A DNA stretch of 64,000 nt. It comes from an uncultured Pelagibacteraceae bacterium (lineage in GTDB: Bacteria; Pseudomonadota; Alphaproteobacteria; Pelagibacterales; Pelagibacteraceae). Both the position numbers and the translations under genes were made by a program. This document shows positions 1-64,000 of this stretch, piece after piece. The notes below the pieces were generated by a model. The model did not search any database and was not told the DNA's origin. It saw only the letters and a list, made by a program, of their open reading frames with translations. Position 1 is the stretch's first letter; every line of letters starts with the position of its first letter. Location: the NCBI GenBank assembly GCA_902543575.1, contig CACBYV010000002.1, positions 62,001-126,000 of the forward strand. The letters are read 5' to 3'.

Positions 1-1626
1 GATTTAAATAGACCATTGCACGCTTATGATGCAGATAAAATAGATAATGAAGTTATTGTTAGAAGTTCTTCTAAAGGAGAAAGCTTCGAAGCCTTAGATA
101 ATAAAAAATATATTTTAGAAAATGATATGTGCGTTATTTCTGACAGATCTGGAGTCCTTGGTCTTGGCGGCATAATTGGTGGGACAAGATCTGGAACAGA
201 ATATTCGACTAAAAATATATTATTAGAATCTGCTTATTTTTTGCCGCGTTCAATAAGAAAAACCTCTAAACAATTAAATATAGATACAGATGCAAAATTC
301 AGATTCGAAAGAGGCATAGATCCCCTTTCAATTGAAGAGGGATTAATAAAAGCGTCTGAGCTAATAAAACAAATTTGTGGAGGCGAAATAAGTAACTTAG
401 ATGTAAAAAAAATTGATAATTATAAAAAAACAATAATTAATTTTGACCCATTTCTTTTTGAAAAAACGACAGGATTTAATGTTGAAAATAAAGAATTAAT
501 TAAAATACTTGAAAAGTTAGGTTTTGATATATCTAAAAATAAAAAAATTTTAAACTTAGTAGTACCTTCTTGGAGACCAGACATAACTCAATCAATTGAT
601 ATTGTTGAAGAAATAGTGAGAATAAAAGGCTACGAACATATTAATACATCAGAACCAATTAAGACAAGATTAAAGCCTACACTTAATTATTATCAGAAAT
701 TATTTCATTTTTTACAAAGATCCGTGGCATCAAAGGGTTATTTAGAAACTGTGACTTGGTCATTTACTGACTCTAAAATTAATCAATTATTTAAAGAAAA
801 TGATGAAGAAATACCAATTGTAAATCCGATTAGTTCAGATCTAAATGTTTTAAGAAATTCTATTTTTCCAAATTTATTATTTTATTTGAAGAAAAATTTA
901 GATAGAGGATTTAAAGATATTTCTTTATTTGAAATTGGTCCAGCGTTTAAAGGGAAAAATCCTGGAGATCAACTGACTGTTATAGGCGCCGTGAGGGCAG
1001 GAAAGGTTTCAAGATTATCTTGGAATGATAAAGAAAGAATTGTAGACACATTCGATGTAAAAAAAGATGTAATTCAAAGTCTTTGTGAAGCAGGGATTGA
1101 TAAAGATGATATTGTTATAGATGATAAAACTCCTTCTTATTATCACCCAGGAAAATCTGGAGGAGTGTACCAAAATAAAAACGAAAAAAATGCTCTAGCA
1201 TATTTTGGCGAGATTCATCCAAACATAATAAAAAAATTAGATATAAAAACTGAAGGTTTGGTAATATTTGAAATTTGTCTTGATTATATAAAAGATTCAA
1301 AACAAAAGATGAAAGATTTAAAATCTGAATATAAATTTTCTGATTTCCAAAAATCAGAGAGAGATTTTGCATTTATTATTAATAAAAACTTTAAATCTCA
1401 AGAATTGGTTAATATAATTAAATCTGTTGATGACAAATTAATTAAGTCAGTAAGAGTATTTGATGTGTTTGAGGGAGAAAATATACCAGAGGGAAAAAAA
1501 TCTATAGCTGTTAATGTAACTATTCAGTCAGAGGAAAAAACATTAAATGAAAATGACTTGGAGGACATTAATAAATTAATCATCTCTTCAGTTGAGTCAA
1601 AGTCTGGTGCAAAAATTAGATCCTAA
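1..1626 (+). CDS. pheT: Phenylalanyl-tRNA synthetase beta subunit (5' end outside the window)
   Basis: Partial gene: the reading frame is open from base 1, and the first residues read [12 protein letters not shown], a signature inside the B3/B4 region of bacterial PheT. About 541 residues are present and the N-terminal part lies upstream. PheT pairs with PheS in the cytoplasmic alpha2-beta2 enzyme that charges tRNA-Phe; this subunit carries editing and anticodon-binding parts. The remaining sequence covers the B5 and catalytic-like core and ends in a ferredoxin-fold anticodon-binding domain (around [16 protein letters not shown]). The TTG at 16 is internal and not a start. lepA begins 2 bases after the stop, so the two are probably co-transcribed. 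Confidence 0.95.
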
Positions 1627-1628
1627 AA

Positions 1629-3437
1629 ATGGGTGATACAATTGACAACATTAGGAATTTTGCAATTATAGCTCATATAGATCATGGTAAATCAACGATA
1701 GCTGATAGAATAATTCATAAATGTGGAGGTTTAAGTGACAGAGAAATGAAATCTCAAGTGCTAGACTCAATGGATATAGAAAGAGAGAGAGGAATAACAA
1801 TCAAAGCACAAACAGTTAAATTAAATTATAAAGCAAAAAATGGTAAAACTTACATTTTAAATATTATAGACACCCCAGGACATGTAGATTTTAGCTATGA
1901 AGTTAGCAGAAGCCTTTATGCGTGCGAGGGCTCAATATTAATTGTAGATAGTACACAAGGTGTAGAAGCCCAAACACTTGCAAATGTATATCAAGCACTT
2001 GATATAAATCATGAGATTATTCCAGTATTAAATAAAATTGATCTACCAGCATCAGATCTTGATAGAACAAATAATCAAATTGAAGATGTTATAGGTATAG
2101 ATACATCTAATTCTGTTCCTTGCTCTGGAAAAACTGGACAAGGAATAGATGAAATTCTTGAGCAAATTATTAACTCTCTGCCTGGGCCTAAGGGTGAAAA
2201 AAATAGCAAATTAAAATGTTTATTAGTTGATAGCTGGTATGACACTTATCTTGGAGTAGTTATATTAGTGAGAATTATAGACGGAACTCTAAAAAAAAAT
2301 ATGAAAATAAAAATGATGTCTACAAATCAAGAATATATCGTAGAAAAAGTTGGTGTTTTTACCCCGAAGCCAAAAGATGTGAGTGAACTTAATGCTGGAG
2401 AAATAGGTTTTATTACAACTGGTATTAAAATTTTATCAGAAACTAAAGTTGGAGATACTATATGTGATGCAGAGAATCCTCTCAAAGATGCATTACCAGG
2501 TTTTAAACCAAGTAAACCAGTAGTTTTTTGTGGTTTATTTCCCGTAGATAGTTCAGAATATCAAAAGCTAAAAGATGGACTTGCTAAATTACAATTAAAT
2601 GATGCAAGTTTTTCTTATGAAGCGGAATCTTCATCTGCCTTAGGACTTGGTTTTAGATGTGGTTTTTTAGGTCTTTTACACCTTGAAATTATCACAGAAA
2701 GGCTTGAAAGAGAATTTGATATTAATTTATTAACAACAACACCTGGCGTTGTTTATAAAGTTCACTTAAATAATGGTGAAATTGTCGAACTTCAAAATCC
2801 ATCTAATTTACCAGATCCTACTTATATAAAATTTATTGAAGAACCATGGATTAAAGCTACAATTATCACTCCAGACCAGTACTTGGGATCAATTATTAAG
2901 TTATGTCAAAATAAAAGAGGTATACAAACTAATTTAAGTTATTCTGGAAACCGTGCAGTAATTAATTATGAAATACCTTTAAATGAGGTAGTATTTGATT
3001 TTAATGATCGTCTTAAATCTATGACAAGCGGATATGCTAGTTTTGATTATGAAATTATTGATCACAAAGAAGGAGATCTAGTAAAAATGAATATACTTGT
3101 GAACTCAGAACCCGTTGATGCTCTTGCAATGATGATACATAAAGATTTTGCTCAAACTACGGGTAGAGAAGTATGCGAAAAATTAAAAGATTTAATACCA
3201 AGGCACAACTTTATGATACCAATCCAAGCAGCTATTGGTGGTAAAATTATTGCTAGAGAAACTATCAAAGGTTTTAAAAAAGATGTGCTAACAAAAATTC
3301 ATGGAGGAGGAGCAACAGATAGAAAAAGAAAACTGCTTGAAAAACAGAAAAAAGGTAAAGCTAGAGCTAAGCAATTTGGAAAAGTTGAGATACCTCAAGA
3401 AGCATTTATTGGTGTTTTAAGGATAAACAAGGAGTAG
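1629..3437 (+). CDS. lepA: Elongation factor 4 (LepA), ribosome back-translocase GTPase
   Basis: Full-length 602-aa LepA, a normal length for the family. The GTPase domain shows G1 AHIDHGKST near residue 16, the switch II motif DTPGHVDF, and NKID. Domain II, the EF-G-like domains and the LepA-specific C-terminal domain follow, the last with [18 protein letters not shown] near the end. It binds ribosomes and remodels stalled or mistranslocated complexes. The start ATG lies 2 bases after pheT; the stop is 7 bases before tRNA-Ser, so the tRNA is probably cut from the same transcript. Confidence 0.97.
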
Positions 3438-3444
3438 GAATTTT

Positions 3445-3534
3445 GGAGAGGTGGCCGAGCGGTTGAAGGCGCACGCTTGGAAAGCGTGTATAGGGGAAAC
3501 TCTATCATGGGTTCGAATCCCATTCTCTCCGCCA
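3445..3534 (+). tRNA. tRNA-Ser (anticodon GGA)
   Basis: A 90-base class II tRNA with a long variable arm. The acceptor stem GGAGAGG pairs with TCTCTCC, closing with one G-U. The anticodon stem CACGC/GCGTG surrounds the loop TTGGAAA, giving anticodon GGA at 3479-3481. The T-loop is GTTCGAATC, and the discriminator G is followed by an encoded CCA. It starts 7 bases after the lepA stop. Confidence 0.97.
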
Positions 3535-3610
3535 TATTTTTATCAGAAAAACGATCTTTTTGACGGGTTTTAAAGAAATAGAAAAAAAATCTAAAAAACA
3601 TCAAAAAAAC

Positions 3611-3623
3611 GTTGGTATCCAAC
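3611..3623. repeat. Small perfect hairpin in the tRNA-Ser/gyrB gap
   Basis: The 170-base gap between tRNA-Ser and gyrB holds no convincing gene. It contains the perfect inverted repeat GTTGG-TAT-CCAAC. On the minus strand it is followed by seven T, so it would resemble a terminator only for minus-strand transcription, yet no minus-strand gene ends here. On the plus strand it could lie in the gyrB leader. TATAAA boxes at 3676-3681 and 3696-3701 are possible gyrB -10 elements, without a clear -35. Confidence 0.35.
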
Positions 3624-3680
3624 ATTAATTTAAGCATTTGCGTCTCTCCCATTTTTAAATTTTTTATAAAAATGTTATAA

Positions 3681-5762
<2,082 letters not shown>

Positions 5763-7043
5763 ATGGATTTAAAACAATCTGTTAAAGCAGCATCATTAAA
5801 TAAGTCAACATATATCAATTTAAGATGGATTGGGATTTTAGGTCAATTTATAACTATAAACACAGTCAAATTTATTTTTGGTTTTGAGTTCAACTTTATT
5901 TTATCTAATCTTATAATTTTTGTTGGAGCTTTAAGTAACTTTTACTTAATGTTTTTTTATAAAAAACCCGTACTTTCAAACGCGACTTCTTTTAATTTTT
6001 TATCTTTAGATATACTTCAATTGAGCGCTTTACTTTACTTATCTGGGGGTATTTTAAATCCATTTTCAATATTCCTTTTGATACCAAGTGTATTTGCTGC
6101 ATCCAATTTAAATATTAAAACAAATATTGCTTTAATTTTAATTACTCTAGCATCGATTATAATTTTAACTTTTTATCATTATGAATTGCCAAAACCATTG
6201 GATGAATATACTATTAGTCTGTATTATTACTATGCAATTCCCCTTGCATTGATAATAGCATTATTTTTTTTAAATTATTTTGCATTTATTTTTGGACAAG
6301 AAACAAATCTTAGGAAAGATGCATTAGATAAAATCCAAGAGGTAATTTCTAAAGAACATGAGCTGGTTTCACTTGGGGGACAGGCTGCAGCTGCAGCTCA
6401 TTCATTTGGTACTCCTTTGTCTACAATTAAAATAATTTCCCACGATTTATTTGATCAATTTAAAGATAATAATGATGTTAAAAAAGATCTCGAACTATTA
6501 ATTAGTCAGGTTAATAGGTGTAATGAGATTCTAAAAAAATTAACGTTAAATCCTACTATAGAAGATGATTTTATTGACAAAAATAAAACGCTTTACGATT
6601 ATATTAATGAGATAGTTAACTCATTTAAGGAAATTTCTAATAAGAATTTCAATATTGATAAAGAGCAAGATTCTAACTCATTTGAAATATTAAAATCTGT
6701 TGAAATTGTTTATGGTTTGAGGAATTTTATTGGAAATGCTAACAAATTTTCAAATGATAATATCTATATTGCTATCAAAAGTGACAGTCAAAAGACTGAA
6801 ATAACAATAGAGGATGATGGCCCTGGTATACCAAAAGATATACTTAATAAGATTGGAGAGCCTTATATTAAGACACTTAAACCCAAAGATAACAAAAAAA
6901 CTGGACTGGGTTTAGGGATTTTTATAGGCAAAACATTGTTGGAAAAAAATTCTGCCAGAATAACAATTAGAAATTCAGAAACTAGAGGTGGAGCTGAAGT
7001 AAATATAGAATGGGAAAATAAAAATTTAAAAAAATTAGTGTAA
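5763..7043 (+). CDS. regB: Redox-sensing sensor histidine kinase, RegB/PrrB/ActS family
   Basis: A 426-aa inner-membrane sensor kinase. About six hydrophobic segments lie within residues 20-178, including the quinone-type motif GGILNPF (95-101) known in RegB. The H-box [12 protein letters not shown] carries the phospho-accepting His213. The redox-box cysteine is retained in QVNRCNEIL (Cys253). ATP-binding motifs follow: N-box [10 protein letters not shown] (321-330), DDGPGI (351-356) and GLGLGIF (381-387). In related bacteria it controls the response regulator RegA according to quinone and oxygen status; no regA is in this window. Its last 9 bases overlap the 3' end of cobT, which converges from the other strand. 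Confidence 0.9.
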
Positions 7044-8825
7044 TTTTTTATTATTTTCAAACAATCCACTAAGCTGACCAATCATTACATCACCTAATTC
7101 TTGAACATCAGCAATTTTTATCGCTTTTTTGTAATATCTCGAAACATCGTGACCTATACCTATAGCAAGAATTTCGATATCACTTTTGTTTTCAATTGAT
7201 TTTACAGTTTGCTTTAGATGTTTTTCTAAAAAATCACCCGAGTTAACAGATAATGTTGAATCATCAACTGGAGCTCCATCAGAAATAACCATAAGAATTT
7301 TTCTTTCTTCTTTTCTTTTCTTAAGTCTATTGAAAGCCCAAGTAATAGCTTCACCATCAATATTTTCTTTAAGCAAACCCTCTTTTAGCATTAAACCTAA
7401 ATTTTTTTTTGATTGTCTCCAGTGAGTATCAGCAGATTTATAAATTATATGTCTTAAGTCATTCAAACGTCCTGGATTTTTTAATTTTCCAAGTTTATTC
7501 CACTTTTCTCTGCTCTTACCGCCCTTCCAATTCTTTGTTGTGAAACCAAGAATTTCAACTTTAACCGAGCATCTTTCTAATGTTCTAGACAATATATCAG
7601 CACAAAGAGCGGCAATAGTAATTGGTCTTCCTCTCATAGATCCAGAATTATCTATTAGTAAAGTCACAACTGTATCTTTAAACTCTAAATCTTTCTCTTT
7701 TTTAAAAGAAAGGGAATTATATGGATCAATTATTATTCTTGGTAATTTTGAACTATCTAATAAACCTTCTTCAAGATCAAATTCCCAAGATCTATTTTGT
7801 TTTGCAAGTAACTGTCTTTGTAATTTATTTGCGAGTTTTGTAATTATATCTTGGAAACTAGTTAGCTGTTGATCTAAATTTTTTCTTAATTTTGAAATTT
7901 CTTCAGAATTTTCCAATGTTTCTGCTTTTGCTGTCTCATCAAATTCTGAAGTATATATTTTATATTCTTTATTACTTATTCCTAAATTTTTTTTCTGAAC
8001 AATATTTTCTATTTCATTATTTTCAGCATCATCATTTCCTAGTTGTTCATCAAGTCTAAATTCATTCATTTCGTCAGAACTATCAACTCCTTCATTAATA
8101 CTGTCTTCCTCTTCTCTTTCTTGAGAGTCTCCACTATCTGCTTTTTGATCATCTTTTGAATTATTGTTATCTTGTTCATCCTCTTTCTGCTCTTCCCTTT
8201 TGTTTTCTTCTTCGGATTCGAAGATTTCCATATTTTGAAGAATTTCTGATATTTTAGAATTGTATATGTCCTGATTCTCTGCATTTTCTTTTAAAAAGTG
8301 TATGTGTTTATCTAAAGATTTTTCAAAATCATCTTTCCAGTATGATAAAATTTTTTCAGCGTTTTCTGTTAAATTTACGTTCATTATTTTATTAAGCATG
8401 TAATATTCAAAAGCTTCAGAAACGTTAGATTCTTCTTTCTTTTTTATATTTTCAGATTTTGCTGCACTTACCTTATTGTTGTATTTGGCCATTAAATTTT
8501 CAGAAATTCCCTTCATCATTTGTGAGCCTAAAAGTTCATATCTTATTTTTTCAGAAATTTTATAAAGTGTATGGCATGTGGGAGTTTTTGGAATATTTTG
8601 TTCTAAAGTGGAATTATCAGAAAATTTTCTTTTTAACGCTTCTGAATCTGCCTCGGCTCTTAACTTAATAAAGTTTTCTTTATCTTTTAAATTATCAAAC
8701 TTAGAAATATTAAATTCTTTTAAATTTTTTTTGTCTTTTAATGGATATGTTTCACCTGAAATGGCTTTAATCGTTGAGTTTAAAGCTTGTTTAAATTGCT
8801 CTTTTATAAGATCATCTTTGTTCAT
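7035..8825 (-). CDS. cobT: CobT-like von Willebrand A protein (cobaltochelatase CobT family)
   Basis: A 596-aa protein. The N-terminal part is conserved CobT sequence, a very acidic Glu/Asp/Asn-rich stretch spans about 202-280, and the C-terminal VWA domain has an intact MIDAS motif LIDNSGSM (near 390-397). In B12 producers CobT and CobS form the AAA+/VWA engine for CobN cobalt insertion. I chose the ATG at 8825 because it overlaps the cobS stop (TAATG); an upstream in-frame ATG at 8873 lies deep inside cobS. No cobN or other B12 genes are here, so the enzyme role is inherited from the family and the true client is uncertain. Confidence 0.88.
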
Positions 8826-9799
8826 TAAACCTGAATATTTATCATCGACTCTGGCAGTTCTTCGCCAAAACATCTTTGATAGTATTCTGCGATTGTATTC
8901 TTTTCTACGTCATCACATTTATTTAAAAAAGTTACTCTGAACGCATAACCCACATCTTTAAATATTTCAGAATTTTCTGCCCAATGTAGTACTGTTCTAG
9001 GGCTCATAACAGTTGAAATATCTCCAGCCATAAATCCTTTTCTAGTAAGTGTCGCAACTTTTATCATGTTTGCAACTCTCTCTTTACCTTTATTATTATC
9101 TAAAGATTTATTTTTCCCTAAAATAATTTCCATTTCTTTTTCTAAAGCTAAATAATTTAATGTTGTTACGATATTCCATCTATCCATTTGTCCCTGGTTT
9201 ATTTGTTGTGTTCCATGATAGAGTCCAGTTGTATCCCCTAAACCAACAGTATTTGAGGTTGCAAATAATCTGAAATATTTATTCTGCTTAATGACCTTAT
9301 TCTTATCTAATAAAGTAAAATTTCCTTCAGCTTCCAAAACTCTTTGAATTACAAACATCACATCTGGTCTACCGGCATCATATTCATCAAATACTAAAGC
9401 TATTGGATTTTGTATCGACCAAGGAAGAATTCCTTCCTTGAATTCTGTGACTTGTTTTCCATCTTTGATGACAATTGAGTCTTTACCAATTAAATCTATT
9501 CTACTGACATGACTATCTAAGTTAATTCTGATACATGGCCAATTTAATCTGGCTGCAATTTGTTCTATATGTGTGGATTTACCTGTTCCATGATAACCTT
9601 GCACTAAGACTCTTTTATTAAATGAAAATCCGGAGAGGATTGCTAAAGTTGTATCTTTATCAAATTTATAAGTTTTATCTATATCTGGAACATAATCAGT
9701 TTTTTTTGAAAATGCGTCCACTTCCATATCAGAATCTATACCGAATGTTTGTTTAATCGATAATTTAATATCTGGGGTTTGTTCAATATTAGTTGTCAA
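8825..9799 (-). CDS. cobS: CobS-like AAA+ ATPase (MoxR-type; cobaltochelatase CobS family)
   Basis: A 324-aa AAA+ ATPase. Walker A is GYHGTGKST (68-76) and Walker B is LVFDEYD (135-141); a sensor-type ATSNT follows in [13 protein letters not shown]. It is the expected partner of the VWA protein encoded next, forming a MoxR-VWA type machine in the cytoplasm. It overlaps cobT by 1 base and the J-domain gene by 11 bases, so translation is probably coupled across all three. The length and sequence agree with alphaproteobacterial CobS. Confidence 0.9.
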
Positions 9800-10316
9800 T
9801 TTTTTCCTTATAAGTATTTTTTAATTGGGTATAAGCTAAAGTTATCACTTTAAGCTTATCTTCAAATTTTTTATTGCCAGCATTCATATCAGGGTGAAAT
9901 TTTTTCACAAGTCTTTTGAATTTTTCTTGTATTTTGGCCCATTTTAAACCAACTCCAACACCCAAAATTTCAAAGGCTTTAAGATCATTACTATTAAATT
10001 TAAACTTACTAATATGATTCAAATTACTAAAATCTTTAAATTTTCCATTTTCATCTTTTAAAGTATTATTCCACAATATTTTGAAAAAATTGTCTGAAGA
10101 GCTGAAACTCTGTGTTGGCTTATGCCATGTCATGTCAGACTTTAAAAAGTTGATTACTTGTTCGTCGCTCATACCTGAAAAATAATTCCAGCTTTTATTA
10201 AACTCTCTTACATGCTCTAGACATAGAAGCCTATATTCTTTGCTGTTATCCTTTTCTTTTGGAGCTTTGTAAAGTCCCTCCTCATTGCAATTATTCCATT
10301 CACAAATATTTTTCAT
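9789..10316 (-). CDS. J-domain protein with N-terminal cysteine motif
   Basis: A 175-aa protein. The C-terminal half is a J domain with the HPD tripeptide (141-143) in [11 protein letters not shown], so it should stimulate an Hsp70 such as DnaK. The N-terminus holds CEWNNC followed about 22 residues later by CLEH, a spacing that could bind zinc. A related J-domain protein sits next to cobS in many alphaproteobacteria (from memory), hinting at a chaperone role for CobS/CobT. I use the ATG at 10316; an in-frame ATG at 10331 adds only five residues and would take up most of the intergenic space. The start codon is only 20 bases from the divergent bolA start. Confidence 0.85.
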
Positions 10317-10326
10317 ATAATATAAT
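10316..10326. promoter_or_regulatory. Overlapping divergent -10 boxes between the J-domain gene and bolA
   Basis: The 20 bases between the two divergent start codons contain two overlapping TATAAT boxes (10316-10321 and 10321-10326); the complement offers TATTAT for the other direction. Any -35 element would have to lie inside the opposite gene. With the usual spacing from -10 to the transcript start, the bolA mRNA would have a leader of only about 4 bases. This is inference from sequence only. Confidence 0.4.
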
Positions 10327-10336
10327 ATCAAGTTTA

Positions 10337-10597
10337 ATGGATATTAATCAACTTTCAAAAAAAATTGAAAATAAACTTTTGAAAGACACCTCTATAAAAA
10401 ATGTAAAGATAATTGACAACACTTATAAGCATTTAAAACACAATTCACATCAGAAAGGCAAATATCATATTAAATTAGAAATAAATTCTGAAATATTAAA
10501 AAAAACAAATAGAATTCAGTCTAATAAAGTAATCTACAAAATTTTAAGCGAAGAATTGAAAACTGATATTCATTCTTTACAAATAAGCTTTACTTAA
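10337..10597 (+). CDS. bolA: BolA-family protein
   Basis: An 86-aa BolA/IbaG-type protein. It has the family pattern of a short helix-rich start (MDINQLSKKIENKL), a His-containing loop (KHLKHNSHQKGKYH) and the C-terminal DIHSLQISF, matching the usual ELHALSI-like ending. BolA proteins work with monothiol glutaredoxins in iron-sulfur cluster handling and stress control. I place the start at ATG 10337; an upstream in-frame extension would read through the divergent J-domain gene. The 3' end overlaps aroB by 21 bases, tail to tail. Confidence 0.85.
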   Translation: MDINQLSKKIENKLLKDTSIKNVKIIDNTYKHLKHNSHQKGKYHIKLEINSEILKKTNRIQSNKVIYKILSEELKTDIHSLQISFT

Positions 10598-11692
10598 CTC
10601 TTTTACTAAAAATTTGTTCAATTCACCAGATTTGGCTTGATAATTAAGTTTTAATTTTCCAAAATTCCTTATTAAAATTAAGTTTATACTGTCTGATTTA
10701 TTTTTTTTGTCACTTTTCATAAAATTAAGAATTGATGTAATTTTCCTTTTATTAAAAAGGTCTTTATATTTATTTTTGATTTCTATCTTTTTAATATGAT
10801 TGTTTATTAATTCTGAATTTGAATTTGAAATAATTTTTTTTTCTTTACTAAAATTTACAGCATTCATTAAACCAAATATAACAGCTTCTCCATGATTTAA
10901 TTTTTTTGAGTAACCAAGACTAGCCTCATATGCGTGAGCAAAAGTATGGCCAAGATTTAAAGATTTTCTTAAATTTTTTTCTTTTTCATCCTTTTCAATA
11001 ATTTTTTTTTTTAATAAACAGCTATTTAAAATTGCGTTAATTACAAAATTACCTTTTAGGTTCAAAATCTTGTTAAAATTTTTATCTAAAAAAACAAAAT
11101 TTTTTTTGCTATCAATTAGACTACTTTTTAATATTTCAGCATATCCACATATAATTTCTCTTTTGGGTAGGGTATGTAGTAAATTAATATCTGAAATTAC
11201 TAAATCTGGTTGATAAAAACTTCCTACAAGATTTTTTCCAAATTTATTATTAATACCTGTTTTGCCACCTATTGAAGAATCGACTTGAGCTAATAAAGTG
11301 GATGGAATGTTTATAAATTTTATTCCTCTTTTAAATGTGCTGGCTGCATATCCAACTACATCTCCTGTAATTCCTCCACCAAATGAAATTATACAGTCTT
11401 CCCTATAAAAATTATTTTTAAATAAAATATTATGTATTTTATCGATACTTAGGTTACTTTTATTTTTCTCATTTGCACTAAAATTTAAAGTATAAATTTT
11501 TTGATTTTTTAAATTACCTAAGAGTAATTTTCTAAATTTTTTTGGTATCTTACTGTCAATTACGATTAAACATTTTGAAAATAATATTTTATTTTTTTTT
11601 AAAATATTTCTTAATTTTGAAATTAGATTGGTACCAATATGAACTTCGTAATTTTTACTTTTAGTTTTAACCTTTATTATTTTTTGTTTCAT
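10577..11692 (-). CDS. aroB: 3-dehydroquinate synthase
   Basis: A 371-aa enzyme for the second shikimate-pathway step, turning DAHP into 3-dehydroquinate with NAD and a divalent metal. The NAD-binding motif GGGITGDVVGYAAS is clear, as are the following substrate/metal regions (QVDSSIGGKTGIN and LGHTFAHAYE). It is translated after aroK and overlaps it by 26 bases, the usual aroK-aroB pair. Confidence 0.96.
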   Translation of the reverse strand: MKQKIIKVKTKSKNYEVHIGTNLISKLRNILKKNKILFSKCLIVIDSKIPKKFRKLLLGNLKNQKIYTLNFSANEKNKSNLSIDKIHNILFKNNFYREDCIISFGGGITGDVVGYAASTFKRGIKFINIPSTLLAQVDSSIGGKTGINNKFGKNLVGSFYQPDLVISDINLLHTLPKREIICGYAEILKSSLIDSKKNFVFLDKNFNKILNLKGNFVINAILNSCLLKKKIIEKDEKEKNLRKSLNLGHTFAHAYEASLGYSKKLNHGEAVIFGLMNAVNFSKEKKIISNSNSELINNHIKKIEIKNKYKDLFNKRKITSILNFMKSDKKNKSDSINLILIRNFGKLKLNYQAKSGELNKFLVKELSKAYL

Positions 11693-12191
11693 ATTTTTTT
11701 ATAATTTTATTTGCTATTTCATTCTTATTTAGCTGATCACAATTAATTGTGAAGTCTGCCAAACTATATATTTTAGCTCTTTCATTTATTAGTTTCTCTA
11801 GATCTGTTTCACTTAATGTCATAGCCAGAGGTCTTTTTTTGCTACCATTTATTCTTTTAATTATTATATCTTTTTTCCAATTCAACCAAAAACTAAAAGA
11901 ACTCTTCTTACATTCTTTCCTAATATTAGTATTAATATATGCACCTCCACCTAATGATAGAATTTGCTTCTCACCTTTTAAACATAATAATGTTATTTCT
12001 TCTTCACATTCACGGAAGTATTTTTCTCCCTTTTTTTTGAAAATTTCCGCAATTTTCATTTTTTCTTTTTCTTCAATTTTATTATCTATATCAATAAATT
12101 TAAGTTTGGTTTGCTTAGAAATCAATTTTCCTATTAATGTCTTACCCGAACCCATCATACCAACTAAAACTAGATTTTTATTTGATTCCAT
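11667..12191 (-). CDS. aroK: Shikimate kinase
   Basis: A 174-aa P-loop kinase that phosphorylates shikimate. Walker A is GMMGSGKT (near residues 11-18), the DxD motif is in FIDIDNKIE, the glycine-rich loop is SLGGGAY, and the lid region has KKRPLA. Normal length. It overlaps aroB by 26 bases and is divergent from the small membrane peptide gene at 12288, with about 96 bases between them for two promoters. Confidence 0.95.
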   Translation of the reverse strand: MESNKNLVLVGMMGSGKTLIGKLISKQTKLKFIDIDNKIEEKEKMKIAEIFKKKGEKYFRECEEEITLLCLKGEKQILSLGGGAYINTNIRKECKKSSFSFWLNWKKDIIIKRINGSKKRPLAMTLSETDLEKLINERAKIYSLADFTINCDQLNKNEIANKIIKKYETKNNKG

Positions 12192-12287
12192 ATATTTCTA
12201 AGTTGAAAAAACACAAATATGTCTTATTTTGATTTTACAAAATTATATGCTTTTAAAACATTATACTACAAAGGAATATAACATAAT

Positions 12288-12428
12288 ATGAAATTTGCAA
12301 TCAAAGCTGGAATAATTTTTTTTATATTGATTTTGTCTATTGTTGTTTTGAGCCAGATTGATTTCCCATCCCCTAACAAAAAAATTGAAGTAATTTTGCC
12401 TAATGAAAATTTTAAAACAATTAAGTAA
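12288..12428 (+). CDS. Small single-pass membrane or secreted peptide, 46 aa
   Basis: A short reading frame beginning MKFAIKAGIIFFILILSI. A hydrophobic helix spans about residues 7-23, followed by a short polar tail with SPNKKIEVILPNENF. An AAGGA ribosome-binding site sits about 12 bases before the ATG (12271-12275). Its end overlaps the start of the next gene by 26 bases in another frame, suggesting coupled translation. The P-x-P...IEVILPN tail recalls small proteins of other alphaproteobacteria, but this is from memory and unverified. Function unknown. Confidence 0.6.
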   Translation: MKFAIKAGIIFFILILSIVVLSQIDFPSPNKKIEVILPNENFKTIK

Positions 12429-14142
12429 AACAATTTCCAAACTAACGTTAATTTTATTTTTTTGCACTTGTTCTTTTGCTGATGAACCCATTGATATATG
12501 GAAAATTGAAAAAAAAGACATCATTAACAAAGAAAACTCTACTTCAAATATAAACGCAAGTAATAATCTAAATACTAATACAACATTATCAGTTCAATCT
12601 AGTTCTGAGATATTAATAAATAAAGAAATCGAGTCATCCACTATAAAATTAGCTGGACTATATGATCCTGCGCAGAATGGTTTAAAAATTGATATGTGGT
12701 CGAACAGTGATGGTGAGTTAATTAAAAGTATGTTAAATAAAAATTTAAATAGAAACTTATCTGAATTTTCAAAAAAAATATTAGACATAGCTTTACTAAC
12801 AAACTCATATATTCCTACAAATAATATTACTGAAGAGGAATTTTTAGAGTTTAAATTTAATCATTTAATAAACAAAAAAGATTTTGAATTAATTAAAGAA
12901 TTTTTAATCAATAATACTGAAGTTTCTAATAAAAATAAATTGATTAAATTTTACTCAGAATATTTTCTTTCAAACTCCGAAGTAAAAAAAGCATGTGAGA
13001 TATTTAATATTAGTGGTTCTATTACTGATAAGTATTTAAATAATTTTAAAATTTATTGTTTAATTCTAGAAGATAAAAAAGAACAGGCTCAACTACTTTT
13101 CGATTTGTCAAAGGAGTTGGATGAGATTGATATTTTTTTTGAAAATAAATTTAATATATTAATGGGTTACGCAAGCAAAGATGAGATAATTTCAGACGAA
13201 AATATTTTATATTTTCACTTATCTCATAAAACAAATAATGATTTTAATTACGAGCCAAAAATGGACTCACCTAGATATATTTGGAGTTATTTGTCATCAT
13301 CAAATATTCTTAAAAATGCAAATTCCTTTGATATTGAAAATCCAGAAGATTTAAGATTATTAGAAAGAGCAACTCATGAAAATGTATTTGATGAGAGAGA
13401 ACTACTAGATACATATAAAAAATTTCAATTTAACATAACACAACTATTAAATGCCAAAGATGCATATAAGCTACTTCCAGATTATGAGGGCAGAGCTTTA
13501 TTATATCAAAGATTACTTTTATCTGATGATGTTAAGCAAAGATTAAGTATGGCGTCTGAATTATATAAATCTTTCCAAAAAAAAAAGTTAGACAATGCGT
13601 TTGATAATGAAATCAAAGTCATTTTAAAAAAAATAAAAAAAGATGATGTTCCATCAAATTTTACTACTTTTTATGACAATCATACCCAGAATAAGTTAAC
13701 AAAAGAGAGAAAGATAAAATTTAATAATAAAAAAATACATCAGTCAAAATTATTAAATTACTTTTTAAATAAAACTAGTTTGCCTAAAGCTGAAAAGGAA
13801 ACAAACGATATTTTGAAAAAAATTAAAAGAAACAAAAAATATGTTTTTTCTACAAAAGATATGATTCTTATTGAATCGCTTAAATCTGATGGTGTAAAAA
13901 TAGATAAAAAATACGCAAACCTTTATGAATACAACTATCAATTTTCCTCTGATATAAAACAAATGCTATCGAATGGAGAGTTAGGCTTATTATTAATTAA
14001 AATAGTAGATATTGTTGGTGAAAGTAACCTTGAAGATCTAGATATAAACACTGTGAATTTATTAGTTTCAACTATGAATGAGCTAAAAAATGTAGATTTA
14101 AGGAACGAAATTCTAATAGAAGTCTTGCCTTTAAAAGTCTAA
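12403..14142 (+). CDS. Exported protein of unknown function, 579 aa
   Basis: I do not recognise a family. The N-terminus is a good Sec signal peptide: basic MKILKQLSKTISK, hydrophobic LTLILFF, and probable cleavage after CSFA near residue 26. There is no lipobox in the right place, so it is probably soluble in the periplasm. A Ser/Asn/Thr-rich linker (about 42-70) precedes a long region that looks largely helical, with regularly spaced Leu/Tyr pairs as in repeat-helical scaffolds; no catalytic motif stands out. It lies upstream of def and fmt, opposite aroK-aroB. Its size and position suggest a conserved envelope protein, but the role is open. Confidence 0.8.
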   Translation: MKILKQLSKTISKLTLILFFCTCSFADEPIDIWKIEKKDIINKENSTSNINASNNLNTNTTLSVQSSSEILINKEIESSTIKLAGLYDPAQNGLKIDMWSNSDGELIKSMLNKNLNRNLSEFSKKILDIALLTNSYIPTNNITEEEFLEFKFNHLINKKDFELIKEFLINNTEVSNKNKLIKFYSEYFLSNSEVKKACEIFNISGSITDKYLNNFKIYCLILEDKKEQAQLLFDLSKELDEIDIFFENKFNILMGYASKDEIISDENILYFHLSHKTNNDFNYEPKMDSPRYIWSYLSSSNILKNANSFDIENPEDLRLLERATHENVFDERELLDTYKKFQFNITQLLNAKDAYKLLPDYEGRALLYQRLLLSDDVKQRLSMASELYKSFQKKKLDNAFDNEIKVILKKIKKDDVPSNFTTFYDNHTQNKLTKERKIKFNNKKIHQSKLLNYFLNKTSLPKAEKETNDILKKIKRNKKYVFSTKDMILIESLKSDGVKIDKKYANLYEYNYQFSSDIKQMLSNGELGLLLIKIVDIVGESNLEDLDINTVNLLVSTMNELKNVDLRNEILIEVLPLKV

Positions 14143-14156
14143 ACAATAAATAAACT

Positions 14157-14678
14157 ATGTCAGTAAAAGAACTAATAACAGTACCTGATGATATTCTTAG
14201 AAAAAAATCTGAGCCTTTAAATAAAGTTGATGTTAATGAAAAAAAACTCATAAAAGATTTATTTGAAACTATGTATCATCATAATGGTATAGGTTTGGCA
14301 GCTGTTCAAGTTGGAATACTTAAAAGAGTAGTTGTTTTAGATGTCTCAAAAAATGAAAATGAAAAAAAACCTTTATGTTTTATTAATCCAAAAATAAAAA
14401 CTTTAAGTGAAAAAATGTCTACATATGAAGAAGGTTGTCTATCAATACCTAATACCTTTATTGAGATAGAGAGACCAGAAATTTGTACAGTTTCATATAT
14501 AGATGAAAATGGTGATAAGAAAGAAATGGAATGCGATGGACTACTCTCAACATGTTTACAACATGAAATAAATCATCTAGATGGAAAACTAATCATTGAT
14601 TATTTATCTAAAATTAAAAAAGATTTAATAATAAAAAAATTGTCTAAACAAAAGAACTCTAATAGAGTTATTGTTTAA
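14157..14678 (+). CDS. def: Peptide deformylase
   Basis: A 173-aa metalloenzyme removing the N-formyl group from nascent proteins. All three family motifs are present: GIGLAAVQ (44-51), EGCLS with metal ligand Cys94, and QHEINH with His136, Glu137 and His140. It lies directly before fmt with no gap between stop and start, the standard def-fmt pair. It begins 14 bases after the unknown exported protein. Confidence 0.97.
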   Translation: MSVKELITVPDDILRKKSEPLNKVDVNEKKLIKDLFETMYHHNGIGLAAVQVGILKRVVVLDVSKNENEKKPLCFINPKIKTLSEKMSTYEEGCLSIPNTFIEIERPEICTVSYIDENGDKKEMECDGLLSTCLQHEINHLDGKLIIDYLSKIKKDLIIKKLSKQKNSNRVIV

Positions 14679-15593
14679 ATGTCAAATATTGTATTCATGG
14701 GTACACCGCAGTTTGCTGTGCCTATTCTAAAAAAAATAAATCAAAAATATAAAATTAATTGTGTATTTACTCAGCCCCCAAGTAAATCAAATAGAGGTCA
14801 AAAGTTTACGAAATCACCAATTCATACATGTGCAGAGGAACTTAATCTAGAAATTAAAACTCCAAAAAAAATTGATGAAGAATATGAATATCTTAAAGAA
14901 TTAAATTTAGATCTTGTAATTGTTGTTGCATACGGACAGTTAATTTCAAAAAAAATTCTTGATTTGAGTAAAAAAGGTTTTTTGAATATTCATGCTTCAT
15001 TATTACCAAAATGGAGAGGGGCAGCACCAATCCAAAGATCGATTTTAAACAACGAAAAAAAAACTGGTATATCATTTATGAAAATTGATGAAAAATTAGA
15101 TTCCGGACCAGTATGTAATAAATATTCAATTGATATTCTTGAGCAAGATAATACAGAAAATTTGTCTGAAAAATTATCTTATTTGAGTACAGAAAAAATT
15201 TTAGAAAATATGCAAAATGTTTTAGAAGGAGAGGCAATATTTAAAGAGCAAGATCACTCAAAAGCTACATACGCAAAGAAAATTCAAAAAATAGAGGGAA
15301 AGATAGATTGGAATAATAGTGCTTATAAAATTATTGCTCAAATAAATGGATTATATCCAAAACCTGGTGCATGGTTTGAGCTTAACAACAAAAGATATAA
15401 AATATTAAAAGCAAAAATAAACAAGCAGTCAGCAACAATCGGTGAAGTAATCGACGAACAAATGACAATAGCATGTGGTAAAAATTCAATAAATATTATT
15501 GAGATACAAAAAGAGGGCAAGAATCCTCAATTAATTAAAGAATTTTTATTAGGGAATAAGCTTAGAAAAGGAACAATAATAAAAAGTGAATAG
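14679..15593 (+). CDS. fmt: Methionyl-tRNA formyltransferase
   Basis: A 304-aa enzyme that formylates initiator Met-tRNA using 10-formyl-THF. The N-terminal Rossmann domain begins IVFMGTPQFAVPIL; the formyl-THF site is NIHASLLPKWRGAAPIQRSI with the catalytic Asn-His pair; the C-terminal tRNA-binding domain contains ATYAKKI. It starts on the base after the def stop, and its end overlaps truA by 8 bases. Confidence 0.97.
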   Translation: MSNIVFMGTPQFAVPILKKINQKYKINCVFTQPPSKSNRGQKFTKSPIHTCAEELNLEIKTPKKIDEEYEYLKELNLDLVIVVAYGQLISKKILDLSKKGFLNIHASLLPKWRGAAPIQRSILNNEKKTGISFMKIDEKLDSGPVCNKYSIDILEQDNTENLSEKLSYLSTEKILENMQNVLEGEAIFKEQDHSKATYAKKIQKIEGKIDWNNSAYKIIAQINGLYPKPGAWFELNNKRYKILKAKINKQSATIGEVIDEQMTIACGKNSINIIEIQKEGKNPQLIKEFLLGNKLRKGTIIKSE

Positions 15594-16326
15594 ATATCAG
15601 ATTTTAATAGAATACGAAGGCACTTTATACAATGGTTGGCAAATTCAAAAAAAAGGTAAGTCAATCCAGGAAAATATTGAGATTGTCTTATCTAAATTAC
15701 TTAAAGAAAAAATAAAAATTTACGGATCTGGACGAACAGACTCAGGAGTTCATGCTAAAGAGCAATCAGCTCACTTTGATACTACAAGCAAAATTATTCA
15801 AAAAGATAAAGTATTGAGTTCACTTAACTTCTTTTTAAATAAAAAAAAAATATCTATTTTAAAAATAAAGAAAAAAAATAAACTTTTTCATTCAAGATAT
15901 TCTGCAAAAGAAAGACGGTACACGTATTTAATTAGAAATGATGCTTCTCCTTCAGTTATCAATTTTAACAGAGAGTGGCATATCAAAAAAAAAATTGATG
16001 TTGAATTGATGAAAAAGGGAGCAAAAAAATTAATTGGAACTCATGATTTTTCAACTTTTAGAGCATCTAATTGTGCTGCAAAAAGTCCGGTAAGAACCAT
16101 AAAAAAAGTAAAAATAACCAAAGTTAAAAATGTTATAAAAATTCAATTTGTGTCAAAATCATTTCTTAAGAGTCAAGTTAGATCCATGGTTGGTTCACTT
16201 AAATACCTTGGTGAAAAAAAATGGAACTTAAAAAAATTTACCAGTATATTTAAATCAAAATCTAGAAAAAATTGTGCTCCTATTGCCCCTGCACATGGTT
16301 TATATCTTGAGAAAATTATTTATTAG
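15586..16326 (+). CDS. truA: tRNA pseudouridine(38-40) synthase
   Basis: A 246-aa TruA with catalytic Asp52 in GSGRTDSGVHA, and the family regions ERRYTYLI and RSMVGSL. It makes pseudouridine at positions 38-40 of the tRNA anticodon arm. The start is GTG at 15586, chosen because the sequence then reads NRYQILIEYEG like the N-terminus of the family; it overlaps the fmt stop by 8 bases. The 3' end overlaps the convergent SET gene by 11 bases. Confidence 0.95.
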   Translation: MNRYQILIEYEGTLYNGWQIQKKGKSIQENIEIVLSKLLKEKIKIYGSGRTDSGVHAKEQSAHFDTTSKIIQKDKVLSSLNFFLNKKKISILKIKKKNKLFHSRYSAKERRYTYLIRNDASPSVINFNREWHIKKKIDVELMKKGAKKLIGTHDFSTFRASNCAAKSPVRTIKKVKITKVKNVIKIQFVSKSFLKSQVRSMVGSLKYLGEKKWNLKKFTSIFKSKSRKNCAPIAPAHGLYLEKIIY

Positions 16327-16777
16327 ATTTCTTTTTTTTCTTTTTTATTCTCCATCTTGATCCCTCTCTAACTATGTAACCACAACAATTTTTGGAGCCA
16401 CACTTACAAGGAAAATCCTTATAGTTTTCATCAAAACTAAACCCATAATCATAAGTTAGTTCCTCATTTTTATTTATATCTTTAATAGAACTAATCCATA
16501 ATTTTAAACCTTTGCCTTCAACTTCACAGTTTGGATCACAAGAGTGATTAATAAGTCTTGCAGTATTGTAAGCAAAATCACCGTCTAAATCATATCTATT
16601 ATTTAAGTTAAAAAGATAAATCGCTTTATCATTATCAAATTTTGGATTATTTTCGGTCTGTTTTTTTGTAATTATTTTACCTGTATAGTAAATAATCTTA
16701 GTTCCTTTTTTTATATTTTTAGATGCAAACAGTCCCCTGTTATCAATATTTGATGATTTTTGTTTATATAGTTTCAT
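16316..16777 (-). CDS. SET-domain protein lysine methyltransferase
   Basis: A 153-aa minimal SET protein. The AdoMet-binding motif RLINHSCDPNC (74-84), catalytic ELTYDYGF (106-113) and a post-SET cysteine cluster CKCGSKNCCG (Cys124, 126, 131) are all intact, so it should be an active lysine methyltransferase. The tail is a run of lysines (about 144-150). Substrate unknown. It lies 2 bases downstream of a gene for an HDAC-fold deacetylase, in the same direction, so both lysine-modification enzymes are probably made from one transcript. Confidence 0.88.
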   Translation of the reverse strand: MKLYKQKSSNIDNRGLFASKNIKKGTKIIYYTGKIITKKQTENNPKFDNDKAIYLFNLNNRYDLDGDFAYNTARLINHSCDPNCEVEGKGLKLWISSIKDINKNEELTYDYGFSFDENYKDFPCKCGSKNCCGYIVREGSRWRIKKKKKKSNK

Positions 16778-16779
16778 GA

Positions 16780-17709
16780 TTATGTATTTTCCGACTCGAT
16801 TAATGCATTTACATGATAATTAGCGCTTTCAGCAAGTGCTTTTAGGTCGTATCCACCTTCTAATAAAGATACCACTTTCCCGTTAGTAAATTTATTAGTG
16901 GCTTTTAGTGTTCTTCTTGTTATTTCATAAAAATCTTTGGATGAAAGTTCAAATTGAGCTAATGGATCGTTCTTGTGAGCATCAAAGCCAGCAGAAAAGA
17001 TTAGGTAATCAGGCTTATATTCAATTAACCTATCTAAAACTCTATCATAAGCATTAAAATACTCCTCAGAATTTGTGCCAGCAGGAAGAGGTATATTAAG
17101 AGAATTATTATACTTTCCCTTGTCTTTTTCTGAGCCACCACCTGGATAAAATGGATATTGATGTGTTGATATATAAAGTGAATTTTTGTTGTCATACATA
17201 ACATCATAATTTCCATTTCCCCAATGAACATCAAAATCTACACATGCAATTCTTTTATAATTATATTTTTTAATTAAATAATTAACTGCAACACCTGCAT
17301 TAGAAATACAGCAAAAGCCCATTGATTTGTTTTTTTCAGCATGGTGTCCTGGTGGTCGTACTACACAAAATGCATTTTTATATTTTTTATTCTCAATTCC
17401 ATCTATTGCTCTTATAGCTGATCCTGCGGCTTGAAATACTGCATCCTTACTTCCAGGCGATACAACAGTATCACCATCTAAAAAGTTTAAACCACTTTTA
17501 GGAAATGAATTATTTAAATTACTAATATAATCTTCAGAATGTGTCATATTAAGAATATCATTAGGAACAACATCTGGTTTATCCCAAAGCAGTCCTTTAT
17601 TCTTTTTTAAAGTATCAATTATTGAAACTACTCTCTTCGGTTGTTCTGGATGACCATCGCCGGTTATATGTTTTTCTGAAGACTCAGATGTTATAATTGC
17701 AGTTTTCAA
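16780..17709 (-). CDS. Histone-deacetylase-family amidohydrolase (AcuC/APAH type)
   Basis: A 309-aa zinc hydrolase of the HDAC fold. Active-site His pair in RPPGHHAE (122-123), zinc ligands Asp160 and His162 in VDFDVHWGNG and Asp243 in SAGFDAHKNDP, and the transition-state tyrosine in LEGGYD (Tyr287) are all present. Bacterial relatives deacetylate proteins, polyamines or small amides; the substrate cannot be read from sequence. It overlaps dapE by 4 bases (ATGA) and is followed after 2 bases by the SET gene. Confidence 0.92.
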   Translation of the reverse strand: MKTAIITSESSEKHITGDGHPEQPKRVVSIIDTLKKNKGLLWDKPDVVPNDILNMTHSEDYISNLNNSFPKSGLNFLDGDTVVSPGSKDAVFQAAGSAIRAIDGIENKKYKNAFCVVRPPGHHAEKNKSMGFCCISNAGVAVNYLIKKYNYKRIACVDFDVHWGNGNYDVMYDNKNSLYISTHQYPFYPGGGSEKDKGKYNNSLNIPLPAGTNSEEYFNAYDRVLDRLIEYKPDYLIFSAGFDAHKNDPLAQFELSSKDFYEITRRTLKATNKFTNGKVVSLLEGGYDLKALAESANYHVNALIESENT

Positions 17710-18848
17710 GTGAAATAATTGTGTAAGATATTCTTATAAATCTTAGTTAACTTTTTTAAATCTGAGATCGATGTTCTCTCGTTAACCATATGAATAGTAT
17801 TATTTCTTAACCCTAGCTCAAGACGTGGTATCGAACCTAAAAATCTGCTGTCACTTGTGCCACCTCTACAATTTAATTTTGCATTGTTCCCTGTAACTTT
17901 TTTTACAATTTTTTTTACCATATAAATTTCTTTATTTGGTACCGTGTAAAATGCTTCTCCACTTACTTTATAATCTATTTTTGTTTTGCAATTTTCTTTT
18001 TTTGCAACTGCATTAATAATTTTGCTAAGTTTTTTTTTCAAAGATGTCGATTTATAAGTTGAATTAAACCTAACATTAAATTTAGCACTTGCAGATTGTG
18101 GGACTACATTTTCAGATATATTATCCACATTCATTTTTGTAAATTCTAAATTTGATGGTGGCATATACTTTGTTCCTTTGTCTAGCGGAATACTTTTCAG
18201 TTTAGATATTATTTTAGCAAGAGCTGTACATGGATTTATATATGTCCCATAAAATGCAGAGTGTCCACTTTTTCCATACACTGTTACTGTTGCATTCATA
18301 GAACCTCTTCTTCCAATCCTGATTTCATCTCCAACTGATTGATTTGATGACGGTTCGCCTACTATTGAAAAATCAATTTTTTCTTTTTTTTTCTTTAAAT
18401 ATTTCATAACAGCTGGACAACCATTACCTGTAGTTTCTTCATCAGCCGTAATTATTATTGATATAGATCCTTTAAATTTTTTATTTTTTATAAAATTACT
18501 TACAGCACTTATCCAACATGCTACACTACCCTTCATGTCCTGGGATCCTCTTCCATATAAATACCCTTTTTTTACTACTGCTTTAAACGGCGGAAATTCC
18601 CAATTATTGAGGTTAGCAACAACATCTGTGTGACCCAAATAATTAATGTTAGGTTTTGATTTACCAAATTTTGCATATAAATTTAATGCAGGTTTAGCAC
18701 CTGTACCTTTTGATTTTATTATATGGCATTTAAAACCTATTGATGAGAGTTTACTTGAAAGGAAATTCATAATACCTTTATCTTCTGTTTTAATTGTTTG
18801 AAATTTTATTAGCTCTTGAGCTAACGTCAGTTCATTATAAGTTTTCAT
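17706..18848 (-). CDS. dapE: Succinyl-diaminopimelate desuccinylase
   Basis: A 380-aa M20 metallopeptidase-fold enzyme removing succinate from N-succinyl-LL-diaminopimelate in lysine and peptidoglycan synthesis. Metal and catalytic motifs: LGHTDVV, GRGSQDMKGS, TADEETTGNG and IVGEPSS. It follows dapD after 4 bases, placing two consecutive steps of the succinylase branch in one operon, and overlaps the HDAC-family gene by 4 bases. Confidence 0.95.
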   Translation of the reverse strand: MKTYNELTLAQELIKFQTIKTEDKGIMNFLSSKLSSIGFKCHIIKSKGTGAKPALNLYAKFGKSKPNINYLGHTDVVANLNNWEFPPFKAVVKKGYLYGRGSQDMKGSVACWISAVSNFIKNKKFKGSISIIITADEETTGNGCPAVMKYLKKKKEKIDFSIVGEPSSNQSVGDEIRIGRRGSMNATVTVYGKSGHSAFYGTYINPCTALAKIISKLKSIPLDKGTKYMPPSNLEFTKMNVDNISENVVPQSASAKFNVRFNSTYKSTSLKKKLSKIINAVAKKENCKTKIDYKVSGEAFYTVPNKEIYMVKKIVKKVTGNNAKLNCRGGTSDSRFLGSIPRLELGLRNNTIHMVNERTSISDLKKLTKIYKNILHNYFT

Positions 18849-18852
18849 TAAT

Positions 18853-19680
18853 CTATTCTCTTAAAAGATCATTTATTGAAGTCTTTGATCTTGTTTTTTC
18901 ATCTACTTGCTTGATTATTACAGCACAATATAATGATGGAGCGCTTGAATTATTTTTATCTGGTAGAGAACCAGGAACAACAACAGAATATGGTGGAATT
19001 TTACCGTAGCTTATTTCGCCTGTTTTCCTGTTAACAATTTTTGTTGATTGTCCAATATACATCCCCATACTTAAAACAGATCCTTCGCCAACTATTACTC
19101 CCTCTACAACCTCAGACATTGCACCTAAAAAAACATTGTCCTCAATGATTGTTGGTAATGCTTGTGCAGGCTCTAAAACTCCTCCAACTCCACTACCTGC
19201 AGAGATATGACAATTTTTTCCTATTTGAGAACAACTCCCAGCTCTTGCAAAAGTATCTATCATTGTTCCATCATCAATGTATGCTCCTATATTCACATAG
19301 CATGGCATTAAAACAGCATTTTTGCCTACAAAAGACCCTTTTCTCACTGGAGAATTAGGAACCATTCTGAAACCAGCTTTTTCATGGTCCTCTTTAGACC
19401 AACCTGCCGTTTTACCTTTTAAAAGATGCGCCTTGTCATACCAACTACTGTAGGGGCCATTTAAATTTTCCATTGGATACATTCTAAAACTTAACATAAT
19501 TGCTTTTTTTATGTGCTGATGTGTTACCCACTCACCATTGATTTTTTCAGCTACTCTGACTTTACCACTATCTAAGTCATCAATAATTTGATTAACAGTA
19601 TTTTTTAAACTCTCATCTGAGTTTGGACTTACTTGGTCTCTATTTTCCCAAGCATCATTGATTATATTTTCTATGCTCAT
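18853..19680 (-). CDS. dapD: 2,3,4,5-tetrahydropyridine-2,6-dicarboxylate N-succinyltransferase
   Basis: A 275-aa left-handed beta-helix acyltransferase, of normal length. Hexapeptide-like repeats run through the middle and end (VGKNAVLMPCYVNIGAYID, IGKNCHISAGSGVGG, EGSVLSMGMYIGQ). It transfers succinyl from succinyl-CoA to tetrahydrodipicolinate, just before the DapE step. It begins 4 bases after the HAD hydrolase gene and ends 4 bases before dapE. Confidence 0.96.
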   Translation of the reverse strand: MSIENIINDAWENRDQVSPNSDESLKNTVNQIIDDLDSGKVRVAEKINGEWVTHQHIKKAIMLSFRMYPMENLNGPYSSWYDKAHLLKGKTAGWSKEDHEKAGFRMVPNSPVRKGSFVGKNAVLMPCYVNIGAYIDDGTMIDTFARAGSCSQIGKNCHISAGSGVGGVLEPAQALPTIIEDNVFLGAMSEVVEGVIVGEGSVLSMGMYIGQSTKIVNRKTGEISYGKIPPYSVVVPGSLPDKNNSSAPSLYCAVIIKQVDEKTRSKTSINDLLRE

Positions 19681-19684
19681 AAAT

Positions 19685-20356
19685 CTAAGAACTTTTTAAT
19701 AACCTTATTTCTTTTAAAAATAAAGAAAGATTTTCAATTTTATAATCGATGTAATATTTGTCAGACTCTTTTTTCCCCCAGTATTCATTGTTGATAAGCC
19801 AAGCTGTTATTGTCCCTCGCTCTTTACCTATTGATAAATTTTTAGCTATATCTTCGATATAAAGAGTTTCTTTAGGATTGATCTTAAATTTATCAACCAT
19901 TAGATCAAAGGCCCTGGCTTCAGGCTTAGGGTGATATTTTGCGTCTACGATATCAAATATATCTTTAAACTGGTCTTCAATACCAAGAGTTTTCACTATA
20001 TTTTTTACGTGTGCTCTACTTCCATTTGTGAATACGAATTTATTTACATTTATGTTTTCAAGCTCATTTCTTAAAACAAGATCTTTTTCCATAAATGAAA
20101 GGTCAATATCATGAACATACTCCAAGAATTCTTCCGGCGGTATATCATGATGTATCATCAATCCATTTAAACTTGTGTTGTATTTGTGAAAATAATTTCT
20201 TTGTAATTCTTTAGCTTTTACAAGATCTAGGTTGAGTTTATTTGAGATATATTTTGTCATCCTCTTACTAACTTGTCCAAAAACTGCCTCTAAATCACTA
20301 TATAAAACTCCATCACAGTCGAATAAAATATTTTTTATATTTTTTAAATTATTCAT
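19685..20356 (-). CDS. HAD-superfamily hydrolase, probable pyrimidine 5'-nucleotidase type
   Basis: A 223-aa HAD enzyme. Motif I is FDCDGVLY, motif II is FTNGSRAH and the acidic motif is LYIEDIAKNL. The pattern DGVLYSDLEAVFGQV and the cap resemble SDT1-like pyrimidine 5'-nucleotidases of alphaproteobacteria, which sit near argB and dapD. The exact substrate is inferred from the family. It overlaps argB by 4 bases (ATGA). Confidence 0.82.
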   Translation of the reverse strand: MNNLKNIKNILFDCDGVLYSDLEAVFGQVSKRMTKYISNKLNLDLVKAKELQRNYFHKYNTSLNGLMIHHDIPPEEFLEYVHDIDLSFMEKDLVLRNELENINVNKFVFTNGSRAHVKNIVKTLGIEDQFKDIFDIVDAKYHPKPEARAFDLMVDKFKINPKETLYIEDIAKNLSIGKERGTITAWLINNEYWGKKESDKYYIDYKIENLSLFLKEIRLLKSS

Positions 20357-21204
20357 TTTCTTATCAACGTTCCTGCACCCTTGTCAGAAAATAACTCAAA
20401 TAGTATTGAATGTGGTTTTCTTCCATCAACAATAACTACACCTCTAACACCATTAGATATTGCGTCCAGACAAGTGTTTATTTTTGGTATCATACCTCCA
20501 GAAATAATATTATTTTTTAACATTTCATTGGCCCTATTGAGATTAATCTCAGATATAAGTTTTTGATTTTCATCAAGAACCCCTTCAACATCTGTCATCA
20601 AAAGAAGTCGTCTAGCATCGATCTCTTTTGCAATTGAACCTGCAGCAACATCTGCATTAATATTATAAATTCTACCATCATCACCCAATCCTAAAGGAAC
20701 AACAATTGGTATTTGTTTATTATTAATAAAATTTAATATTTTCTCTTTGTTAATTTTTTTTGGTGTCCCGACATACCCCAATTCTTTACTTTCAGGAATA
20801 ATATTAATTACATTATTTTCTTTAGGTGATATTGAACAAACATTTGTGTTTTTAGATTTTAATTCATGTAAAATCTCTAAATTAAGCTCTAGTAAAGCCT
20901 CCTCTATAAATCCAATTGTTTTTTCGTCTGAAACTCTAAGTCCTTTGATAAATCTTGTTTCAATATTATTTTCATCTAATTTTTTTTTAATATTTTTACC
21001 TCCACCATGAACGACTATTGCTGATAAACCAATTTTATTTATTACTGAAATATCTTCTATGAACTGATTAAATAATCTTTTATCTAATAAAACAGATCCA
21101 CCACATTTGATTACTATAACCTCAGACTTATATTTGTTAATATACTTTTCAACTTCATTAATATTTGGCCCATCTGTTGGAATAATCTTATCTAATTCCA
21201 TCAA
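20353..21204 (-). CDS. argB: Acetylglutamate kinase
   Basis: A 283-aa amino-acid kinase for the second arginine-biosynthesis step. Motifs: VIKCGGSVL near the N-terminus for phosphate binding, VVHGGGKNIKKKL, and ADVAAGSIA with LMTDVEGVL in the nucleotide site. It starts on the base after the yidC stop and overlaps the HAD gene by 4 bases. argD and argF lie together about 31 kb away in this window. Confidence 0.95.
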   Translation of the reverse strand: MMELDKIIPTDGPNINEVEKYINKYKSEVIVIKCGGSVLLDKRLFNQFIEDISVINKIGLSAIVVHGGGKNIKKKLDENNIETRFIKGLRVSDEKTIGFIEEALLELNLEILHELKSKNTNVCSISPKENNVINIIPESKELGYVGTPKKINKEKILNFINNKQIPIVVPLGLGDDGRIYNINADVAAGSIAKEIDARRLLLMTDVEGVLDENQKLISEINLNRANEMLKNNIISGGMIPKINTCLDAISNGVRGVVIVDGRKPHSILFELFSDKGAGTLIRK

Positions 21205-22887
21205 TTAAACTGTTTTAACTGAAGTTCTCTTCATAATTACATACTGTTGTGCCATTGTAAGTACGTTGTTAATTGTCCAATATATAACTAACCCTGATGG
21301 AAAAGGTGCAAGTATCACTGTTAAAAATACAGGAAAAAACATAAATATTTTTTGTTGAATTGGATCTGGTGGTGTCGGATTAAGTTTTTGTTGCATCCAC
21401 ATTGTTACACCCATTGCTACTGGCCAAGCGCCGATAATTAAAAATGATGGGACATCATATGGCAACAAACCAAATAGATTAAACAAACTTGTTGGATCTC
21501 TTTCACTTAGATCATGTATCCAACCAAAAAAAGGCTGATGTCTCATTTCAATTGTTACAAACAACATTTTATAAATTGCAAAGAAGAAAGGTATTTGAAT
21601 TAAAATAGGCAAACACCCACTTACAGGATTCACCTTCTCTCTTTTATAAAGAGCCATCATTTCTTGCTGTAGCTTCATTTTATCTTCCTTATGAAGTTCT
21701 TTAAGCCTTACCATTTCGGGTTGAAGAACTTTCATTTTTGCCATAGATCTAAATGAGTAGTTAGCTAGAGGAAAAAATAATATTCTTATACAAGCGGTAA
21801 TTAGTATAATTGCAATTCCATAGTTGCCAGTCAATTTAAAGAAATAATCTGATATCAAAAATATTGGTTTTGTTAAGAAATATAGGAAACCCCAATCAAT
21901 TGCTAAATCAAATTTATTAATATTTAGTTTTTCTGCATAACCATCAACAACATCCACTTCTTTTGCTGCAATAATTACTTTTACCTGATTAGTTTTACTT
22001 TCATTAGCTCTGACTTCTGTTGCAGCAGTTTCTATAAAGTTAGCCTTAAATTTATTCTTATAATCAAAATCTGATCTAAAACTTTTATTATTTTCTGGGA
22101 TTAAACTTGTTATCCAATATTTATCTGTAATACCCATCCACCCTTTGTTAGCATTTACAGAGTACTTCTTGTCTTTAATGTCATCGTAATCTTCTTCAAC
22201 AAGATTATCGTCAAAAACTCCTAATAAACCTTCATGTAATATATAAAAATCAGTTACATCAGGAGCTACATTTCTAATAATCTGTCCGTAGGGATAAAAG
22301 TTATAAGTATTTTGAGTATTATTCGTAATTTTTTGGTTAACAGTAAATAAAAATTTATCATCAATACTTATTTCTTTCTCAAAAGTTATATCTTGCTCAT
22401 TATTCCATACCAATTTAATTGGACTGTTCGGTGTTAGTAATTTATTGCCAATAACTTCCCACTTTGTATTTGAATTAGGAACTTCAATATTTTTATTATT
22501 TATAGCCCAACCTGTTTCAATATAATAACCATTTTCAGACTCTTTAGGATTAAGTAAAACTACATTTTCATCAGTGTCTAGAGTTTCAGTATATTTCTTA
22601 AAAATCAGGTCATCAATTAAAGATCCCTCTAGAGAAATAGAACCTTTAATATTTTCATTTTCAAAAAATATTCTTTCAACTTTATTAATTGCCTCTGATC
22701 TAGAAATTTTATTATTCTCAATATTTTGCTCTATTTTAGGTGCTTCGTTTAGTTGAAGATTGTTTTTATTTTGATCATTATTAGTTAACTGCTTTGGATC
22801 AGGACTTGGTGGAGCAAAAAATAATCCATAGAGAATTATTACTGCTGCGCTCAATGAAATTGCTGCTATTACGTTTCTTGTGTCCAT
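21205..22887 (-). CDS. yidC: Membrane protein insertase YidC
   Basis: A 560-aa Gram-negative type YidC. An N-terminal anchor (about 7-27) is followed by a large periplasmic domain, then the conserved insertase core with transmembrane segments from about residue 340, including the hydrophilic-groove arginine in IRILFFPLANYS. It inserts and folds inner-membrane proteins alone or with SecYEG. It overlaps yidD by 1 base, within the standard rpmH-rnpA-yidD-yidC order. Confidence 0.96.
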   Translation of the reverse strand: MDTRNVIAAISLSAAVIILYGLFFAPPSPDPKQLTNNDQNKNNLQLNEAPKIEQNIENNKISRSEAINKVERIFFENENIKGSISLEGSLIDDLIFKKYTETLDTDENVVLLNPKESENGYYIETGWAINNKNIEVPNSNTKWEVIGNKLLTPNSPIKLVWNNEQDITFEKEISIDDKFLFTVNQKITNNTQNTYNFYPYGQIIRNVAPDVTDFYILHEGLLGVFDDNLVEEDYDDIKDKKYSVNANKGWMGITDKYWITSLIPENNKSFRSDFDYKNKFKANFIETAATEVRANESKTNQVKVIIAAKEVDVVDGYAEKLNINKFDLAIDWGFLYFLTKPIFLISDYFFKLTGNYGIAIILITACIRILFFPLANYSFRSMAKMKVLQPEMVRLKELHKEDKMKLQQEMMALYKREKVNPVSGCLPILIQIPFFFAIYKMLFVTIEMRHQPFFGWIHDLSERDPTSLFNLFGLLPYDVPSFLIIGAWPVAMGVTMWMQQKLNPTPPDPIQQKIFMFFPVFLTVILAPFPSGLVIYWTINNVLTMAQQYVIMKRTSVKTV

Positions 22888-23126
22888 TATTTAATATTCT
22901 TTTTCTTTACCGGATCATACCCATGTCCTCCTCCTAAAATTTTTATAGGATGACATGTTAAAATTCTTTTAATGCCTTTATAAGAACCTTTCAAAACACC
23001 ATATTCATTTAAACTATCAATAAAATATTCTGAACAGGTTGGAAGATATCTACAATTGTTACCTAAAACAGGTGAAATGAAATATTTATAAAATTTAATT
23101 AAATATATTAATCCTTTTTTAATCAT
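22887..23126 (-). CDS. yidD: Membrane protein insertion efficiency factor YidD
   Basis: A 79-aa protein with the family core CRYLPTCSEYFIDSL and CHPIKILGGGHGYDPV. It is thought to help YidC-dependent insertion at the inner membrane. It lies between rnpA (2-base gap) and yidC (1-base overlap), the conserved position. Confidence 0.94.
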   Translation of the reverse strand: MIKKGLIYLIKFYKYFISPVLGNNCRYLPTCSEYFIDSLNEYGVLKGSYKGIKRILTCHPIKILGGGHGYDPVKKKNIK

Positions 23127-23128
23127 AA

Positions 23129-23470
23129 CTATCTAATTTTTTTTAACTCACTAAAAAGTTTTATCTTAATAAAATTGTATTCATCTTCTAAAACAGATTT
23201 TCTAGCAATTAATAAGTAACTATAGTTAAGATTAATTTTAATTTTTTTTAAAGCCTCATTCATCATATTTCTTAATCTTCTTTTAATTTTATTTCTTATA
23301 ACAGCTGTACCAATCTTTTTTTTTGTAATAAAACTTATATTGAAATATCTATTACTTTTGTTTTCTAATCTCCTGTAAAAAATTGTTGAATATCTATTTG
23401 AAATTTTTTTACCATTTAAAATAAATTTAAAATCTTCATTTTTGGATAAACTTTTTAATTTAACCTGCAT
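23129..23470 (-). CDS. rnpA: Ribonuclease P protein component
   Basis: A 113-aa basic protein with the family signature RNKIKRRLRNMM and the SFITKKKIG strand. It binds the RNase P RNA and supports tRNA 5' maturation. Its ATG overlaps the rpmH stop by one base (TAATG). Confidence 0.93.
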   Translation of the reverse strand: MQVKLKSLSKNEDFKFILNGKKISNRYSTIFYRRLENKSNRYFNISFITKKKIGTAVIRNKIKRRLRNMMNEALKKIKINLNYSYLLIARKSVLEDEYNFIKIKLFSELKKIR

Positions 23471-23604
23471 TAAACAGTGAGTTTTTTTCTACCCTTACTT
23501 CTTCTTCTTCTAATTAGTTTTCTTCCACCTTTGGTCTTCATTTTAGACCTAAAACCATGCCTTCTTTTTCTCACTTTTTTACTAGGTTGATATGTACGTT
23601 TCAT
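23470..23604 (-). CDS. rpmH: 50S ribosomal protein L34
   Basis: A 44-aa, very basic protein. It begins [19 protein letters not shown] and ends GRKKLTV, an almost canonical L34. The stop overlaps the rnpA ATG by 1 base. The 84 bases upstream are shared with the divergent TVP38-type gene and must hold both promoters; the AT-rich sequence offers several TATA-like boxes, so I assign none. Confidence 0.97.
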
Positions 23605-23688
23605 ATTAAGGCTTCTTTTTTGTTAAATTTCGGTAGTTATACAATTTAATGTATATAAGTACAGCGATTTTTAATAAATTAGAACAAA

Positions 23689-24405
23689 ATGGAAAATGAA
23701 AATAAATTAAAAATTATTCTTGGTATTATATATCTTTCCATAGTTACTGGCTTTTTGTTGCTTTTTTTTAGCTATTTCTCATTTGACGATTTTTCAAGTT
23801 TTGAACTTATAAAAAATAATAGAGATAAATTAAATGATATCAAAAATTCCAATCTTTTAATTGCTAGTATTTTATTTTTTATTGGAGTGATTATTTGGGT
23901 TATGCTCTTAGGATTTGGTTCACCAGTTTTTTTAATTGGAGGATTTATATTTGGGAAATGGGTTGGAACAATACTTATTGTATTTGGTTTATCAATAGGA
24001 GCAACTCTTTTATACATCAGCGCAAATTATTTTTTTAAAGATTTAATTAAAAAAAAATTTTCATCTAGATTTTCTAATCTTACTGAAAAATTTAAAGAAA
24101 ATGAATTTACTTTTTTTCTGATATATAGATTTGTTGGTGGAATACCTTTCTTTATTTCAAACATTTTGCCAACATTATTTAATGTAAGAATTAAAAATTT
24201 CTTTTTAGGATCTGTTATTGGAATGACCCCCCAGTTATTTGTTGGAGCCTCACTTGGTGCAGGCCTAAATAAAGTTATTGAAAATAATCAAGAACCTCCA
24301 AGTATATTTGATATAATTTTAACTCCAGACATTTATGTACCTGTAATCGGCATGATAATATTAGTTATAACTGGATTTATAATTAAAAAAAAATTCTACA
24401 AATAA
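23689..24405 (+). CDS. TVP38/TMEM64-family (VTT domain) inner-membrane protein
   Basis: A 238-aa polytopic protein with about five or six hydrophobic segments. It has the SNARE-associated/VTT signature GSPVFLIGGFIFGKWVGT followed by a re-entrant hydrophobic stretch, and FFLIYRFVGGIPFFISN near the middle, where the conserved Arg-x-x-GGIPF pattern is typical. Relatives (DedA/TVP38) have been linked to lipid scrambling or transport; the substrate here is unknown. The stop lies 1 base before the 3' end of the convergent tRNA-Thr. Confidence 0.85.
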   Translation: MENENKLKIILGIIYLSIVTGFLLLFFSYFSFDDFSSFELIKNNRDKLNDIKNSNLLIASILFFIGVIIWVMLLGFGSPVFLIGGFIFGKWVGTILIVFGLSIGATLLYISANYFFKDLIKKKFSSRFSNLTEKFKENEFTFFLIYRFVGGIPFFISNILPTLFNVRIKNFFLGSVIGMTPQLFVGASLGAGLNKVIENNQEPPSIFDIILTPDIYVPVIGMIILVITGFIIKKKFYK

Positions 24406-24406
24406 C

Positions 24407-24480
24407 TGGTGCCCTCACCCAGAATTGAACTGGAAACTCATCCTTACCATGGATGTGTTATACCATTTAACTATAAGGGC
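24407..24480 (-). tRNA. tRNA-Thr (anticodon GGT)
   Basis: A 74-base tRNA on the minus strand. Acceptor GCCCTTA pairs with TGAGGGC, including one G-U; anticodon stem CATCC/GGATG with loop ATGGTAA gives anticodon GGT; T-loop TTCAATT; discriminator A and an encoded CCA. It converges on the TVP38-type gene with a 1-base gap. Its promoter must lie in the roughly 90 bases shared with the divergent small gene at 24575. Confidence 0.95.
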
Positions 24481-24574
24481 AATTTTTAGTTAAATTAGTG
24501 TATAAAATTGTTTTTTTCAAATAATTGCCTTAATTTTTTACGAAAATCGGTTATATCTAAATTAGGTAAATGAT

Positions 24575-24772
24575 ATGGGAATTCACTACGATTATAAATC
24601 GACAAGAGGAGCTAAGGCTATGGAGAAGCAGGCTAAAAGAGAAAAAAAGCTTGCTGAAAAAAGAGCAAAAAAAATAGCCAAACAAGGTGAACCCAAAATT
24701 CCAGAGGATAAAACAATACCAATCGATCAAGTAATAACTTTGGATCACCTTACTAATCCAGACAAAAAGTAA
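24575..24772 (+). CDS. Small charged protein of unknown function, 65 aa
   Basis: A 65-aa hydrophilic protein starting MGIHYDYKSTRGAKAMEKQ, then a Lys/Glu/Ala-rich helix (residues about 14-38) and an acidic Pro/Ile tail. No cysteine, signal or membrane segment. The helix looks coiled-coil or nucleic-acid associated, but no family can be named with confidence. It runs into another small basic gene 5 bases later and then dcd, all in one direction. Composition matches its neighbours. Confidence 0.65.
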   Translation: MGIHYDYKSTRGAKAMEKQAKREKKLAEKRAKKIAKQGEPKIPEDKTIPIDQVITLDHLTNPDKK

Positions 24773-24777
24773 TCAAG

Positions 24778-24879
24778 ATGGACAGGAAGAAGGATAAAAA
24801 AGCTAAACTCGAAGAAGCTTTGCGTAAAAACTTAAGAAAAAGAAAAATTTTTCAAAGAAAAAATAAAAAAAATAAATAA
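24778..24879 (+). CDS. Very small basic protein, 33 aa
   Basis: A 33-codon frame starting MDRKKDKKAKLEEALRKNL and ending in a Lys/Arg/Asn-rich tail; more than half of the residues are Lys or Arg. The stop codon directly precedes the dcd ATG, and the upstream gene ends 5 bases before, so it fits tightly in an operon. The EALRKNLRKRK pattern recalls short conserved proteins near murA in other alphaproteobacteria, from memory only. Possibly RNA- or ribosome-binding; function unknown. Confidence 0.5.
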   Translation: MDRKKDKKAKLEEALRKNLRKRKIFQRKNKKNK

Positions 24880-25434
24880 ATGTCAGTGCAATCAGATAAG
24901 TGGATAATCAAAATGGCGAAAGAACAAGCTATGATTTCACCATTTGAGGATAAACAAATAAGGGAAGGGAAAATTTCATTTGGTGTTTCTTCATACGGGT
25001 ACGATGCGAGAGTATCTAATGAATTTAAAATATTTACTAATGTTAACTCTGAAATTGTAGATCCAAAAAATTTTAAACCAACAAATTTTGTAACAAAAGA
25101 ATCTGATGAATGCATTATTCCACCTAATTCTTTTGTTTTAGCAAGAACAGTAGAATATTTTAAAATTCCTAGTGATGTCTTAGTTATTTGTTTAGGTAAG
25201 TCCACTTATGCAAGATGTGGAATAATTGTTAATGTAACACCTTTGGAACCAGGATGGGAAGGTCATGTGACCCTTGAATTTTCTAATACAACTCCATTAC
25301 CAGCGAAAATATATGCAAATGAGGGTGTAGCTCAATTTATATTTTTAAAAGGGAATGAGAAACCTGATGTTTCATATGCCGACAGAAATGGAAAATATAT
25401 GGGCCAAAAAGGGGTAACACTTCCCAAAATTTAA
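24880..25434 (+). CDS. dcd: dCTP deaminase
   Basis: A 184-aa homotrimeric dUTPase-fold enzyme converting dCTP to dUTP for thymidylate synthesis. Signature segments: [45 protein letters not shown] and [10 protein letters not shown]. Normal length. It starts directly after the small basic gene and ends 1 base before murA. Confidence 0.96.
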
Positions 25435-25435
25435 A

Positions 25436-26698
25436 ATGGATAAATTTAGAATTAATGGTCCCTCTAAGATCAGAGGAGAGGTATCAATTTCCGGAAGTAA
25501 AAATGCTGCTCTACCAATACTCGCTGCAACTTTACTCTTTGATAAAAATGTAACAATTAAAAATCTTCCGCGAGTTAAAGATATAGATACAATGCTTAAT
25601 TTAATAAAATCATTAGGAAAAAATATTAGCTTTAAAAATAACAAAAAAATTGCGACAATTTCAAAAGGAAAAAAAAATAATTTTTTTGCACCGTATTCTC
25701 TCGTTAAAACAATGAGAGCAGGAATTTTAGTTCTTGGTCCTTTATTGGCGAAAAATAAAAAAGCAAAAGTAAGTAGCCCAGGTGGTTGTAGTATAGGGGT
25801 AAGACCAATAGATATACATTTAAAAGCTATATCAAAGTTAGGTGTTAAAATAAAAATTGAAAAAGGATATGTTAATGCAACAGCTCAAGAAGGATTAGTT
25901 GGTTCAGAAATAAGATTTTCAAAAATATCAGTTGGAGCTACCGAAAATTGCATTCTTGCTGCTTGTCTTGCAAAAGGAACAACAACAATAAAGAATTGTG
26001 CTATAGAGCCTGAGATAAAGGATCTAACAAATTTTCTTAAAACAGCAGGTGCTAAGATCAAATGGATTGGTAAAAGAACTCTAAAAATAGAGGGTGTTAG
26101 AACATTAAAGAGTATAAATTACTCAATCATGAATGATAGAATTGAAGCAGGCACTTTTTGTGTAGCTGCATGTTTAAATAGTGGAAAATTAAAAATTAAA
26201 AACTTTGAGCCAAAAATTATCAATACAGAGATAAATTTGCTTAAGAAAATTGGGGCAAAGATAAAAACCACAAAAAATACAATTCAAATTAAGGGACCAA
26301 AAAAAATTAAAAGTTTGGATTTTTTAAAAACTGGAGAATATCCAAACTTCCCCACTGATTTGCAAGCTCAAGTTATGGTATTATTAACTAAAGCAAATGG
26401 GAAAAGTACAATTGAAGAAAATATATTTGAAAATAGATTTATGCATGTTCCAGAATTAAAAAGATTAGGTGCAAAAATAAATATTAAAGGTAACAAGGCA
26501 ATTATTGAAGGAACTAATAATCTAGAGGGAGCTGAGTTAATGTCTAGTGATTTAAGGGCATCAGTAGCTCTAGTTTTAGCAGCTTTTATTTCAAGAGGAA
26601 CATCTATTATAAATAGAGTATATCATTTAGACCGAGGTTACGAAAAAATTGAAAATAAATTAAAAAAAATTGGGGTAAAAATTAAAAGAATATCTTAG
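25436..26698 (+). CDS. murA: UDP-N-acetylglucosamine 1-carboxyvinyltransferase
   Basis: A 420-aa enolpyruvyl transferase for the first committed step of peptidoglycan synthesis. It begins with the substrate motif SGSKNAALP, carries catalytic Cys118 in SSPGGCSIGVRPID, and has LMSSDLRASVALVLA near the C-terminus. Because the cysteine is retained rather than replaced by Asp, fosfomycin sensitivity would be expected from family knowledge. The stop overlaps the GTG start of the next gene by one base. Confidence 0.96.
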   Translation: MDKFRINGPSKIRGEVSISGSKNAALPILAATLLFDKNVTIKNLPRVKDIDTMLNLIKSLGKNISFKNNKKIATISKGKKNNFFAPYSLVKTMRAGILVLGPLLAKNKKAKVSSPGGCSIGVRPIDIHLKAISKLGVKIKIEKGYVNATAQEGLVGSEIRFSKISVGATENCILAACLAKGTTTIKNCAIEPEIKDLTNFLKTAGAKIKWIGKRTLKIEGVRTLKSINYSIMNDRIEAGTFCVAACLNSGKLKIKNFEPKIINTEINLLKKIGAKIKTTKNTIQIKGPKKIKSLDFLKTGEYPNFPTDLQAQVMVLLTKANGKSTIEENIFENRFMHVPELKRLGAKINIKGNKAIIEGTNNLEGAELMSSDLRASVALVLAAFISRGTSIINRVYHLDRGYEKIENKLKKIGVKIKRIS

Positions 26699-27099
26699 TG
26701 AATAGTTTTTTAAAGAAAGTAATCGCTCAATCTCCAGATGACTTACAAATTATATCAGCAATATGCGCAGAGTCTAAAGTCAAAATTTCTGATATAAAAT
26801 ATTTGCCATCTACAAAAATTTTTTTACTTTCTGTTTTAAGAATAGATAAGGAATCAGATAGTAGCAAACCTATTAATAGTATTATAAAATTTGAATTTAT
26901 TGAAAGTTCCAAGTCTAAAAACATTAACCAATCCAATGTAGATTTAACTTTAGAATTATTTGCAATTGATATTTTTAAAAAAAAAGAAAATTTTGAAATA
27001 GTTCTGTTATTTTCGAAAAATGGAATTATAACACTGTCCACAGAAGTTATTGATGTAACGTTAGAAGACCAAAAAATTGAAAATGATAAAAGTAATTAA
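26698..27099 (+). CDS. DUF2948-family protein
   Basis: A 133-aa cytoplasmic protein. Segments SPDDLQIISAICAESKV and DLTLELFAID fit the DUF2948 family, which lies between murA and hisD in many alphaproteobacteria. Function unknown. Starts with GTG overlapping the murA TAG by one base, and overlaps hisD by 17 bases. The position and coupling suggest expression together with murA and hisD. Confidence 0.78.
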   Translation: MNSFLKKVIAQSPDDLQIISAICAESKVKISDIKYLPSTKIFLLSVLRIDKESDSSKPINSIIKFEFIESSKSKNINQSNVDLTLELFAIDIFKKKENFEIVLLFSKNGIITLSTEVIDVTLEDQKIENDKSN

Positions 27100-28345
27100 T
27101 TGTAAGAAAAAAAATTATAAAAGAGAATTAGTATCTTTTTTGGATAAAAGGAGATCTGGAAAAGCAGTAGACACTTCGATAGTTCCAAAAATTTTAAAAG
27201 ACATCAAAATTAATGGAAGAAAAGCACTTTTAAAGTATGAGAAAAAGTTTAGTAAAAATTCAGAGATAGTTCCTTCAAAAGATAAAGTAAACAAAGCAAT
27301 TAATACATTAGAACCTAAGATTAAAAAAAGTATCGATTTAGCCTATAATAGAATTTTTAAGTTTCATTCACTACAAAAACCAAAAAATATTAAGTATGTA
27401 GATAATTTTAAAAATAAACTTGAATATAAGCATGTGCCACTACAGTCTGTAGGTGTTTATGTACCAGCTAATTTACCATCCACATTATTAATGAATGCAG
27501 TGCCTGCAAAAATTTCTGGAGTAAAAAGAATTGTTTTGGCCAATCCAAAACTTAATGGAAAACTAAATCCTGCTGTTCTTTATGCAGCTAAAAAAGTTGG
27601 AATTAAGGAAATTTACTCAATGGGTGGTGCCCAAGCTATAGCAAGTTTAGCGTATATTCAAAAAGTGAATAAAATTGTTGGGCCTGGAAATATTTATGTT
27701 GCAAGAAGCAAACGTGAAGTCTTTGGTGATGTTGGAACAGAAGGAATGGTCGCTGGGCCTAGTGAAATTTGTGTTTTAGCAGATGGTAAAACTGATCTAA
27801 ATCAAGTTATAACATCTATGATCGGACAAGCAGAACATGATATAAATTCTCAATGTGTTTTAATTACGAAAGACAAAAAATTAGCAAACAAATTTAATAT
27901 AGAAATAAAAGAAAGTATGAAAAAAATTCAAAGGAAAAAAGTTGTTTTAAAAAGTTTAAAAAATAATGGATTAATTGTGTTAGCCCAAAGTGATAAGCAA
28001 ATAATAGAAGCAATTAATGAAGTTGCTCCAGAGCACTTAGAAATTAATGTGTCTAATTATAAAAAGTATTTAAATCAAATTCATAATGCAGGAAGTATTA
28101 TGATTGGAAAGTATTCTCCAATGGCTGTCTCAGATTATAATGTTGGTTCAAACCATGTATTACCAACTTTAGGATCTGCAAAATTTTCATCTGGACTAAA
28201 TCTTAGTGAATTTTACAAAAAAATTAGCCATATAACTCTTACAAAAAAAGGTATTGAGAAATTAGGAGAATCCGCTACACATCTCGCTGAGTATGAAGAA
28301 CTAGATAATCATGCTCAAAGTATTAAATCTAGAATGAGGAGATAA
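27083..28345 (+). CDS. hisD: Histidinol dehydrogenase
   Basis: A 420-aa zinc- and NAD-dependent enzyme for the last two oxidations of histidine biosynthesis. Key segments: [45 protein letters not shown] and EHLEINV. I choose ATG at 27083, six bases after an in-frame TTG; both overlap the DUF2948 gene. infA follows 4 bases after the stop. hisS, hisZ and hisG lie within the next 5 kb. Confidence 0.96.
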
Positions 28346-28349
28346 TAAT

Positions 28350-28565
28350 TTGAGTAAACAGGATACGTTGGAGTTTGAAGGTGTGGTAACAGATCTTCTT
28401 CCTAATGCTATGTTTAGAGTTAAACTAGATAATGGTCATAATGTTACGGCTCACACGGCAGGAAAACTTAGAAAAAATCGTATTCGTGTTTTACAAGGAG
28501 ATAGAGTGAAATTGGAAGTATCTCCATACGATTTATCAAAGGGTCGTATAATTTTTAGATCTTAA
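28350..28565 (+). CDS. infA: Translation initiation factor IF-1
   Basis: A 71-aa S1/OB-fold protein with typical IF-1 sequence: [38 protein letters not shown] and GRIIFR. It binds the ribosomal A site during initiation. The start is TTG at 28350, preceded by a GAGGAGA ribosome-binding site (from about 28336) that overlaps the hisD end; no ATG fits the conserved N-terminus. tRNA-Phe begins 3 bases after the stop, implying joint transcription. Confidence 0.96.
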
Positions 28566-28568
28566 TAT

Positions 28569-28644
28569 GGCTTCGTAGCTCAGTTGGTAGAGCAGAGCCC
28601 TGAAAAGGCTTGTGTCGCTGGTTCGAGTCCCGCCGAAGCCACCA
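28569..28644 (+). tRNA. tRNA-Phe (anticodon GAA)
   Basis: A 76-base tRNA: acceptor GGCTTCG paired with CGAAGCC, D-arm GCTC...GAGC, anticodon loop CTGAAAA giving GAA, T-loop GTTCGAGTC, discriminator A and encoded CCA. It lies 3 bases after infA. Confidence 0.97.
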
Positions 28645-28711
28645 CTCCCATGTGGTATTAATATCCATCATTATGCTTGCATTCAAAATTAAAATCTAAT
28701 ACCTATCCATC

Positions 28712-28736
28712 AGCTATTTATAGCTAATTATATAAT
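28712..28736 (+). promoter_or_regulatory. Inverted repeat and -10 box ahead of cspA
   Basis: The 115-base gap between tRNA-Phe and cspA holds the perfect dyad AGCTAT-TT-ATAGCT (28712-28725), followed by TATAAT at 28731-28736. The latter could be the cspA -10, giving a leader of about 17 bases with an AAGAAAGAG ribosome-binding region. No good -35 is seen at the right distance, and the dyad overlaps where one would lie, so it may be an operator. Weak inference. Confidence 0.35.
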
Positions 28737-28759
28737 AACAAAGAAAGAGTAACTAAAGT

Positions 28760-28972
28760 ATGAGTACATTAAAAGGCAAAGTAAAGTGGTTCAACGGTAA
28801 GAAGGGCTACGGTTTTATTGAAAGAGAAGACGGAGAAAAAGATTGTTTCGTTCATGCGAGTGCAGTTAGAGAAGCTGGGCTAAGATTTTTGAATGAAAAC
28901 GATGCTATAGAATTCGAAATTCAAGATGGCGAAAAAGGTCCAAGCGCTGTAAATTTGAAAAAATTAGGTTAA
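28760..28972 (+). CDS. cspA: Cold-shock-domain protein
   Basis: A 70-aa single cold-shock domain with RNP1 [10 protein letters not shown] and RNP2 CFVHASAV; it begins [19 protein letters not shown]. It binds single-stranded RNA or DNA and acts as an RNA chaperone or antiterminator. GC content is a little higher than that of neighbouring genes, as expected for a conserved, highly expressed gene. A strong hairpin follows 30 bases after the stop. Confidence 0.93.
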
Positions 28973-29002
28973 TAAAATTTAATTCATCAAAAATATTTGT
29001 AT

Positions 29003-29036
29003 AGGAATAGGATATGTTAAAAACATAGCTATTCCT
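29003..29036 (+). terminator. Long hairpin downstream of cspA (possible terminator or processing site)
   Basis: Outer stem AGGAATAG/CTATTCCT (8 bp, perfect), a small internal loop, then inner stem TATGTT/AACATA (6 bp) closed by an AAA loop: 14 base pairs in all. It is the strongest hairpin I noticed in the window. No U-run follows, so it is not a classic intrinsic terminator; it could protect the cspA 3' end, act in Rho-independent pausing, or be part of a small RNA. Confidence 0.45.
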
Positions 29037-29090
29037 GTGCAAAACCTTTTCTTGCTTGCATTTAAAAAAAAAAATGCTAATTACACAGCA

Positions 29091-29165
29091 ATGAATAAAT
29101 TCGTTATTATTAACAGAGAAACTCACAGACATCATTTTCATGCTGGCTGCAAGCTAGCTATTTAA
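29091..29165 (+). CDS. Candidate leader peptide rich in histidine codons, 24 codons
   Basis: An ATG-initiated 24-codon frame between cspA and tRNA-His/hisS. It contains the cluster THRHHFH: four His codons (29124, 29130, 29133, 29139) within six codons. The last seven codons overlap a GC-rich hairpin (29142-29158) followed by a T-rich stretch. This arrangement resembles leader peptides of amino-acid operons, and the next genes are tRNA-His, hisS, hisZ and hisG. There is no clear ribosome-binding site, and frames this short occur by chance, so it is a hypothesis. Confidence 0.35.
   Translation: MNKFVIINRETHRHHFHAGCKLAI
29142..29158 (+). terminator. Hairpin directly after the histidine codons (possible attenuator)
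   Basis: GCTGGC-TGCAA-GCTAGC forms a 6-bp stem with one G-U pair, followed by TATTTAATTATTT. It could be a weak intrinsic terminator or attenuator upstream of tRNA-His. It begins at the base after the fourth His codon of the small reading frame. Confidence 0.35.
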
Positions 29166-29197
29166 TTATTTATAAATTTAATTTTATCCACATTTAG

Positions 29198-29203
29198 TAT
29201 AAA
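29198..29203 (+). promoter_or_regulatory. Candidate -10 box of tRNA-His/hisS
   Basis: TATAAA lies 12 bases before the mature 5' end of tRNA-His, so a transcript starting about 29210 would carry a 6-base tRNA leader. No good -35 is visible. If real, tRNA-His and hisS have their own promoter downstream of the His-rich frame, which would weaken an attenuation model. Confidence 0.35.
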
Positions 29204-29215
29204 ACAGTAGAAGGA

Positions 29216-29292
29216 GCACGGGTAGCTCAGTTGGTTAGAGCAGCGGTTTGTGGAACCGAAGGTCGACAGTTCGAATCTGTCCCCGTGTACCA
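29216..29292 (+). tRNA. tRNA-His (anticodon GTG), alphaproteobacterial type without G-1:C73
   Basis: A 77-base tRNA. Acceptor GCACGGG pairs with CCCGTGT (first pair G-U), D-arm GCTC...GAGC, anticodon loop TTGTGGA giving GTG, T-arm GACAG-TTCGAAT-CTGTC, and an encoded CCA. The discriminator base is A73 and the base before position 1 is A, so the near-universal G-1:C73 histidine identity pair is absent. Position 27-43 is a mismatch. The mature 3' end lies just 4 bases before the hisS ATG. Confidence 0.95.
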
Positions 29293-29296
29293 AAAA

Positions 29297-30727
29297 ATGA
29301 ATAAAGAAAAAAAATTGTCTGCAAATACCCCTTCGGGTTTTGTTGATAGATACGGAAAAGAATTAGCGTTAAAAGAAAATTTAATTGCTAAGATTGAGGA
29401 AAATTTTTTAAAATTTGGTTTTTCCAAGCTAGAAACCCCAAGTTTTGAAATATCAGAAAATATAGGAAAATTTTTACCAGATGAAGATAGGCCAAGCTCT
29501 GGTGTATTTGGTTTTCAAGAGGAAAATAATAGCTGGATATCATTACGTTATGATTTAACTGCGCCATTAGCAAGATACGTATCTCAAAATTATTTAAATA
29601 TCTCAAATCCTTTTAAAAGATATCAGATTGGTAATGTATGGAGAAATGAGAAACCTGGTCCTGGTAGGTTTAGAGAGTTTACACAAGCTGATTGTGATAT
29701 TGTTGGATCTAGTAATTCTTTGGCAGATGCTGAGATGTGCAATCTTTTAGCTGACACATTATATTTCTGTGGCTTAAAAAAAAATCAATATCAAATCAAA
29801 TTAAGTAATAGAAAATTAATTCAAGGACTTATTGAAAACTTAAAAATTTCCGAAAGCAAACAACAACTTACTGTTTTGAGAGCTATTGATAAACTTGATA
29901 GAGTTGGAATTGATGGTGTTAAACAATTGCTTACAACAGGACGTGAAGATAAATCTGGTGATAAAACTATTGGAGCAAACCTCTCTGATAATCAAGCTGA
30001 AGCTATTGTTAGTTTTATAAATATCAAATCTTTAGATGAAATTAGGTCAGCTATACCAAACAAATTAGTTGAAGATGGTGTTGATGAATTAAATAAAGTG
30101 TTAGATGGAATAAGTTATTCATCTAATTTTGATCAAATAATTTTTTCTCCGGAAGTTATTAGAGGACTTGAATATTATGATGGCCCAATATTTGAGGCAA
30201 ATTTAACATTTAAAGTTAAAAATCAAAAAAACCAAGAGGTGGAGTTTGGATCAGTTGGTGGAGGTGGAAGATATAATTCTTTAGTTTCACGGTTTAAAAA
30301 AGTAGACCTATCTGCGACAGGTGTATCTATAGGTCTTGATCGTTTGTTATACGCTTTAGTTCAGTTAAACAAAATTGAAGTAAAAAATAATTCACCAATA
30401 ATAATTTGTGTTTTAGATGAAAAATATCTCTCTAATTATTATGAATTGTTATCAAAACTTAGAAATCAAAATATAAGATCTGAAGTTTATCTGGGAGACT
30501 CAGGTTTGAAATCTCAATTAAAATATGCTGATAAAAGAAGTTCGCCAGCTGTAATTCTTTGTGGAGATGATGAATTTAAAAATAATAAAATTACTATAAA
30601 AAAATTAGTTCCAAATTTAGAAGAAACATCAAGAAATTTATCTAGAGAAGAATGGAAAAAATCTGAAAATACTCAAATTACATTTGATAAGGAGAACCTG
30701 ATTGATGAAATCAAAAAACTTATCTGA
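29297..30727 (+). CDS. hisS: Histidyl-tRNA synthetase
   Basis: A 476-aa class II synthetase. Motif 2 region reads IGNVWRNEKPGPGRFREFTQ (about 111-130), the ATP site includes SLRYDLTAPLARYV, and the histidine-specific segment includes RGLEYYDG. This motif 2 differs from the common bacterial form (MFRHERPQKGRYRQF) and resembles the alphaproteobacterial/eukaryote-like lineage, which fits an A73 tRNA-His. The start is ATG 29297; an upstream in-frame GTG/ATG-like extension would read through the tRNA. There is no room for a ribosome-binding site outside the tRNA. hisZ overlaps its end by 23 bases. Confidence 0.94.
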   Translation: MNKEKKLSANTPSGFVDRYGKELALKENLIAKIEENFLKFGFSKLETPSFEISENIGKFLPDEDRPSSGVFGFQEENNSWISLRYDLTAPLARYVSQNYLNISNPFKRYQIGNVWRNEKPGPGRFREFTQADCDIVGSSNSLADAEMCNLLADTLYFCGLKKNQYQIKLSNRKLIQGLIENLKISESKQQLTVLRAIDKLDRVGIDGVKQLLTTGREDKSGDKTIGANLSDNQAEAIVSFINIKSLDEIRSAIPNKLVEDGVDELNKVLDGISYSSNFDQIIFSPEVIRGLEYYDGPIFEANLTFKVKNQKNQEVEFGSVGGGGRYNSLVSRFKKVDLSATGVSIGLDRLLYALVQLNKIEVKNNSPIIICVLDEKYLSNYYELLSKLRNQNIRSEVYLGDSGLKSQLKYADKRSSPAVILCGDDEFKNNKITIKKLVPNLEETSRNLSREEWKKSENTQITFDKENLIDEIKKLI

Positions 30728-31757
30728 AAATATTTTAAAAGTAATTAAGTCAAATGGATATAAATATATTGATCTTGATACTGTTATTGACACCAATTTA
30801 ATATTGAAAAGATCAGGAGAAAATTTCAAAAGATTTATATTTTCTTTCAATGATCAATTAGGAAATGAACTTTGTTTAAGACCTGATTTAACAATTGCAT
30901 CTTGTGTTAGATATTTAAATAATAATAAGAAAACTAGTGAAAAAATTTTCTATAGTGGTCAAGCATTTAGAAAAGGATTAAATAAAAAAGATTCTGTTAT
31001 CAGGAGTCAAATTGGTTTTGAAATATTAGGATCTTTTACTGAAAAAAAAGATGATAAAAAAATAATAGAAACTTCACTTAAAGCATTGTCAAAGATTAAA
31101 TATAAAAGTGGAAATTTAGTAATAGGTAACATAGAAATTTTTAGGCTTTTGTTAGATAAATTGGATTGTCCAGCAAGATGGAAACTAAGATTGCAACGTC
31201 ATTTTTGGAGAGAAAAATATTTTAATGATTTATTAAAAAGATTGGAGACGAATTCTGATATCGATCCAACAATTGTAGAAATAGATAAAAAAAAATATTC
31301 CAAAATGATTAATGGAAATCAAAAAAAAGAAGTTGCTGGAAGATCAATAGAAGAAATATTATTAAGATTTGACACTAAAATTAAAGATCCAAGAAGGACA
31401 AAGAAAGGTAGTAATGTTGTAAAAATTTTAAAAGAGTACTTAAAAATTGAATGTCCTATTAATCAAGCATCTAAAAAGTTAAATTTATTTTTTAAAAAAA
31501 ATAAAATTAATCTTAGAGTTCAGGATGATTATTTTCCAATAACTAAAAATAAAATTAATAAATTAAATGTTAGATTTAATTCTTCTTTTGGAAGACATCT
31601 CGAATATTACACTGGTTTGGTATTTAAGATTGATATTAAATCGAAGTCTGAGAAATTAAATATTAAAGGTGGTAGATACGATTCTTTAATTAAAGATCTT
31701 GGCTTTAAAAAAAATATACCAGCTGTTGGAGCTGCTATTAACTTAGAAAAAATATGA
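30705..31757 (+). CDS. hisZ: ATP phosphoribosyltransferase regulatory subunit HisZ
   Basis: A 350-aa HisRS-like paralogue without charging activity. It keeps class II core traits (LCLRPDLTIASCVRYL, FYSGQAFRKG, GRHLEYYTGLVF) but lacks the anticodon-binding domain. It activates the short form of HisG in the first step of histidine synthesis. Start chosen at ATG 30705 because an AAGGAG site precedes it by about 10 bases; a TTG lies just before. It overlaps hisS by 23 bases and the sulfotransferase by 4 bases. Confidence 0.9.
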   Translation: MKSKNLSENILKVIKSNGYKYIDLDTVIDTNLILKRSGENFKRFIFSFNDQLGNELCLRPDLTIASCVRYLNNNKKTSEKIFYSGQAFRKGLNKKDSVIRSQIGFEILGSFTEKKDDKKIIETSLKALSKIKYKSGNLVIGNIEIFRLLLDKLDCPARWKLRLQRHFWREKYFNDLLKRLETNSDIDPTIVEIDKKKYSKMINGNQKKEVAGRSIEEILLRFDTKIKDPRRTKKGSNVVKILKEYLKIECPINQASKKLNLFFKKNKINLRVQDDYFPITKNKINKLNVRFNSSFGRHLEYYTGLVFKIDIKSKSEKLNIKGGRYDSLIKDLGFKKNIPAVGAAINLEKI

Positions 31758-32599
31758 TAATTTGGTTAGCTTCATATCCTAAAAGTGGAAATACTTGGTT
31801 GAGATCTTTAATAGCAAATTACTATTTTTCAGAAACAGGTGATTTTAATTTTGAACTTTTAGAAAAAATAGACTCTTTCCCAAGTAACAAATATTTTAGA
31901 AAGTATTTAGATAAATTTAACCAGCCTCACGATACTTCAAAGTATTGGATAAAGGAGCAAGAAAAAATTAATCAATCCAAAGGTTTGAAATTTTTTAAAA
32001 CCCATAATGCACTTTGTAAAATAAACGGTAATCAATTTACTAATAAAGAAAATACAGTAGGTGTTATTTATATAGTTAGAGATCCGAGAAATGTAATTTC
32101 TTCATTATCAAACCATTATCAAATTTCCGTCGATGATGCTTTTCAATTTATGACAGATGAAAAAAGAGGAATTGTCTCCAAAGAAAAAGAGAGATTTTTA
32201 GGTTTTCAAGCACTTTTTTCATGGAAGTTAAATCAGAAATCATGGGTAGATAATAAATTATATCCAGTTTTAACTGTAAGGTATGAAGATCTACAAAGTG
32301 ATGCACTAAATACTTTTAAACATGTTATTAACTTCGTTCATAAAATTTCTAAATCAGATGAAAAATTTAATAAAGAAAAAGCATTAAAATGTATAAGAAA
32401 TTGCAATTTTAATAATTTGAAAAAACTAGAGGACGAAAAAGGTTTTGCAGAAGCAATTACAAAAAAAGGTTCTGACGAAAAAATAAAATTTTTTAATTTA
32501 GGAAAAGATAATGATTATAGGAAATTACTTAATGAGAATTTAATAAAAAAAATGAACAATTTATTTCAAGAAGAATTAGTAAAATATAAATATGAGTAA
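31754..32599 (+). CDS. PAPS-dependent sulfotransferase
   Basis: A 281-aa protein with both cofactor signatures: 5'-phosphosulfate loop YPKSGNTW (8-15) and 3'-phosphate motif IVRDPRNVISS (107-117), plus KTH (82-84) as the usual catalytic region. It should transfer sulfate from PAPS to a small molecule, glycan or protein; the acceptor is unknown. No signal peptide. It lies between hisZ (4-base overlap) and hisG (8-base overlap), inside a histidine operon, which is an unusual place for this family. Base composition matches its neighbours. Confidence 0.88.
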   Translation: MIIWLASYPKSGNTWLRSLIANYYFSETGDFNFELLEKIDSFPSNKYFRKYLDKFNQPHDTSKYWIKEQEKINQSKGLKFFKTHNALCKINGNQFTNKENTVGVIYIVRDPRNVISSLSNHYQISVDDAFQFMTDEKRGIVSKEKERFLGFQALFSWKLNQKSWVDNKLYPVLTVRYEDLQSDALNTFKHVINFVHKISKSDEKFNKEKALKCIRNCNFNNLKKLEDEKGFAEAITKKGSDEKIKFFNLGKDNDYRKLLNENLIKKMNNLFQEELVKYKYE

Positions 32600-33263
32600 C
32601 AACATTGTTAAAATTGGAATTCCAAGTAAAGGTCGTTTACGATCTGGAGTATTAAATATTTTTAAAAAAAAGAAATTAAAAATTCTATCTGAAAGAGGTG
32701 AGAGAGACTTATTTGGATTTATCAAAGGAAAAAAAAATATAGTTATTTATTATCTTCATGCTAGGGAGATAGTAGAACGTCTTGCAGATGGATCTTTAGA
32801 TATTGGTTTCTCTGGATATGATTTATTAAAGGAAAGCGAAATTAATATTCAAAAAAAAGTGATTGTAAAAAAAAAGTACAATTTTGGAGAGGCTACACTT
32901 GTAGTTGCAATTCCAGATGATTGGATAGATGTACAGACAATGCCTGATCTCGAAGAAATAGCTTTTGAATTTAAAGATAAAAAAAGAAATAGATTACGTA
33001 TAGCAACAAAATATCCGAATCTAACTAGAGAATTCATGTTCTCAAGAGGAGTTACACAATTTAAATTGGTAAAGAGTCTCGGCGCAACAGAGATATATCC
33101 ATTTACTGGATCATCAGAAATTATAACTGATATAACTTCAACAGGAGCAACCTTAAAAGCTAATAAATTAAGGATATTAAAAGACGGAATAATTCTTAAA
33201 TCCCAAGCATGTTTAATGACCCCAAAAAAAAATAAAGAGGAAGAACTCTTAAAAGTTTTTTAA
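32592..33263 (+). CDS. hisG: ATP phosphoribosyltransferase, short form
   Basis: A 223-aa HisG_S catalytic subunit: IGIPSKGRLRSGV at the N-terminus, DIGFSGYDLL, and the PRPP-binding GSSEIITDITSTGATLKAN. It lacks the C-terminal regulatory ACT-like domain, so it depends on HisZ, encoded upstream in the same operon. It catalyses the first, feedback-controlled step of histidine synthesis. It overlaps the sulfotransferase gene by 8 bases. Confidence 0.94.
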   Translation: MSNNIVKIGIPSKGRLRSGVLNIFKKKKLKILSERGERDLFGFIKGKKNIVIYYLHAREIVERLADGSLDIGFSGYDLLKESEINIQKKVIVKKKYNFGEATLVVAIPDDWIDVQTMPDLEEIAFEFKDKKRNRLRIATKYPNLTREFMFSRGVTQFKLVKSLGATEIYPFTGSSEIITDITSTGATLKANKLRILKDGIILKSQACLMTPKKNKEEELLKVF

Positions 33264-33304
33264 ATAAACTTTAAATATTATTAAGTAAGTGTAACATACG
33301 AATC

Positions 33305-34399
33305 ATGGATATAATTTTAATAATTATTTTAGCTTCAATATTAATAGCCACTTTATCTATCCTTTATTTAAATATTAAATCAAATATAAAAAAAGAGGAT
33401 GAAAACAAAGCTGATGAGATAGCTAATCTAAATGCCGAAATAATTAAATTAAAAGATAGTTTAAATACTACTATAAATACATCTTTAAGTTCGATGTCTT
33501 CATCTTTTAACAATCTTTCAACTGGTGTTACGAAAGATATGACAGCAGCTCTGACAAAAGTTGATGAGAAAGTTGCAGCTTTTAATTCCCAAGTTGAAAA
33601 TTTAAACGAAAGTCAGAAAGGCATTAATAAAATTTTAGCTGGAGTCAAAAAGTATGGAACTTTAGCTGAGTTCAGCCTGGGCTCACTTATTAAGGATTTA
33701 CTACCTTCTTCACAGTACCTTTCAAATGTTAAAATGAAGGAGGAAACTAGCGAAAATGTTGAATTTGCTATTAAACTTCAAGAGGGTGTATTGGTTCCGG
33801 TTGATAGCCATTTTCCTGTTGAGAGATTTAAAGCTATTCAAGATGCTCATCAAGAAGACGATAAAAAAGCTATTGCGGATGCAAGAACTAAACTTGCAAA
33901 AGCATTTAAAGAAAAAGCCAAGAGTATAAATGAAAAATATATTGTCCCACCTAAAACCACTGATTTTGCAATAGTGTATGCGCCAACAGAGAGTTTGTTT
34001 TTAGAGTTAGCTAATTATCAAGATCCAAATACTAAAGAATTATTGAGCCAAGAATTAATGAAAAAATATAAAGTAACTGTTATGGGGCCAAATAATTTAT
34101 CTGGGTATCTACAATCATTACACATGGGTTTTCAAACATTAAAAGTTCAAAAACACGCAACAGAAATATATGATCATTTAAAAACAATAAGTACTAGATT
34201 CACAAAACACTTTGATGGAATTGTTAATCTCAGAAAAAAATTAGAAGAGGCAATGACAGCTGTTGATAAATTTGGAACAGATGCAAGATCTATAAAAAGA
34301 ACATTAGAAAATATAAAAGATCCCGAGCAAATTGAAAAAGCTATTGAAACAGAAAATGTCGAGAAATTTGAGGATATTCCAAGACAAGCAAAAAATTAA
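33305..34399 (+). CDS. rmuC: RmuC-family DNA recombination protein
   Basis: A 364-aa protein. An N-terminal membrane helix (about 3-23) is followed by a coiled region (about 33-110) and the RmuC core with LPVDSHFP-like VPVDSHFPVERF, KEKAKSINEKYIVPPKTTDF and YAPTESLFLE. RmuC proteins limit inversions at short repeats and have a PD-(D/E)XK-like core. The next two genes in the same direction are also nucleases. 41 bases separate it from hisG. Confidence 0.88.
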   Translation: MDIILIIILASILIATLSILYLNIKSNIKKEDENKADEIANLNAEIIKLKDSLNTTINTSLSSMSSSFNNLSTGVTKDMTAALTKVDEKVAAFNSQVENLNESQKGINKILAGVKKYGTLAEFSLGSLIKDLLPSSQYLSNVKMKEETSENVEFAIKLQEGVLVPVDSHFPVERFKAIQDAHQEDDKKAIADARTKLAKAFKEKAKSINEKYIVPPKTTDFAIVYAPTESLFLELANYQDPNTKELLSQELMKKYKVTVMGPNNLSGYLQSLHMGFQTLKVQKHATEIYDHLKTISTRFTKHFDGIVNLRKKLEEAMTAVDKFGTDARSIKRTLENIKDPEQIEKAIETENVEKFEDIPRQAKN

Positions 34400-34423
34400 A
34401 TTAATTCTATTACAAAAATTTTA

Positions 34424-35110
34424 ATGAAATGGAATAATAAATTTAATTATCCCAAGTCTTCAAGGTCAATTGAAGATGGATACAGAAAATATTTATTAGG
34501 AGAGAACAAACTACCAAGTGTTACTACTATTCTAAGTACTACAAAGTCTGAAGAAGAGAAGGCAGCTCTTGCAAATTGGAGAGAAAGAGTAGGTGTTAAG
34601 GAAGCAAATAGAATTAAAACAGAGGCGTCATCGAGAGGTACTTCTATGCACTCTTATATTGAGGACTATTTAAGAGGAAGAATTAATGAGAGTTTTTTTG
34701 AGAGCAATGAACAATATAAAAATATGGCTAAAGAAATAATTCAAAAAGGAATTACTGGAAGACTTAACGAAGTATATGGAATGGAAGAAACTTTATATTA
34801 TCCAGATCAATATGCTGGAACAGCTGACATGATAGCAGTATACGAAGGTAAAGATGTCATTGTAGATTTTAAACAGTCTAATAAACCGAAAAAAGTAGAT
34901 TACATTCAAGATTACTTTTTGCAATTAGGAGCATATACTTTAGCACATGATACCGTCCATGGAACTAAGATGAAAGCGGGTATAATATTATTATGTACTA
35001 AAGATATTTTATTCCAAGAATTTAAAATTGAGGGAGCTGAATTAGAAATGTATCAAAATTTATTTTTAGGAAGGGTTAAAAAGTTTTACGAATTGAATAA
35101 TATATCTTGA
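34424..35110 (+). CDS. PD-(D/E)XK nuclease, phage-exonuclease-like
   Basis: A 228-aa protein with RecB-type nuclease motifs: GTSMHSYIE with His76 and Glu80, AGTADMIAVY with Asp135, VIVDFKQS with Asp148 and Lys150, and QLGAY with Gln167 and Tyr171. The N-terminal LPSVTTILSTTK and this motif set closely recall exonuclease-like proteins of T4-like marine cyanophages, from memory and not checked. It probably processes DNA ends. It sits between rmuC and exonuclease I. Base composition is like the surroundings, so any transfer is old. Confidence 0.75.
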   Translation: MKWNNKFNYPKSSRSIEDGYRKYLLGENKLPSVTTILSTTKSEEEKAALANWRERVGVKEANRIKTEASSRGTSMHSYIEDYLRGRINESFFESNEQYKNMAKEIIQKGITGRLNEVYGMEETLYYPDQYAGTADMIAVYEGKDVIVDFKQSNKPKKVDYIQDYFLQLGAYTLAHDTVHGTKMKAGIILLCTKDILFQEFKIEGAELEMYQNLFLGRVKKFYELNNIS

Positions 35111-35234
35111 CTTTAATTAACCAATCCATAAAAGAGTTATTAATACCTGAGCTAATCGTTTATATGCTAATGGTTAAGTCTTTAAAAAACTTTCCAAAAA
35201 CCCATAAAATATTAGCTAATTTGAGGATAAATTT

Positions 35235-36668
35235 ATGAATTTAGCAATTTGGGACATAGAATCATCGAGCGCAAGCACTGACTTCGGGAGCATCATTGAA
35301 ATTGGTGGAATTTTAGTTGATGAAAATTTTAAAGAAAAAGACAGATTTAATTTAAGATGCCGCTTGCCTGAAGGTGAGGTCTTTCAAGCGATGGCATTAA
35401 TTGTAAACAAGACATCAATAAAACAATTAACCCAAACAAATCTATCTCATTACCAATTGTTAGCTGAGGTTGAGAAAATTTTTAAACGATGGTCACCCTG
35501 TGTTTTTCTTGGATGGAGTAATATTGGGTTTGATGACGAAATGATAAGAAAAGAGTTTTTTAAAGGGATTAGATATCCATATCTTACAAATGCTGCTCCA
35601 AATAAAAGACACGATGGTATTAATATTGCTCGTGCAGCTTATGCGATAGATCCGTCAATTTTAGAAGTAGAATTTAATGAAAAAAATAACGCAGTATTTA
35701 AATTAGAATCATTAGCAAGAATGCAGGGCATAGATTCAACCGATGCTCATAGTGCTTTAAGTGATAGTATTATGACTGCCAAAGTCTTAAATATTGTCAA
35801 AAAAAAACAACCAAGTACTTGGGAGTCTTTTTTTAAAACTGCAAATAAATCTGACACTGAAACTATTATAAAGAAAGGGGAAATTATTACCTTAAATGAG
35901 TATTATTATGGTAAATCTAGACTTCATCTTGTTGCACCTCTTCATCAAAAATATTGCATGCATCCAATATATGCCGGCTGGTATTATGCATTCGACTTAA
36001 GGACTGATATAGAGCCTCTATTAAATCTATCGATAAATGAGCTAAAAGTTGAAATGAAAAAGTCTCCTAAATTTTTAAGAACTATTAGGTCTAACAAGGC
36101 TCCAATTATTGTAGATGCTAAATACGGTATGCAAGCAGAACCTTACAATGTGATGGATAAATCGTTAATTAATAAAAGAGCAGATATAATTAGAAATAAC
36201 GAAAAATTTTCCCAAAATATACTTCATGCATTAAGAGAAGTAGCTGAAGAAAAAGAACAATCTAAAACACAAGAAGATATATATGCTGAAGAGAGCATTT
36301 ATACTAAATTTACATCAAACAAAGATACTGCCTTATTTCCTGCTTGGCATGCAGCATCATGGAAAGATAAACTTAAATTATTAGACAAATTCGACGATGA
36401 TCGTTTAGTGGGATTTGGAAAAAAAATTATTTTTCAAGAGGCGCCCGAAGTTCTCCCCGAGAGCATGCTTAAAACAATAAAACGAGAAATTGCAAAGCGG
36501 ATTTTGAGTGAAAAAAAAGAAAAATGGTGGACAATTCCTACACTCTATACAGAAATTGATACACTAAGAGAAAAATATACTAATGAGAATGACAATGAAA
36601 AGCTCTCATTACTAGATGAATTTAATGAATATGCAATGTCAATACAGAAAAAGTATGAAAATGTTTAA
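35235..36668 (+). CDS. sbcB: Exodeoxyribonuclease I
   Basis: A 477-aa DEDD 3'-5' exonuclease on single-stranded DNA. Motif I WDIESS (Asp7, Glu9), motif II FLGWSNIGFDDEMI and motif III HSALSDSIMTA are present; the C-terminal ExoI-specific part includes FPAWHAASWKDKL and RLVGFGKKII. It acts in recombination and mismatch repair. The 124 bases upstream hold no clear gene or strong promoter. Confidence 0.92.
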   Translation: MNLAIWDIESSSASTDFGSIIEIGGILVDENFKEKDRFNLRCRLPEGEVFQAMALIVNKTSIKQLTQTNLSHYQLLAEVEKIFKRWSPCVFLGWSNIGFDDEMIRKEFFKGIRYPYLTNAAPNKRHDGINIARAAYAIDPSILEVEFNEKNNAVFKLESLARMQGIDSTDAHSALSDSIMTAKVLNIVKKKQPSTWESFFKTANKSDTETIIKKGEIITLNEYYYGKSRLHLVAPLHQKYCMHPIYAGWYYAFDLRTDIEPLLNLSINELKVEMKKSPKFLRTIRSNKAPIIVDAKYGMQAEPYNVMDKSLINKRADIIRNNEKFSQNILHALREVAEEKEQSKTQEDIYAEESIYTKFTSNKDTALFPAWHAASWKDKLKLLDKFDDDRLVGFGKKIIFQEAPEVLPESMLKTIKREIAKRILSEKKEKWWTIPTLYTEIDTLREKYTNENDNEKLSLLDEFNEYAMSIQKKYENV

Positions 36669-36700
36669 TGTGGATAATTTAAACATTTCTTTTTTAACTA

Positions 36701-36730
36701 TTGATAAAAAAATTTTTATTTATATATAAA
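36701..36730 (+). promoter_or_regulatory. Candidate trxA promoter, very close to the start codon
   Basis: TTGATA (36701-36706) and TATAAA (36725-36730) are 18 bases apart, within a run of alternating TA. The trxA ATG follows the -10 box after only 4 bases, so the transcript would begin at or next to the start codon, giving a leaderless mRNA. This is a prediction from spacing only. Confidence 0.4.
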
Positions 36731-36734
36731 ACTG

Positions 36735-37055
36735 ATGGCTACATTAAAAGTAACAGACGAAAAATTTGAAGAACAAGTTTTAAAAAACGAAAAACCAGTT
36801 TTAGTAGATTTTTGGGCCGAATGGTGTGGACCTTGTAAAATGGTTGGACCAATTTTAGAGGAAATTTCAGAGGAGATGGCGAATGATATTGTCATTGCAA
36901 AACATGACATAGACTCAGAGCCCAACATGCCTACTAAGTACGGTGTTCGTGGAATTCCTACAATGCTTTTATTTAAAGGTGGTGAATTAAAAGCTACAAA
37001 AGTTGGGGCTACACCAAAAAGTGATATAGTAGCTTTTATAAAAGAAAATATTTAA
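36735..37055 (+). CDS. trxA: Thioredoxin
   Basis: A 106-aa thioredoxin with the redox motif WAEWCGPCKM and the cis-proline loop GIPTMLLFKGG. It reduces disulfides in cytoplasmic proteins such as ribonucleotide reductase. It ends with a 4-base overlap with the convergent folC gene. Confidence 0.97.
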   Translation: MATLKVTDEKFEEQVLKNEKPVLVDFWAEWCGPCKMVGPILEEISEEMANDIVIAKHDIDSEPNMPTKYGVRGIPTMLLFKGGELKATKVGATPKSDIVAFIKENI

Positions 37056-38317
37056 TTTAAATTAAGTATCTCTCCAGCAAGATATAGAGACCCAGTAATC
37101 ATTATCAAATCACCTTTCTCTGGGTTTAGAGAATTAAGAGCCTCTTCAATAGATTTTTTGTAATTAACATTAGGATGTTTATTTAATTTTTCTTTTAAAT
37201 CTATTCCTTTGATAGCATTCGGTTGGTTAGGAATATCAATTGTTGTTATGGAAGATATATTATTAAATTTGCTTAAATATTCCTCGTGATCTTTATTAGA
37301 CATCATTCCAAGAATTAAATGCTTTTTACAATCAAGAGTATTTAAATATTCATTAAGAGCTTTTGCACCTAAAGGATTATGTGAGCCATCTAAATATAAT
37401 CTATTATCTTTACAAATATTTTTAAGCTTTCCAGATTTAATTTCTTGAAGTCTTGCAATACTTTTTATTTTACTAATACCTTCTTTAATATTTTCATCTT
37501 TTACTTCTAGTTGTAAATTTCTTACTGTAGCAATAGCTGTCGCACAATTGTCAATTTGGAAATTACCTAATAGGTTTGGTTTTGGTAATTTTAAACCACC
37601 ATATTCATCCTCATAATAAATAAAACCATTCTCACTTAATGAATAATTAAAATCATCTTTATAAATGATTTTTTTTGAGTGATTGTTATTAATTGTTTTT
37701 TTTATTAGATTTAAGGTTTCATCTGAGCTTTGTTTGCTAATTACAATAGTAGAATTTAGAAGGGATGAGGTTTTTTCATAAACAATTTTTTCAATATTTT
37801 GCTCATTTTTTGGTAACCAGTCTAAATGATCTAAACCTATTGAAGTAACAATACTAGATAAATTATTATCAATAATATTTGTTGCATCAAATCTATGAAA
37901 TAGACCACTTTCTATGATATTTATTTTGTCTTTGAATTTACTTGCATGATAAAAATATGCAGCAGTTAATATTTCGAAGTAAGTTATTTGTTCTCCATTA
38001 TTAACATTTTCAACTTCTATTAATAACTTAGACAAGATATCGTCAGATATTTCTTCGTCATTAAAAATAAATCTCTCATTAATTTTTTGAATATGTGGAC
38101 TAGTATAAATATTACAATCTATATTGGCTGTTTTTAAAATTGATCTTACTGCCTGTATAGTTGAATACTTTCCATTTGTTCCAACTACAGATATGTATTT
38201 TAATTTTTTTTGAGGATTACCTAATTTTTTACAAAGATTTTTAACTCTATCTAGACTTAGGTCGATTTCTTTAGGATGCAGCTTTTGCAAGCGGTTCAAT
38301 ATTGTCTGAAGTTTCAT
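37052..38317 (-). CDS. folC: Folylpolyglutamate synthase / dihydrofolate synthase, with altered P-loop
   Basis: A 421-aa Mur-ligase-fold enzyme that adds glutamate to folates. The N-terminus HPKEIDLSLDRV is typical. The P-loop reads GTNGKYST (46-53), where the family norm is GTNGKGST, so Tyr51 replaces a glycine. Another usual glycine pair is changed (ESGLFHRFDATNI where EVGLGGRLDATN is common). C-terminal DGSHNPLGA is intact. It overlaps accD by 47 bases because the conserved N-terminus requires this start. Order accD-folC-trxA is normal for alphaproteobacteria. Confidence 0.9.
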   Translation of the reverse strand: MKLQTILNRLQKLHPKEIDLSLDRVKNLCKKLGNPQKKLKYISVVGTNGKYSTIQAVRSILKTANIDCNIYTSPHIQKINERFIFNDEEISDDILSKLLIEVENVNNGEQITYFEILTAAYFYHASKFKDKINIIESGLFHRFDATNIIDNNLSSIVTSIGLDHLDWLPKNEQNIEKIVYEKTSSLLNSTIVISKQSSDETLNLIKKTINNNHSKKIIYKDDFNYSLSENGFIYYEDEYGGLKLPKPNLLGNFQIDNCATAIATVRNLQLEVKDENIKEGISKIKSIARLQEIKSGKLKNICKDNRLYLDGSHNPLGAKALNEYLNTLDCKKHLILGMMSNKDHEEYLSKFNNISSITTIDIPNQPNAIKGIDLKEKLNKHPNVNYKKSIEEALNSLNPEKGDLIMITGSLYLAGEILNLN

Positions 38318-39203
38318 TTATTTGCTTTTCATTTACCGCGTTATCTTTTTTTAACAATATTGATAATATTAAGCTTATTTCGGTTTTTAAATCTTTTCGT
38401 TCAACTATTCTGTCGACAAATCCATGCTTTTCGACAAACTCAGATGTTTGAAAGTCTGAACTAAGTTCCTCTTTAACTGTTGCTTGTATAACTCTTTTCC
38501 CTGCAAAGGCTATTAAACACCCAGGTTCAGCAAAATGAATGTCACCTAACATCGCAAAAGATGCAGTAATTCCACCAGCTGTTGGATCTGTAAAACAAAC
38601 TAAATAAGGAAGATTATTTTTTTTAAGTTCATTAATAGCAAGGGTAGTTCTTGTCATATTTGCAAGGGCAATAGGAGACTCAAACATTCTTTGTCCTCCA
38701 CCACAAGGAAAGAAAACAAATGGTGTTTGATTGTCAATAGCGTGTTGAACACCATAAATAATTGCTTCGCCCTCAGCTGCACCAACAGACCCACCAATAA
38801 ACTCAAAATTAATAGCTCCTGCTGTTACTTCTACTCCATTTATTCTTCCTTTAGCAATCATCACAGCTGAATTCTGATTAGTTTTTTTTCGTGCAGATTT
38901 TAATCTATCTTTATATGACTTGGTATCGATCCATTGAAGAGGGTCTTCCGCTGGAATGGGTGTATCAATTATTTCAAAAGCGTTTTTTCCAAAAATTATG
39001 TCAAATCTTTGTCGACAATTAATTCTATGATGTTTACCACACGAGTTACAAACCCATAAATTTTCTTCAAGATCTTTCTTTAATATTGGGCCTTTGCAAC
39101 AACTGGTCCAGTCAGAGTTTGCTATATCTTCTTTTGATGGTCTTTTTTTTAATACTCGTTTAATTTTTTCACCAAAACTTAAAGCTTTTGTAATCCAGTT
39201 CAT
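38271..39203 (-). CDS. accD: Acetyl-CoA carboxylase carboxyltransferase subunit beta
   Basis: A 310-aa carboxyltransferase subunit that works with AccA to make malonyl-CoA. Core motifs: GSVGAAEGEAI, FFPCGGGQRMFE and TDPTAGGITASFAMLGD. The N-terminal zinc ribbon reads TSCCKGPI then WVCNSCGKH: cysteines 35, 36, 52 and 55, so the first pair is adjacent instead of CxxC. accA is about 22 kb away. It overlaps folC by 47 bases and trpA by 4. Confidence 0.94.
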   Translation of the reverse strand: MNWITKALSFGEKIKRVLKKRPSKEDIANSDWTSCCKGPILKKDLEENLWVCNSCGKHHRINCRQRFDIIFGKNAFEIIDTPIPAEDPLQWIDTKSYKDRLKSARKKTNQNSAVMIAKGRINGVEVTAGAINFEFIGGSVGAAEGEAIIYGVQHAIDNQTPFVFFPCGGGQRMFESPIALANMTRTTLAINELKKNNLPYLVCFTDPTAGGITASFAMLGDIHFAEPGCLIAFAGKRVIQATVKEELSSDFQTSEFVEKHGFVDRIVERKDLKTEISLILSILLKKDNAVNEKQINETSDNIEPLAKAAS

Positions 39204-40000
39204 AGAATTTTATTTTTTAATTTTTTTACTAGCTTACTTACATTTGTGACAGGATTTTGTCTATGCTTTAAACTCTTGCTAATTTCCTTACAAATAGCAC
39301 TTCCAACAACTAATCCATCTGCAGATTTGAGTTTGCCAATTGTTTTTTCAGTGATTCCAAAACCAATTACAATTTCTTTTTTTGGATCAATTTTTTTTAT
39401 TTTGGTATAATTTTTTAATATATCTTTTGGTGAAACTTTTAGTTTACCACCTGTTGTACTCAACATTGAAATAAAATAATTCATAGGATGAGAGTCTCTT
39501 ATAATTTTTTTAAGCCTAATTTTTGTTGTTGTTGGTGATAAAAGCTGAATAAAATAGATAGATTTTTTTTTACATTTTTTTGCGAAATTCTTATTTTCTG
39601 GCCAAGGTAAATCCACAACTATTAATCCATTTACTCCAGATAAATTACATTTATTTAAGAATTTATTTTCACCATATTGAAAAATCATATTATAATACCC
39701 CATTAAGATAACAGGTTTATTCTTATCAAACTTTTTGAAATCTTTTACAATTTTAAAAATATCATTTACTTTAATTCCATTTTTGATTGCCCTATATGCA
39801 CTTGTTTGAATTTGACTTCCATCTGCTACGGGGGTGTTATGAGGCACACCTACTTCTAAAATATCTGCATTTTTAGAAATTGATTTTAATATATCTAAAG
39901 ATTGTTTTTTTGAGCTATCTCCAGCAACGGTATAAGTTAGTAAAGCCGGCCTATTTTCTTTTTTTGCTTTTTTAAATGCTACACTAATTGGATTTAACAT
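39200..40000 (-). CDS. trpA: Tryptophan synthase alpha subunit, divergent
   Basis: A 266-aa TIM-barrel enzyme splitting indole-glycerol phosphate. The catalytic pair is kept: Glu in ILEVGVP and Asp in VADGSQIQ. The usual PFSDPxADGP signature is changed to PHNTPVADGS. C-terminal phosphate loops IGFGI and GLVVGSAI remain. It overlaps trpB by 17 bases and accD by 4. The altered loop matches a similarly altered TrpB encoded next to it, suggesting that the two have changed together. Confidence 0.9.
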   Translation of the reverse strand: MLNPISVAFKKAKKENRPALLTYTVAGDSSKKQSLDILKSISKNADILEVGVPHNTPVADGSQIQTSAYRAIKNGIKVNDIFKIVKDFKKFDKNKPVILMGYYNMIFQYGENKFLNKCNLSGVNGLIVVDLPWPENKNFAKKCKKKSIYFIQLLSPTTTKIRLKKIIRDSHPMNYFISMLSTTGGKLKVSPKDILKNYTKIKKIDPKKEIVIGFGITEKTIGKLKSADGLVVGSAICKEISKSLKHRQNPVTNVSKLVKKLKNKIL

Positions 40001-41228
40001 ATTTTTTTCCTAATCTTTTCTCTAAAATTCCTCGGTCCTTGTAAGCATCACCACAACTGTTAACTACTACGATCGTATCTTTGCTCAATTTTTTAGATTC
40101 AGATATAGCAACTGCGAATGCATGGCTAGGTTCAAGAGATGGTCTTAATTTTTCAAATTTTGTAACAAGTTTATAAGCTTCTAATGCTTGTTCATCACTC
40201 GCTGCAGTATATCTAGCTCTCTTTGTGTCTTTTAAAAAACAATGAAGCGGAGAAATTCCAGGGTAATCCAAACCTGCTGAAATAGATTCTGTCTCTTCTA
40301 TTTGTCCATCTGAGTTTTGATTAACATACTGCGCTGCACCATGTAGAATTCCAATTTTAGAACCATAAGTTAATGGTGCTGCATGTTTTTTACTGTTTGC
40401 AGGTCCACCAGCTTCTACGCCAATAAATTCACACTGCTTTTTATCATAATCCATAAACTCATTCCAAAACCCAAAACTCGAACTTCCTCCACCCACACAA
40501 TTATAAAGTTTTAATTTTTTTGGCACTGATCCAAACTCATCAATTAATTGAACTTTTAACTCTCTTGAAATTTGACTGGTACTCCATCCACAAATACGAA
40601 CAAAAACAGCTGGGCCTACTGTGCTTCCAACACACATGGCTGTAGTATCACAATTAGCAACCCAGAATCTCATACACTCTGAAACAGCATCCACAAGCGT
40701 TTGACTTCCTGAATAAACCGGGACTACCTCGGCACCATTTTTTTTCATTGCTTTTACATTTGGTTGTTGTCTTGCAATATCTTTTGCACCCATAAAAATT
40801 TTACATTTAAGACCAAACTTTTTTGCAGCCATACTTAACATTTTACCCGCATACCCGGCGCCTGTGTCCCCAATTATAACTTTTTTACCAGAGCGTTTTG
40901 CAAGTAGACAATGGACAGTTGCATTATAGACTTTGTGTGCCCCACCATTTGCATCTGAAACAACTTTAGACCAAATTTGAGCTCCACCCACGTGTTTCGT
41001 TAAATTCTCTAATTTAATAAATCGAGTAGGTACACCAATCCAATTTTTAAAATATTTATCTCTTTCTTTTATAAATTTTTTATCTTTTTTAAGTTTGTTA
41101 AATAGCACTTCTAAATCTTCGATAGGTTTTTTTAATGTTTCGGGAACAAAGTTTCCTCCAAATTTACCTCCCCAAAATCCTAGTTTATTACCTTGGTCTA
41201 TTACAGGAATTCCTTTTTTAAGTTTCAT
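39984..41228 (-). CDS. trpB: Tryptophan synthase beta subunit with unusual active-site signature
   Basis: A 414-aa PLP enzyme joining indole and serine. The PLP lysine is kept in GGAHKVYN (Lys99), as is a glycine-rich phosphate loop (CVGGGSS). Other hallmarks differ: GDTGAGYAG (119-127, Asp121) stands where ETGAGQHG with the catalytic glutamate is usual, VVSDANGGAHK replaces REDLNHTGAHK, and NSCGDAYKD replaces NLSGRGDKD. Most of the fold aligns, for example SISAGLDYPG and ALEPSHA-like SLEPSHAFAVA. It may be a distinct TrpB class, or have another substrate. It overlaps trpA by 17 bases and trpF by 4. Confidence 0.85.
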   Translation of the reverse strand: MKLKKGIPVIDQGNKLGFWGGKFGGNFVPETLKKPIEDLEVLFNKLKKDKKFIKERDKYFKNWIGVPTRFIKLENLTKHVGGAQIWSKVVSDANGGAHKVYNATVHCLLAKRSGKKVIIGDTGAGYAGKMLSMAAKKFGLKCKIFMGAKDIARQQPNVKAMKKNGAEVVPVYSGSQTLVDAVSECMRFWVANCDTTAMCVGSTVGPAVFVRICGWSTSQISRELKVQLIDEFGSVPKKLKLYNCVGGGSSSFGFWNEFMDYDKKQCEFIGVEAGGPANSKKHAAPLTYGSKIGILHGAAQYVNQNSDGQIEETESISAGLDYPGISPLHCFLKDTKRARYTAASDEQALEAYKLVTKFEKLRPSLEPSHAFAVAISESKKLSKDTIVVVNSCGDAYKDRGILEKRLGKKYVKSN

Positions 41229-41842
41229 ATTTTTGAAGACAAGTTTAACAATTTATCAATTTTACTTATATCTTTTTTTCCATTTTCATCCTCTAATGCA
41301 CCGCTAAGATCAATCATAAAGTTTTTATTCTTAAAACTAGGAATATCATCTATTTGGATATTTCCTGCAATCATTTTATCTATTTCATCTGGCACCTCAT
41401 TTAGTAGATTATGATCAAAACTTTTAGATTTATGGTAACCTTTTGAGTCAAATAAAATCATATCTGATATATTTGAATAATTTTTATATTTAATTACATC
41501 ATCTTTATTAGAAACGGTAATTGCAGTTATTATTTTTATTTTATATTTTGATTTAATTTCTTTAGTTCTTTCAGGGTCTACATCATAGAGTTGATAATAA
41601 TCAAAATTTAAATCTTTAATCTTTTCTAAAATTTCATCGTTAGGTCTCACAAGAACAGAGATAAAGTTCACATTTTTTTTATCAATACTAATTAAACTTT
41701 TTAGTTTGTCATACTCAATATATCTTCTACTTTTTTCATAATTGGTAATGAAACCTATCATCGTAGGTTTGTGTCTATGATCTAAAATATAGTTTAATGT
41801 TTTAGGATCAGACACCCCACAGATTTTTAAACCTTTGATCAT
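41225..41842 (-). CDS. trpF: Phosphoribosylanthranilate isomerase, divergent
   Basis: A 205-aa TIM-barrel isomerase of tryptophan synthesis. The catalytic cysteine is in LKICGVSDP, the catalytic aspartate is probably in MILFDSKG, and IDLSGALEDENGKKD matches the usual VSSGVE...G.KD phosphate loop. The common GGTG loop after the aspartate is replaced. It overlaps pyrF by 1 base and trpB by 4. Family assignment rests on motifs plus position in the trpFBA order. Confidence 0.82.
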   Translation of the reverse strand: MIKGLKICGVSDPKTLNYILDHRHKPTMIGFITNYEKSRRYIEYDKLKSLISIDKKNVNFISVLVRPNDEILEKIKDLNFDYYQLYDVDPERTKEIKSKYKIKIITAITVSNKDDVIKYKNYSNISDMILFDSKGYHKSKSFDHNLLNEVPDEIDKMIAGNIQIDDIPSFKNKNFMIDLSGALEDENGKKDISKIDKLLNLSSKI

Positions 41843-42513
41843 TAATTTAAGTGATCAATTAATGTTTGAACATTTTTTTTGATATTGCCTTTAGTAATAT
41901 CTCTTCCTATTACTAACCAATCTGCACCATTTTTATAGGCTTGCTTAGGAGTTAAAGTTCTCTTTTGATCGTTTGTATTTGAGCTAAATCTTATCCCAGG
42001 AGTTATTATTTCTTTTTTAAATACTTTTTTTACTATTTTAGCTTCTTGAGCACTACATACTATAGCATCCAATTTTGCTTTAGTTGCTAATTTTGCTTGT
42101 TGAAATACTAATTTTTTTACATCTTTATTAAAACCAATTTCTTTTAAAGATTTATTATCTAAAGAAGTTAGTATACTAACTCCAACTAATTTAGTTTTTC
42201 CAGCGACTTTTTTTGCAGCTTTTAAAGCATTTAATCCACTACTAATATGTATTGTTATATAATTAAAATTTAAATCTTTAATAGCTGTTATAGCTGATTT
42301 GCAAGTATTAGGTATATCTGAGATTTTATAATCACCGAAAGTAATCTTGTCTTTTATACTTAATATAAAATCTCTTCCATTTTTTGAGTTCAAAAATTCT
42401 AAACCAAATTTATATCCAATATTTAAATTGTTATTTTTTGTTTCTTTTATTATCTTTCTTACAACGGAAATTTTTTTTGTGTCACAGGCGATAAAAACTT
42501 TATAATTCTTCAT
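41842..42513 (-). CDS. pyrF: Orotidine 5'-phosphate decarboxylase
   Basis: A 223-aa enzyme making UMP. The catalytic Lys/Asp array is FGDYKISDIPNTCKSA, and the phosphate-binding end reads TPGIRFSS and DWLVIGRDITKG. Normal length. It overlaps ihfB by 14 bases and trpF by 1 base; in many alphaproteobacteria pyrF lies in this place. Confidence 0.93.
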   Translation of the reverse strand: MKNYKVFIACDTKKISVVRKIIKETKNNNLNIGYKFGLEFLNSKNGRDFILSIKDKITFGDYKISDIPNTCKSAITAIKDLNFNYITIHISSGLNALKAAKKVAGKTKLVGVSILTSLDNKSLKEIGFNKDVKKLVFQQAKLATKAKLDAIVCSAQEAKIVKKVFKKEIITPGIRFSSNTNDQKRTLTPKQAYKNGADWLVIGRDITKGNIKKNVQTLIDHLN

Positions 42514-42790
42514 TTATCTTTTTTAACCAATATTTGGAAGCTTTAAACGAAAGGGAATATTTTTCTTCAATAAAAATTTTTTCATTTGTTTTTGGATTTC
42601 TAGCATTTTTGGCTTTCTGTAATTTTGGTTCAATTGCAAAGATATCTCTTAACTCAACTCTTTCTCTTCTTCCAAGAGAATTCTTCATTTCTTTTATAAA
42701 TATATCTACAAGTTTGTTTAGGTCTTTTCTTAAAAAATTGGGATAATTCTGTGCTAATTTTGCTAAGAGATCTGATTTTTTTGTGGACAA
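42500..42790 (-). CDS. ihfB: IHF beta / HU-family DNA-binding protein
   Basis: A 96-aa histone-like protein. The DNA-arm motif is NARNPKTNEKIFI, preceded by GRRERVELRDIFAIEP. Its position just after rpsA is the usual place of ihfB. It would bend DNA as a heterodimer with IHF alpha or act as an HU-like homodimer. The start is TTG at 42790, 4 bases after rpsA; no ATG fits the conserved N-terminal helix. Confidence 0.88.
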   Translation of the reverse strand: MSTKKSDLLAKLAQNYPNFLRKDLNKLVDIFIKEMKNSLGRRERVELRDIFAIEPKLQKAKNARNPKTNEKIFIEEKYSLSFKASKYWLKKINEEL

Positions 42791-42794
42791 CTAT

Positions 42795-44531
42795 TTAATT
42801 TTCATCCTTATTTTTATTTTTTTTATCATCTAATTTTTCAGACAAAGATGAAAAAGGGAGATTTTTACCACTAAGTGGGCTAGAAAATTTAGAAACCGCC
42901 TCTTTATTCTGCAGTTCTTCGAGTAATTTTATACTTAAGCTTACTTTTCTTTTTTCAAAGTTTAATTCTGAGATTGCAGCATCAATTCTTTCACCACCAA
43001 CAAATCTTGATGGTCTCGCGTCACTTGAATTCACTGCTATATTTGATTTTTTTATTAAAAAATCTAATTCACAATTTTCTGGTTTAACAATTAATCCTTT
43101 GTTATCTGACGAAGTAACGGTAACTGTTATAATATCGTTAATTTTTTTGTCTTTAAACCAGTCAAACGGATCATTTCCTAATTGTTTTAGTCCAACTCTT
43201 ATCTTTTGTTCTTCTTTCTTTATTTCAAGAATTTTAACTTTAATTTTATCATTCTTTTTAAATTTTTTTAATTCCTCTTCTGGGTTATTTAAATAACTTA
43301 AATCATTAGCATGTAGGAAACCATCGATATCAAAATTATCTAGTTTTACATATAATGCGTATTCATTTATGCTTGATACCACTCCATCAACCTCAGACCC
43401 TTCTGGAAACTTTTGCATTAAAGTATCATAAGGATTTTCTATTGTTAGTTTATGGGAAATTGCAATTCTTCTTTTGTCTTTATCGATTTCAGTTATCACA
43501 CAATCAATCATATCTCCGACTTTAAAAAATTTTTTGGGTACAATATTTCTTTTTGTCCAACTCATTTCACTACTATGCAATAATGTACTTAGGCCTGGTT
43601 CAAGAGAGCAAAAACATCCATAGTCAGTAATTTTATCTACTTTGACCTTATATTTTTTTCCTATTTCGTAATTTCCTATATGCTCAAATGGATCTGGAGA
43701 AAGTTGCTTTATTGAACATCCGATTTGTAATTTTTCATTATCAATTGATATAACTTTTAAATCGTGTTTTTCACCAATATTAAAAATTTCATCAGGATGA
43801 TTAACTCTTGAATAAGAAATTTCTTGCAAATGAACAAGAACATCTATCTCGTTATTTACTTCAAAAAAGCATCCAAAAGATGAATAACCTTTGACCACAG
43901 CATCCTTGATTATATCACCAACTTTAAATTTTTCGATTATTTTTGCTTTATCTTCTCTTTTATTTGAAGAAACTATCTGTCTTCTCGAAACACATGCATT
44001 TCCTCTTAGCTTATCCAACTTTATTATCGCAAATTTTTGTTCTACTCCAATTAAATGATCTATACTTTTAAGCGGTTTGTCACTTATTTGTGAGCCCGGA
44101 CAGAACATTAAAGATCCAGTATCACTGTGTTCAACAATTACACCTCCTTTACATTTACTAGTGATTTTTCCGATAATTGAAACATTATTTTCATAGGCTT
44201 TTTCTAGTTCGTACCAACCTTTTATTTTTTGCGCTTTTATAGCTGAAACTATTACCTCTCCGTTTTTATCTTCAATTTTTTCCAACAAAACTGGGATTTT
44301 TTCCCCAACAACAATCTTATCTTTAAATCCAATCATTTTTAATTCATTTACATCTACTATCGGCTCGCTTTTCAAACCGGGAATAAATATAAAAACAAAC
44401 TTTTCTGTGATTTTAGTAATTTTACCTTCTACGATTTTACCTTCTTCAATTTTGTTTCTTGAAAGTTGCGAGTTTAAAAGCTTTTCAAAATGCTGATTTT
44501 TTTCTGATTTTAAATCTTTGTAAATTTCCAT
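42795..44531 (-). CDS. rpsA: 30S ribosomal protein S1
   Basis: A 578-aa protein with about six S1 repeats, of near-normal length for alphaproteobacteria. Clear repeats include GDIIKDAVVKGYSSFGCFFE, GKKYKVKVDKITDYGCFC and GSEVDGVVSSINEYALYVK. It binds mRNA on the 30S subunit and helps initiate on messages with weak ribosome-binding sites. I choose ATG 44531, overlapping the cmk stop (TAATG); an in-frame ATG at 44579 would overlap cmk by 49 bases without gaining conserved sequence. Confidence 0.94.
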   Translation of the reverse strand: MEIYKDLKSEKNQHFEKLLNSQLSRNKIEEGKIVEGKITKITEKFVFIFIPGLKSEPIVDVNELKMIGFKDKIVVGEKIPVLLEKIEDKNGEVIVSAIKAQKIKGWYELEKAYENNVSIIGKITSKCKGGVIVEHSDTGSLMFCPGSQISDKPLKSIDHLIGVEQKFAIIKLDKLRGNACVSRRQIVSSNKREDKAKIIEKFKVGDIIKDAVVKGYSSFGCFFEVNNEIDVLVHLQEISYSRVNHPDEIFNIGEKHDLKVISIDNEKLQIGCSIKQLSPDPFEHIGNYEIGKKYKVKVDKITDYGCFCSLEPGLSTLLHSSEMSWTKRNIVPKKFFKVGDMIDCVITEIDKDKRRIAISHKLTIENPYDTLMQKFPEGSEVDGVVSSINEYALYVKLDNFDIDGFLHANDLSYLNNPEEELKKFKKNDKIKVKILEIKKEEQKIRVGLKQLGNDPFDWFKDKKINDIITVTVTSSDNKGLIVKPENCELDFLIKKSNIAVNSSDARPSRFVGGERIDAAISELNFEKRKVSLSIKLLEELQNKEAVSKFSSPLSGKNLPFSSLSEKLDDKKNKNKDEN

Positions 44532-45187
44532 TAATAATTTAGTTTTTTGTCCATTATCTTCTTTATTTTTATAAAGCACGCTTTCTTACTTAATTTAGAA
44601 GTATTAATCAAGATTGAATCTTGTGTTTTTTTTAAAGGGCTAAACTTTCTATTTTTATCCAGAAAATCCCTTTTTCTTAAGCTTTTAAGAACATATCTGT
44701 ATGAAATCCTTTTTTTTAATTTTTTAAATTCCGCATATCTTCTATTTGCTCTTACTCTTAAATTTGCTGTAATATAGAATTTAAACATTGCATCTTTCAT
44801 TATGACTGAAGTTATATCTCTTCCATCAAGAACAGAACCTGAATATTTTTTCGGGGGGTTATATGCACAATCTAATTGAAAATTTTTAACTATATTTCTT
44901 ATCTTAATATCTCTTGCTACAATTGAAGCGATATTTGCCACTTCATCAGAAATTAAACTTTTATCATTTAAAGCTTCTAAACTTATTTTTTGAATTTTTT
45001 TTTTTAAAAACGAATAATTAAATTTTTTTTTGTGAGTTAACTTGATTTTTCCAATATATCTATATATTTTACCAGTATCTAAATAAAGTAAATTATATTC
45101 CTCTGAAATAAACTTAGCCTGAGTACCCGCACCTGCAGCAGCAGGAGAATCGATAGCAACTGTTATTAAATTTTTTCTTTTTTTCAA
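44531..45187 (-). CDS. cmk: Cytidylate kinase with a noncanonical P-loop
   Basis: A 218-aa protein in the usual place between aroA and rpsA. LYLDTGKIYRYIG, DGRDITSVI and AELRVRANRR-like ANLRVRANRRYAE match CMK substrate and lid regions. The Walker A loop, normally IDGPAASGKGT, reads IDSPAAAGAGT: Ala20 (codon GCG on the minus strand) takes the place of the phosphate-binding lysine, and a lysine follows only at position 25. Either the enzyme uses another residue or it is impaired. It overlaps aroA by 4 bases and rpsA by 1. Confidence 0.88.
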   Translation of the reverse strand: MKKRKNLITVAIDSPAAAGAGTQAKFISEEYNLLYLDTGKIYRYIGKIKLTHKKKFNYSFLKKKIQKISLEALNDKSLISDEVANIASIVARDIKIRNIVKNFQLDCAYNPPKKYSGSVLDGRDITSVIMKDAMFKFYITANLRVRANRRYAEFKKLKKRISYRYVLKSLRKRDFLDKNRKFSPLKKTQDSILINTSKLSKKACFIKIKKIMDKKLNY

Positions 45188-46509
45188 TTTATCTTTGCAC
45201 CCAAAATTTTAATTAATTTGATAAAATCAGGAAAAGAGGATTTTATTGAATCCTTATCATAAATTTTCCATTTTCCACCAAGTGTTAAAGCTGCAACACA
45301 TGACATCATAAATACCCTATGATCTTTTTTAAAGTTTTTTACGATTAATTTTTTATTTAATTTTAATTTCGGGTTTCCAATTATTTTAATATCATTATTT
45401 TTTCTTATTACTTTTACACCAATCTTTCTCAAAAAACTTACGCCTATATCTAGTCTAGGGCTCTCTTTTTTATTTAATTCTCCTAAATCTTTAAATGTAG
45501 AAATTCCTCTTGATTTTGCAGCAACTAAAAAAATAATTAAAAATTCATCAATTGCTGAACTGTTTAAATTTTTAGGACATTTTATTGCATTTAGGCTATT
45601 ATTACTTTTTATGTGTATGTCTGAGGTAACTTCTCCTTTATACTTTTTTTGATTTTTCAATAAAATCTTTGCGTTCATTTTATTGAGAATTTTGATAATT
45701 CCTGTTCTCGACTTATTTACATTTACATTTTTTATAATTAGCTGAGAATTATCAGATAAAAGTGTTAAAACTATAAAAAAAGCACTTGAGCTTATATCAC
45801 CTGGAACTACATATTGAAATCCCTGAAAATTTGTTTGACCATTAACTTCAATATAATCATATTTTTTTTTTTTTAATACTTTTATAGGAACCCCAAGATT
45901 TTTTAAAAGAATTTCAGTATGATCCCTTGACTTTCTTGCCTTAATTTTTGTTAATCCTGGTGTTTTCAATCCTGCAAATATAACTGCACTTTTACATTGA
46001 GCGCTTCCGATTCTTTCAACATATTTTATTGGCCTCAAAAATTTAGTACCATGTATTTTAACAGGTAAATAATTTTTATTAGAAATAGTTATTGCTCCAA
46101 ATTTTTTTAGAGGCTCTGTAACTCTAGAAAAATCTCTCCTTGATAAACTTTTGTCACCTTTAATTGTTATTTGATTATTTGCGTCAACAAGTAGTCCTAA
46201 AACTAATCTTGCAAATGTCCCTGAATTTCCAGAATAGATATTTACTTTTTTTTTTGTTTTAAAACCACTTAGGCCGAAGCCTTTTATAATATAGCAATTA
46301 TTCGATTTTTTATAATCAATGCCTAATTTTTTTATTGATTTTAATGAATTTAATACATCCTCAGATTCAAGTAGATTATAAATTCTAGAAGTTCCAATAG
46401 CTTGTGAAGCTAACAAAACACATCTAATAGATATACTTTTATCTCCATTGACATTGATCTCATCATTAAAATTTTTAATAATTTTATTTATTTCAATGTA
46501 ATTTTTCAT
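45184..46509 (-). CDS. aroA: 5-enolpyruvylshikimate-3-phosphate synthase
   Basis: A 441-aa shikimate-pathway enzyme. Motifs: NGDKSISIRCVLLA at the N-terminus, YSGNSGTFARLVLG for the PEP-binding loop, SLSRRDFSRVTEPL, KSRDHTEILL and a C-terminal DHRVFMM. The glycine-loop sequence differs from both common classes, so inhibitor sensitivity cannot be predicted. It overlaps cmk by 4 bases and begins 7 bases after lptB. Confidence 0.94.
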   Translation of the reverse strand: MKNYIEINKIIKNFNDEINVNGDKSISIRCVLLASQAIGTSRIYNLLESEDVLNSLKSIKKLGIDYKKSNNCYIIKGFGLSGFKTKKKVNIYSGNSGTFARLVLGLLVDANNQITIKGDKSLSRRDFSRVTEPLKKFGAITISNKNYLPVKIHGTKFLRPIKYVERIGSAQCKSAVIFAGLKTPGLTKIKARKSRDHTEILLKNLGVPIKVLKKKKYDYIEVNGQTNFQGFQYVVPGDISSSAFFIVLTLLSDNSQLIIKNVNVNKSRTGIIKILNKMNAKILLKNQKKYKGEVTSDIHIKSNNSLNAIKCPKNLNSSAIDEFLIIFLVAAKSRGISTFKDLGELNKKESPRLDIGVSFLRKIGVKVIRKNNDIKIIGNPKLKLNKKLIVKNFKKDHRVFMMSCVAALTLGGKWKIYDKDSIKSSFPDFIKLIKILGAKIN

Positions 46510-46516
46510 TGATGAA

Positions 46517-47293
46517 TTAACTTAGATTAAATTCATCACCAAAATACATTGTTTTAGCATTCTTATCACTGATAACTTCATTCGGGCTACCGGAAGCAAT
46601 TATTTTTCCGTTAGATAAAATAATTGCTCTATCAACACAATTTAAAAGATCTCTAGCCTGGTGATCGCAAACAACAATAGAAATTTTTTCAGAGGATTGT
46701 AGATTTAGAATAATTTCCTGCAACATTTTTATGGTTAATATATCAAGTGCTGCAAATGGCTCATCTAAAAGTAAAATTTGTGGATCATTTATTAAAGCCA
46801 TGGCAATCACAAGTTTTTTTTTTTGTCCACCAGATAAATTTTTTGTTTTAATTTTTAATATCGATTCAAATTCGAATTGAGTAATCAATTTATTTAATTT
46901 GTGTTCTCTTAACTCTTTTTCTTTTATATGAATTTCTGCAACTAATTTTAAATTATCTAATAAACTCAAATCTTGTATTAGTCCTCCATACTGAGGAACA
47001 AAACCTAATTTAAATTTTGTAAAACGTTCATTAATAGGTAACTTAGTTGACTTTATGCCATCTATATATATTTCACCATAATTTGGATCTTTTAAACCGG
47101 TTATTAAATTAAAAATTGTTGACTTCCCAACACCATTAGGACCTAACAAGCCGAGTATTTCCTCTTTATTGATTTGTAAATTTAAATTATCGATTATTTG
47201 CCGTTTATTATAAAAAACAGAAATATTTTTCAATTCCACAATAGGTTCTGTTGATCTATAATCTTCTATCTTAAACTTTTTTATTAAGGCCAT
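46517..47293 (-). CDS. lptB: LPS export ABC transporter ATP-binding protein
   Basis: A 258-aa ABC ATPase. Walker A GPNGVGKST, Q-loop VPQYGG, signature NLSGGQKKKL and Walker B ILLLDEPFAALD are all intact. It powers extraction of lipopolysaccharide by LptFG. It overlaps lptC by one base. A short N-terminal extension (about 15 residues) precedes the usual start of the ATPase domain. Confidence 0.92.
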   Translation of the reverse strand: MALIKKFKIEDYRSTEPIVELKNISVFYNKRQIIDNLNLQINKEEILGLLGPNGVGKSTIFNLITGLKDPNYGEIYIDGIKSTKLPINERFTKFKLGFVPQYGGLIQDLSLLDNLKLVAEIHIKEKELREHKLNKLITQFEFESILKIKTKNLSGGQKKKLVIAMALINDPQILLLDEPFAALDILTIKMLQEIILNLQSSEKISIVVCDHQARDLLNCVDRAIILSNGKIIASGSPNEVISDKNAKTMYFGDEFNLS

Positions 47294-48045
47294 TAATTTG
47301 CTGTAATTTCAATTTTATCATCTGAACTTATATTTATATCTTTGGTTAAAATATTCAAAGTAATTTTATTTGCTTTCATAAATGAATTATTGCCTTGAAC
47401 AGTAACATTATTGTATGCAACAGCGATATTTTTATCTATATTTAAATCTAAATTATCACATCTTATAATTTTATTATCATAGTTTATTTGAACATTATTA
47501 TAAAACTTTGAATTTTGATTTGAGTAATTATACTCTGCATTCTTTGATGATATTTCTACTTCTGATCTATCTACTGATTTAATTACTCCATAAACTTCAA
47601 TGAGATCTAATATATTTGTATTTTCTAAATTAGTTTTGCCATAATCAGCAATGATTTTAAAAATGCTACCATTTTTATTAGTTGTAATGTATTCAATATT
47701 TTTAGTTAGATTATTAATTTTATTTTCATTATTAATCTTTTCATCAATCTTTTGTTGTTTGCTATTTTTTTTTATTTCACTTGTAATATTTTGAGTGAAG
47801 TTTTTAGTAATAATTTCTTTATCTTTAACTTGTGATTTCTTTGTTTTATTAGAATCAATTACTTCTAAGATTTCCTGATTACTTGATAAGTTTTGAGAGT
47901 CGTTTGAATTTTCGATACTTAATTCACCTGAGATGACTTCTTGTTTTTTCATCGGTCCAGAATAAAAATATAAGAAATATATGCCTCCTAAAATTATTAT
48001 AATTAACAAAAAAAGTATTAATTGAAGTAATGATTTTACTGACAT
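47293..48045 (-). CDS. lptC: LPS export protein LptC
   Basis: A 250-aa bitopic protein: membrane helix at about 7-28, a long low-complexity Asn/Lys/Glu/Ser spacer (about 35-120) and a C-terminal beta-jellyroll with IIADYGKTN, DLIEVYGVIKSVDRSEVEI and NNVTVQGNNSFMKANKIT, fitting LptC. The usual lptA gene between lptC and lptB is missing here; the tail of this protein could be read as LptA-like, since both share the OstA fold. It overlaps kdsD and lptB by 1 base each. Confidence 0.8.
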   Translation of the reverse strand: MSVKSLLQLILFLLIIIILGGIYFLYFYSGPMKKQEVISGELSIENSNDSQNLSSNQEILEVIDSNKTKKSQVKDKEIITKNFTQNITSEIKKNSKQQKIDEKINNENKINNLTKNIEYITTNKNGSIFKIIADYGKTNLENTNILDLIEVYGVIKSVDRSEVEISSKNAEYNYSNQNSKFYNNVQINYDNKIIRCDNLDLNIDKNIAVAYNNVTVQGNNSFMKANKITLNILTKDINISSDDKIEITAN

Positions 48046-49025
48046 TAATTAATATTTGAACTCAAAATATCATGCATATGCAACAATCCAATTGTTTTTT
48101 TTTGATTACTTTTTCTATGAACACATAATGAAGTAATCTTTTTTAAATTCATCAATGTCAATGCTGAAGCTGCTAACATATTTTCGTCTACACTAATTGG
48201 ATTTTTTTTCATAACTTTGTTTACCTGTATATTTTCAAAATTAGAATATTTCTGAGCAATTCTTTTTAAATCCCCATCTGTAATTATTCCACAAGTATTA
48301 CCGTTTTTCTTTGTAATTATTAATACACCTAACTTTTTGTTATCAATAATTTTGATAGCTCTTTTCATTACTATGTTTTCATTTATCTTAGGAATTTTTT
48401 TTCCAATTAACATCAAATCACTAACAGTTTTTAATTTAATTGAAAGAGAGCCGCTTGGATGAAATTTTTTGAAATCAAATTTTGTAAAATTTTTAGTTTT
48501 CATACCTGCAATAGCTAGAGCATCACCTAAAGCCAATTGCGTTGTAGTTGAGGAAGTTGGTACGATATTTTCTGGTCCAGCTTCTCGCGTATTAGGCATT
48601 AAAAATGTAGCATCAGAATTTTTATATAAAATCGAGTTTTTTTTTGATGTAATACCGATTAGTTTAATACTACGATTTCTTGAAATGTATTGAATTATAT
48701 TTTTTAACTCTTGACTTTCACCACTGTTACTAATTAAGATTACTATATCTTTAGAAGTAATTTGGCCCATATCTCCATGACTAGCATTTGAAGCATCTAA
48801 AAAAAAAGCCGATATACCTGTCGATGAAAAAGTTGCAGCCCATTTTTTGGCTATTATTCCACTTTTTCCAACACCAGAAATTATAACTTTACCATCTTTA
48901 CATGAAAGGATTATTTTTAAAACTTTATCAAAACTTCTGTTAATACTTTTTTTGAGCTTCTTTAATGCATCAATTTCATATTCTATTACATTCTTTGCTA
49001 AGATTTGAATGTTTTTATTTTTCAT
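48045..49025 (-). CDS. kdsD: Arabinose-5-phosphate isomerase (KdsD/KpsF/GutQ family)
   Basis: A 326-aa enzyme making arabinose 5-phosphate for KDO. An N-terminal SIS domain (SGVGKSGIIAKKWAATFSS, ISNSGESQEL, PTSSTTTQLALGDALA) is followed by two CBS domains (about 205-326). kdsB, for activating KDO, lies further on in this window. Its end overlaps lptC by 1 base and it starts directly after rnd. Confidence 0.93.
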   Translation of the reverse strand: MKNKNIQILAKNVIEYEIDALKKLKKSINRSFDKVLKIILSCKDGKVIISGVGKSGIIAKKWAATFSSTGISAFFLDASNASHGDMGQITSKDIVILISNSGESQELKNIIQYISRNRSIKLIGITSKKNSILYKNSDATFLMPNTREAGPENIVPTSSTTTQLALGDALAIAGMKTKNFTKFDFKKFHPSGSLSIKLKTVSDLMLIGKKIPKINENIVMKRAIKIIDNKKLGVLIITKKNGNTCGIITDGDLKRIAQKYSNFENIQVNKVMKKNPISVDENMLAASALTLMNLKKITSLCVHRKSNQKKTIGLLHMHDILSSNIN

Positions 49026-49637
49026 TTAATGGGACCAAATGTCAGTATTAAAGGAAGCCAAATCTAGGTTCACTCTACTATTTATAAATTTAATAGTATC
49101 GTAATAAAGCTTATCTCTTTTTTCTCTAATTAAAATTTTTTCTAAGTTAAGAAAAATTTTATGTAAATAAACAACGTCTTTTGCACAGTAAACTAATTGT
49201 TTTTCTGTTAATTCCCCACCAAAATCAGATGTCTGTAAATTTTTATTTATATCATTTCCAGTAAATTCTTTTATTAAATCTTTTAATCCATGTTTATCAC
49301 TATAACTTCTTGCTAATTTGCTCATAATTTTAGTGCAATTAATATTATCAACCTCAACCTTTAAATATTTTTTTATGAATAATAAGTCAGCTCTTGCATA
49401 ATGAAATATTTTATTAATTTTCTTATCTTGGAGTACTTTCTTTAAATTTGGAGCATGATAAGTTTCTCTGTTCAATTTTATTATGTGAGCGTCGTTATTT
49501 CCCGTTGAAATTTGAACTAAACAAAGACTATCCCTCTCAACATTTAGACCCATAAATTCGCAATCTATTGCTATTTTGTCACTAAGAACTAATTGGTCTG
49601 GCAAATCTTCGTTGTGTAATTTAATATCTAAATTCAT
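49026..49637 (-). CDS. rnd: RNase D-like 3'-5' exonuclease (DEDD domain only)
   Basis: A 203-aa protein containing only the exonuclease domain: AIDCEFMGLN with the first acidic pair, FHYARADLLFIKKYL for motif II and YCAKDVVYLHKI for motif III (DEDDy type). It lacks the HRDC domains of longer RNase D, as is common in alphaproteobacteria. Probable role in stable RNA 3' trimming. It leads the rnd-kdsD-lptC-lptB run, and its start codon is only 16 bases from that of the divergent gene. Confidence 0.9.
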   Translation of the reverse strand: MNLDIKLHNEDLPDQLVLSDKIAIDCEFMGLNVERDSLCLVQISTGNNDAHIIKLNRETYHAPNLKKVLQDKKINKIFHYARADLLFIKKYLKVEVDNINCTKIMSKLARSYSDKHGLKDLIKEFTGNDINKNLQTSDFGGELTEKQLVYCAKDVVYLHKIFLNLEKILIREKRDKLYYDTIKFINSRVNLDLASFNTDIWSH

Positions 49638-49653
49638 TTGATAGAATATATAT

Positions 49654-50619
49654 ATGAAACAAAAAGAAATTCTACTTTTCGGTGCAACTGGTCAAATAGG
49701 CAGAAATCTTGTAAGAAAGTTAACTAAAAATAACTACAAAATTACTGCAGTCACTAGAAATGTCCACACAGCTGGCTACAAACTAAAAACTCAAGCAAAC
49801 CCTGGATATTTAAAATTTATTGAGCTTAAAAATTTTAACTTAGACAAAATTGATGAATTAATGAAGAACGCATCAATTTGTATAAATTTAATTGGAATAC
49901 TATATGAAAAAAAAAAAAATGAATTTGATGTTATACATACTGACTTACCAGATTTTTTGTCACAAAAGGCTAATAAATATAAATTAGATAAATTTGTACA
50001 TTTATCATCATTGGGTGTTGAGGAAGCAACGGATAGCAAATATGCACAAAGTAAGCTTAACGGTGAAAAGAAAATAATTAATAATTGTGAAAATTATATA
50101 ATAATTAAACCTTCAATTGTATATTCTGTTGATGATAATTTTACAACAAACTTTATGTCCCTACTAAGTTTACTACCTATAATGCCAATTTATCATAATG
50201 GTAAAACAAAATTTAGTCCTATTCATGTTACAGACTTGGTTGATATAATCTATAATTTAATTGATAGTAAAAATAATAAATTGATACTGGAATGTATTGG
50301 TCCAGAAGTGCTTACTTTTAAAGAAATCATTCAAAAATTGTTAATTTCAATTGGAAAGAAAAGATTATTAGTACCCCTTCCGTTTCCTTTAGCAAAACTT
50401 TCAGCAAAATTTTTACAATTATTTCCAAAACCATTACTGACAGAAGACCAACTCAATTTATTAAAATATGATAATTGTAAATCCGATAAATATAAAAATA
50501 ACTTTGATTTAGGTTTTAAAACTAATAAAAAGTTTGAAGAAGAAATAGAAAAATATAGTTATAATTGGAGGACCGGCGGTCAATTTGCAAAGTATAATAA
50601 TTTAGGAAATAATAAATGA
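49654..50619 (+). CDS. NAD(P)-binding protein, complex I NDUFA9-like family
   Basis: A 321-aa atypical short-chain reductase. Rossmann motif LLFGATGQIGRNLVRKL, then VHLSSLGVEEATDSKYAQSKLNGE and a hydrophobic segment PIMPIYHNGKTKFSPIHVTD. This matches the NDUFA9-type proteins of alphaproteobacteria and mitochondrial complex I. A role in quinone or complex I biology is inferred. The coding sequence contains an unbroken run of 13 A (49907-49919). It overlaps the SHOCT gene by 4 bases. Confidence 0.85.
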   Translation: MKQKEILLFGATGQIGRNLVRKLTKNNYKITAVTRNVHTAGYKLKTQANPGYLKFIELKNFNLDKIDELMKNASICINLIGILYEKKKNEFDVIHTDLPDFLSQKANKYKLDKFVHLSSLGVEEATDSKYAQSKLNGEKKIINNCENYIIIKPSIVYSVDDNFTTNFMSLLSLLPIMPIYHNGKTKFSPIHVTDLVDIIYNLIDSKNNKLILECIGPEVLTFKEIIQKLLISIGKKRLLVPLPFPLAKLSAKFLQLFPKPLLTEDQLNLLKYDNCKSDKYKNNFDLGFKTNKKFEEEIEKYSYNWRTGGQFAKYNNLGNNK

Positions 50620-50900
50620 CCTATATAGTTATTGGAATATGCTTAGTTTTATTAATAGCGGTTGTATATATTTCAGCAAAACCAATTAGCATGGGTATTG
50701 AGGCAAGAAGAAATATTAATCATGGCTCAAGTGAAGAAAGTGAAGAGTCATTTGAAAAAAATGAAAAAATTGATTTTGAAAAGGATTATTTAAAAGATAC
50801 AAATATAACTGATGAAATTTCAAGATTAAATCAATTAAAAATTGATGGGGTTTTATCTGAAGAAGAATTTAAAAGAGCTAAAAAAAAATTGTTAGATTAA
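50616..50900 (+). CDS. Short membrane-anchored protein with C-terminal SHOCT motif
   Basis: A 94-aa protein. Membrane helix at about residues 2-24, an acidic Ser/Glu/Lys linker, and a C-terminal SHOCT motif: ISRLNQLKIDGVLSEEEFKR. SHOCT motifs are short oligomerisation or end domains of unknown role. It overlaps the NDUFA9-like gene by 4 bases and converges on gcrA with a 4-base overlap. Confidence 0.8.
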   Translation: MTYIVIGICLVLLIAVVYISAKPISMGIEARRNINHGSSEESEESFEKNEKIDFEKDYLKDTNITDEISRLNQLKIDGVLSEEEFKRAKKKLLD

Positions 50901-51388
50901 GCAGATTTAATTTTTTTTTGTATAAATTTAGGCATTTCATCATCTTTTTCGACTATATCCTCTTTTTTTCCTTTTGGTTGGAATACAATCATTAAATGAA
51001 GCGGACAGTACGAAAATTTTTCTACATTTTTTCTTCCACAAAATCTGGCATCCTTTTCATTTGGATTTCCTTCCATGTATTTGCAAGTATCTTCGGTTAG
51101 TTCTTCTAAACTCAAATTTTTTGCAGGCTCAAAGTCTTTATTTAAAAGAAGTGATTTGAATTTGCCTCTTCTACCTTTAAAGGATACTTGAGAGCTTTGT
51201 TTAAAATTATTTTTTTGAGAACTTATTGAAGATCTTGCTTTTATCTTTGAAGATAAATTTAAGCGATGTGCTTTTCCAATAACTGCATTCCTAGAAACAC
51301 CACCAATTATTTCAGCTATTTGACTTGCAGTTTGACCTTTGCCCCATAATTCCTTTAATTTGTTTACTTTTTCCTCTGTCCAACTCAT
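50897..51388 (-). CDS. gcrA: GcrA-family cell-cycle regulator
   Basis: A 163-aa protein with the GcrA N-terminal DNA-binding region MSWTEEKVNKLKELWGKG, QIAEIIGGVSRNAVIGKAHR, and a cysteine-containing C-terminal part (CKYMEGNPNEKDARFCGR, YCPLH). GcrA binds RNA polymerase sigma70 and often senses CcrM methylation. I start at ATG 51388, the conserved MSWTEE; an upstream in-frame extension to 51439 is not like the family. No ccrM in this window. Confidence 0.92.
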   Translation of the reverse strand: MSWTEEKVNKLKELWGKGQTASQIAEIIGGVSRNAVIGKAHRLNLSSKIKARSSISSQKNNFKQSSQVSFKGRRGKFKSLLLNKDFEPAKNLSLEELTEDTCKYMEGNPNEKDARFCGRKNVEKFSYCPLHLMIVFQPKGKKEDIVEKDDEMPKFIQKKIKSA

Positions 51389-51504
51389 AAAAATACAATA
51401 TTTAGTATTATTAAAATGTATAATAACATCATGTTGCATATATTAAATTATAAACAAGTATTATTTAATATTTTTCAACAATAAATTAAATTTATAACTT
51501 GAGG

Positions 51505-51534
51505 TTGAAAATTAAACTGTCAAATAAGTATAAA
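51505..51534 (+). promoter_or_regulatory. Candidate argD promoter
   Basis: TTGAAA (51505-51510) and TATAAA (51529-51534) with an 18-base spacer. With normal spacing the transcript starts near 51541, about 6 bases before the argD ATG at 51547. This supports that ATG over the in-frame TTG at 51499, which lies upstream of the promoter. Confidence 0.5.
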
Positions 51535-51546
51535 GAAGAATTAAAT

Positions 51547-52710
51547 ATGAGCGCTTTAGCCCCAAATTATAAAAGAAAAAATTTGTCATTTGTTAAAGGA
51601 AGAGGCAGTTTCCTAATAACTGCAGACGGCAAAAAATATTTGGACTTTGTTCAAGGCATAGCAGTTAATTCTCTTGGTCATGCAAATCAAAAGCTTGTAA
51701 ATGCAATAAATGTACAATCAAAGAAACTGTGGCATGTATCTAATGCTTTTAAAATACCCGAAGGCGAAAGATTGGCAAAGAGATTAGCAAAAAAAACTTT
51801 TGCGGACTCTGTTATATTTCAAAATAGTGGAGCTGAAGCCACAGAAGCAGCAATTAAAGTTGCTAGAAGATATTTTTATTCAAAGGGAAAAAAACATAAA
51901 AATAGAATTATTTGTATAAAAAATTCATTCCATGGAAGAACAATTGCAGCGATATATGCAAGTGGTTCAAAAAAAATGACAGAAGGATTTGGTCCAAAAG
52001 TTCCAGGCTTTGATCACTTTGAGTTTGGTGATCACAAAAAACTAAAAAAATTGATTAATAAGAATACAGCAGCTATTATGATTGAAACAGTTATGGGTGA
52101 GGGTGGTATTAAAGTAATTCCAAATTGGTGCATAAAAGCAATTAGAAACATATGTAATCAAAAAGGAATACTTTTAATTCTCGATGAGGTTCAGTGTGGT
52201 ATTGGAAGATCAGGAAAATTTTTTGCTTTTGAGTATGCAAACGTAAAACCAGATATAGTTCCAATTGCAAAAGGAATTGGGGGCGGTTTTCCTATTGGAG
52301 CAGTACTAATGACAAAAAAAGTTGCGAAAGCTATGATACCAGGTACGCATGGTTCAACATTTGGTGGAAACCCACTTGCAATGGCAGTTGGAAATGCTGT
52401 TTTAGATCAAATAAATAAGAATTTGTTAATAAATGTAAATAAAATGTCAAAATACTTTATTCATGAACTTAATGAAATAAAAATTAAATATCCCCAGGTA
52501 ATTAAAGAAGTAAGAGGAGTAGGACTATTAATTGGTTTACAACTTTTTAAGGATCAAACTGAGTTTATAAAAAAATTAATGGAAAATAAATTATTGACTA
52601 TTAGAGCAGCTGAAAATGTTATAAGAATTTTACCCCCATTAAATGTAAAAAAAAGAGAAATTGATATAGCTTTAAAAACTATTAGTAAAGTTTGTAATCA
52701 AATAAAATGA
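51547..52710 (+). CDS. argD: Acetylornithine aminotransferase
   Basis: A 387-aa class III PLP aminotransferase. Segments: FVQGIAVNSLGHAN, FQNSGAEATEAAIKVARR, ILDEVQCGIGRSGKFFAFE and PDIVPIAKGIGGGFPIGA with the PLP lysine. It makes N-acetylornithine and may also act in the dap pathway. Start chosen at ATG 51547 (SALAPNYKRKN), consistent with the promoter position. It overlaps argF by 4 bases. Confidence 0.95.
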   Translation: MSALAPNYKRKNLSFVKGRGSFLITADGKKYLDFVQGIAVNSLGHANQKLVNAINVQSKKLWHVSNAFKIPEGERLAKRLAKKTFADSVIFQNSGAEATEAAIKVARRYFYSKGKKHKNRIICIKNSFHGRTIAAIYASGSKKMTEGFGPKVPGFDHFEFGDHKKLKKLINKNTAAIMIETVMGEGGIKVIPNWCIKAIRNICNQKGILLILDEVQCGIGRSGKFFAFEYANVKPDIVPIAKGIGGGFPIGAVLMTKKVAKAMIPGTHGSTFGGNPLAMAVGNAVLDQINKNLLINVNKMSKYFIHELNEIKIKYPQVIKEVRGVGLLIGLQLFKDQTEFIKKLMENKLLTIRAAENVIRILPPLNVKKREIDIALKTISKVCNQIK

Positions 52711-53636
52711 ATCACTTTATAAATTTAAAAGATATTCCCAGTAAAGATCTTAGAAAAATAATTGTTGATGCGAAACAAAGAAAAAAACAAAGAAAAAAAT
52801 TAAATACTTTAGAGCCAGACAAAGGATCACCTCTTAAGGGTAAAATGTTAGTTCAAATGTTTGAAAAAGCTAGTTCAAGAACAAGAATTAGCTTTTATTT
52901 AGCCATTAAACAGCTTGGAGGCGGAACATTGACACTTAGATCTAATGAACTTCATCTTGGACAAGGTGGCGAGACGATTGCTGATACCGCTAAAATTTTG
53001 TCTACTTATGGCGATGGCTTCATGTTGAGAACTGATGATGATAAAAAAATTGAAGATTTTCAAAAACATTTGACTATACCAATAATAAATGGGTTAAGTC
53101 CATCATCTCATCCAACTCAAGTATTATCAGATATTTTTACTGTTGAAGAAATTAAAAAAAAACCAATATCGAAATTAAAAATTTGTTGGATTGGAGATTC
53201 CAATAATGTTTTGGATAGTTTAATTGCAGCATCTGTTAAGTTTTCTTTTAGATTAAGCATTGGATGTCCAAAAAAATTTGCACCAGGCAAAAAGGTTAAA
53301 GATTGGGTAAGTAAAAATAAAAAAAAAATCTTTATATACCATAATGTAAAAAAAGCAGCTTTGGATGCGGATGTAATTTTTTCTGATAAAGTAATATCTC
53401 TAAATGACAAAGTTAACAAAAAAACAAAAAAACAACAGTTTAAAAAATTTAAAATTAAAAAAGAGATATTTAATTATACAAAAAAAAATTGTATTTTTTT
53501 GCATTGCTTACCAAGAGGTGATGAAGTAGAGGATGATGTATTTCTCGGAAAAAATTCTCATGTGTGGCAACAGGCATTGAACAGAGTTCATGTTCAAAAA
53601 AGTATTCTATTGTATTGTTTTGGAAAACTAAGGTAG
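52707..53636 (+). CDS. argF: Ornithine carbamoyltransferase
   Basis: A 309-aa transcarbamylase. Carbamoyl-phosphate loop EKASSRTRISF (SSRTR, a mild variant of STRTR), HPTQVLSDIFT and the ornithine loop LHCLPRGDEVEDDVF. It makes citrulline in arginine synthesis. It overlaps argD by 4 bases, and its end overlaps the convergent cytochrome c gene by 9 bases. Confidence 0.95.
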   Translation: MNHFINLKDIPSKDLRKIIVDAKQRKKQRKKLNTLEPDKGSPLKGKMLVQMFEKASSRTRISFYLAIKQLGGGTLTLRSNELHLGQGGETIADTAKILSTYGDGFMLRTDDDKKIEDFQKHLTIPIINGLSPSSHPTQVLSDIFTVEEIKKKPISKLKICWIGDSNNVLDSLIAASVKFSFRLSIGCPKKFAPGKKVKDWVSKNKKKIFIYHNVKKAALDADVIFSDKVISLNDKVNKKTKKQQFKKFKIKKEIFNYTKKNCIFLHCLPRGDEVEDDVFLGKNSHVWQQALNRVHVQKSILLYCFGKLR

Positions 53637-54167
53637 AGGTAGTGGATTATCTGAATTTTTGTTTAGATACAAAATGACTGATGCTCTATCTTTTTCTTTT
53701 CTTAATCCAGCAAATGCCATCTTAGTACCCTTAATATAACTTTGAGGTTTTTTTAAATAACCATTCATTTCTTCAAAGGTCCAATCTTTGTCATATGCTG
53801 CCATTGCTTTTGAATATTTATAATCTTTTTTTGATGCAACTTTTCTTCCTATTATACCATACAAAGCTGGTCCTATTTTATTTTCTCCACCTTTATTTAC
53901 CAAATGGCACGCAGAACATTTTTTGAAAACTTTCTCACCATGAGAAATATCTCCTAATGCAAGCAATGCAGAAATATCGATTTTTTCCTCAATTTTTTTT
54001 GCTGCTGAACTTGAAACTTGGGCGCTTTCCTGAATATCCACTTTGTATGCTGATTTCTCTGGTTTATCTACATGGAAAGCGATATCTGAAATTTTCCCAA
54101 TTCCAATTACAAGTAGTGCAATAAGAAGCACTGCTGCAATAATTTTGTTTATTTCAAATGAATCCAT
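53628..54167 (-). CDS. Membrane-anchored class I cytochrome c (CycM-like)
   Basis: A 179-aa protein. An uncleaved signal anchor (about 10-26) is followed by a linker and a cytochrome c domain with the haem motif CSACH (84-88) and an axial-ligand region GTKMAFAG. It resembles the alphaproteobacterial membrane cytochrome c552/CycM that carries electrons from the bc1 complex to the oxidase. It converges on argF and is divergent from kdsB. Confidence 0.9.
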   Translation of the reverse strand: MDSFEINKIIAAVLLIALLVIGIGKISDIAFHVDKPEKSAYKVDIQESAQVSSSAAKKIEEKIDISALLALGDISHGEKVFKKCSACHLVNKGGENKIGPALYGIIGRKVASKKDYKYSKAMAAYDKDWTFEEMNGYLKKPQSYIKGTKMAFAGLRKEKDRASVILYLNKNSDNPLPLP

Positions 54168-54233
54168 TATTTCTTTTTATTAAGGTCGTATAACATGTTA
54201 AACAAAATTTATACGAAATTTAATTTATAAATT

Positions 54234-54250
54234 TGCGTCTCAAAGACGCA
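54234..54250 (+). repeat. GC-rich hairpin just before kdsB
   Basis: TGCGTCT-CAA-AGACGCA is a perfect 7-bp hairpin with a 3-base loop, strongly GC-rich for this sequence. It ends 13 bases before the kdsB ATG, within the 96-base gap shared with the divergent cytochrome gene. It may lie in the kdsB leader. The 11-mer ATTTGCGTCTC at its left edge (54231-54241) is also found in the gyrB leader (3636-3646). Confidence 0.45.
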
Positions 54251-54263
54251 TAAATAAGAATAA

Positions 54264-54998
54264 ATGAGTAATACAATTATAATAATTCCCTCTCGATTAG
54301 CGGCAACAAGACTTCCTCAAAAGCCATTAATAAAAATTAATAATAAAACTTTAATCATGCATGTATATGAAAAAGCTATACAAAGTCAAATTGGAGAGGT
54401 TTATGTTGCAACATGTGATGAGGAAATTGCCTCAGAAGTTAAAAAAAATGGAGGTAAATTTATAATTACAGATATGAATCACACAACTGGAACGGATAGA
54501 GTATTTGAGGCCTCTCAGAAATTAGATTTAAAAGATAAAGATTTTATTATGAATATCCAAGGTGATGAACCAATGATCAATCCATTAGATATTAAAAATT
54601 TAAATAAGTTAACTAAAGAAAAAAACTTAAATATTTCAACATTAGCTTACAATATTGAGAAAAATGAAGATTATAACAATGAAAATATTGTAAAAGTTAT
54701 TACAAAAAACAAAATATCCGATAACTCAATATCTGAAGCTTTGAATTTTCATCGAGTAATTAAAGAAGACAGCTATGACAATATATACCAGCATTTTGGG
54801 ATATACTTATTTAAGTATTCAGCTTTAAAAAAGTTTGTTAATTTAAAAAAAAGTAAAAATGAAATCAAAGAAAGACTGGAACAACTAAGAGCAATCGATA
54901 ATAATATGAAAATCGACGTGTTATTGGCAAATTATTTTTCCTCTGGAATTGATACAAAAAAAGATCTAGAAGAATACATAAATTTATTGAATAAATAA
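54264..54998 (+). CDS. kdsB: 3-deoxy-manno-octulosonate cytidylyltransferase
   Basis: A 244-aa CMP-KDO synthetase. N-terminal IIPSRLAATRLPQKPL, middle NIQGDEPMINP and a C-terminal RLEQLRAIDN. It activates KDO for lipid A, linking to kdsD and the lpt genes in this window. pheA begins 4 bases after its stop. Confidence 0.95.
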   Translation: MSNTIIIIPSRLAATRLPQKPLIKINNKTLIMHVYEKAIQSQIGEVYVATCDEEIASEVKKNGGKFIITDMNHTTGTDRVFEASQKLDLKDKDFIMNIQGDEPMINPLDIKNLNKLTKEKNLNISTLAYNIEKNEDYNNENIVKVITKNKISDNSISEALNFHRVIKEDSYDNIYQHFGIYLFKYSALKKFVNLKKSKNEIKERLEQLRAIDNNMKIDVLLANYFSSGIDTKKDLEEYINLLNK

Positions 54999-55002
54999 CA
55001 AT

Positions 55003-55833
55003 ATGAAAATTGTTTACCAAGGAATTGCTGGAAGTTATAGTGAGAGTTGTGCAAAACATATGTTTCCGAATATAGAGACTATTCCTTGCAAAACTTTCGA
55101 TGAATGTTTTGAAAAAGCACATAAAGATAGCAATATTAGAGCAATCATACCAGAGTCCAACAAAACTACAGGAAACATTGGAGTAGAATATTTAATTTTT
55201 AAACATAGGTTAAATATTTATGAAGAATTTTTTTTCCCAATCAATCATAATTTAATTGGTATAAAAGGATCAAAATTGAAAGACATTAAAAATGTTTATT
55301 CCCATGCTCAAGCGTTAAGTCAAGCTTCAGAATTTATTAAAAAAAATAAATTTTTTGCTAATGTTAGAGCTGATACCGCAGGTTCTGCAAAATATATTTC
55401 AGAAGAAAAAGATAAAACAAAAGCTGCAATTGCATCAAAATTAAGTGCTAAAATTTATGATTTAGAAATTTTACAAGAAAATATTCAGGATGTTAATGAT
55501 AACTACACAAGATTTCTGATAATGGGTAAAGATATAATTCAGCCAGAAATTGATAAAAATAATTTCATTACATCATTATTATTTAAACTTAGAGAGAGGC
55601 CGGCAGCTTTGTATTCTGCTTTGTCCGGTTTTGCGATTAATGGAGTGAATATGACGAAGCTTCAAAGTTTCCCAGAAAAAAATTCATTTTCGTCATTCTT
55701 TTTCTTATGTGATATTGATGGACATTTGGATGATAAAAAAATAAAAAATTCACTTGAAGAGCTTGCTTTCCACTGTGAAGATATGCACGTCCTAGGTGTT
55801 TATAAAGCACATAAATTTAGAGAAAAAAAATAA
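55003..55833 (+). CDS. pheA: Prephenate dehydratase
   Basis: A 276-aa monofunctional enzyme making phenylpyruvate. The catalytic domain begins VYQGIAGSYSE, carries NYTRFLIMG (the TRF motif) and is followed by a C-terminal ACT domain (LRERPAALYSALSGFAINGVN) for phenylalanine feedback. There is no chorismate mutase domain. It follows kdsB, the usual alphaproteobacterial pair. Confidence 0.95.
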   Translation: MKIVYQGIAGSYSESCAKHMFPNIETIPCKTFDECFEKAHKDSNIRAIIPESNKTTGNIGVEYLIFKHRLNIYEEFFFPINHNLIGIKGSKLKDIKNVYSHAQALSQASEFIKKNKFFANVRADTAGSAKYISEEKDKTKAAIASKLSAKIYDLEILQENIQDVNDNYTRFLIMGKDIIQPEIDKNNFITSLLFKLRERPAALYSALSGFAINGVNMTKLQSFPEKNSFSSFFFLCDIDGHLDDKKIKNSLEELAFHCEDMHVLGVYKAHKFREKK

Positions 55834-55842
55834 TTAACTTTA

Positions 55843-55872
55843 TTGTAGATTAGAAAAAATTATTGTTATAAT
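55843..55872 (+). promoter_or_regulatory. Promoter of the SRP RNA
   Basis: TATAAT (55867-55872), a perfect -10, lies 6 bases before the first G of the SRP RNA at 55879. TTGTAG (55843-55848) is a weak -35 with an 18-base spacer. The fit to the RNA 5' end makes this the best anchored promoter in the window and a guide for -10 to +1 spacing elsewhere. Confidence 0.65.
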
Positions 55873-55878
55873 ACATTT

Positions 55879-55966
55879 GGAGGCCTTCCAGGTGGGATTA
55901 CCATGAACTCCCCCAGACTTGAAAAAGAGCAAGGGTAATGAGTTTTTTCCAGGTTGGTTGGTCTCC
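55879..55966 (+). ncRNA. ffs: Signal recognition particle RNA (4.5S type), AT-rich form
   Basis: An 88-base RNA between pheA and dnaX. The ends pair as GGAGGCC/GGTCTCC; then CCA/TGG and ATTACC/GGTAAT extend the rod. The apex has the SRP internal loop CAGA/AGCA, and a CTT/AAG stem closed by a GAAA tetraloop; E. coli has CAGG...GGAA...AGCA in the same places. Many alphaproteobacteria place ffs right before dnaX. It targets inner-membrane proteins with Ffh. The dnaX ATG is 4 bases beyond its 3' end. Confidence 0.85.
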
Positions 55967-55970
55967 TATT

Positions 55971-57581
55971 ATGACAATAAAATCTCAAGTTCTGGCATTA
56001 AAATATAGACCTCAAACATTTAAAGATTTAATAGGGCATGAGGAAATCGCAACTACAATTTATAATTCTATTAAAAATAATAGTTCAGCTAATGCTTTTT
56101 TGTTTACCGGCATTAGGGGAATTGGAAAGACTACATTTGCAAGAATTGTAGCAAAAGCATTGAACTGTGAGCAAGCACTTGAAGGTAAGTGTGAAAAAAA
56201 ATGTAGCCATTGCGAACCTATAGCAAATTCAAATCATATTGATGTTCTTGAAATGGATGCAGCAAGCAAAACAGGAGTAGATGATGTAAGGGAACTAATA
56301 GATTTTTCTAGATATCCACCATCAGTAGCAAAATTTAAAATTTTTATCATCGATGAAGTGCACATGTTAAGTAAACAAGCATTTAACGCATTACTTAAGA
56401 CATTGGAAGAACCCCCAAATTATTTAAAATTTATTTTTGCAACCACTGAAGCAAAAAAAATTCCAATTACTGTTATATCCAGGTGTCAAAGGTATGATTT
56501 GTCTAGAGTTAAGTCTGAAGAACTGTTTGTTTTTTTAAAAAATATAACAATAAAAGAAAAAAAGAATGTTGAGGATAAAGCAATCAAACTAATAGCCAAA
56601 TTATCGGAGGGGTCTGTTAGGGATGCATTATCTTTACTAGATAGAGCAACAATTTCTAACAACGATAATTCCCTGACATTTGAAGATGCTCAAAAGATCT
56701 TTGGCTATGTCAATAAAAGTTCATATATAGAATTATTAGAAATAATTTTTTTAGGTGATGAAGAAAAAATAATAGATCATTATAGAAAATTGTACAATTC
56801 AGGTATTGAACCCAACTTATTTTTAAATGATTTCTTAGAGGTATTATATTTTGTTAAGAATATATCGTACATTGAAAATGTAGGAAATAATTTCTCATTA
56901 AATGATAGTGATTACAAAAAAATAACTTCTTTATCAAAAGAAATAGACTCTAACGCCTTATTATTATTTTGGGAATTTACTTTAAAAACTTTGAAAGAAA
57001 TAAATATAGTTGCTAATCCAAATTTATTAGTTGAGATGTTTCTTGTACAGTTAACTTATTTGAAAAAAAAAAATGTAATACAAGATAATCAGCAAAATGA
57101 ATTATACAAAAGCCCAATAAAAAATATAGATATGAAAAATACTATAAACAAAGACGCAATTAACCAAATTAAAAATATTAAACAAGAAGAGGATAAAATT
57201 GAAAAAAAAAATACTCTAGAAATCAAAAATTTAGAAGATTTAATTAATATGTGCTTAGAAAAAAAAGAAATGAAACTAAAATATGAATTAGAAAATAATG
57301 TAAACTTAGTATCTTTTTCAAATATGAATATCGAAATTTCTTTTAATGATAAACTAAATAAGAATTTTGTAAAAGATTTATCTGAAAAATTGTATAATTG
57401 GACTAAAAACCGTTGGCTAATCTCTTTTTCAAAAGAACAAGGTGAGATGAGTGAAAAAGAGAAAAAAAATAGTCTTAAAAAAAAAGATTTCAAAGATTAT
57501 GAAAGCTCAAACGAATATAAAAACTTGTTGAATGTACTTCCTGATATTGAATTAATTAATATTGAAAAAAAAAATGACTGA
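55971..57581 (+). CDS. dnaX: DNA polymerase III subunits gamma and tau
   Basis: A 536-aa clamp-loader ATPase. LALKYRPQTFKDLIG, Walker A GIRGIGKT (47-54), a four-cysteine zinc module (CEQALEGKCEKKCSHC), Walker B IFIIDEVHML and SRC sensor VISRCQRYDL. An A11 run (57063-57073, codon 365) lies right after domain III; one extra A would give a stop five codons later, so a gamma-like 372-aa product is possible by slippage. I start at ATG 55971, since an upstream in-frame ATG at 55938 lies inside the SRP RNA. It overlaps ybaB by 8 bases. Confidence 0.93.
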   Translation: MTIKSQVLALKYRPQTFKDLIGHEEIATTIYNSIKNNSSANAFLFTGIRGIGKTTFARIVAKALNCEQALEGKCEKKCSHCEPIANSNHIDVLEMDAASKTGVDDVRELIDFSRYPPSVAKFKIFIIDEVHMLSKQAFNALLKTLEEPPNYLKFIFATTEAKKIPITVISRCQRYDLSRVKSEELFVFLKNITIKEKKNVEDKAIKLIAKLSEGSVRDALSLLDRATISNNDNSLTFEDAQKIFGYVNKSSYIELLEIIFLGDEEKIIDHYRKLYNSGIEPNLFLNDFLEVLYFVKNISYIENVGNNFSLNDSDYKKITSLSKEIDSNALLLFWEFTLKTLKEINIVANPNLLVEMFLVQLTYLKKKNVIQDNQQNELYKSPIKNIDMKNTINKDAINQIKNIKQEEDKIEKKNTLEIKNLEDLINMCLEKKEMKLKYELENNVNLVSFSNMNIEISFNDKLNKNFVKDLSEKLYNWTKNRWLISFSKEQGEMSEKEKKNSLKKKDFKDYESSNEYKNLLNVLPDIELINIEKKND

Positions 57582-57891
57582 TTTTAATAAAATTCTTGAA
57601 AAAGCAAAAGAGATAGAAAAAAAAATGAAAGAAAGTCAGGAGAATCTCAAAAAAATTGAAGTTATTGGTGTTTCTGGAGGAGAAGTGGTTAAAATTACGC
57701 TTAACGGAGATGGAGAGATGACTAAAATTTTATTAAGCGATAAAATACTAAAAGAAGATAAAGAGATAATTCAGGATCTAATAATTGCTGCACACAACGA
57801 TGCTAAAAATAAATTAAAATCAAAAACTTCCGAAGAAATATCTAAAGCGACTGGTGGATTAGGTGTGCCTGGATTTAAATGGCCTTTATAA
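57574..57891 (+). CDS. ybaB: YbaB/EbfC-family nucleoid-associated protein
   Basis: A 105-aa protein with the family layout: N-terminal coiled helix (NKILEKAKEIEKKMKESQ), VSGGEVVKITLNGDGEM, and C-terminal ATGGLGVPGFKWPL. It binds DNA as a dimer. Start chosen at ATG 57574, overlapping the dnaX stop by 8 bases. dnaX-ybaB-recR is a standard operon. Confidence 0.93.
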   Translation: MTDFNKILEKAKEIEKKMKESQENLKKIEVIGVSGGEVVKITLNGDGEMTKILLSDKILKEDKEIIQDLIIAAHNDAKNKLKSKTSEEISKATGGLGVPGFKWPL

Positions 57892-57895
57892 TTAA

Positions 57896-58498
57896 ATGCA
57901 AAATCTTCCTGAAATAGATAATTTAATTAAATTAATATCTAAATTACCAGGCCTTGGACCAAAGTCTGCAAAAAGAATAATTTTAAAAATGATTAATAAT
58001 CGCCAAGAAATATTAAGACCTTTGGCTAATAATCTGAGCGATGTGTTTAAAAATATTGAACGTTGTAAAATTTGTGGAACATTAAAATCTAATAATAATC
58101 CTTGCAATAATTGTGAAGACAAAAATAAAAAATTTAGCAAAATATGTGTTGTTGAAAACATTTCGGATCAATGGGCAATAGAAAGCTCATCTATTTATCA
58201 AGGCTACTATCATATTTTAGGAGGCACAATTTCTGATAGCACTAACGGAAATAATAGAGAAAATTTGCTAATTAATCCTCTGATAGAAAGGATAAAAAAT
58301 GATAATATTGATGAAGTAATTTTAGCAACTAGTGCTACCGTTGAAGGTCAAACTACTGCTTTTTATATTCAGGACAGCTTAAAAAGTGTAAATGTGAAAA
58401 TATCAAAATTAGCTCAAGGTTTGCCAGTTGGTGGAGAAATCGAAACATCAGATGATGGAACGCTTATATCTGCTTTTAAAAATAGAAAAGACTTATAA
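57896..58498 (+). CDS. recR: Recombination protein RecR
   Basis: A 200-aa protein with a helix-hairpin-helix start (ISKLPGLGPKSAKRI), a four-cysteine zinc finger (CKICGTLKSNNNPCNNC), a TOPRIM domain beginning ICVVENISDQWAIE and the Walker-like LAQGLPVGGEIE at the end. It loads RecA with RecF or RecO at gaps. It ends 8 bases before the convergent glcB stop. Confidence 0.95.
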   Translation: MQNLPEIDNLIKLISKLPGLGPKSAKRIILKMINNRQEILRPLANNLSDVFKNIERCKICGTLKSNNNPCNNCEDKNKKFSKICVVENISDQWAIESSSIYQGYYHILGGTISDSTNGNNRENLLINPLIERIKNDNIDEVILATSATVEGQTTAFYIQDSLKSVNVKISKLAQGLPVGGEIETSDDGTLISAFKNRKDL

Positions 58499-58506
58499 AT
58501 TAGTAA

Positions 58507-60657
58507 TTAACTTTTTTTAATTAACCTATTTAAGTGTAATAAAGGTTCAGTGTATCCAGATGGTTGCGACTTACCATGGAAAATCAATTCACATGCCGCC
58601 TTAAAAGAGATTGACTTATCGAAATTAGGTGACATATTTTGATATTCCGAATCTCCTTGATTTTGTTTATCAACAATTTTTGCCATTTTTTTTAGAATTT
58701 CTAAAACTTGTCTATTTGAACAAATACCATGATGCAACCAGTTTGCTATATGTTGTGATGATATTCTTAGTGTTGCTCTATCCTCCATTAATCCAACATT
58801 ATTTATGTCTGGAACTTTAGAGCACCCTATCCCTTGATCTACCCATCTAACAACATATCCTAATATTGTTTGAGCTGAGTTACATAACTCATTATTTATT
58901 TCTTCTTTGCTCCAATTAGGTCTATCTGCAATTGGTATCGTTAATAAATTATCAATGTAATTAATTTTATTTTCATTTAATTTTTTGTGCTTTTCAAAAA
59001 TGTTTAACTTATGGTAATGCATTGCATGTAAAGAAGCTGCAGTGGGAGAAGGTACCCAAGCGCAATTTGCACCGGCTTCAAGATGTGATATTTTTTGATC
59101 TATCATGTCTTTCATTTTATCTGGCATAGCCCACATACCTTTACCTATTTGTGCAACACCTGAAAATCCACATTTCAAACCAATGTCAACATTGTTATCT
59201 TCATAAGCAGCTATCCACTTTGATTTTTTCATGTCTCCTTTTTTTATCATAGGACCTGCTTCCATTGATGTATGCATTTCATCTCCAGTTCTGTCTAAAA
59301 ATCCGGTATTAATGAAAAAAACCCTGCTTTTTAAAGTTCTAATACATTCTTTTAAGTTTACAGATGTTCTTCTCTCTTCATCCATAATACCGCATTTAAT
59401 TGTATTCTTTTCAAGTTTTAATATTTCTTCAACTCTTGTAAATATTTTATCTGTAAAGGCAGTCTCTTCAGGTCCATGCATTTTCGGTTTTACAATATAT
59501 ATAGATCCAGTTCTTGAATTACCTTTTCTTTTTAAATCATGAATTGCTGCAGCAGTTGTAATAAATGCATCCATAATACCTTCTGGGACTTCAGAACCAT
59601 CTTCTAAAATAATTGCTGAATTAGTCATTAGATGACCAACATTCCTAATTAAAAGTAAGCTTCTACCATGTAATTTTTCTTTTTTATTATCTTTTGAAAT
59701 ATAACTTCTATCTGGATTAAGTTTTCTTTCTAAAGTTTTTCCATCTTTTTCGAAGACAGATTTTAGTGTTCCTTTCATCAAACCTAACCAATTTCTGTAA
59801 CATAAAATTTTATCTTCTGAATCTACCGCAGCAACACTATCTTCGTTGTCACATATTGTTGATATCGCAGACTCTATAATTATGTCACTTATTCCCGCAG
59901 CATCTTGAACAGCGCTAAAAGCTTTAGGGTTAATTATTATTTCAATTTTTAAATTATTGTTTTCTAAAATTATTGTTGTTGGATTATTTGGTTCTCCTCT
60001 GTATCCGATAAATTTATTTTTATCTTTTAACTCAAAATCTTTATTGTCTTTTAATATTTTTAAGTTACTTCCCTCTATTTTAAATCCATTTATATCTTTC
60101 CAATGAATTCCATTGATAGAGAAGTGATCATTTAGAAAATTACGAGCAAATTTTATTACCTCTTGTCCTCTTAGAGGGTCATACTTTTGACTACCTGTCT
60201 CTTCAGATTCAATTAAATCTGTTCCATACAAACTATCATAGAGACTTACCCATCTTGCATTAGCAGCATTTAATGTATACCTGGAGTTCATTATAGGAAC
60301 AACAAGTTGAGGACCTGCAATACTTGAAATTTCATTATCAAGCTTTTTGGTATCTATTTTAAAATCATTTCCCTCTTCTTTTAAATATCCAATCTTTTTT
60401 AAAAAATTCTTGTACTCTTGATGATTAAATTCTCCATTTCTGTTTTTTTTTAACCATAAATCAATTTCAGATTGAAGAGTTTCACGAATTTCTAATAACT
60501 TTTTATTAATTGGGGCAAGTTCATTAATACTTTTATCGAATCCATCCCAGAAATCTTTTTCGTTAATATCTAATCCTGGAAGAAGTTCATTTTTCACAAA
60601 ATCAGCCAAATCCTTAGAAACAGATAAAGTGTTAATTTTAATAAATGAATTACTCAT
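58507..60657 (-). CDS. glcB: Malate synthase G
   Basis: A 716-aa monomeric enzyme condensing glyoxylate with acetyl-CoA. Conserved segments: RPGLDIN-like LPGLDINEKDFWDG, NARWVSLYDSLYGTD, GRSLLLIRNVGHLMT, GIMDEERRTSVNLKE and MHYHKLNIF. Length fits the G isoform (about 720). I start at ATG 60657 (MSNSFIKINTL); an in-frame ATG at 60693 would place the start at the promoter dyad. No isocitrate lyase here. SAR11 species are reported to link glcB to glycine through a riboswitch; none is visible upstream. Confidence 0.95.
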   Translation of the reverse strand: MSNSFIKINTLSVSKDLADFVKNELLPGLDINEKDFWDGFDKSINELAPINKKLLEIRETLQSEIDLWLKKNRNGEFNHQEYKNFLKKIGYLKEEGNDFKIDTKKLDNEISSIAGPQLVVPIMNSRYTLNAANARWVSLYDSLYGTDLIESEETGSQKYDPLRGQEVIKFARNFLNDHFSINGIHWKDINGFKIEGSNLKILKDNKDFELKDKNKFIGYRGEPNNPTTIILENNNLKIEIIINPKAFSAVQDAAGISDIIIESAISTICDNEDSVAAVDSEDKILCYRNWLGLMKGTLKSVFEKDGKTLERKLNPDRSYISKDNKKEKLHGRSLLLIRNVGHLMTNSAIILEDGSEVPEGIMDAFITTAAAIHDLKRKGNSRTGSIYIVKPKMHGPEETAFTDKIFTRVEEILKLEKNTIKCGIMDEERRTSVNLKECIRTLKSRVFFINTGFLDRTGDEMHTSMEAGPMIKKGDMKKSKWIAAYEDNNVDIGLKCGFSGVAQIGKGMWAMPDKMKDMIDQKISHLEAGANCAWVPSPTAASLHAMHYHKLNIFEKHKKLNENKINYIDNLLTIPIADRPNWSKEEINNELCNSAQTILGYVVRWVDQGIGCSKVPDINNVGLMEDRATLRISSQHIANWLHHGICSNRQVLEILKKMAKIVDKQNQGDSEYQNMSPNFDKSISFKAACELIFHGKSQPSGYTEPLLHLNRLIKKS

Positions 60658-60681
60658 AATTTTTACAAATTTAGAAATCGT

Positions 60682-60710
60682 TGTATATGACAATCAATAA
60701 ATTATGTCAT
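60682..60710 (-). promoter_or_regulatory. glcB promoter overlapped by an inverted repeat (possible operator)
   Basis: On the minus strand ATGACA (60705-60710) and TATACA (60682-60687) form a promoter with a 17-base spacer; the start would be near 60675, 18 bases before the ATG. ATGACA and its complement TGTCAT (60687-60692 and 60705-60710 on the plus strand) form a 6-base dyad with 12 bases between. One arm is the -35 and the other touches the -10, the geometry of a repressor site. The regulator is unknown. Confidence 0.45.
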
Positions 60711-60806
60711 TAATTTATTTGAAAAAATGTTATTTTTATTCTGAAAAAAATATGATTTTTTATAATTTGATCATTTTATCGCCCAAAAATTATATATAAT
60801 TAACTA

Positions 60807-61913
60807 ATGAAAAATTATTTAAATTTTGAGACTGATATCAAAAACTTAGAGATAGAACTAGATAAATTAAAAGATCCTTATAATCAAGACGGTCTTTCAG
60901 AGGTTGATACAAATAAAATAACTGATTTACAAAATGAAATAGATAAAAAACTTAAAGACGTATATTCAAATCTTGATGCATGGCAGACGACATTAGTTGC
61001 AAGACATGAAGATAGACCTAAATCAAAATTTTTTATAGATAATTTATTTGATGAATTTATTTCACTTTCAGGGGATAGATTTTATGGAGAAGACAAATCA
61101 GTAATTTGTGGATTTGGCAAGTTTAATTCTAAGTCAGTTTTAGTAATTGGACAGGAAAAAGGTGAAAATTTAGACACAAGGATTGAGAGAAATTTTGGGA
61201 TGATGAGACCAGAAGGTTACAGAAAAACAATAAGGTTAATGAATTTAGCTAATAAATTTAAAATACCAATAATTAACTTTGTTGATACTCCAGGTGCTTA
61301 CCCTGGAGTTGGTGCTGAAGAAAGAGGACAGGCCGAAGCAATTGCAAAGTCTATTGAATGTTCTATGCAACTGGCTGTTCCAACTTTATCGATAATTATA
61401 GGCGAAGGAGGCTCTGGTGGTGCTATTGCGTTAGCTTCTTCAAGTAAAGTATTGATGTTAGAGAATGCAATATATTCAGTAATATCTCCAGAGGGATGTG
61501 CAACCATACTTTGGCGAGATCCAACAAAGACTTTAGAAGCTGCTAAAGCTATGAAGCTCTCAGCGAAAGATCTTTTAAAACTAGAAATAATTGATGAGAT
61601 AATACCCGAACCTTTAGGAGGTGCACATCGAGATAAAGATCTTATTTTAGATAATGTGCGTAATGCTATTGATAGAAATCTAAGTAAGTTTCTCACATTA
61701 AATGAAGAAGAAATATTAAATCAAAGAAAGAATAAGTTTTTGGATATTGGAAGGAATAAAGGTTTCAGTACTAATACAGCAAATCAAGATAAACTTACTA
61801 TTAAACATAATCTCCTTCAAAATTTAATTTCGAATATTCAATTGAATAAAAAATTGTTTATTTCAATTACATCAATTCTTCTATTATTAATTTTATTAAC
61901 AGTGATTTTTTAA
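60807..61913 (+). CDS. accA: Acetyl-CoA carboxylase carboxyltransferase subunit alpha with C-terminal hydrophobic tail
   Basis: A 368-aa AccA; the family usually ends near 315-320. Residues 1-320 are standard: DAWQTTLVARHEDRPK, DTPGAYPGVGAEERGQ, GEGGSGGAIALA and IIPEPLGGAHR. After the usual end (FLDIGRNKGF) there is an added stretch with a polar spacer (321-349) and a 19-residue hydrophobic helix (350-368) reaching the last residue. This looks like a tail anchor. It works with AccD for malonyl-CoA. The stop is one base before the convergent secA stop. Confidence 0.94.
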   Translation: MKNYLNFETDIKNLEIELDKLKDPYNQDGLSEVDTNKITDLQNEIDKKLKDVYSNLDAWQTTLVARHEDRPKSKFFIDNLFDEFISLSGDRFYGEDKSVICGFGKFNSKSVLVIGQEKGENLDTRIERNFGMMRPEGYRKTIRLMNLANKFKIPIINFVDTPGAYPGVGAEERGQAEAIAKSIECSMQLAVPTLSIIIGEGGSGGAIALASSSKVLMLENAIYSVISPEGCATILWRDPTKTLEAAKAMKLSAKDLLKLEIIDEIIPEPLGGAHRDKDLILDNVRNAIDRNLSKFLTLNEEEILNQRKNKFLDIGRNKGFSTNTANQDKLTIKHNLLQNLISNIQLNKKLFISITSILLLLILLTVIF

Positions 61914-61914
61914 T

Positions 61915-64000
61915 TTATAAAGCACCGCAGCAGTGTTTATATTTTTTCCCAGATCCACATGGGCAAGGTTCATTTCTTCCAATTTTACTTTTTGCAATAG
62001 ATTTTAAGTTTTCTTTCACTTTGTTTTGAGAATTATCTTCCTCTTCTTTTTGTATAATTTTTAAATTTAAAAGCATTGTTACAAGATCAGTTTTTAATTT
62101 TCCCAGTAAATTTTCAAATAATAGAAAAGCTTCTTTTTTGTATTCTACTAAAGGATCTCTTTGTCCATAAGATCTTAAACCAATTACTTGTCTTAATTGC
62201 TCTAGGTATTGAATATGTGATTTCCAGTTTTGATCTATAATTTGTACTAATATTCTTTTTTCAATTTCTTTTCCTTGTTCAACGCCTAATAAATTATTTC
62301 TTTCATCTCTATTACTTACAAATTTATCTTTTATTTTTTTTTCCATTGTTTTTAGATCTGAATTTAAAATTTCACCTAATTCATCATCAGTTATTGATTT
62401 ACCTAGGGTCTGCTTTAAAGCATTTGGAAATTCTTTAGAATTTGGGGATTTTTCATATAATATTTTTTGTCTTTTTAAATTTTCTAAGACCTCTTCAAGA
62501 AAAATATCTGAATAATTCTCCTTTTCTTTGTCATTTATTACATTTTTTCGTTGTTCAAAAATTACATGTCTTTGGTCATTAAGAACATTATCAAATTTGA
62601 TAAGTGTTTTCCTTATATCAAAGTTTCTCGCTTCAACTTTTTGTTGCGCTCTTTCAATTGCTTTATTTATCCAAGGATGATCAATACTTTCACCATCTTT
62701 AAGACCAAGCTTTTCTAGCATTGAATTCATTGTTTCTGAGCCAAACAATCTCATCAAATCATCTTCTAAACTGACAAAAAATATTGAACTTCCTTCATCC
62801 CCCTGTCTTCCAGATCGTCCTCTTGCTTGATTATCTACTCTCCTACTTTCCATTCTTTCTGTTCCGATTACAAATAAACCTCCCTTTTTTTTTACATCCT
62901 CCTTTTCAGATTGATCCTGTCCACCCAATTTAATATCAACACCTCTCCCTGATATACTTGTTGTAATAATTACAGAATTTATTCTGCCTGCGTTTGCAAT
63001 AATTTCTGCTTCTTTCTCATGATTTTTGGCATTTAAAACAATATGTTTTATCTTCTCTTTTTCTAACAAATTAGAGTAATGTTCAGATTTATTTATGCTA
63101 GATGTAAAAACCAATAGTGGTTGTCCTATTTCATTACATTCTCTTATTTTTTGAATGATTGCATTATCTTTTTCTAAACTTGTTCTAAAGATTTGGTCGT
63201 TAAGATCATTTCTTATCATATCTTTGTTAGTAGGTATTTGTAAAACCGGCAAGTTATAAATTTCAAAAAATTCTGCAGACTCTGTTTGCGCTGTTCCTGT
63301 GCAACCTGCCAATTTATCATACAACTTAAAAAAATTTTGATAGGTTATTGACGCCAGTGTTTGATTTTCAGCTTTAACTTCTATTTTTTCTTTAGCTTCT
63401 AAGCTTTGATGAAGTCCATCACCAAATCTTCTGCCTGGCAATTGCCTACCTGTTTGTTCGTCAATTATAATTATTTCGTTATCTTTAATTATGTAATCTC
63501 TTCCATTCTCAAATAAATAATTTGCCCTTAATGCTTGGTTTACATGATGAACTAAATGTAAATTTTCTGGGTCATAAAAATTATCATTTTTTAAAATACC
63601 AGCATCAGAAAATATTTTTTCAACATTATCAATTCCTTCATTTGTTAAGAGTATGTTTTTTTCTTTTTCATCTAAGTCAAAGTCTGTTTTTTTCAAATTT
63701 TTAATTAGTCTATCTACAGCAATATATTGCATAGTTTTATCTTCTGCTGCTCCCGAAATAACTAAAGGAGTTCTAGCTTCATCTATTAAACAAGAGTCAA
63801 TCTCATCAACTATCGCGAAGTTATGTTTCCTCAATACCATCTCATTTTTTGAATATTTCATGTTGTCTCTTAAAAAATCAAAGCCTAGTTCACTATTAGT
63901 TGCATAAGTTATATCTTTATTATAATTTTCTTTTCGTTCCTCATCTGATTGGTTTGAGTTTATATATCCACAACTCAAACCCAAAAAATTGTAAATTTTA
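61915..64000 (-). CDS. secA: Preprotein translocase ATPase SecA (N-terminal part outside the window)
   Basis: Partial: the frame stays open to base 64000 and its first visible residues read KIYNFLGLSCGYIN, in nucleotide-binding domain 1. About 694 residues remain. The preprotein crosslinking and second nucleotide domains follow (ITYATNSELGFDFLRDNM, VDEIDSCLIDEARTPL, DNQARGRSGRQGDEG). The C-terminal zinc motif GRNEPCPCGSGKKYKHCC is complete, so it should bind SecB or ribosomes. A TTG at 63984 is internal. It drives Sec-dependent export with SecYEG. Confidence 0.96.
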   Translation of the reverse strand, partial: KIYNFLGLSCGYINSNQSDEERKENYNKDITYATNSELGFDFLRDNMKYSKNEMVLRKHNFAIVDEIDSCLIDEARTPLVISGAAEDKTMQYIAVDRLIKNLKKTDFDLDEKEKNILLTNEGIDNVEKIFSDAGILKNDNFYDPENLHLVHHVNQALRANYLFENGRDYIIKDNEIIIIDEQTGRQLPGRRFGDGLHQSLEAKEKIEVKAENQTLASITYQNFFKLYDKLAGCTGTAQTESAEFFEIYNLPVLQIPTNKDMIRNDLNDQIFRTSLEKDNAIIQKIRECNEIGQPLLVFTSSINKSEHYSNLLEKEKIKHIVLNAKNHEKEAEIIANAGRINSVIITTSISGRGVDIKLGGQDQSEKEDVKKKGGLFVIGTERMESRRVDNQARGRSGRQGDEGSSIFFVSLEDDLMRLFGSETMNSMLEKLGLKDGESIDHPWINKAIERAQQKVEARNFDIRKTLIKFDNVLNDQRHVIFEQRKNVINDKEKENYSDIFLEEVLENLKRQKILYEKSPNSKEFPNALKQTLGKSITDDELGEILNSDLKTMEKKIKDKFVSNRDERNNLLGVEQGKEIEKRILVQIIDQNWKSHIQYLEQLRQVIGLRSYGQRDPLVEYKKEAFLLFENLLGKLKTDLVTMLLNLKIIQKEEEDNSQNKVKENLKSIAKSKIGRNEPCPCGSGKKYKHCCGAL

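Follow-up and report, generated by a model that had tools for sequence, protein, structure and literature searches.

Acetyl-CoA carboxylase (ACC), normally a soluble enzyme, carries out the committed step of fatty-acid synthesis. It consists of a biotin carboxylase half (AccC and AccB) and a carboxyltransferase half (AccA and AccD), the latter an alpha2-beta2 assembly; mammalian ACC2 is a eukaryotic multidomain ACC. In Arabidopsis, the C-terminal extension of the plastid alpha-carboxyltransferase (alpha-CT) is reported to bind the envelope proteins CTI1-3, with attenuation of fatty-acid synthesis; this docking is favoured by light, and while the carboxyltransferase half of the plastid enzyme is described as tightly membrane-bound, the BC/BCCP half is partly detachable (PMC7712654). 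In E. coli, the inner-membrane protein YhcB is reported to bind AccA at entry into stationary phase, probably sequestering it (PMC12977641). The hydrophobic N-terminus of mammalian ACC2 is described as placing the carboxylase on mitochondria, where its malonyl-CoA acts locally (PMC8963101). For bacterial proteins held by a C-terminal helix, segments with a GRAVY of 1.04-1.57 are reported to suffice for insertion in E. coli with the N-terminus inside and the C-terminus outside (N-in/C-out), and the discussion of the same paper names no metabolic carboxylase among tail-anchored proteins (PMC6794478). The words 'carboxylase' and 'Pelagibacter' are both absent from an older survey by text search (PMC3087755), and among the matches listed in our literature search no membrane-anchored SAR11 AccA is described.

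The accA gene considered here lies in a 64,000-nucleotide stretch of DNA from an uncultured Pelagibacteraceae bacterium (the window, to which all positions refer), and the features of the locus are collected in Table 1. Its product is AccA by all the sequence and fold tests made, with catalysis predicted. The protein scores above the curated cut-offs of two full-length NCBIfam AccA models (TIGR00513, 380.4 bits against 319.3; NF004344, 421.5 against 357) and of Pfam PF03255 (ACCA, 426.8 against 23). E. coli AccA entries are its top relatives in a sequence search against solved structures, and they take the first rank (8uz2_A, TM-score by target 0.92) and the third (2f9y_A, 0.94) in a fold search with the AccA model. 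An alignment of 63 AccA cores, the window's included, holds 50-odd invariant columns, and the genome (1.19 Mb in 33 contigs, 93.6% complete) has a single AccA match. Both NCBIfam models stop at residue 316-317 of the 368, E. coli AccA ends near residue 317 in the alignment, and outgroup AccAs stop at or near residue 321, the start of the linker.

Table 1. Features of the accA locus and its accD partner, in window coordinates.
Feature	Position	Strand	Details
accD, carboxyltransferase beta partner, 310 aa	38271..39203	-	TIGR00515 accD best family, 278 bits, below cut-off 317.45
accA, acetyl-CoA carboxylase carboxyltransferase subunit alpha	60807..61913	+	368 aa, ORF with C-terminal tail
AccA catalytic core	60816..61751	+	Pfam ACCA, residues 4-315; fold match to E. 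coli AccA
Polar linker, low-confidence	61767..61811	+	Residues 321-335; AlphaFold2 pLDDT <50 at 323-330
Short helix ahead of membrane segment	61812..61844	+	Residues 336-346; DSSP on AlphaFold2 model
Predicted C-terminal transmembrane helix	61854..61910	+	Residues 350-368, NKK just before; model helix 348-367
secA, off window edge	61915..63999	-	NF009538 SecA, 843.9 bits against cut-off 814

The window's AccA continues for 48 residues past the carboxyltransferase-alpha core (321-368; 61767-61910). The preliminary description had divided this surplus over the normal AccA end into a polar spacer and a terminal hydrophobic helix of 19 residues, and its coordinates are exact. The hydrophobic last 19 residues (350-368) read LFISITSILLLLILLTVIF. 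The top 19-residue Kyte-Doolittle mean in the tail is 2.94, which exceeds the GRAVY range of 1.04-1.57 given for E. coli tail-anchored segments, the two measures being close rather than identical (PMC6794478). Only one segment of the whole protein has a hydropathy of at least 1.6 and it ends at the last residue, so that by sequence AccA counts as a tail-anchored protein. In the AlphaFold2 model the core helix runs to residue 320 and the terminal helix is a block with pLDDT of 91-97. Hydrophobic segments occur in 9 of the 58 gene-like ORFs of at least 120 aa in the window (overlapping ones removed), and AccA alone combines a terminal helix with at most one other segment.

An AccA match is present in 283 of 297 sampled Pelagibacterales genomes and absent from the remaining 14. 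We extracted 155 Pelagibacterales AccA loci, 75 from sampled genomes and 80 from contigs named as Pelagibacteraceae, Pelagibacterales or Candidatus Pelagibacter, i.e. SAR11. These span 11 genera in two families, f1 (g1-g7) and f2 (g8-g11), and are to be read as loci rather than species, one species possibly standing under two records; they yield 139 distinct tails. The preliminary description had named conservation among SAR11 AccAs as one check on the tail, with tail-less relatives, or a frameshift near 61767 hiding a normal end, as what would speak against it. A tail of 42-55 aa past the residue-316 position, with the hydrophobic helix at its end, is present in 155 of 155 extracted loci, none of which lacks it or ends at the usual place by way of such a frameshift. 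A frameshift or assembly error as the source of the tail is ruled out by its presence in all 155. Fusion with a known small domain was also rejected, Pfam returning 0 families in the window's tail; one f2 tail gave two sub-threshold matches (E 0.011 and 0.035), both taken as chance. Two of the extracted loci are unusual in their cores. In L119 (draft genome G246), AccA shifts from one reading frame to another near residue 40 and gives two overlapping matches, probably through a sequencing error; its tail is intact. L141 (G054; f1, g3) sits on a long AccA branch (0.66) at 46% identity to the window, its genus mates L135 and L137 being at 54-55%, and reflects either fast evolution or a mixed assembly; its tail is still present.

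No membrane-helix tail was found in 67 AccA loci from other Alphaproteobacteria (27 and 40) or in 20 loci from elsewhere in the phylum. The first 27 alphaproteobacterial outgroup loci extend 1-6 residues past the residue-316 position. The further 40, which are the listed rows beyond those 27 with an open frame of at least 341 aa, run no more than 7 residues beyond where the match ends, with the exception of L199; the phylum loci are 20 of 25 listed rows with an open frame of at least 355 aa. Both of these selections favour tails. Among the matches listed in this wider search no other AccA has a membrane-helix tail, and the two extensions that do occur are of a non-membrane kind: 28 basic residues, R/K-rich and not hydrophobic, in L199 (G350, same class, family f56), and 34 polar residues, T/P-rich and not hydrophobic, in L238 (G613, same phylum, family f188). 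In the loci sampled here, the tail characterises the order Pelagibacterales.

The properties expected of a membrane helix recur across the order. In the 139 distinct tails, the top 19-mer Kyte-Doolittle value runs from 1.65 upwards with a median of 2.67, and simple addition of Hessa-scale values gives less than 0 for 134 of them and less than 1 for 137. In 133 of the 139, 0-2 residues follow the most hydrophobic 19-mer. The 12 residues ahead of it carry a net positive charge in 137, and lysine or arginine follows it only 4 times in total over all distinct tails. The positive charge ahead of the helix is in part what a lysine-rich, AT-rich proteome would give.

By letters alone, the constraint on the tail looks weak. 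The last 23 residues of the tails have a median identity of 26% to those of the window, and no tail column is invariant in the 39 tailed rows of the alignment, the best being F in 30, G in 27, K in 27 and L in 26. At core identities of 95-99.5%, 90-95% and 80-90%, summed pairwise dN/dS is 0.39, 0.30 and 0.64 for the tail, 0.52, 0.50 and 0.80 for its hydrophobic half, and 0.026, 0.036 and 0.066 for the core; the pairwise values are interdependent, and synonymous sites approach saturation in the 90-95% and 80-90% classes (core pS 0.62 and 0.69). Hydropathy is nevertheless fixed. Among the distinct tails whose last 23 residues are less than 35% identical to the window's, a hydropathy of at least 1.6 is kept in 105 of 105, which cover 11 genera and are related by descent rather than independent trials. 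When neutral drift is simulated, the share of cases that keep it is 43% at 32% identity, 30% at 25% and 17% at 17%. Part of the hydropathy is accounted for by composition, shuffled tails reaching 1.6 somewhere in 4949 of 13900 cases. Random AT-rich read-through of 51 aa places a hydrophobic 19-mer at most 3 residues from the end in 3.5-6% of draws; at that chance rate a hydrophobic tail in one genome alone would be only a mild surprise, and it is conservation that decides. Fast change of letters with fixed hydropathy fits a plain anchor and counts against a sequence-specific partner. The preliminary description's reading of the tail as a membrane anchor is thus supported by its terminal position, its charge, the hydropathy kept, its presence in every extracted locus and the confident model helix.

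The gene downstream bears on where the tail came from. In the window, accA and secA are convergent genes whose stop codons are separated by 1 nt. By tblastn, secA is found somewhere in 136 of the 155 SAR11 loci, and a scan for the C-terminal SecA motif places it next to accA in 93 of 155, at gaps of +8 to -15 nt. An origin of the tail as an overprint of the end of secA is rejected for the window, given its stops 1 nt apart; in the 93 scored loci any overlap is at most 15 nt. The motif is found in 8 of 27 outgroup loci, at gaps of -4, 2, 33, 158, 451, 1081, 1082 and 1160 nt, and because of the wide gaps among these 8, close accA-secA packing is not general in the outgroups. In the tail-less loci L157 and L158 (family f25), the accA and secA stops are about 10 nt apart, as worked out by hand; L157 sits beside f1 on the core tree (support 86). 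The closest tail-less relatives have no long spacer at the tail's place.

That quick, core-only tree (63 rows, 39 tailed) sets f2 apart from f1, so that the presence and absence of the tail need two changes. Together with spacer motifs that are unlike between f1 and f2, this could mean that the anchor was gained twice independently, once in each family, instead of once in their ancestor. However, a tree that joins all tailed AccAs is 0.38 log-units better (p-AU 0.529), as good as the two-change tree, and the tails of f1 and f2 sit at the same place, have similar lengths and belong to the same taxonomic order. We regard a double gain as somewhat unlikely.

The remaining ACC subunits of the same genome carry no comparable segment. 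AccD has a highest 19-mer hydropathy of 1.26 and no hydrophobic segment, and no 19-mer with a hydropathy of at least 1.6 was found in AccB (140 aa), AccC (445 aa) or AccD (310 aa), nor in FabA, beta-ketoacyl-ACP synthase or FabI. NCBIfam naming places AccC, FabA and beta-ketoacyl-ACP synthase above curated cut-offs, AccB (100.4 against 115.2) and FabI (409.2 against 446) being best matches under theirs. An anchor common to all ACC and fatty-acid enzymes is ruled out for each of these proteins. As AccB, AccC and AccD lack such an anchor, AccA would fix the carboxyltransferase half alone, and with the three Fab enzymes anchor-free as well, nothing points to a fatty-acid pathway bound to the membrane in its entirety.

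Two other places in the window are recorded here for their own sake. An ORF of 281 aa at 31754-32599, between hisZ-like and hisG-like genes, is sulfotransferase-like by eye and belongs to no NCBIfam family. A cobT/cobS pair occupies 7035-9799 (TIGR01651, 631.3 bits, below the cut-off of 759.05; TIGR01650, 567.9 against 558.55). To our knowledge, SAR11-type genomes are usually described as unable to make B12, and the real role of this pair may differ from B12 synthesis.

Taken together, these observations suggest, with a probability that we put at roughly 0.8, that SAR11 AccA is a predicted tail-anchored enzyme (N-in/C-out) keeping AccA-AccD at the cytoplasmic face of the inner membrane. Once AccA is made, its terminal helix, some 20 residues long, would insert into the inner membrane and leave the core in the cytoplasm, and the linker and short helix (about 27 residues) would let AccA-AccD reside at the cytoplasmic face, AccA binding the membrane and AccD being carried along. 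Soluble AccC and AccB would load biotin with CO2, AccB would ferry carboxybiotin to the membrane-held carboxyltransferase, and malonyl-CoA would be released close to the membrane, the consumer of the fatty acids. Insertion of the tail, its N-in/C-out orientation and any effect on activity are predictions from sequence, as is the tethering of malonyl-CoA production through AccA that the preliminary description had proposed. The tail would be a permanent, built-in dock, most likely controlling or localising the committed step of fatty-acid synthesis.

Among the docks already described, the plastid alpha-CT is likewise a homologous subunit with a C-terminal extension that is held at a membrane, but it has no predicted membrane segment, and its long coiled-coil tail binds the single-span CTI proteins instead (PMC7712654). 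In E. coli, too, AccA is the subunit that meets the inner membrane, there through YhcB (PF06295, ZapG-like), but YhcB is a separate protein and the docking is growth-phase dependent and apparently inhibitory (PMC12977641). A search for PF06295 at E 0.001 found the family in 0 of 197 Pelagibacterales genomes, the window's own included, the E. coli control being positive; by analogy, SAR11 appears to carry the dock within AccA itself, without an adaptor. Both known docks restrain ACC, and YhcB may inactivate AccA; a permanent dock cannot act in exactly this reversible manner. Mammalian ACC2 resembles SAR11 AccA in using its own hydrophobic terminus as a membrane anchor, but that anchor is N-terminal, lies at the outer mitochondrial membrane and has a role in the control of CPT1 (PMC8963101). 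The bacterial tail-anchored proteins DjlC and Flk, like SAR11 AccA, have a C-terminal membrane helix in N-in/C-out orientation with little beyond it (PMC6794478).

A stronger version of the anchor proposal is that the state of the bilayer directly sets ACC activity or assembly through the tail, replacing the adaptor-based control of E. coli and plants. We hold this to be rather unlikely; were it true, membrane demand itself would set the production of malonyl-CoA.

The helix might alternatively make a specific transmembrane contact that fixes ACC in a defined complex, its partner being either a second AccA tail or a lipid enzyme of the membrane. The short helix ahead of the membrane segment in the model would suit such a contact, as would the best-kept tail columns given above and the spacer motifs retained in some clades, for example GLFS followed by AAN and VLD.K in many f2 tails. 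However, the letters inside the hydrophobic helix change very fast while hydropathy alone is kept, and within the helix no column of the 39 rows reaches 60% beyond the preceding K, let alone invariance, which makes a specific contact quite unlikely.

It is harder still to credit the hydrophobic tail as a degradation signal through which a protease, membrane-bound or soluble, sets the level of AccA, with anchoring secondary. A degron would not need some 19 hydrophobic residues or the charges ahead of them, both of which are kept throughout the tails, and E. coli AccA is degraded without such a tail; we consider this very unlikely. Finally, a non-adaptive run-on, in which the ancestral stop was lost, an AT-rich spacer was translated and base composition alone keeps the hydropathy, would agree with the fast evolution of the tail and with the chance rate of 3.5-6% for random AT-rich reads, but it is close to refuted by the hydropathy kept in 139 of 139 distinct tails against 17-43% under drift to comparable identity, by the steady length of 42-55 aa, by a dN/dS below 1 in every pair class and, as a weak point given the wide outgroup gaps, by the lack of a spacer in L157 and L158.

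According to a 2026 paper on E. coli, the way in which ACC activity is adjusted to the growth phase and to the demand for membrane 'remains enigmatic' (PMC12977641). If the tail-anchor reading is true, a constitutive AccA anchor would be a third, and the simplest, solution to the membrane docking of the same subunit. It would also illustrate how an ordinary enzyme annotation can mask a membrane protein in streamlined genomes. Among heterotrophs of the surface ocean, SAR11 is generally considered the most abundant, and the tail is found on a rate-setting enzyme in every extracted member of this dominant marine order.
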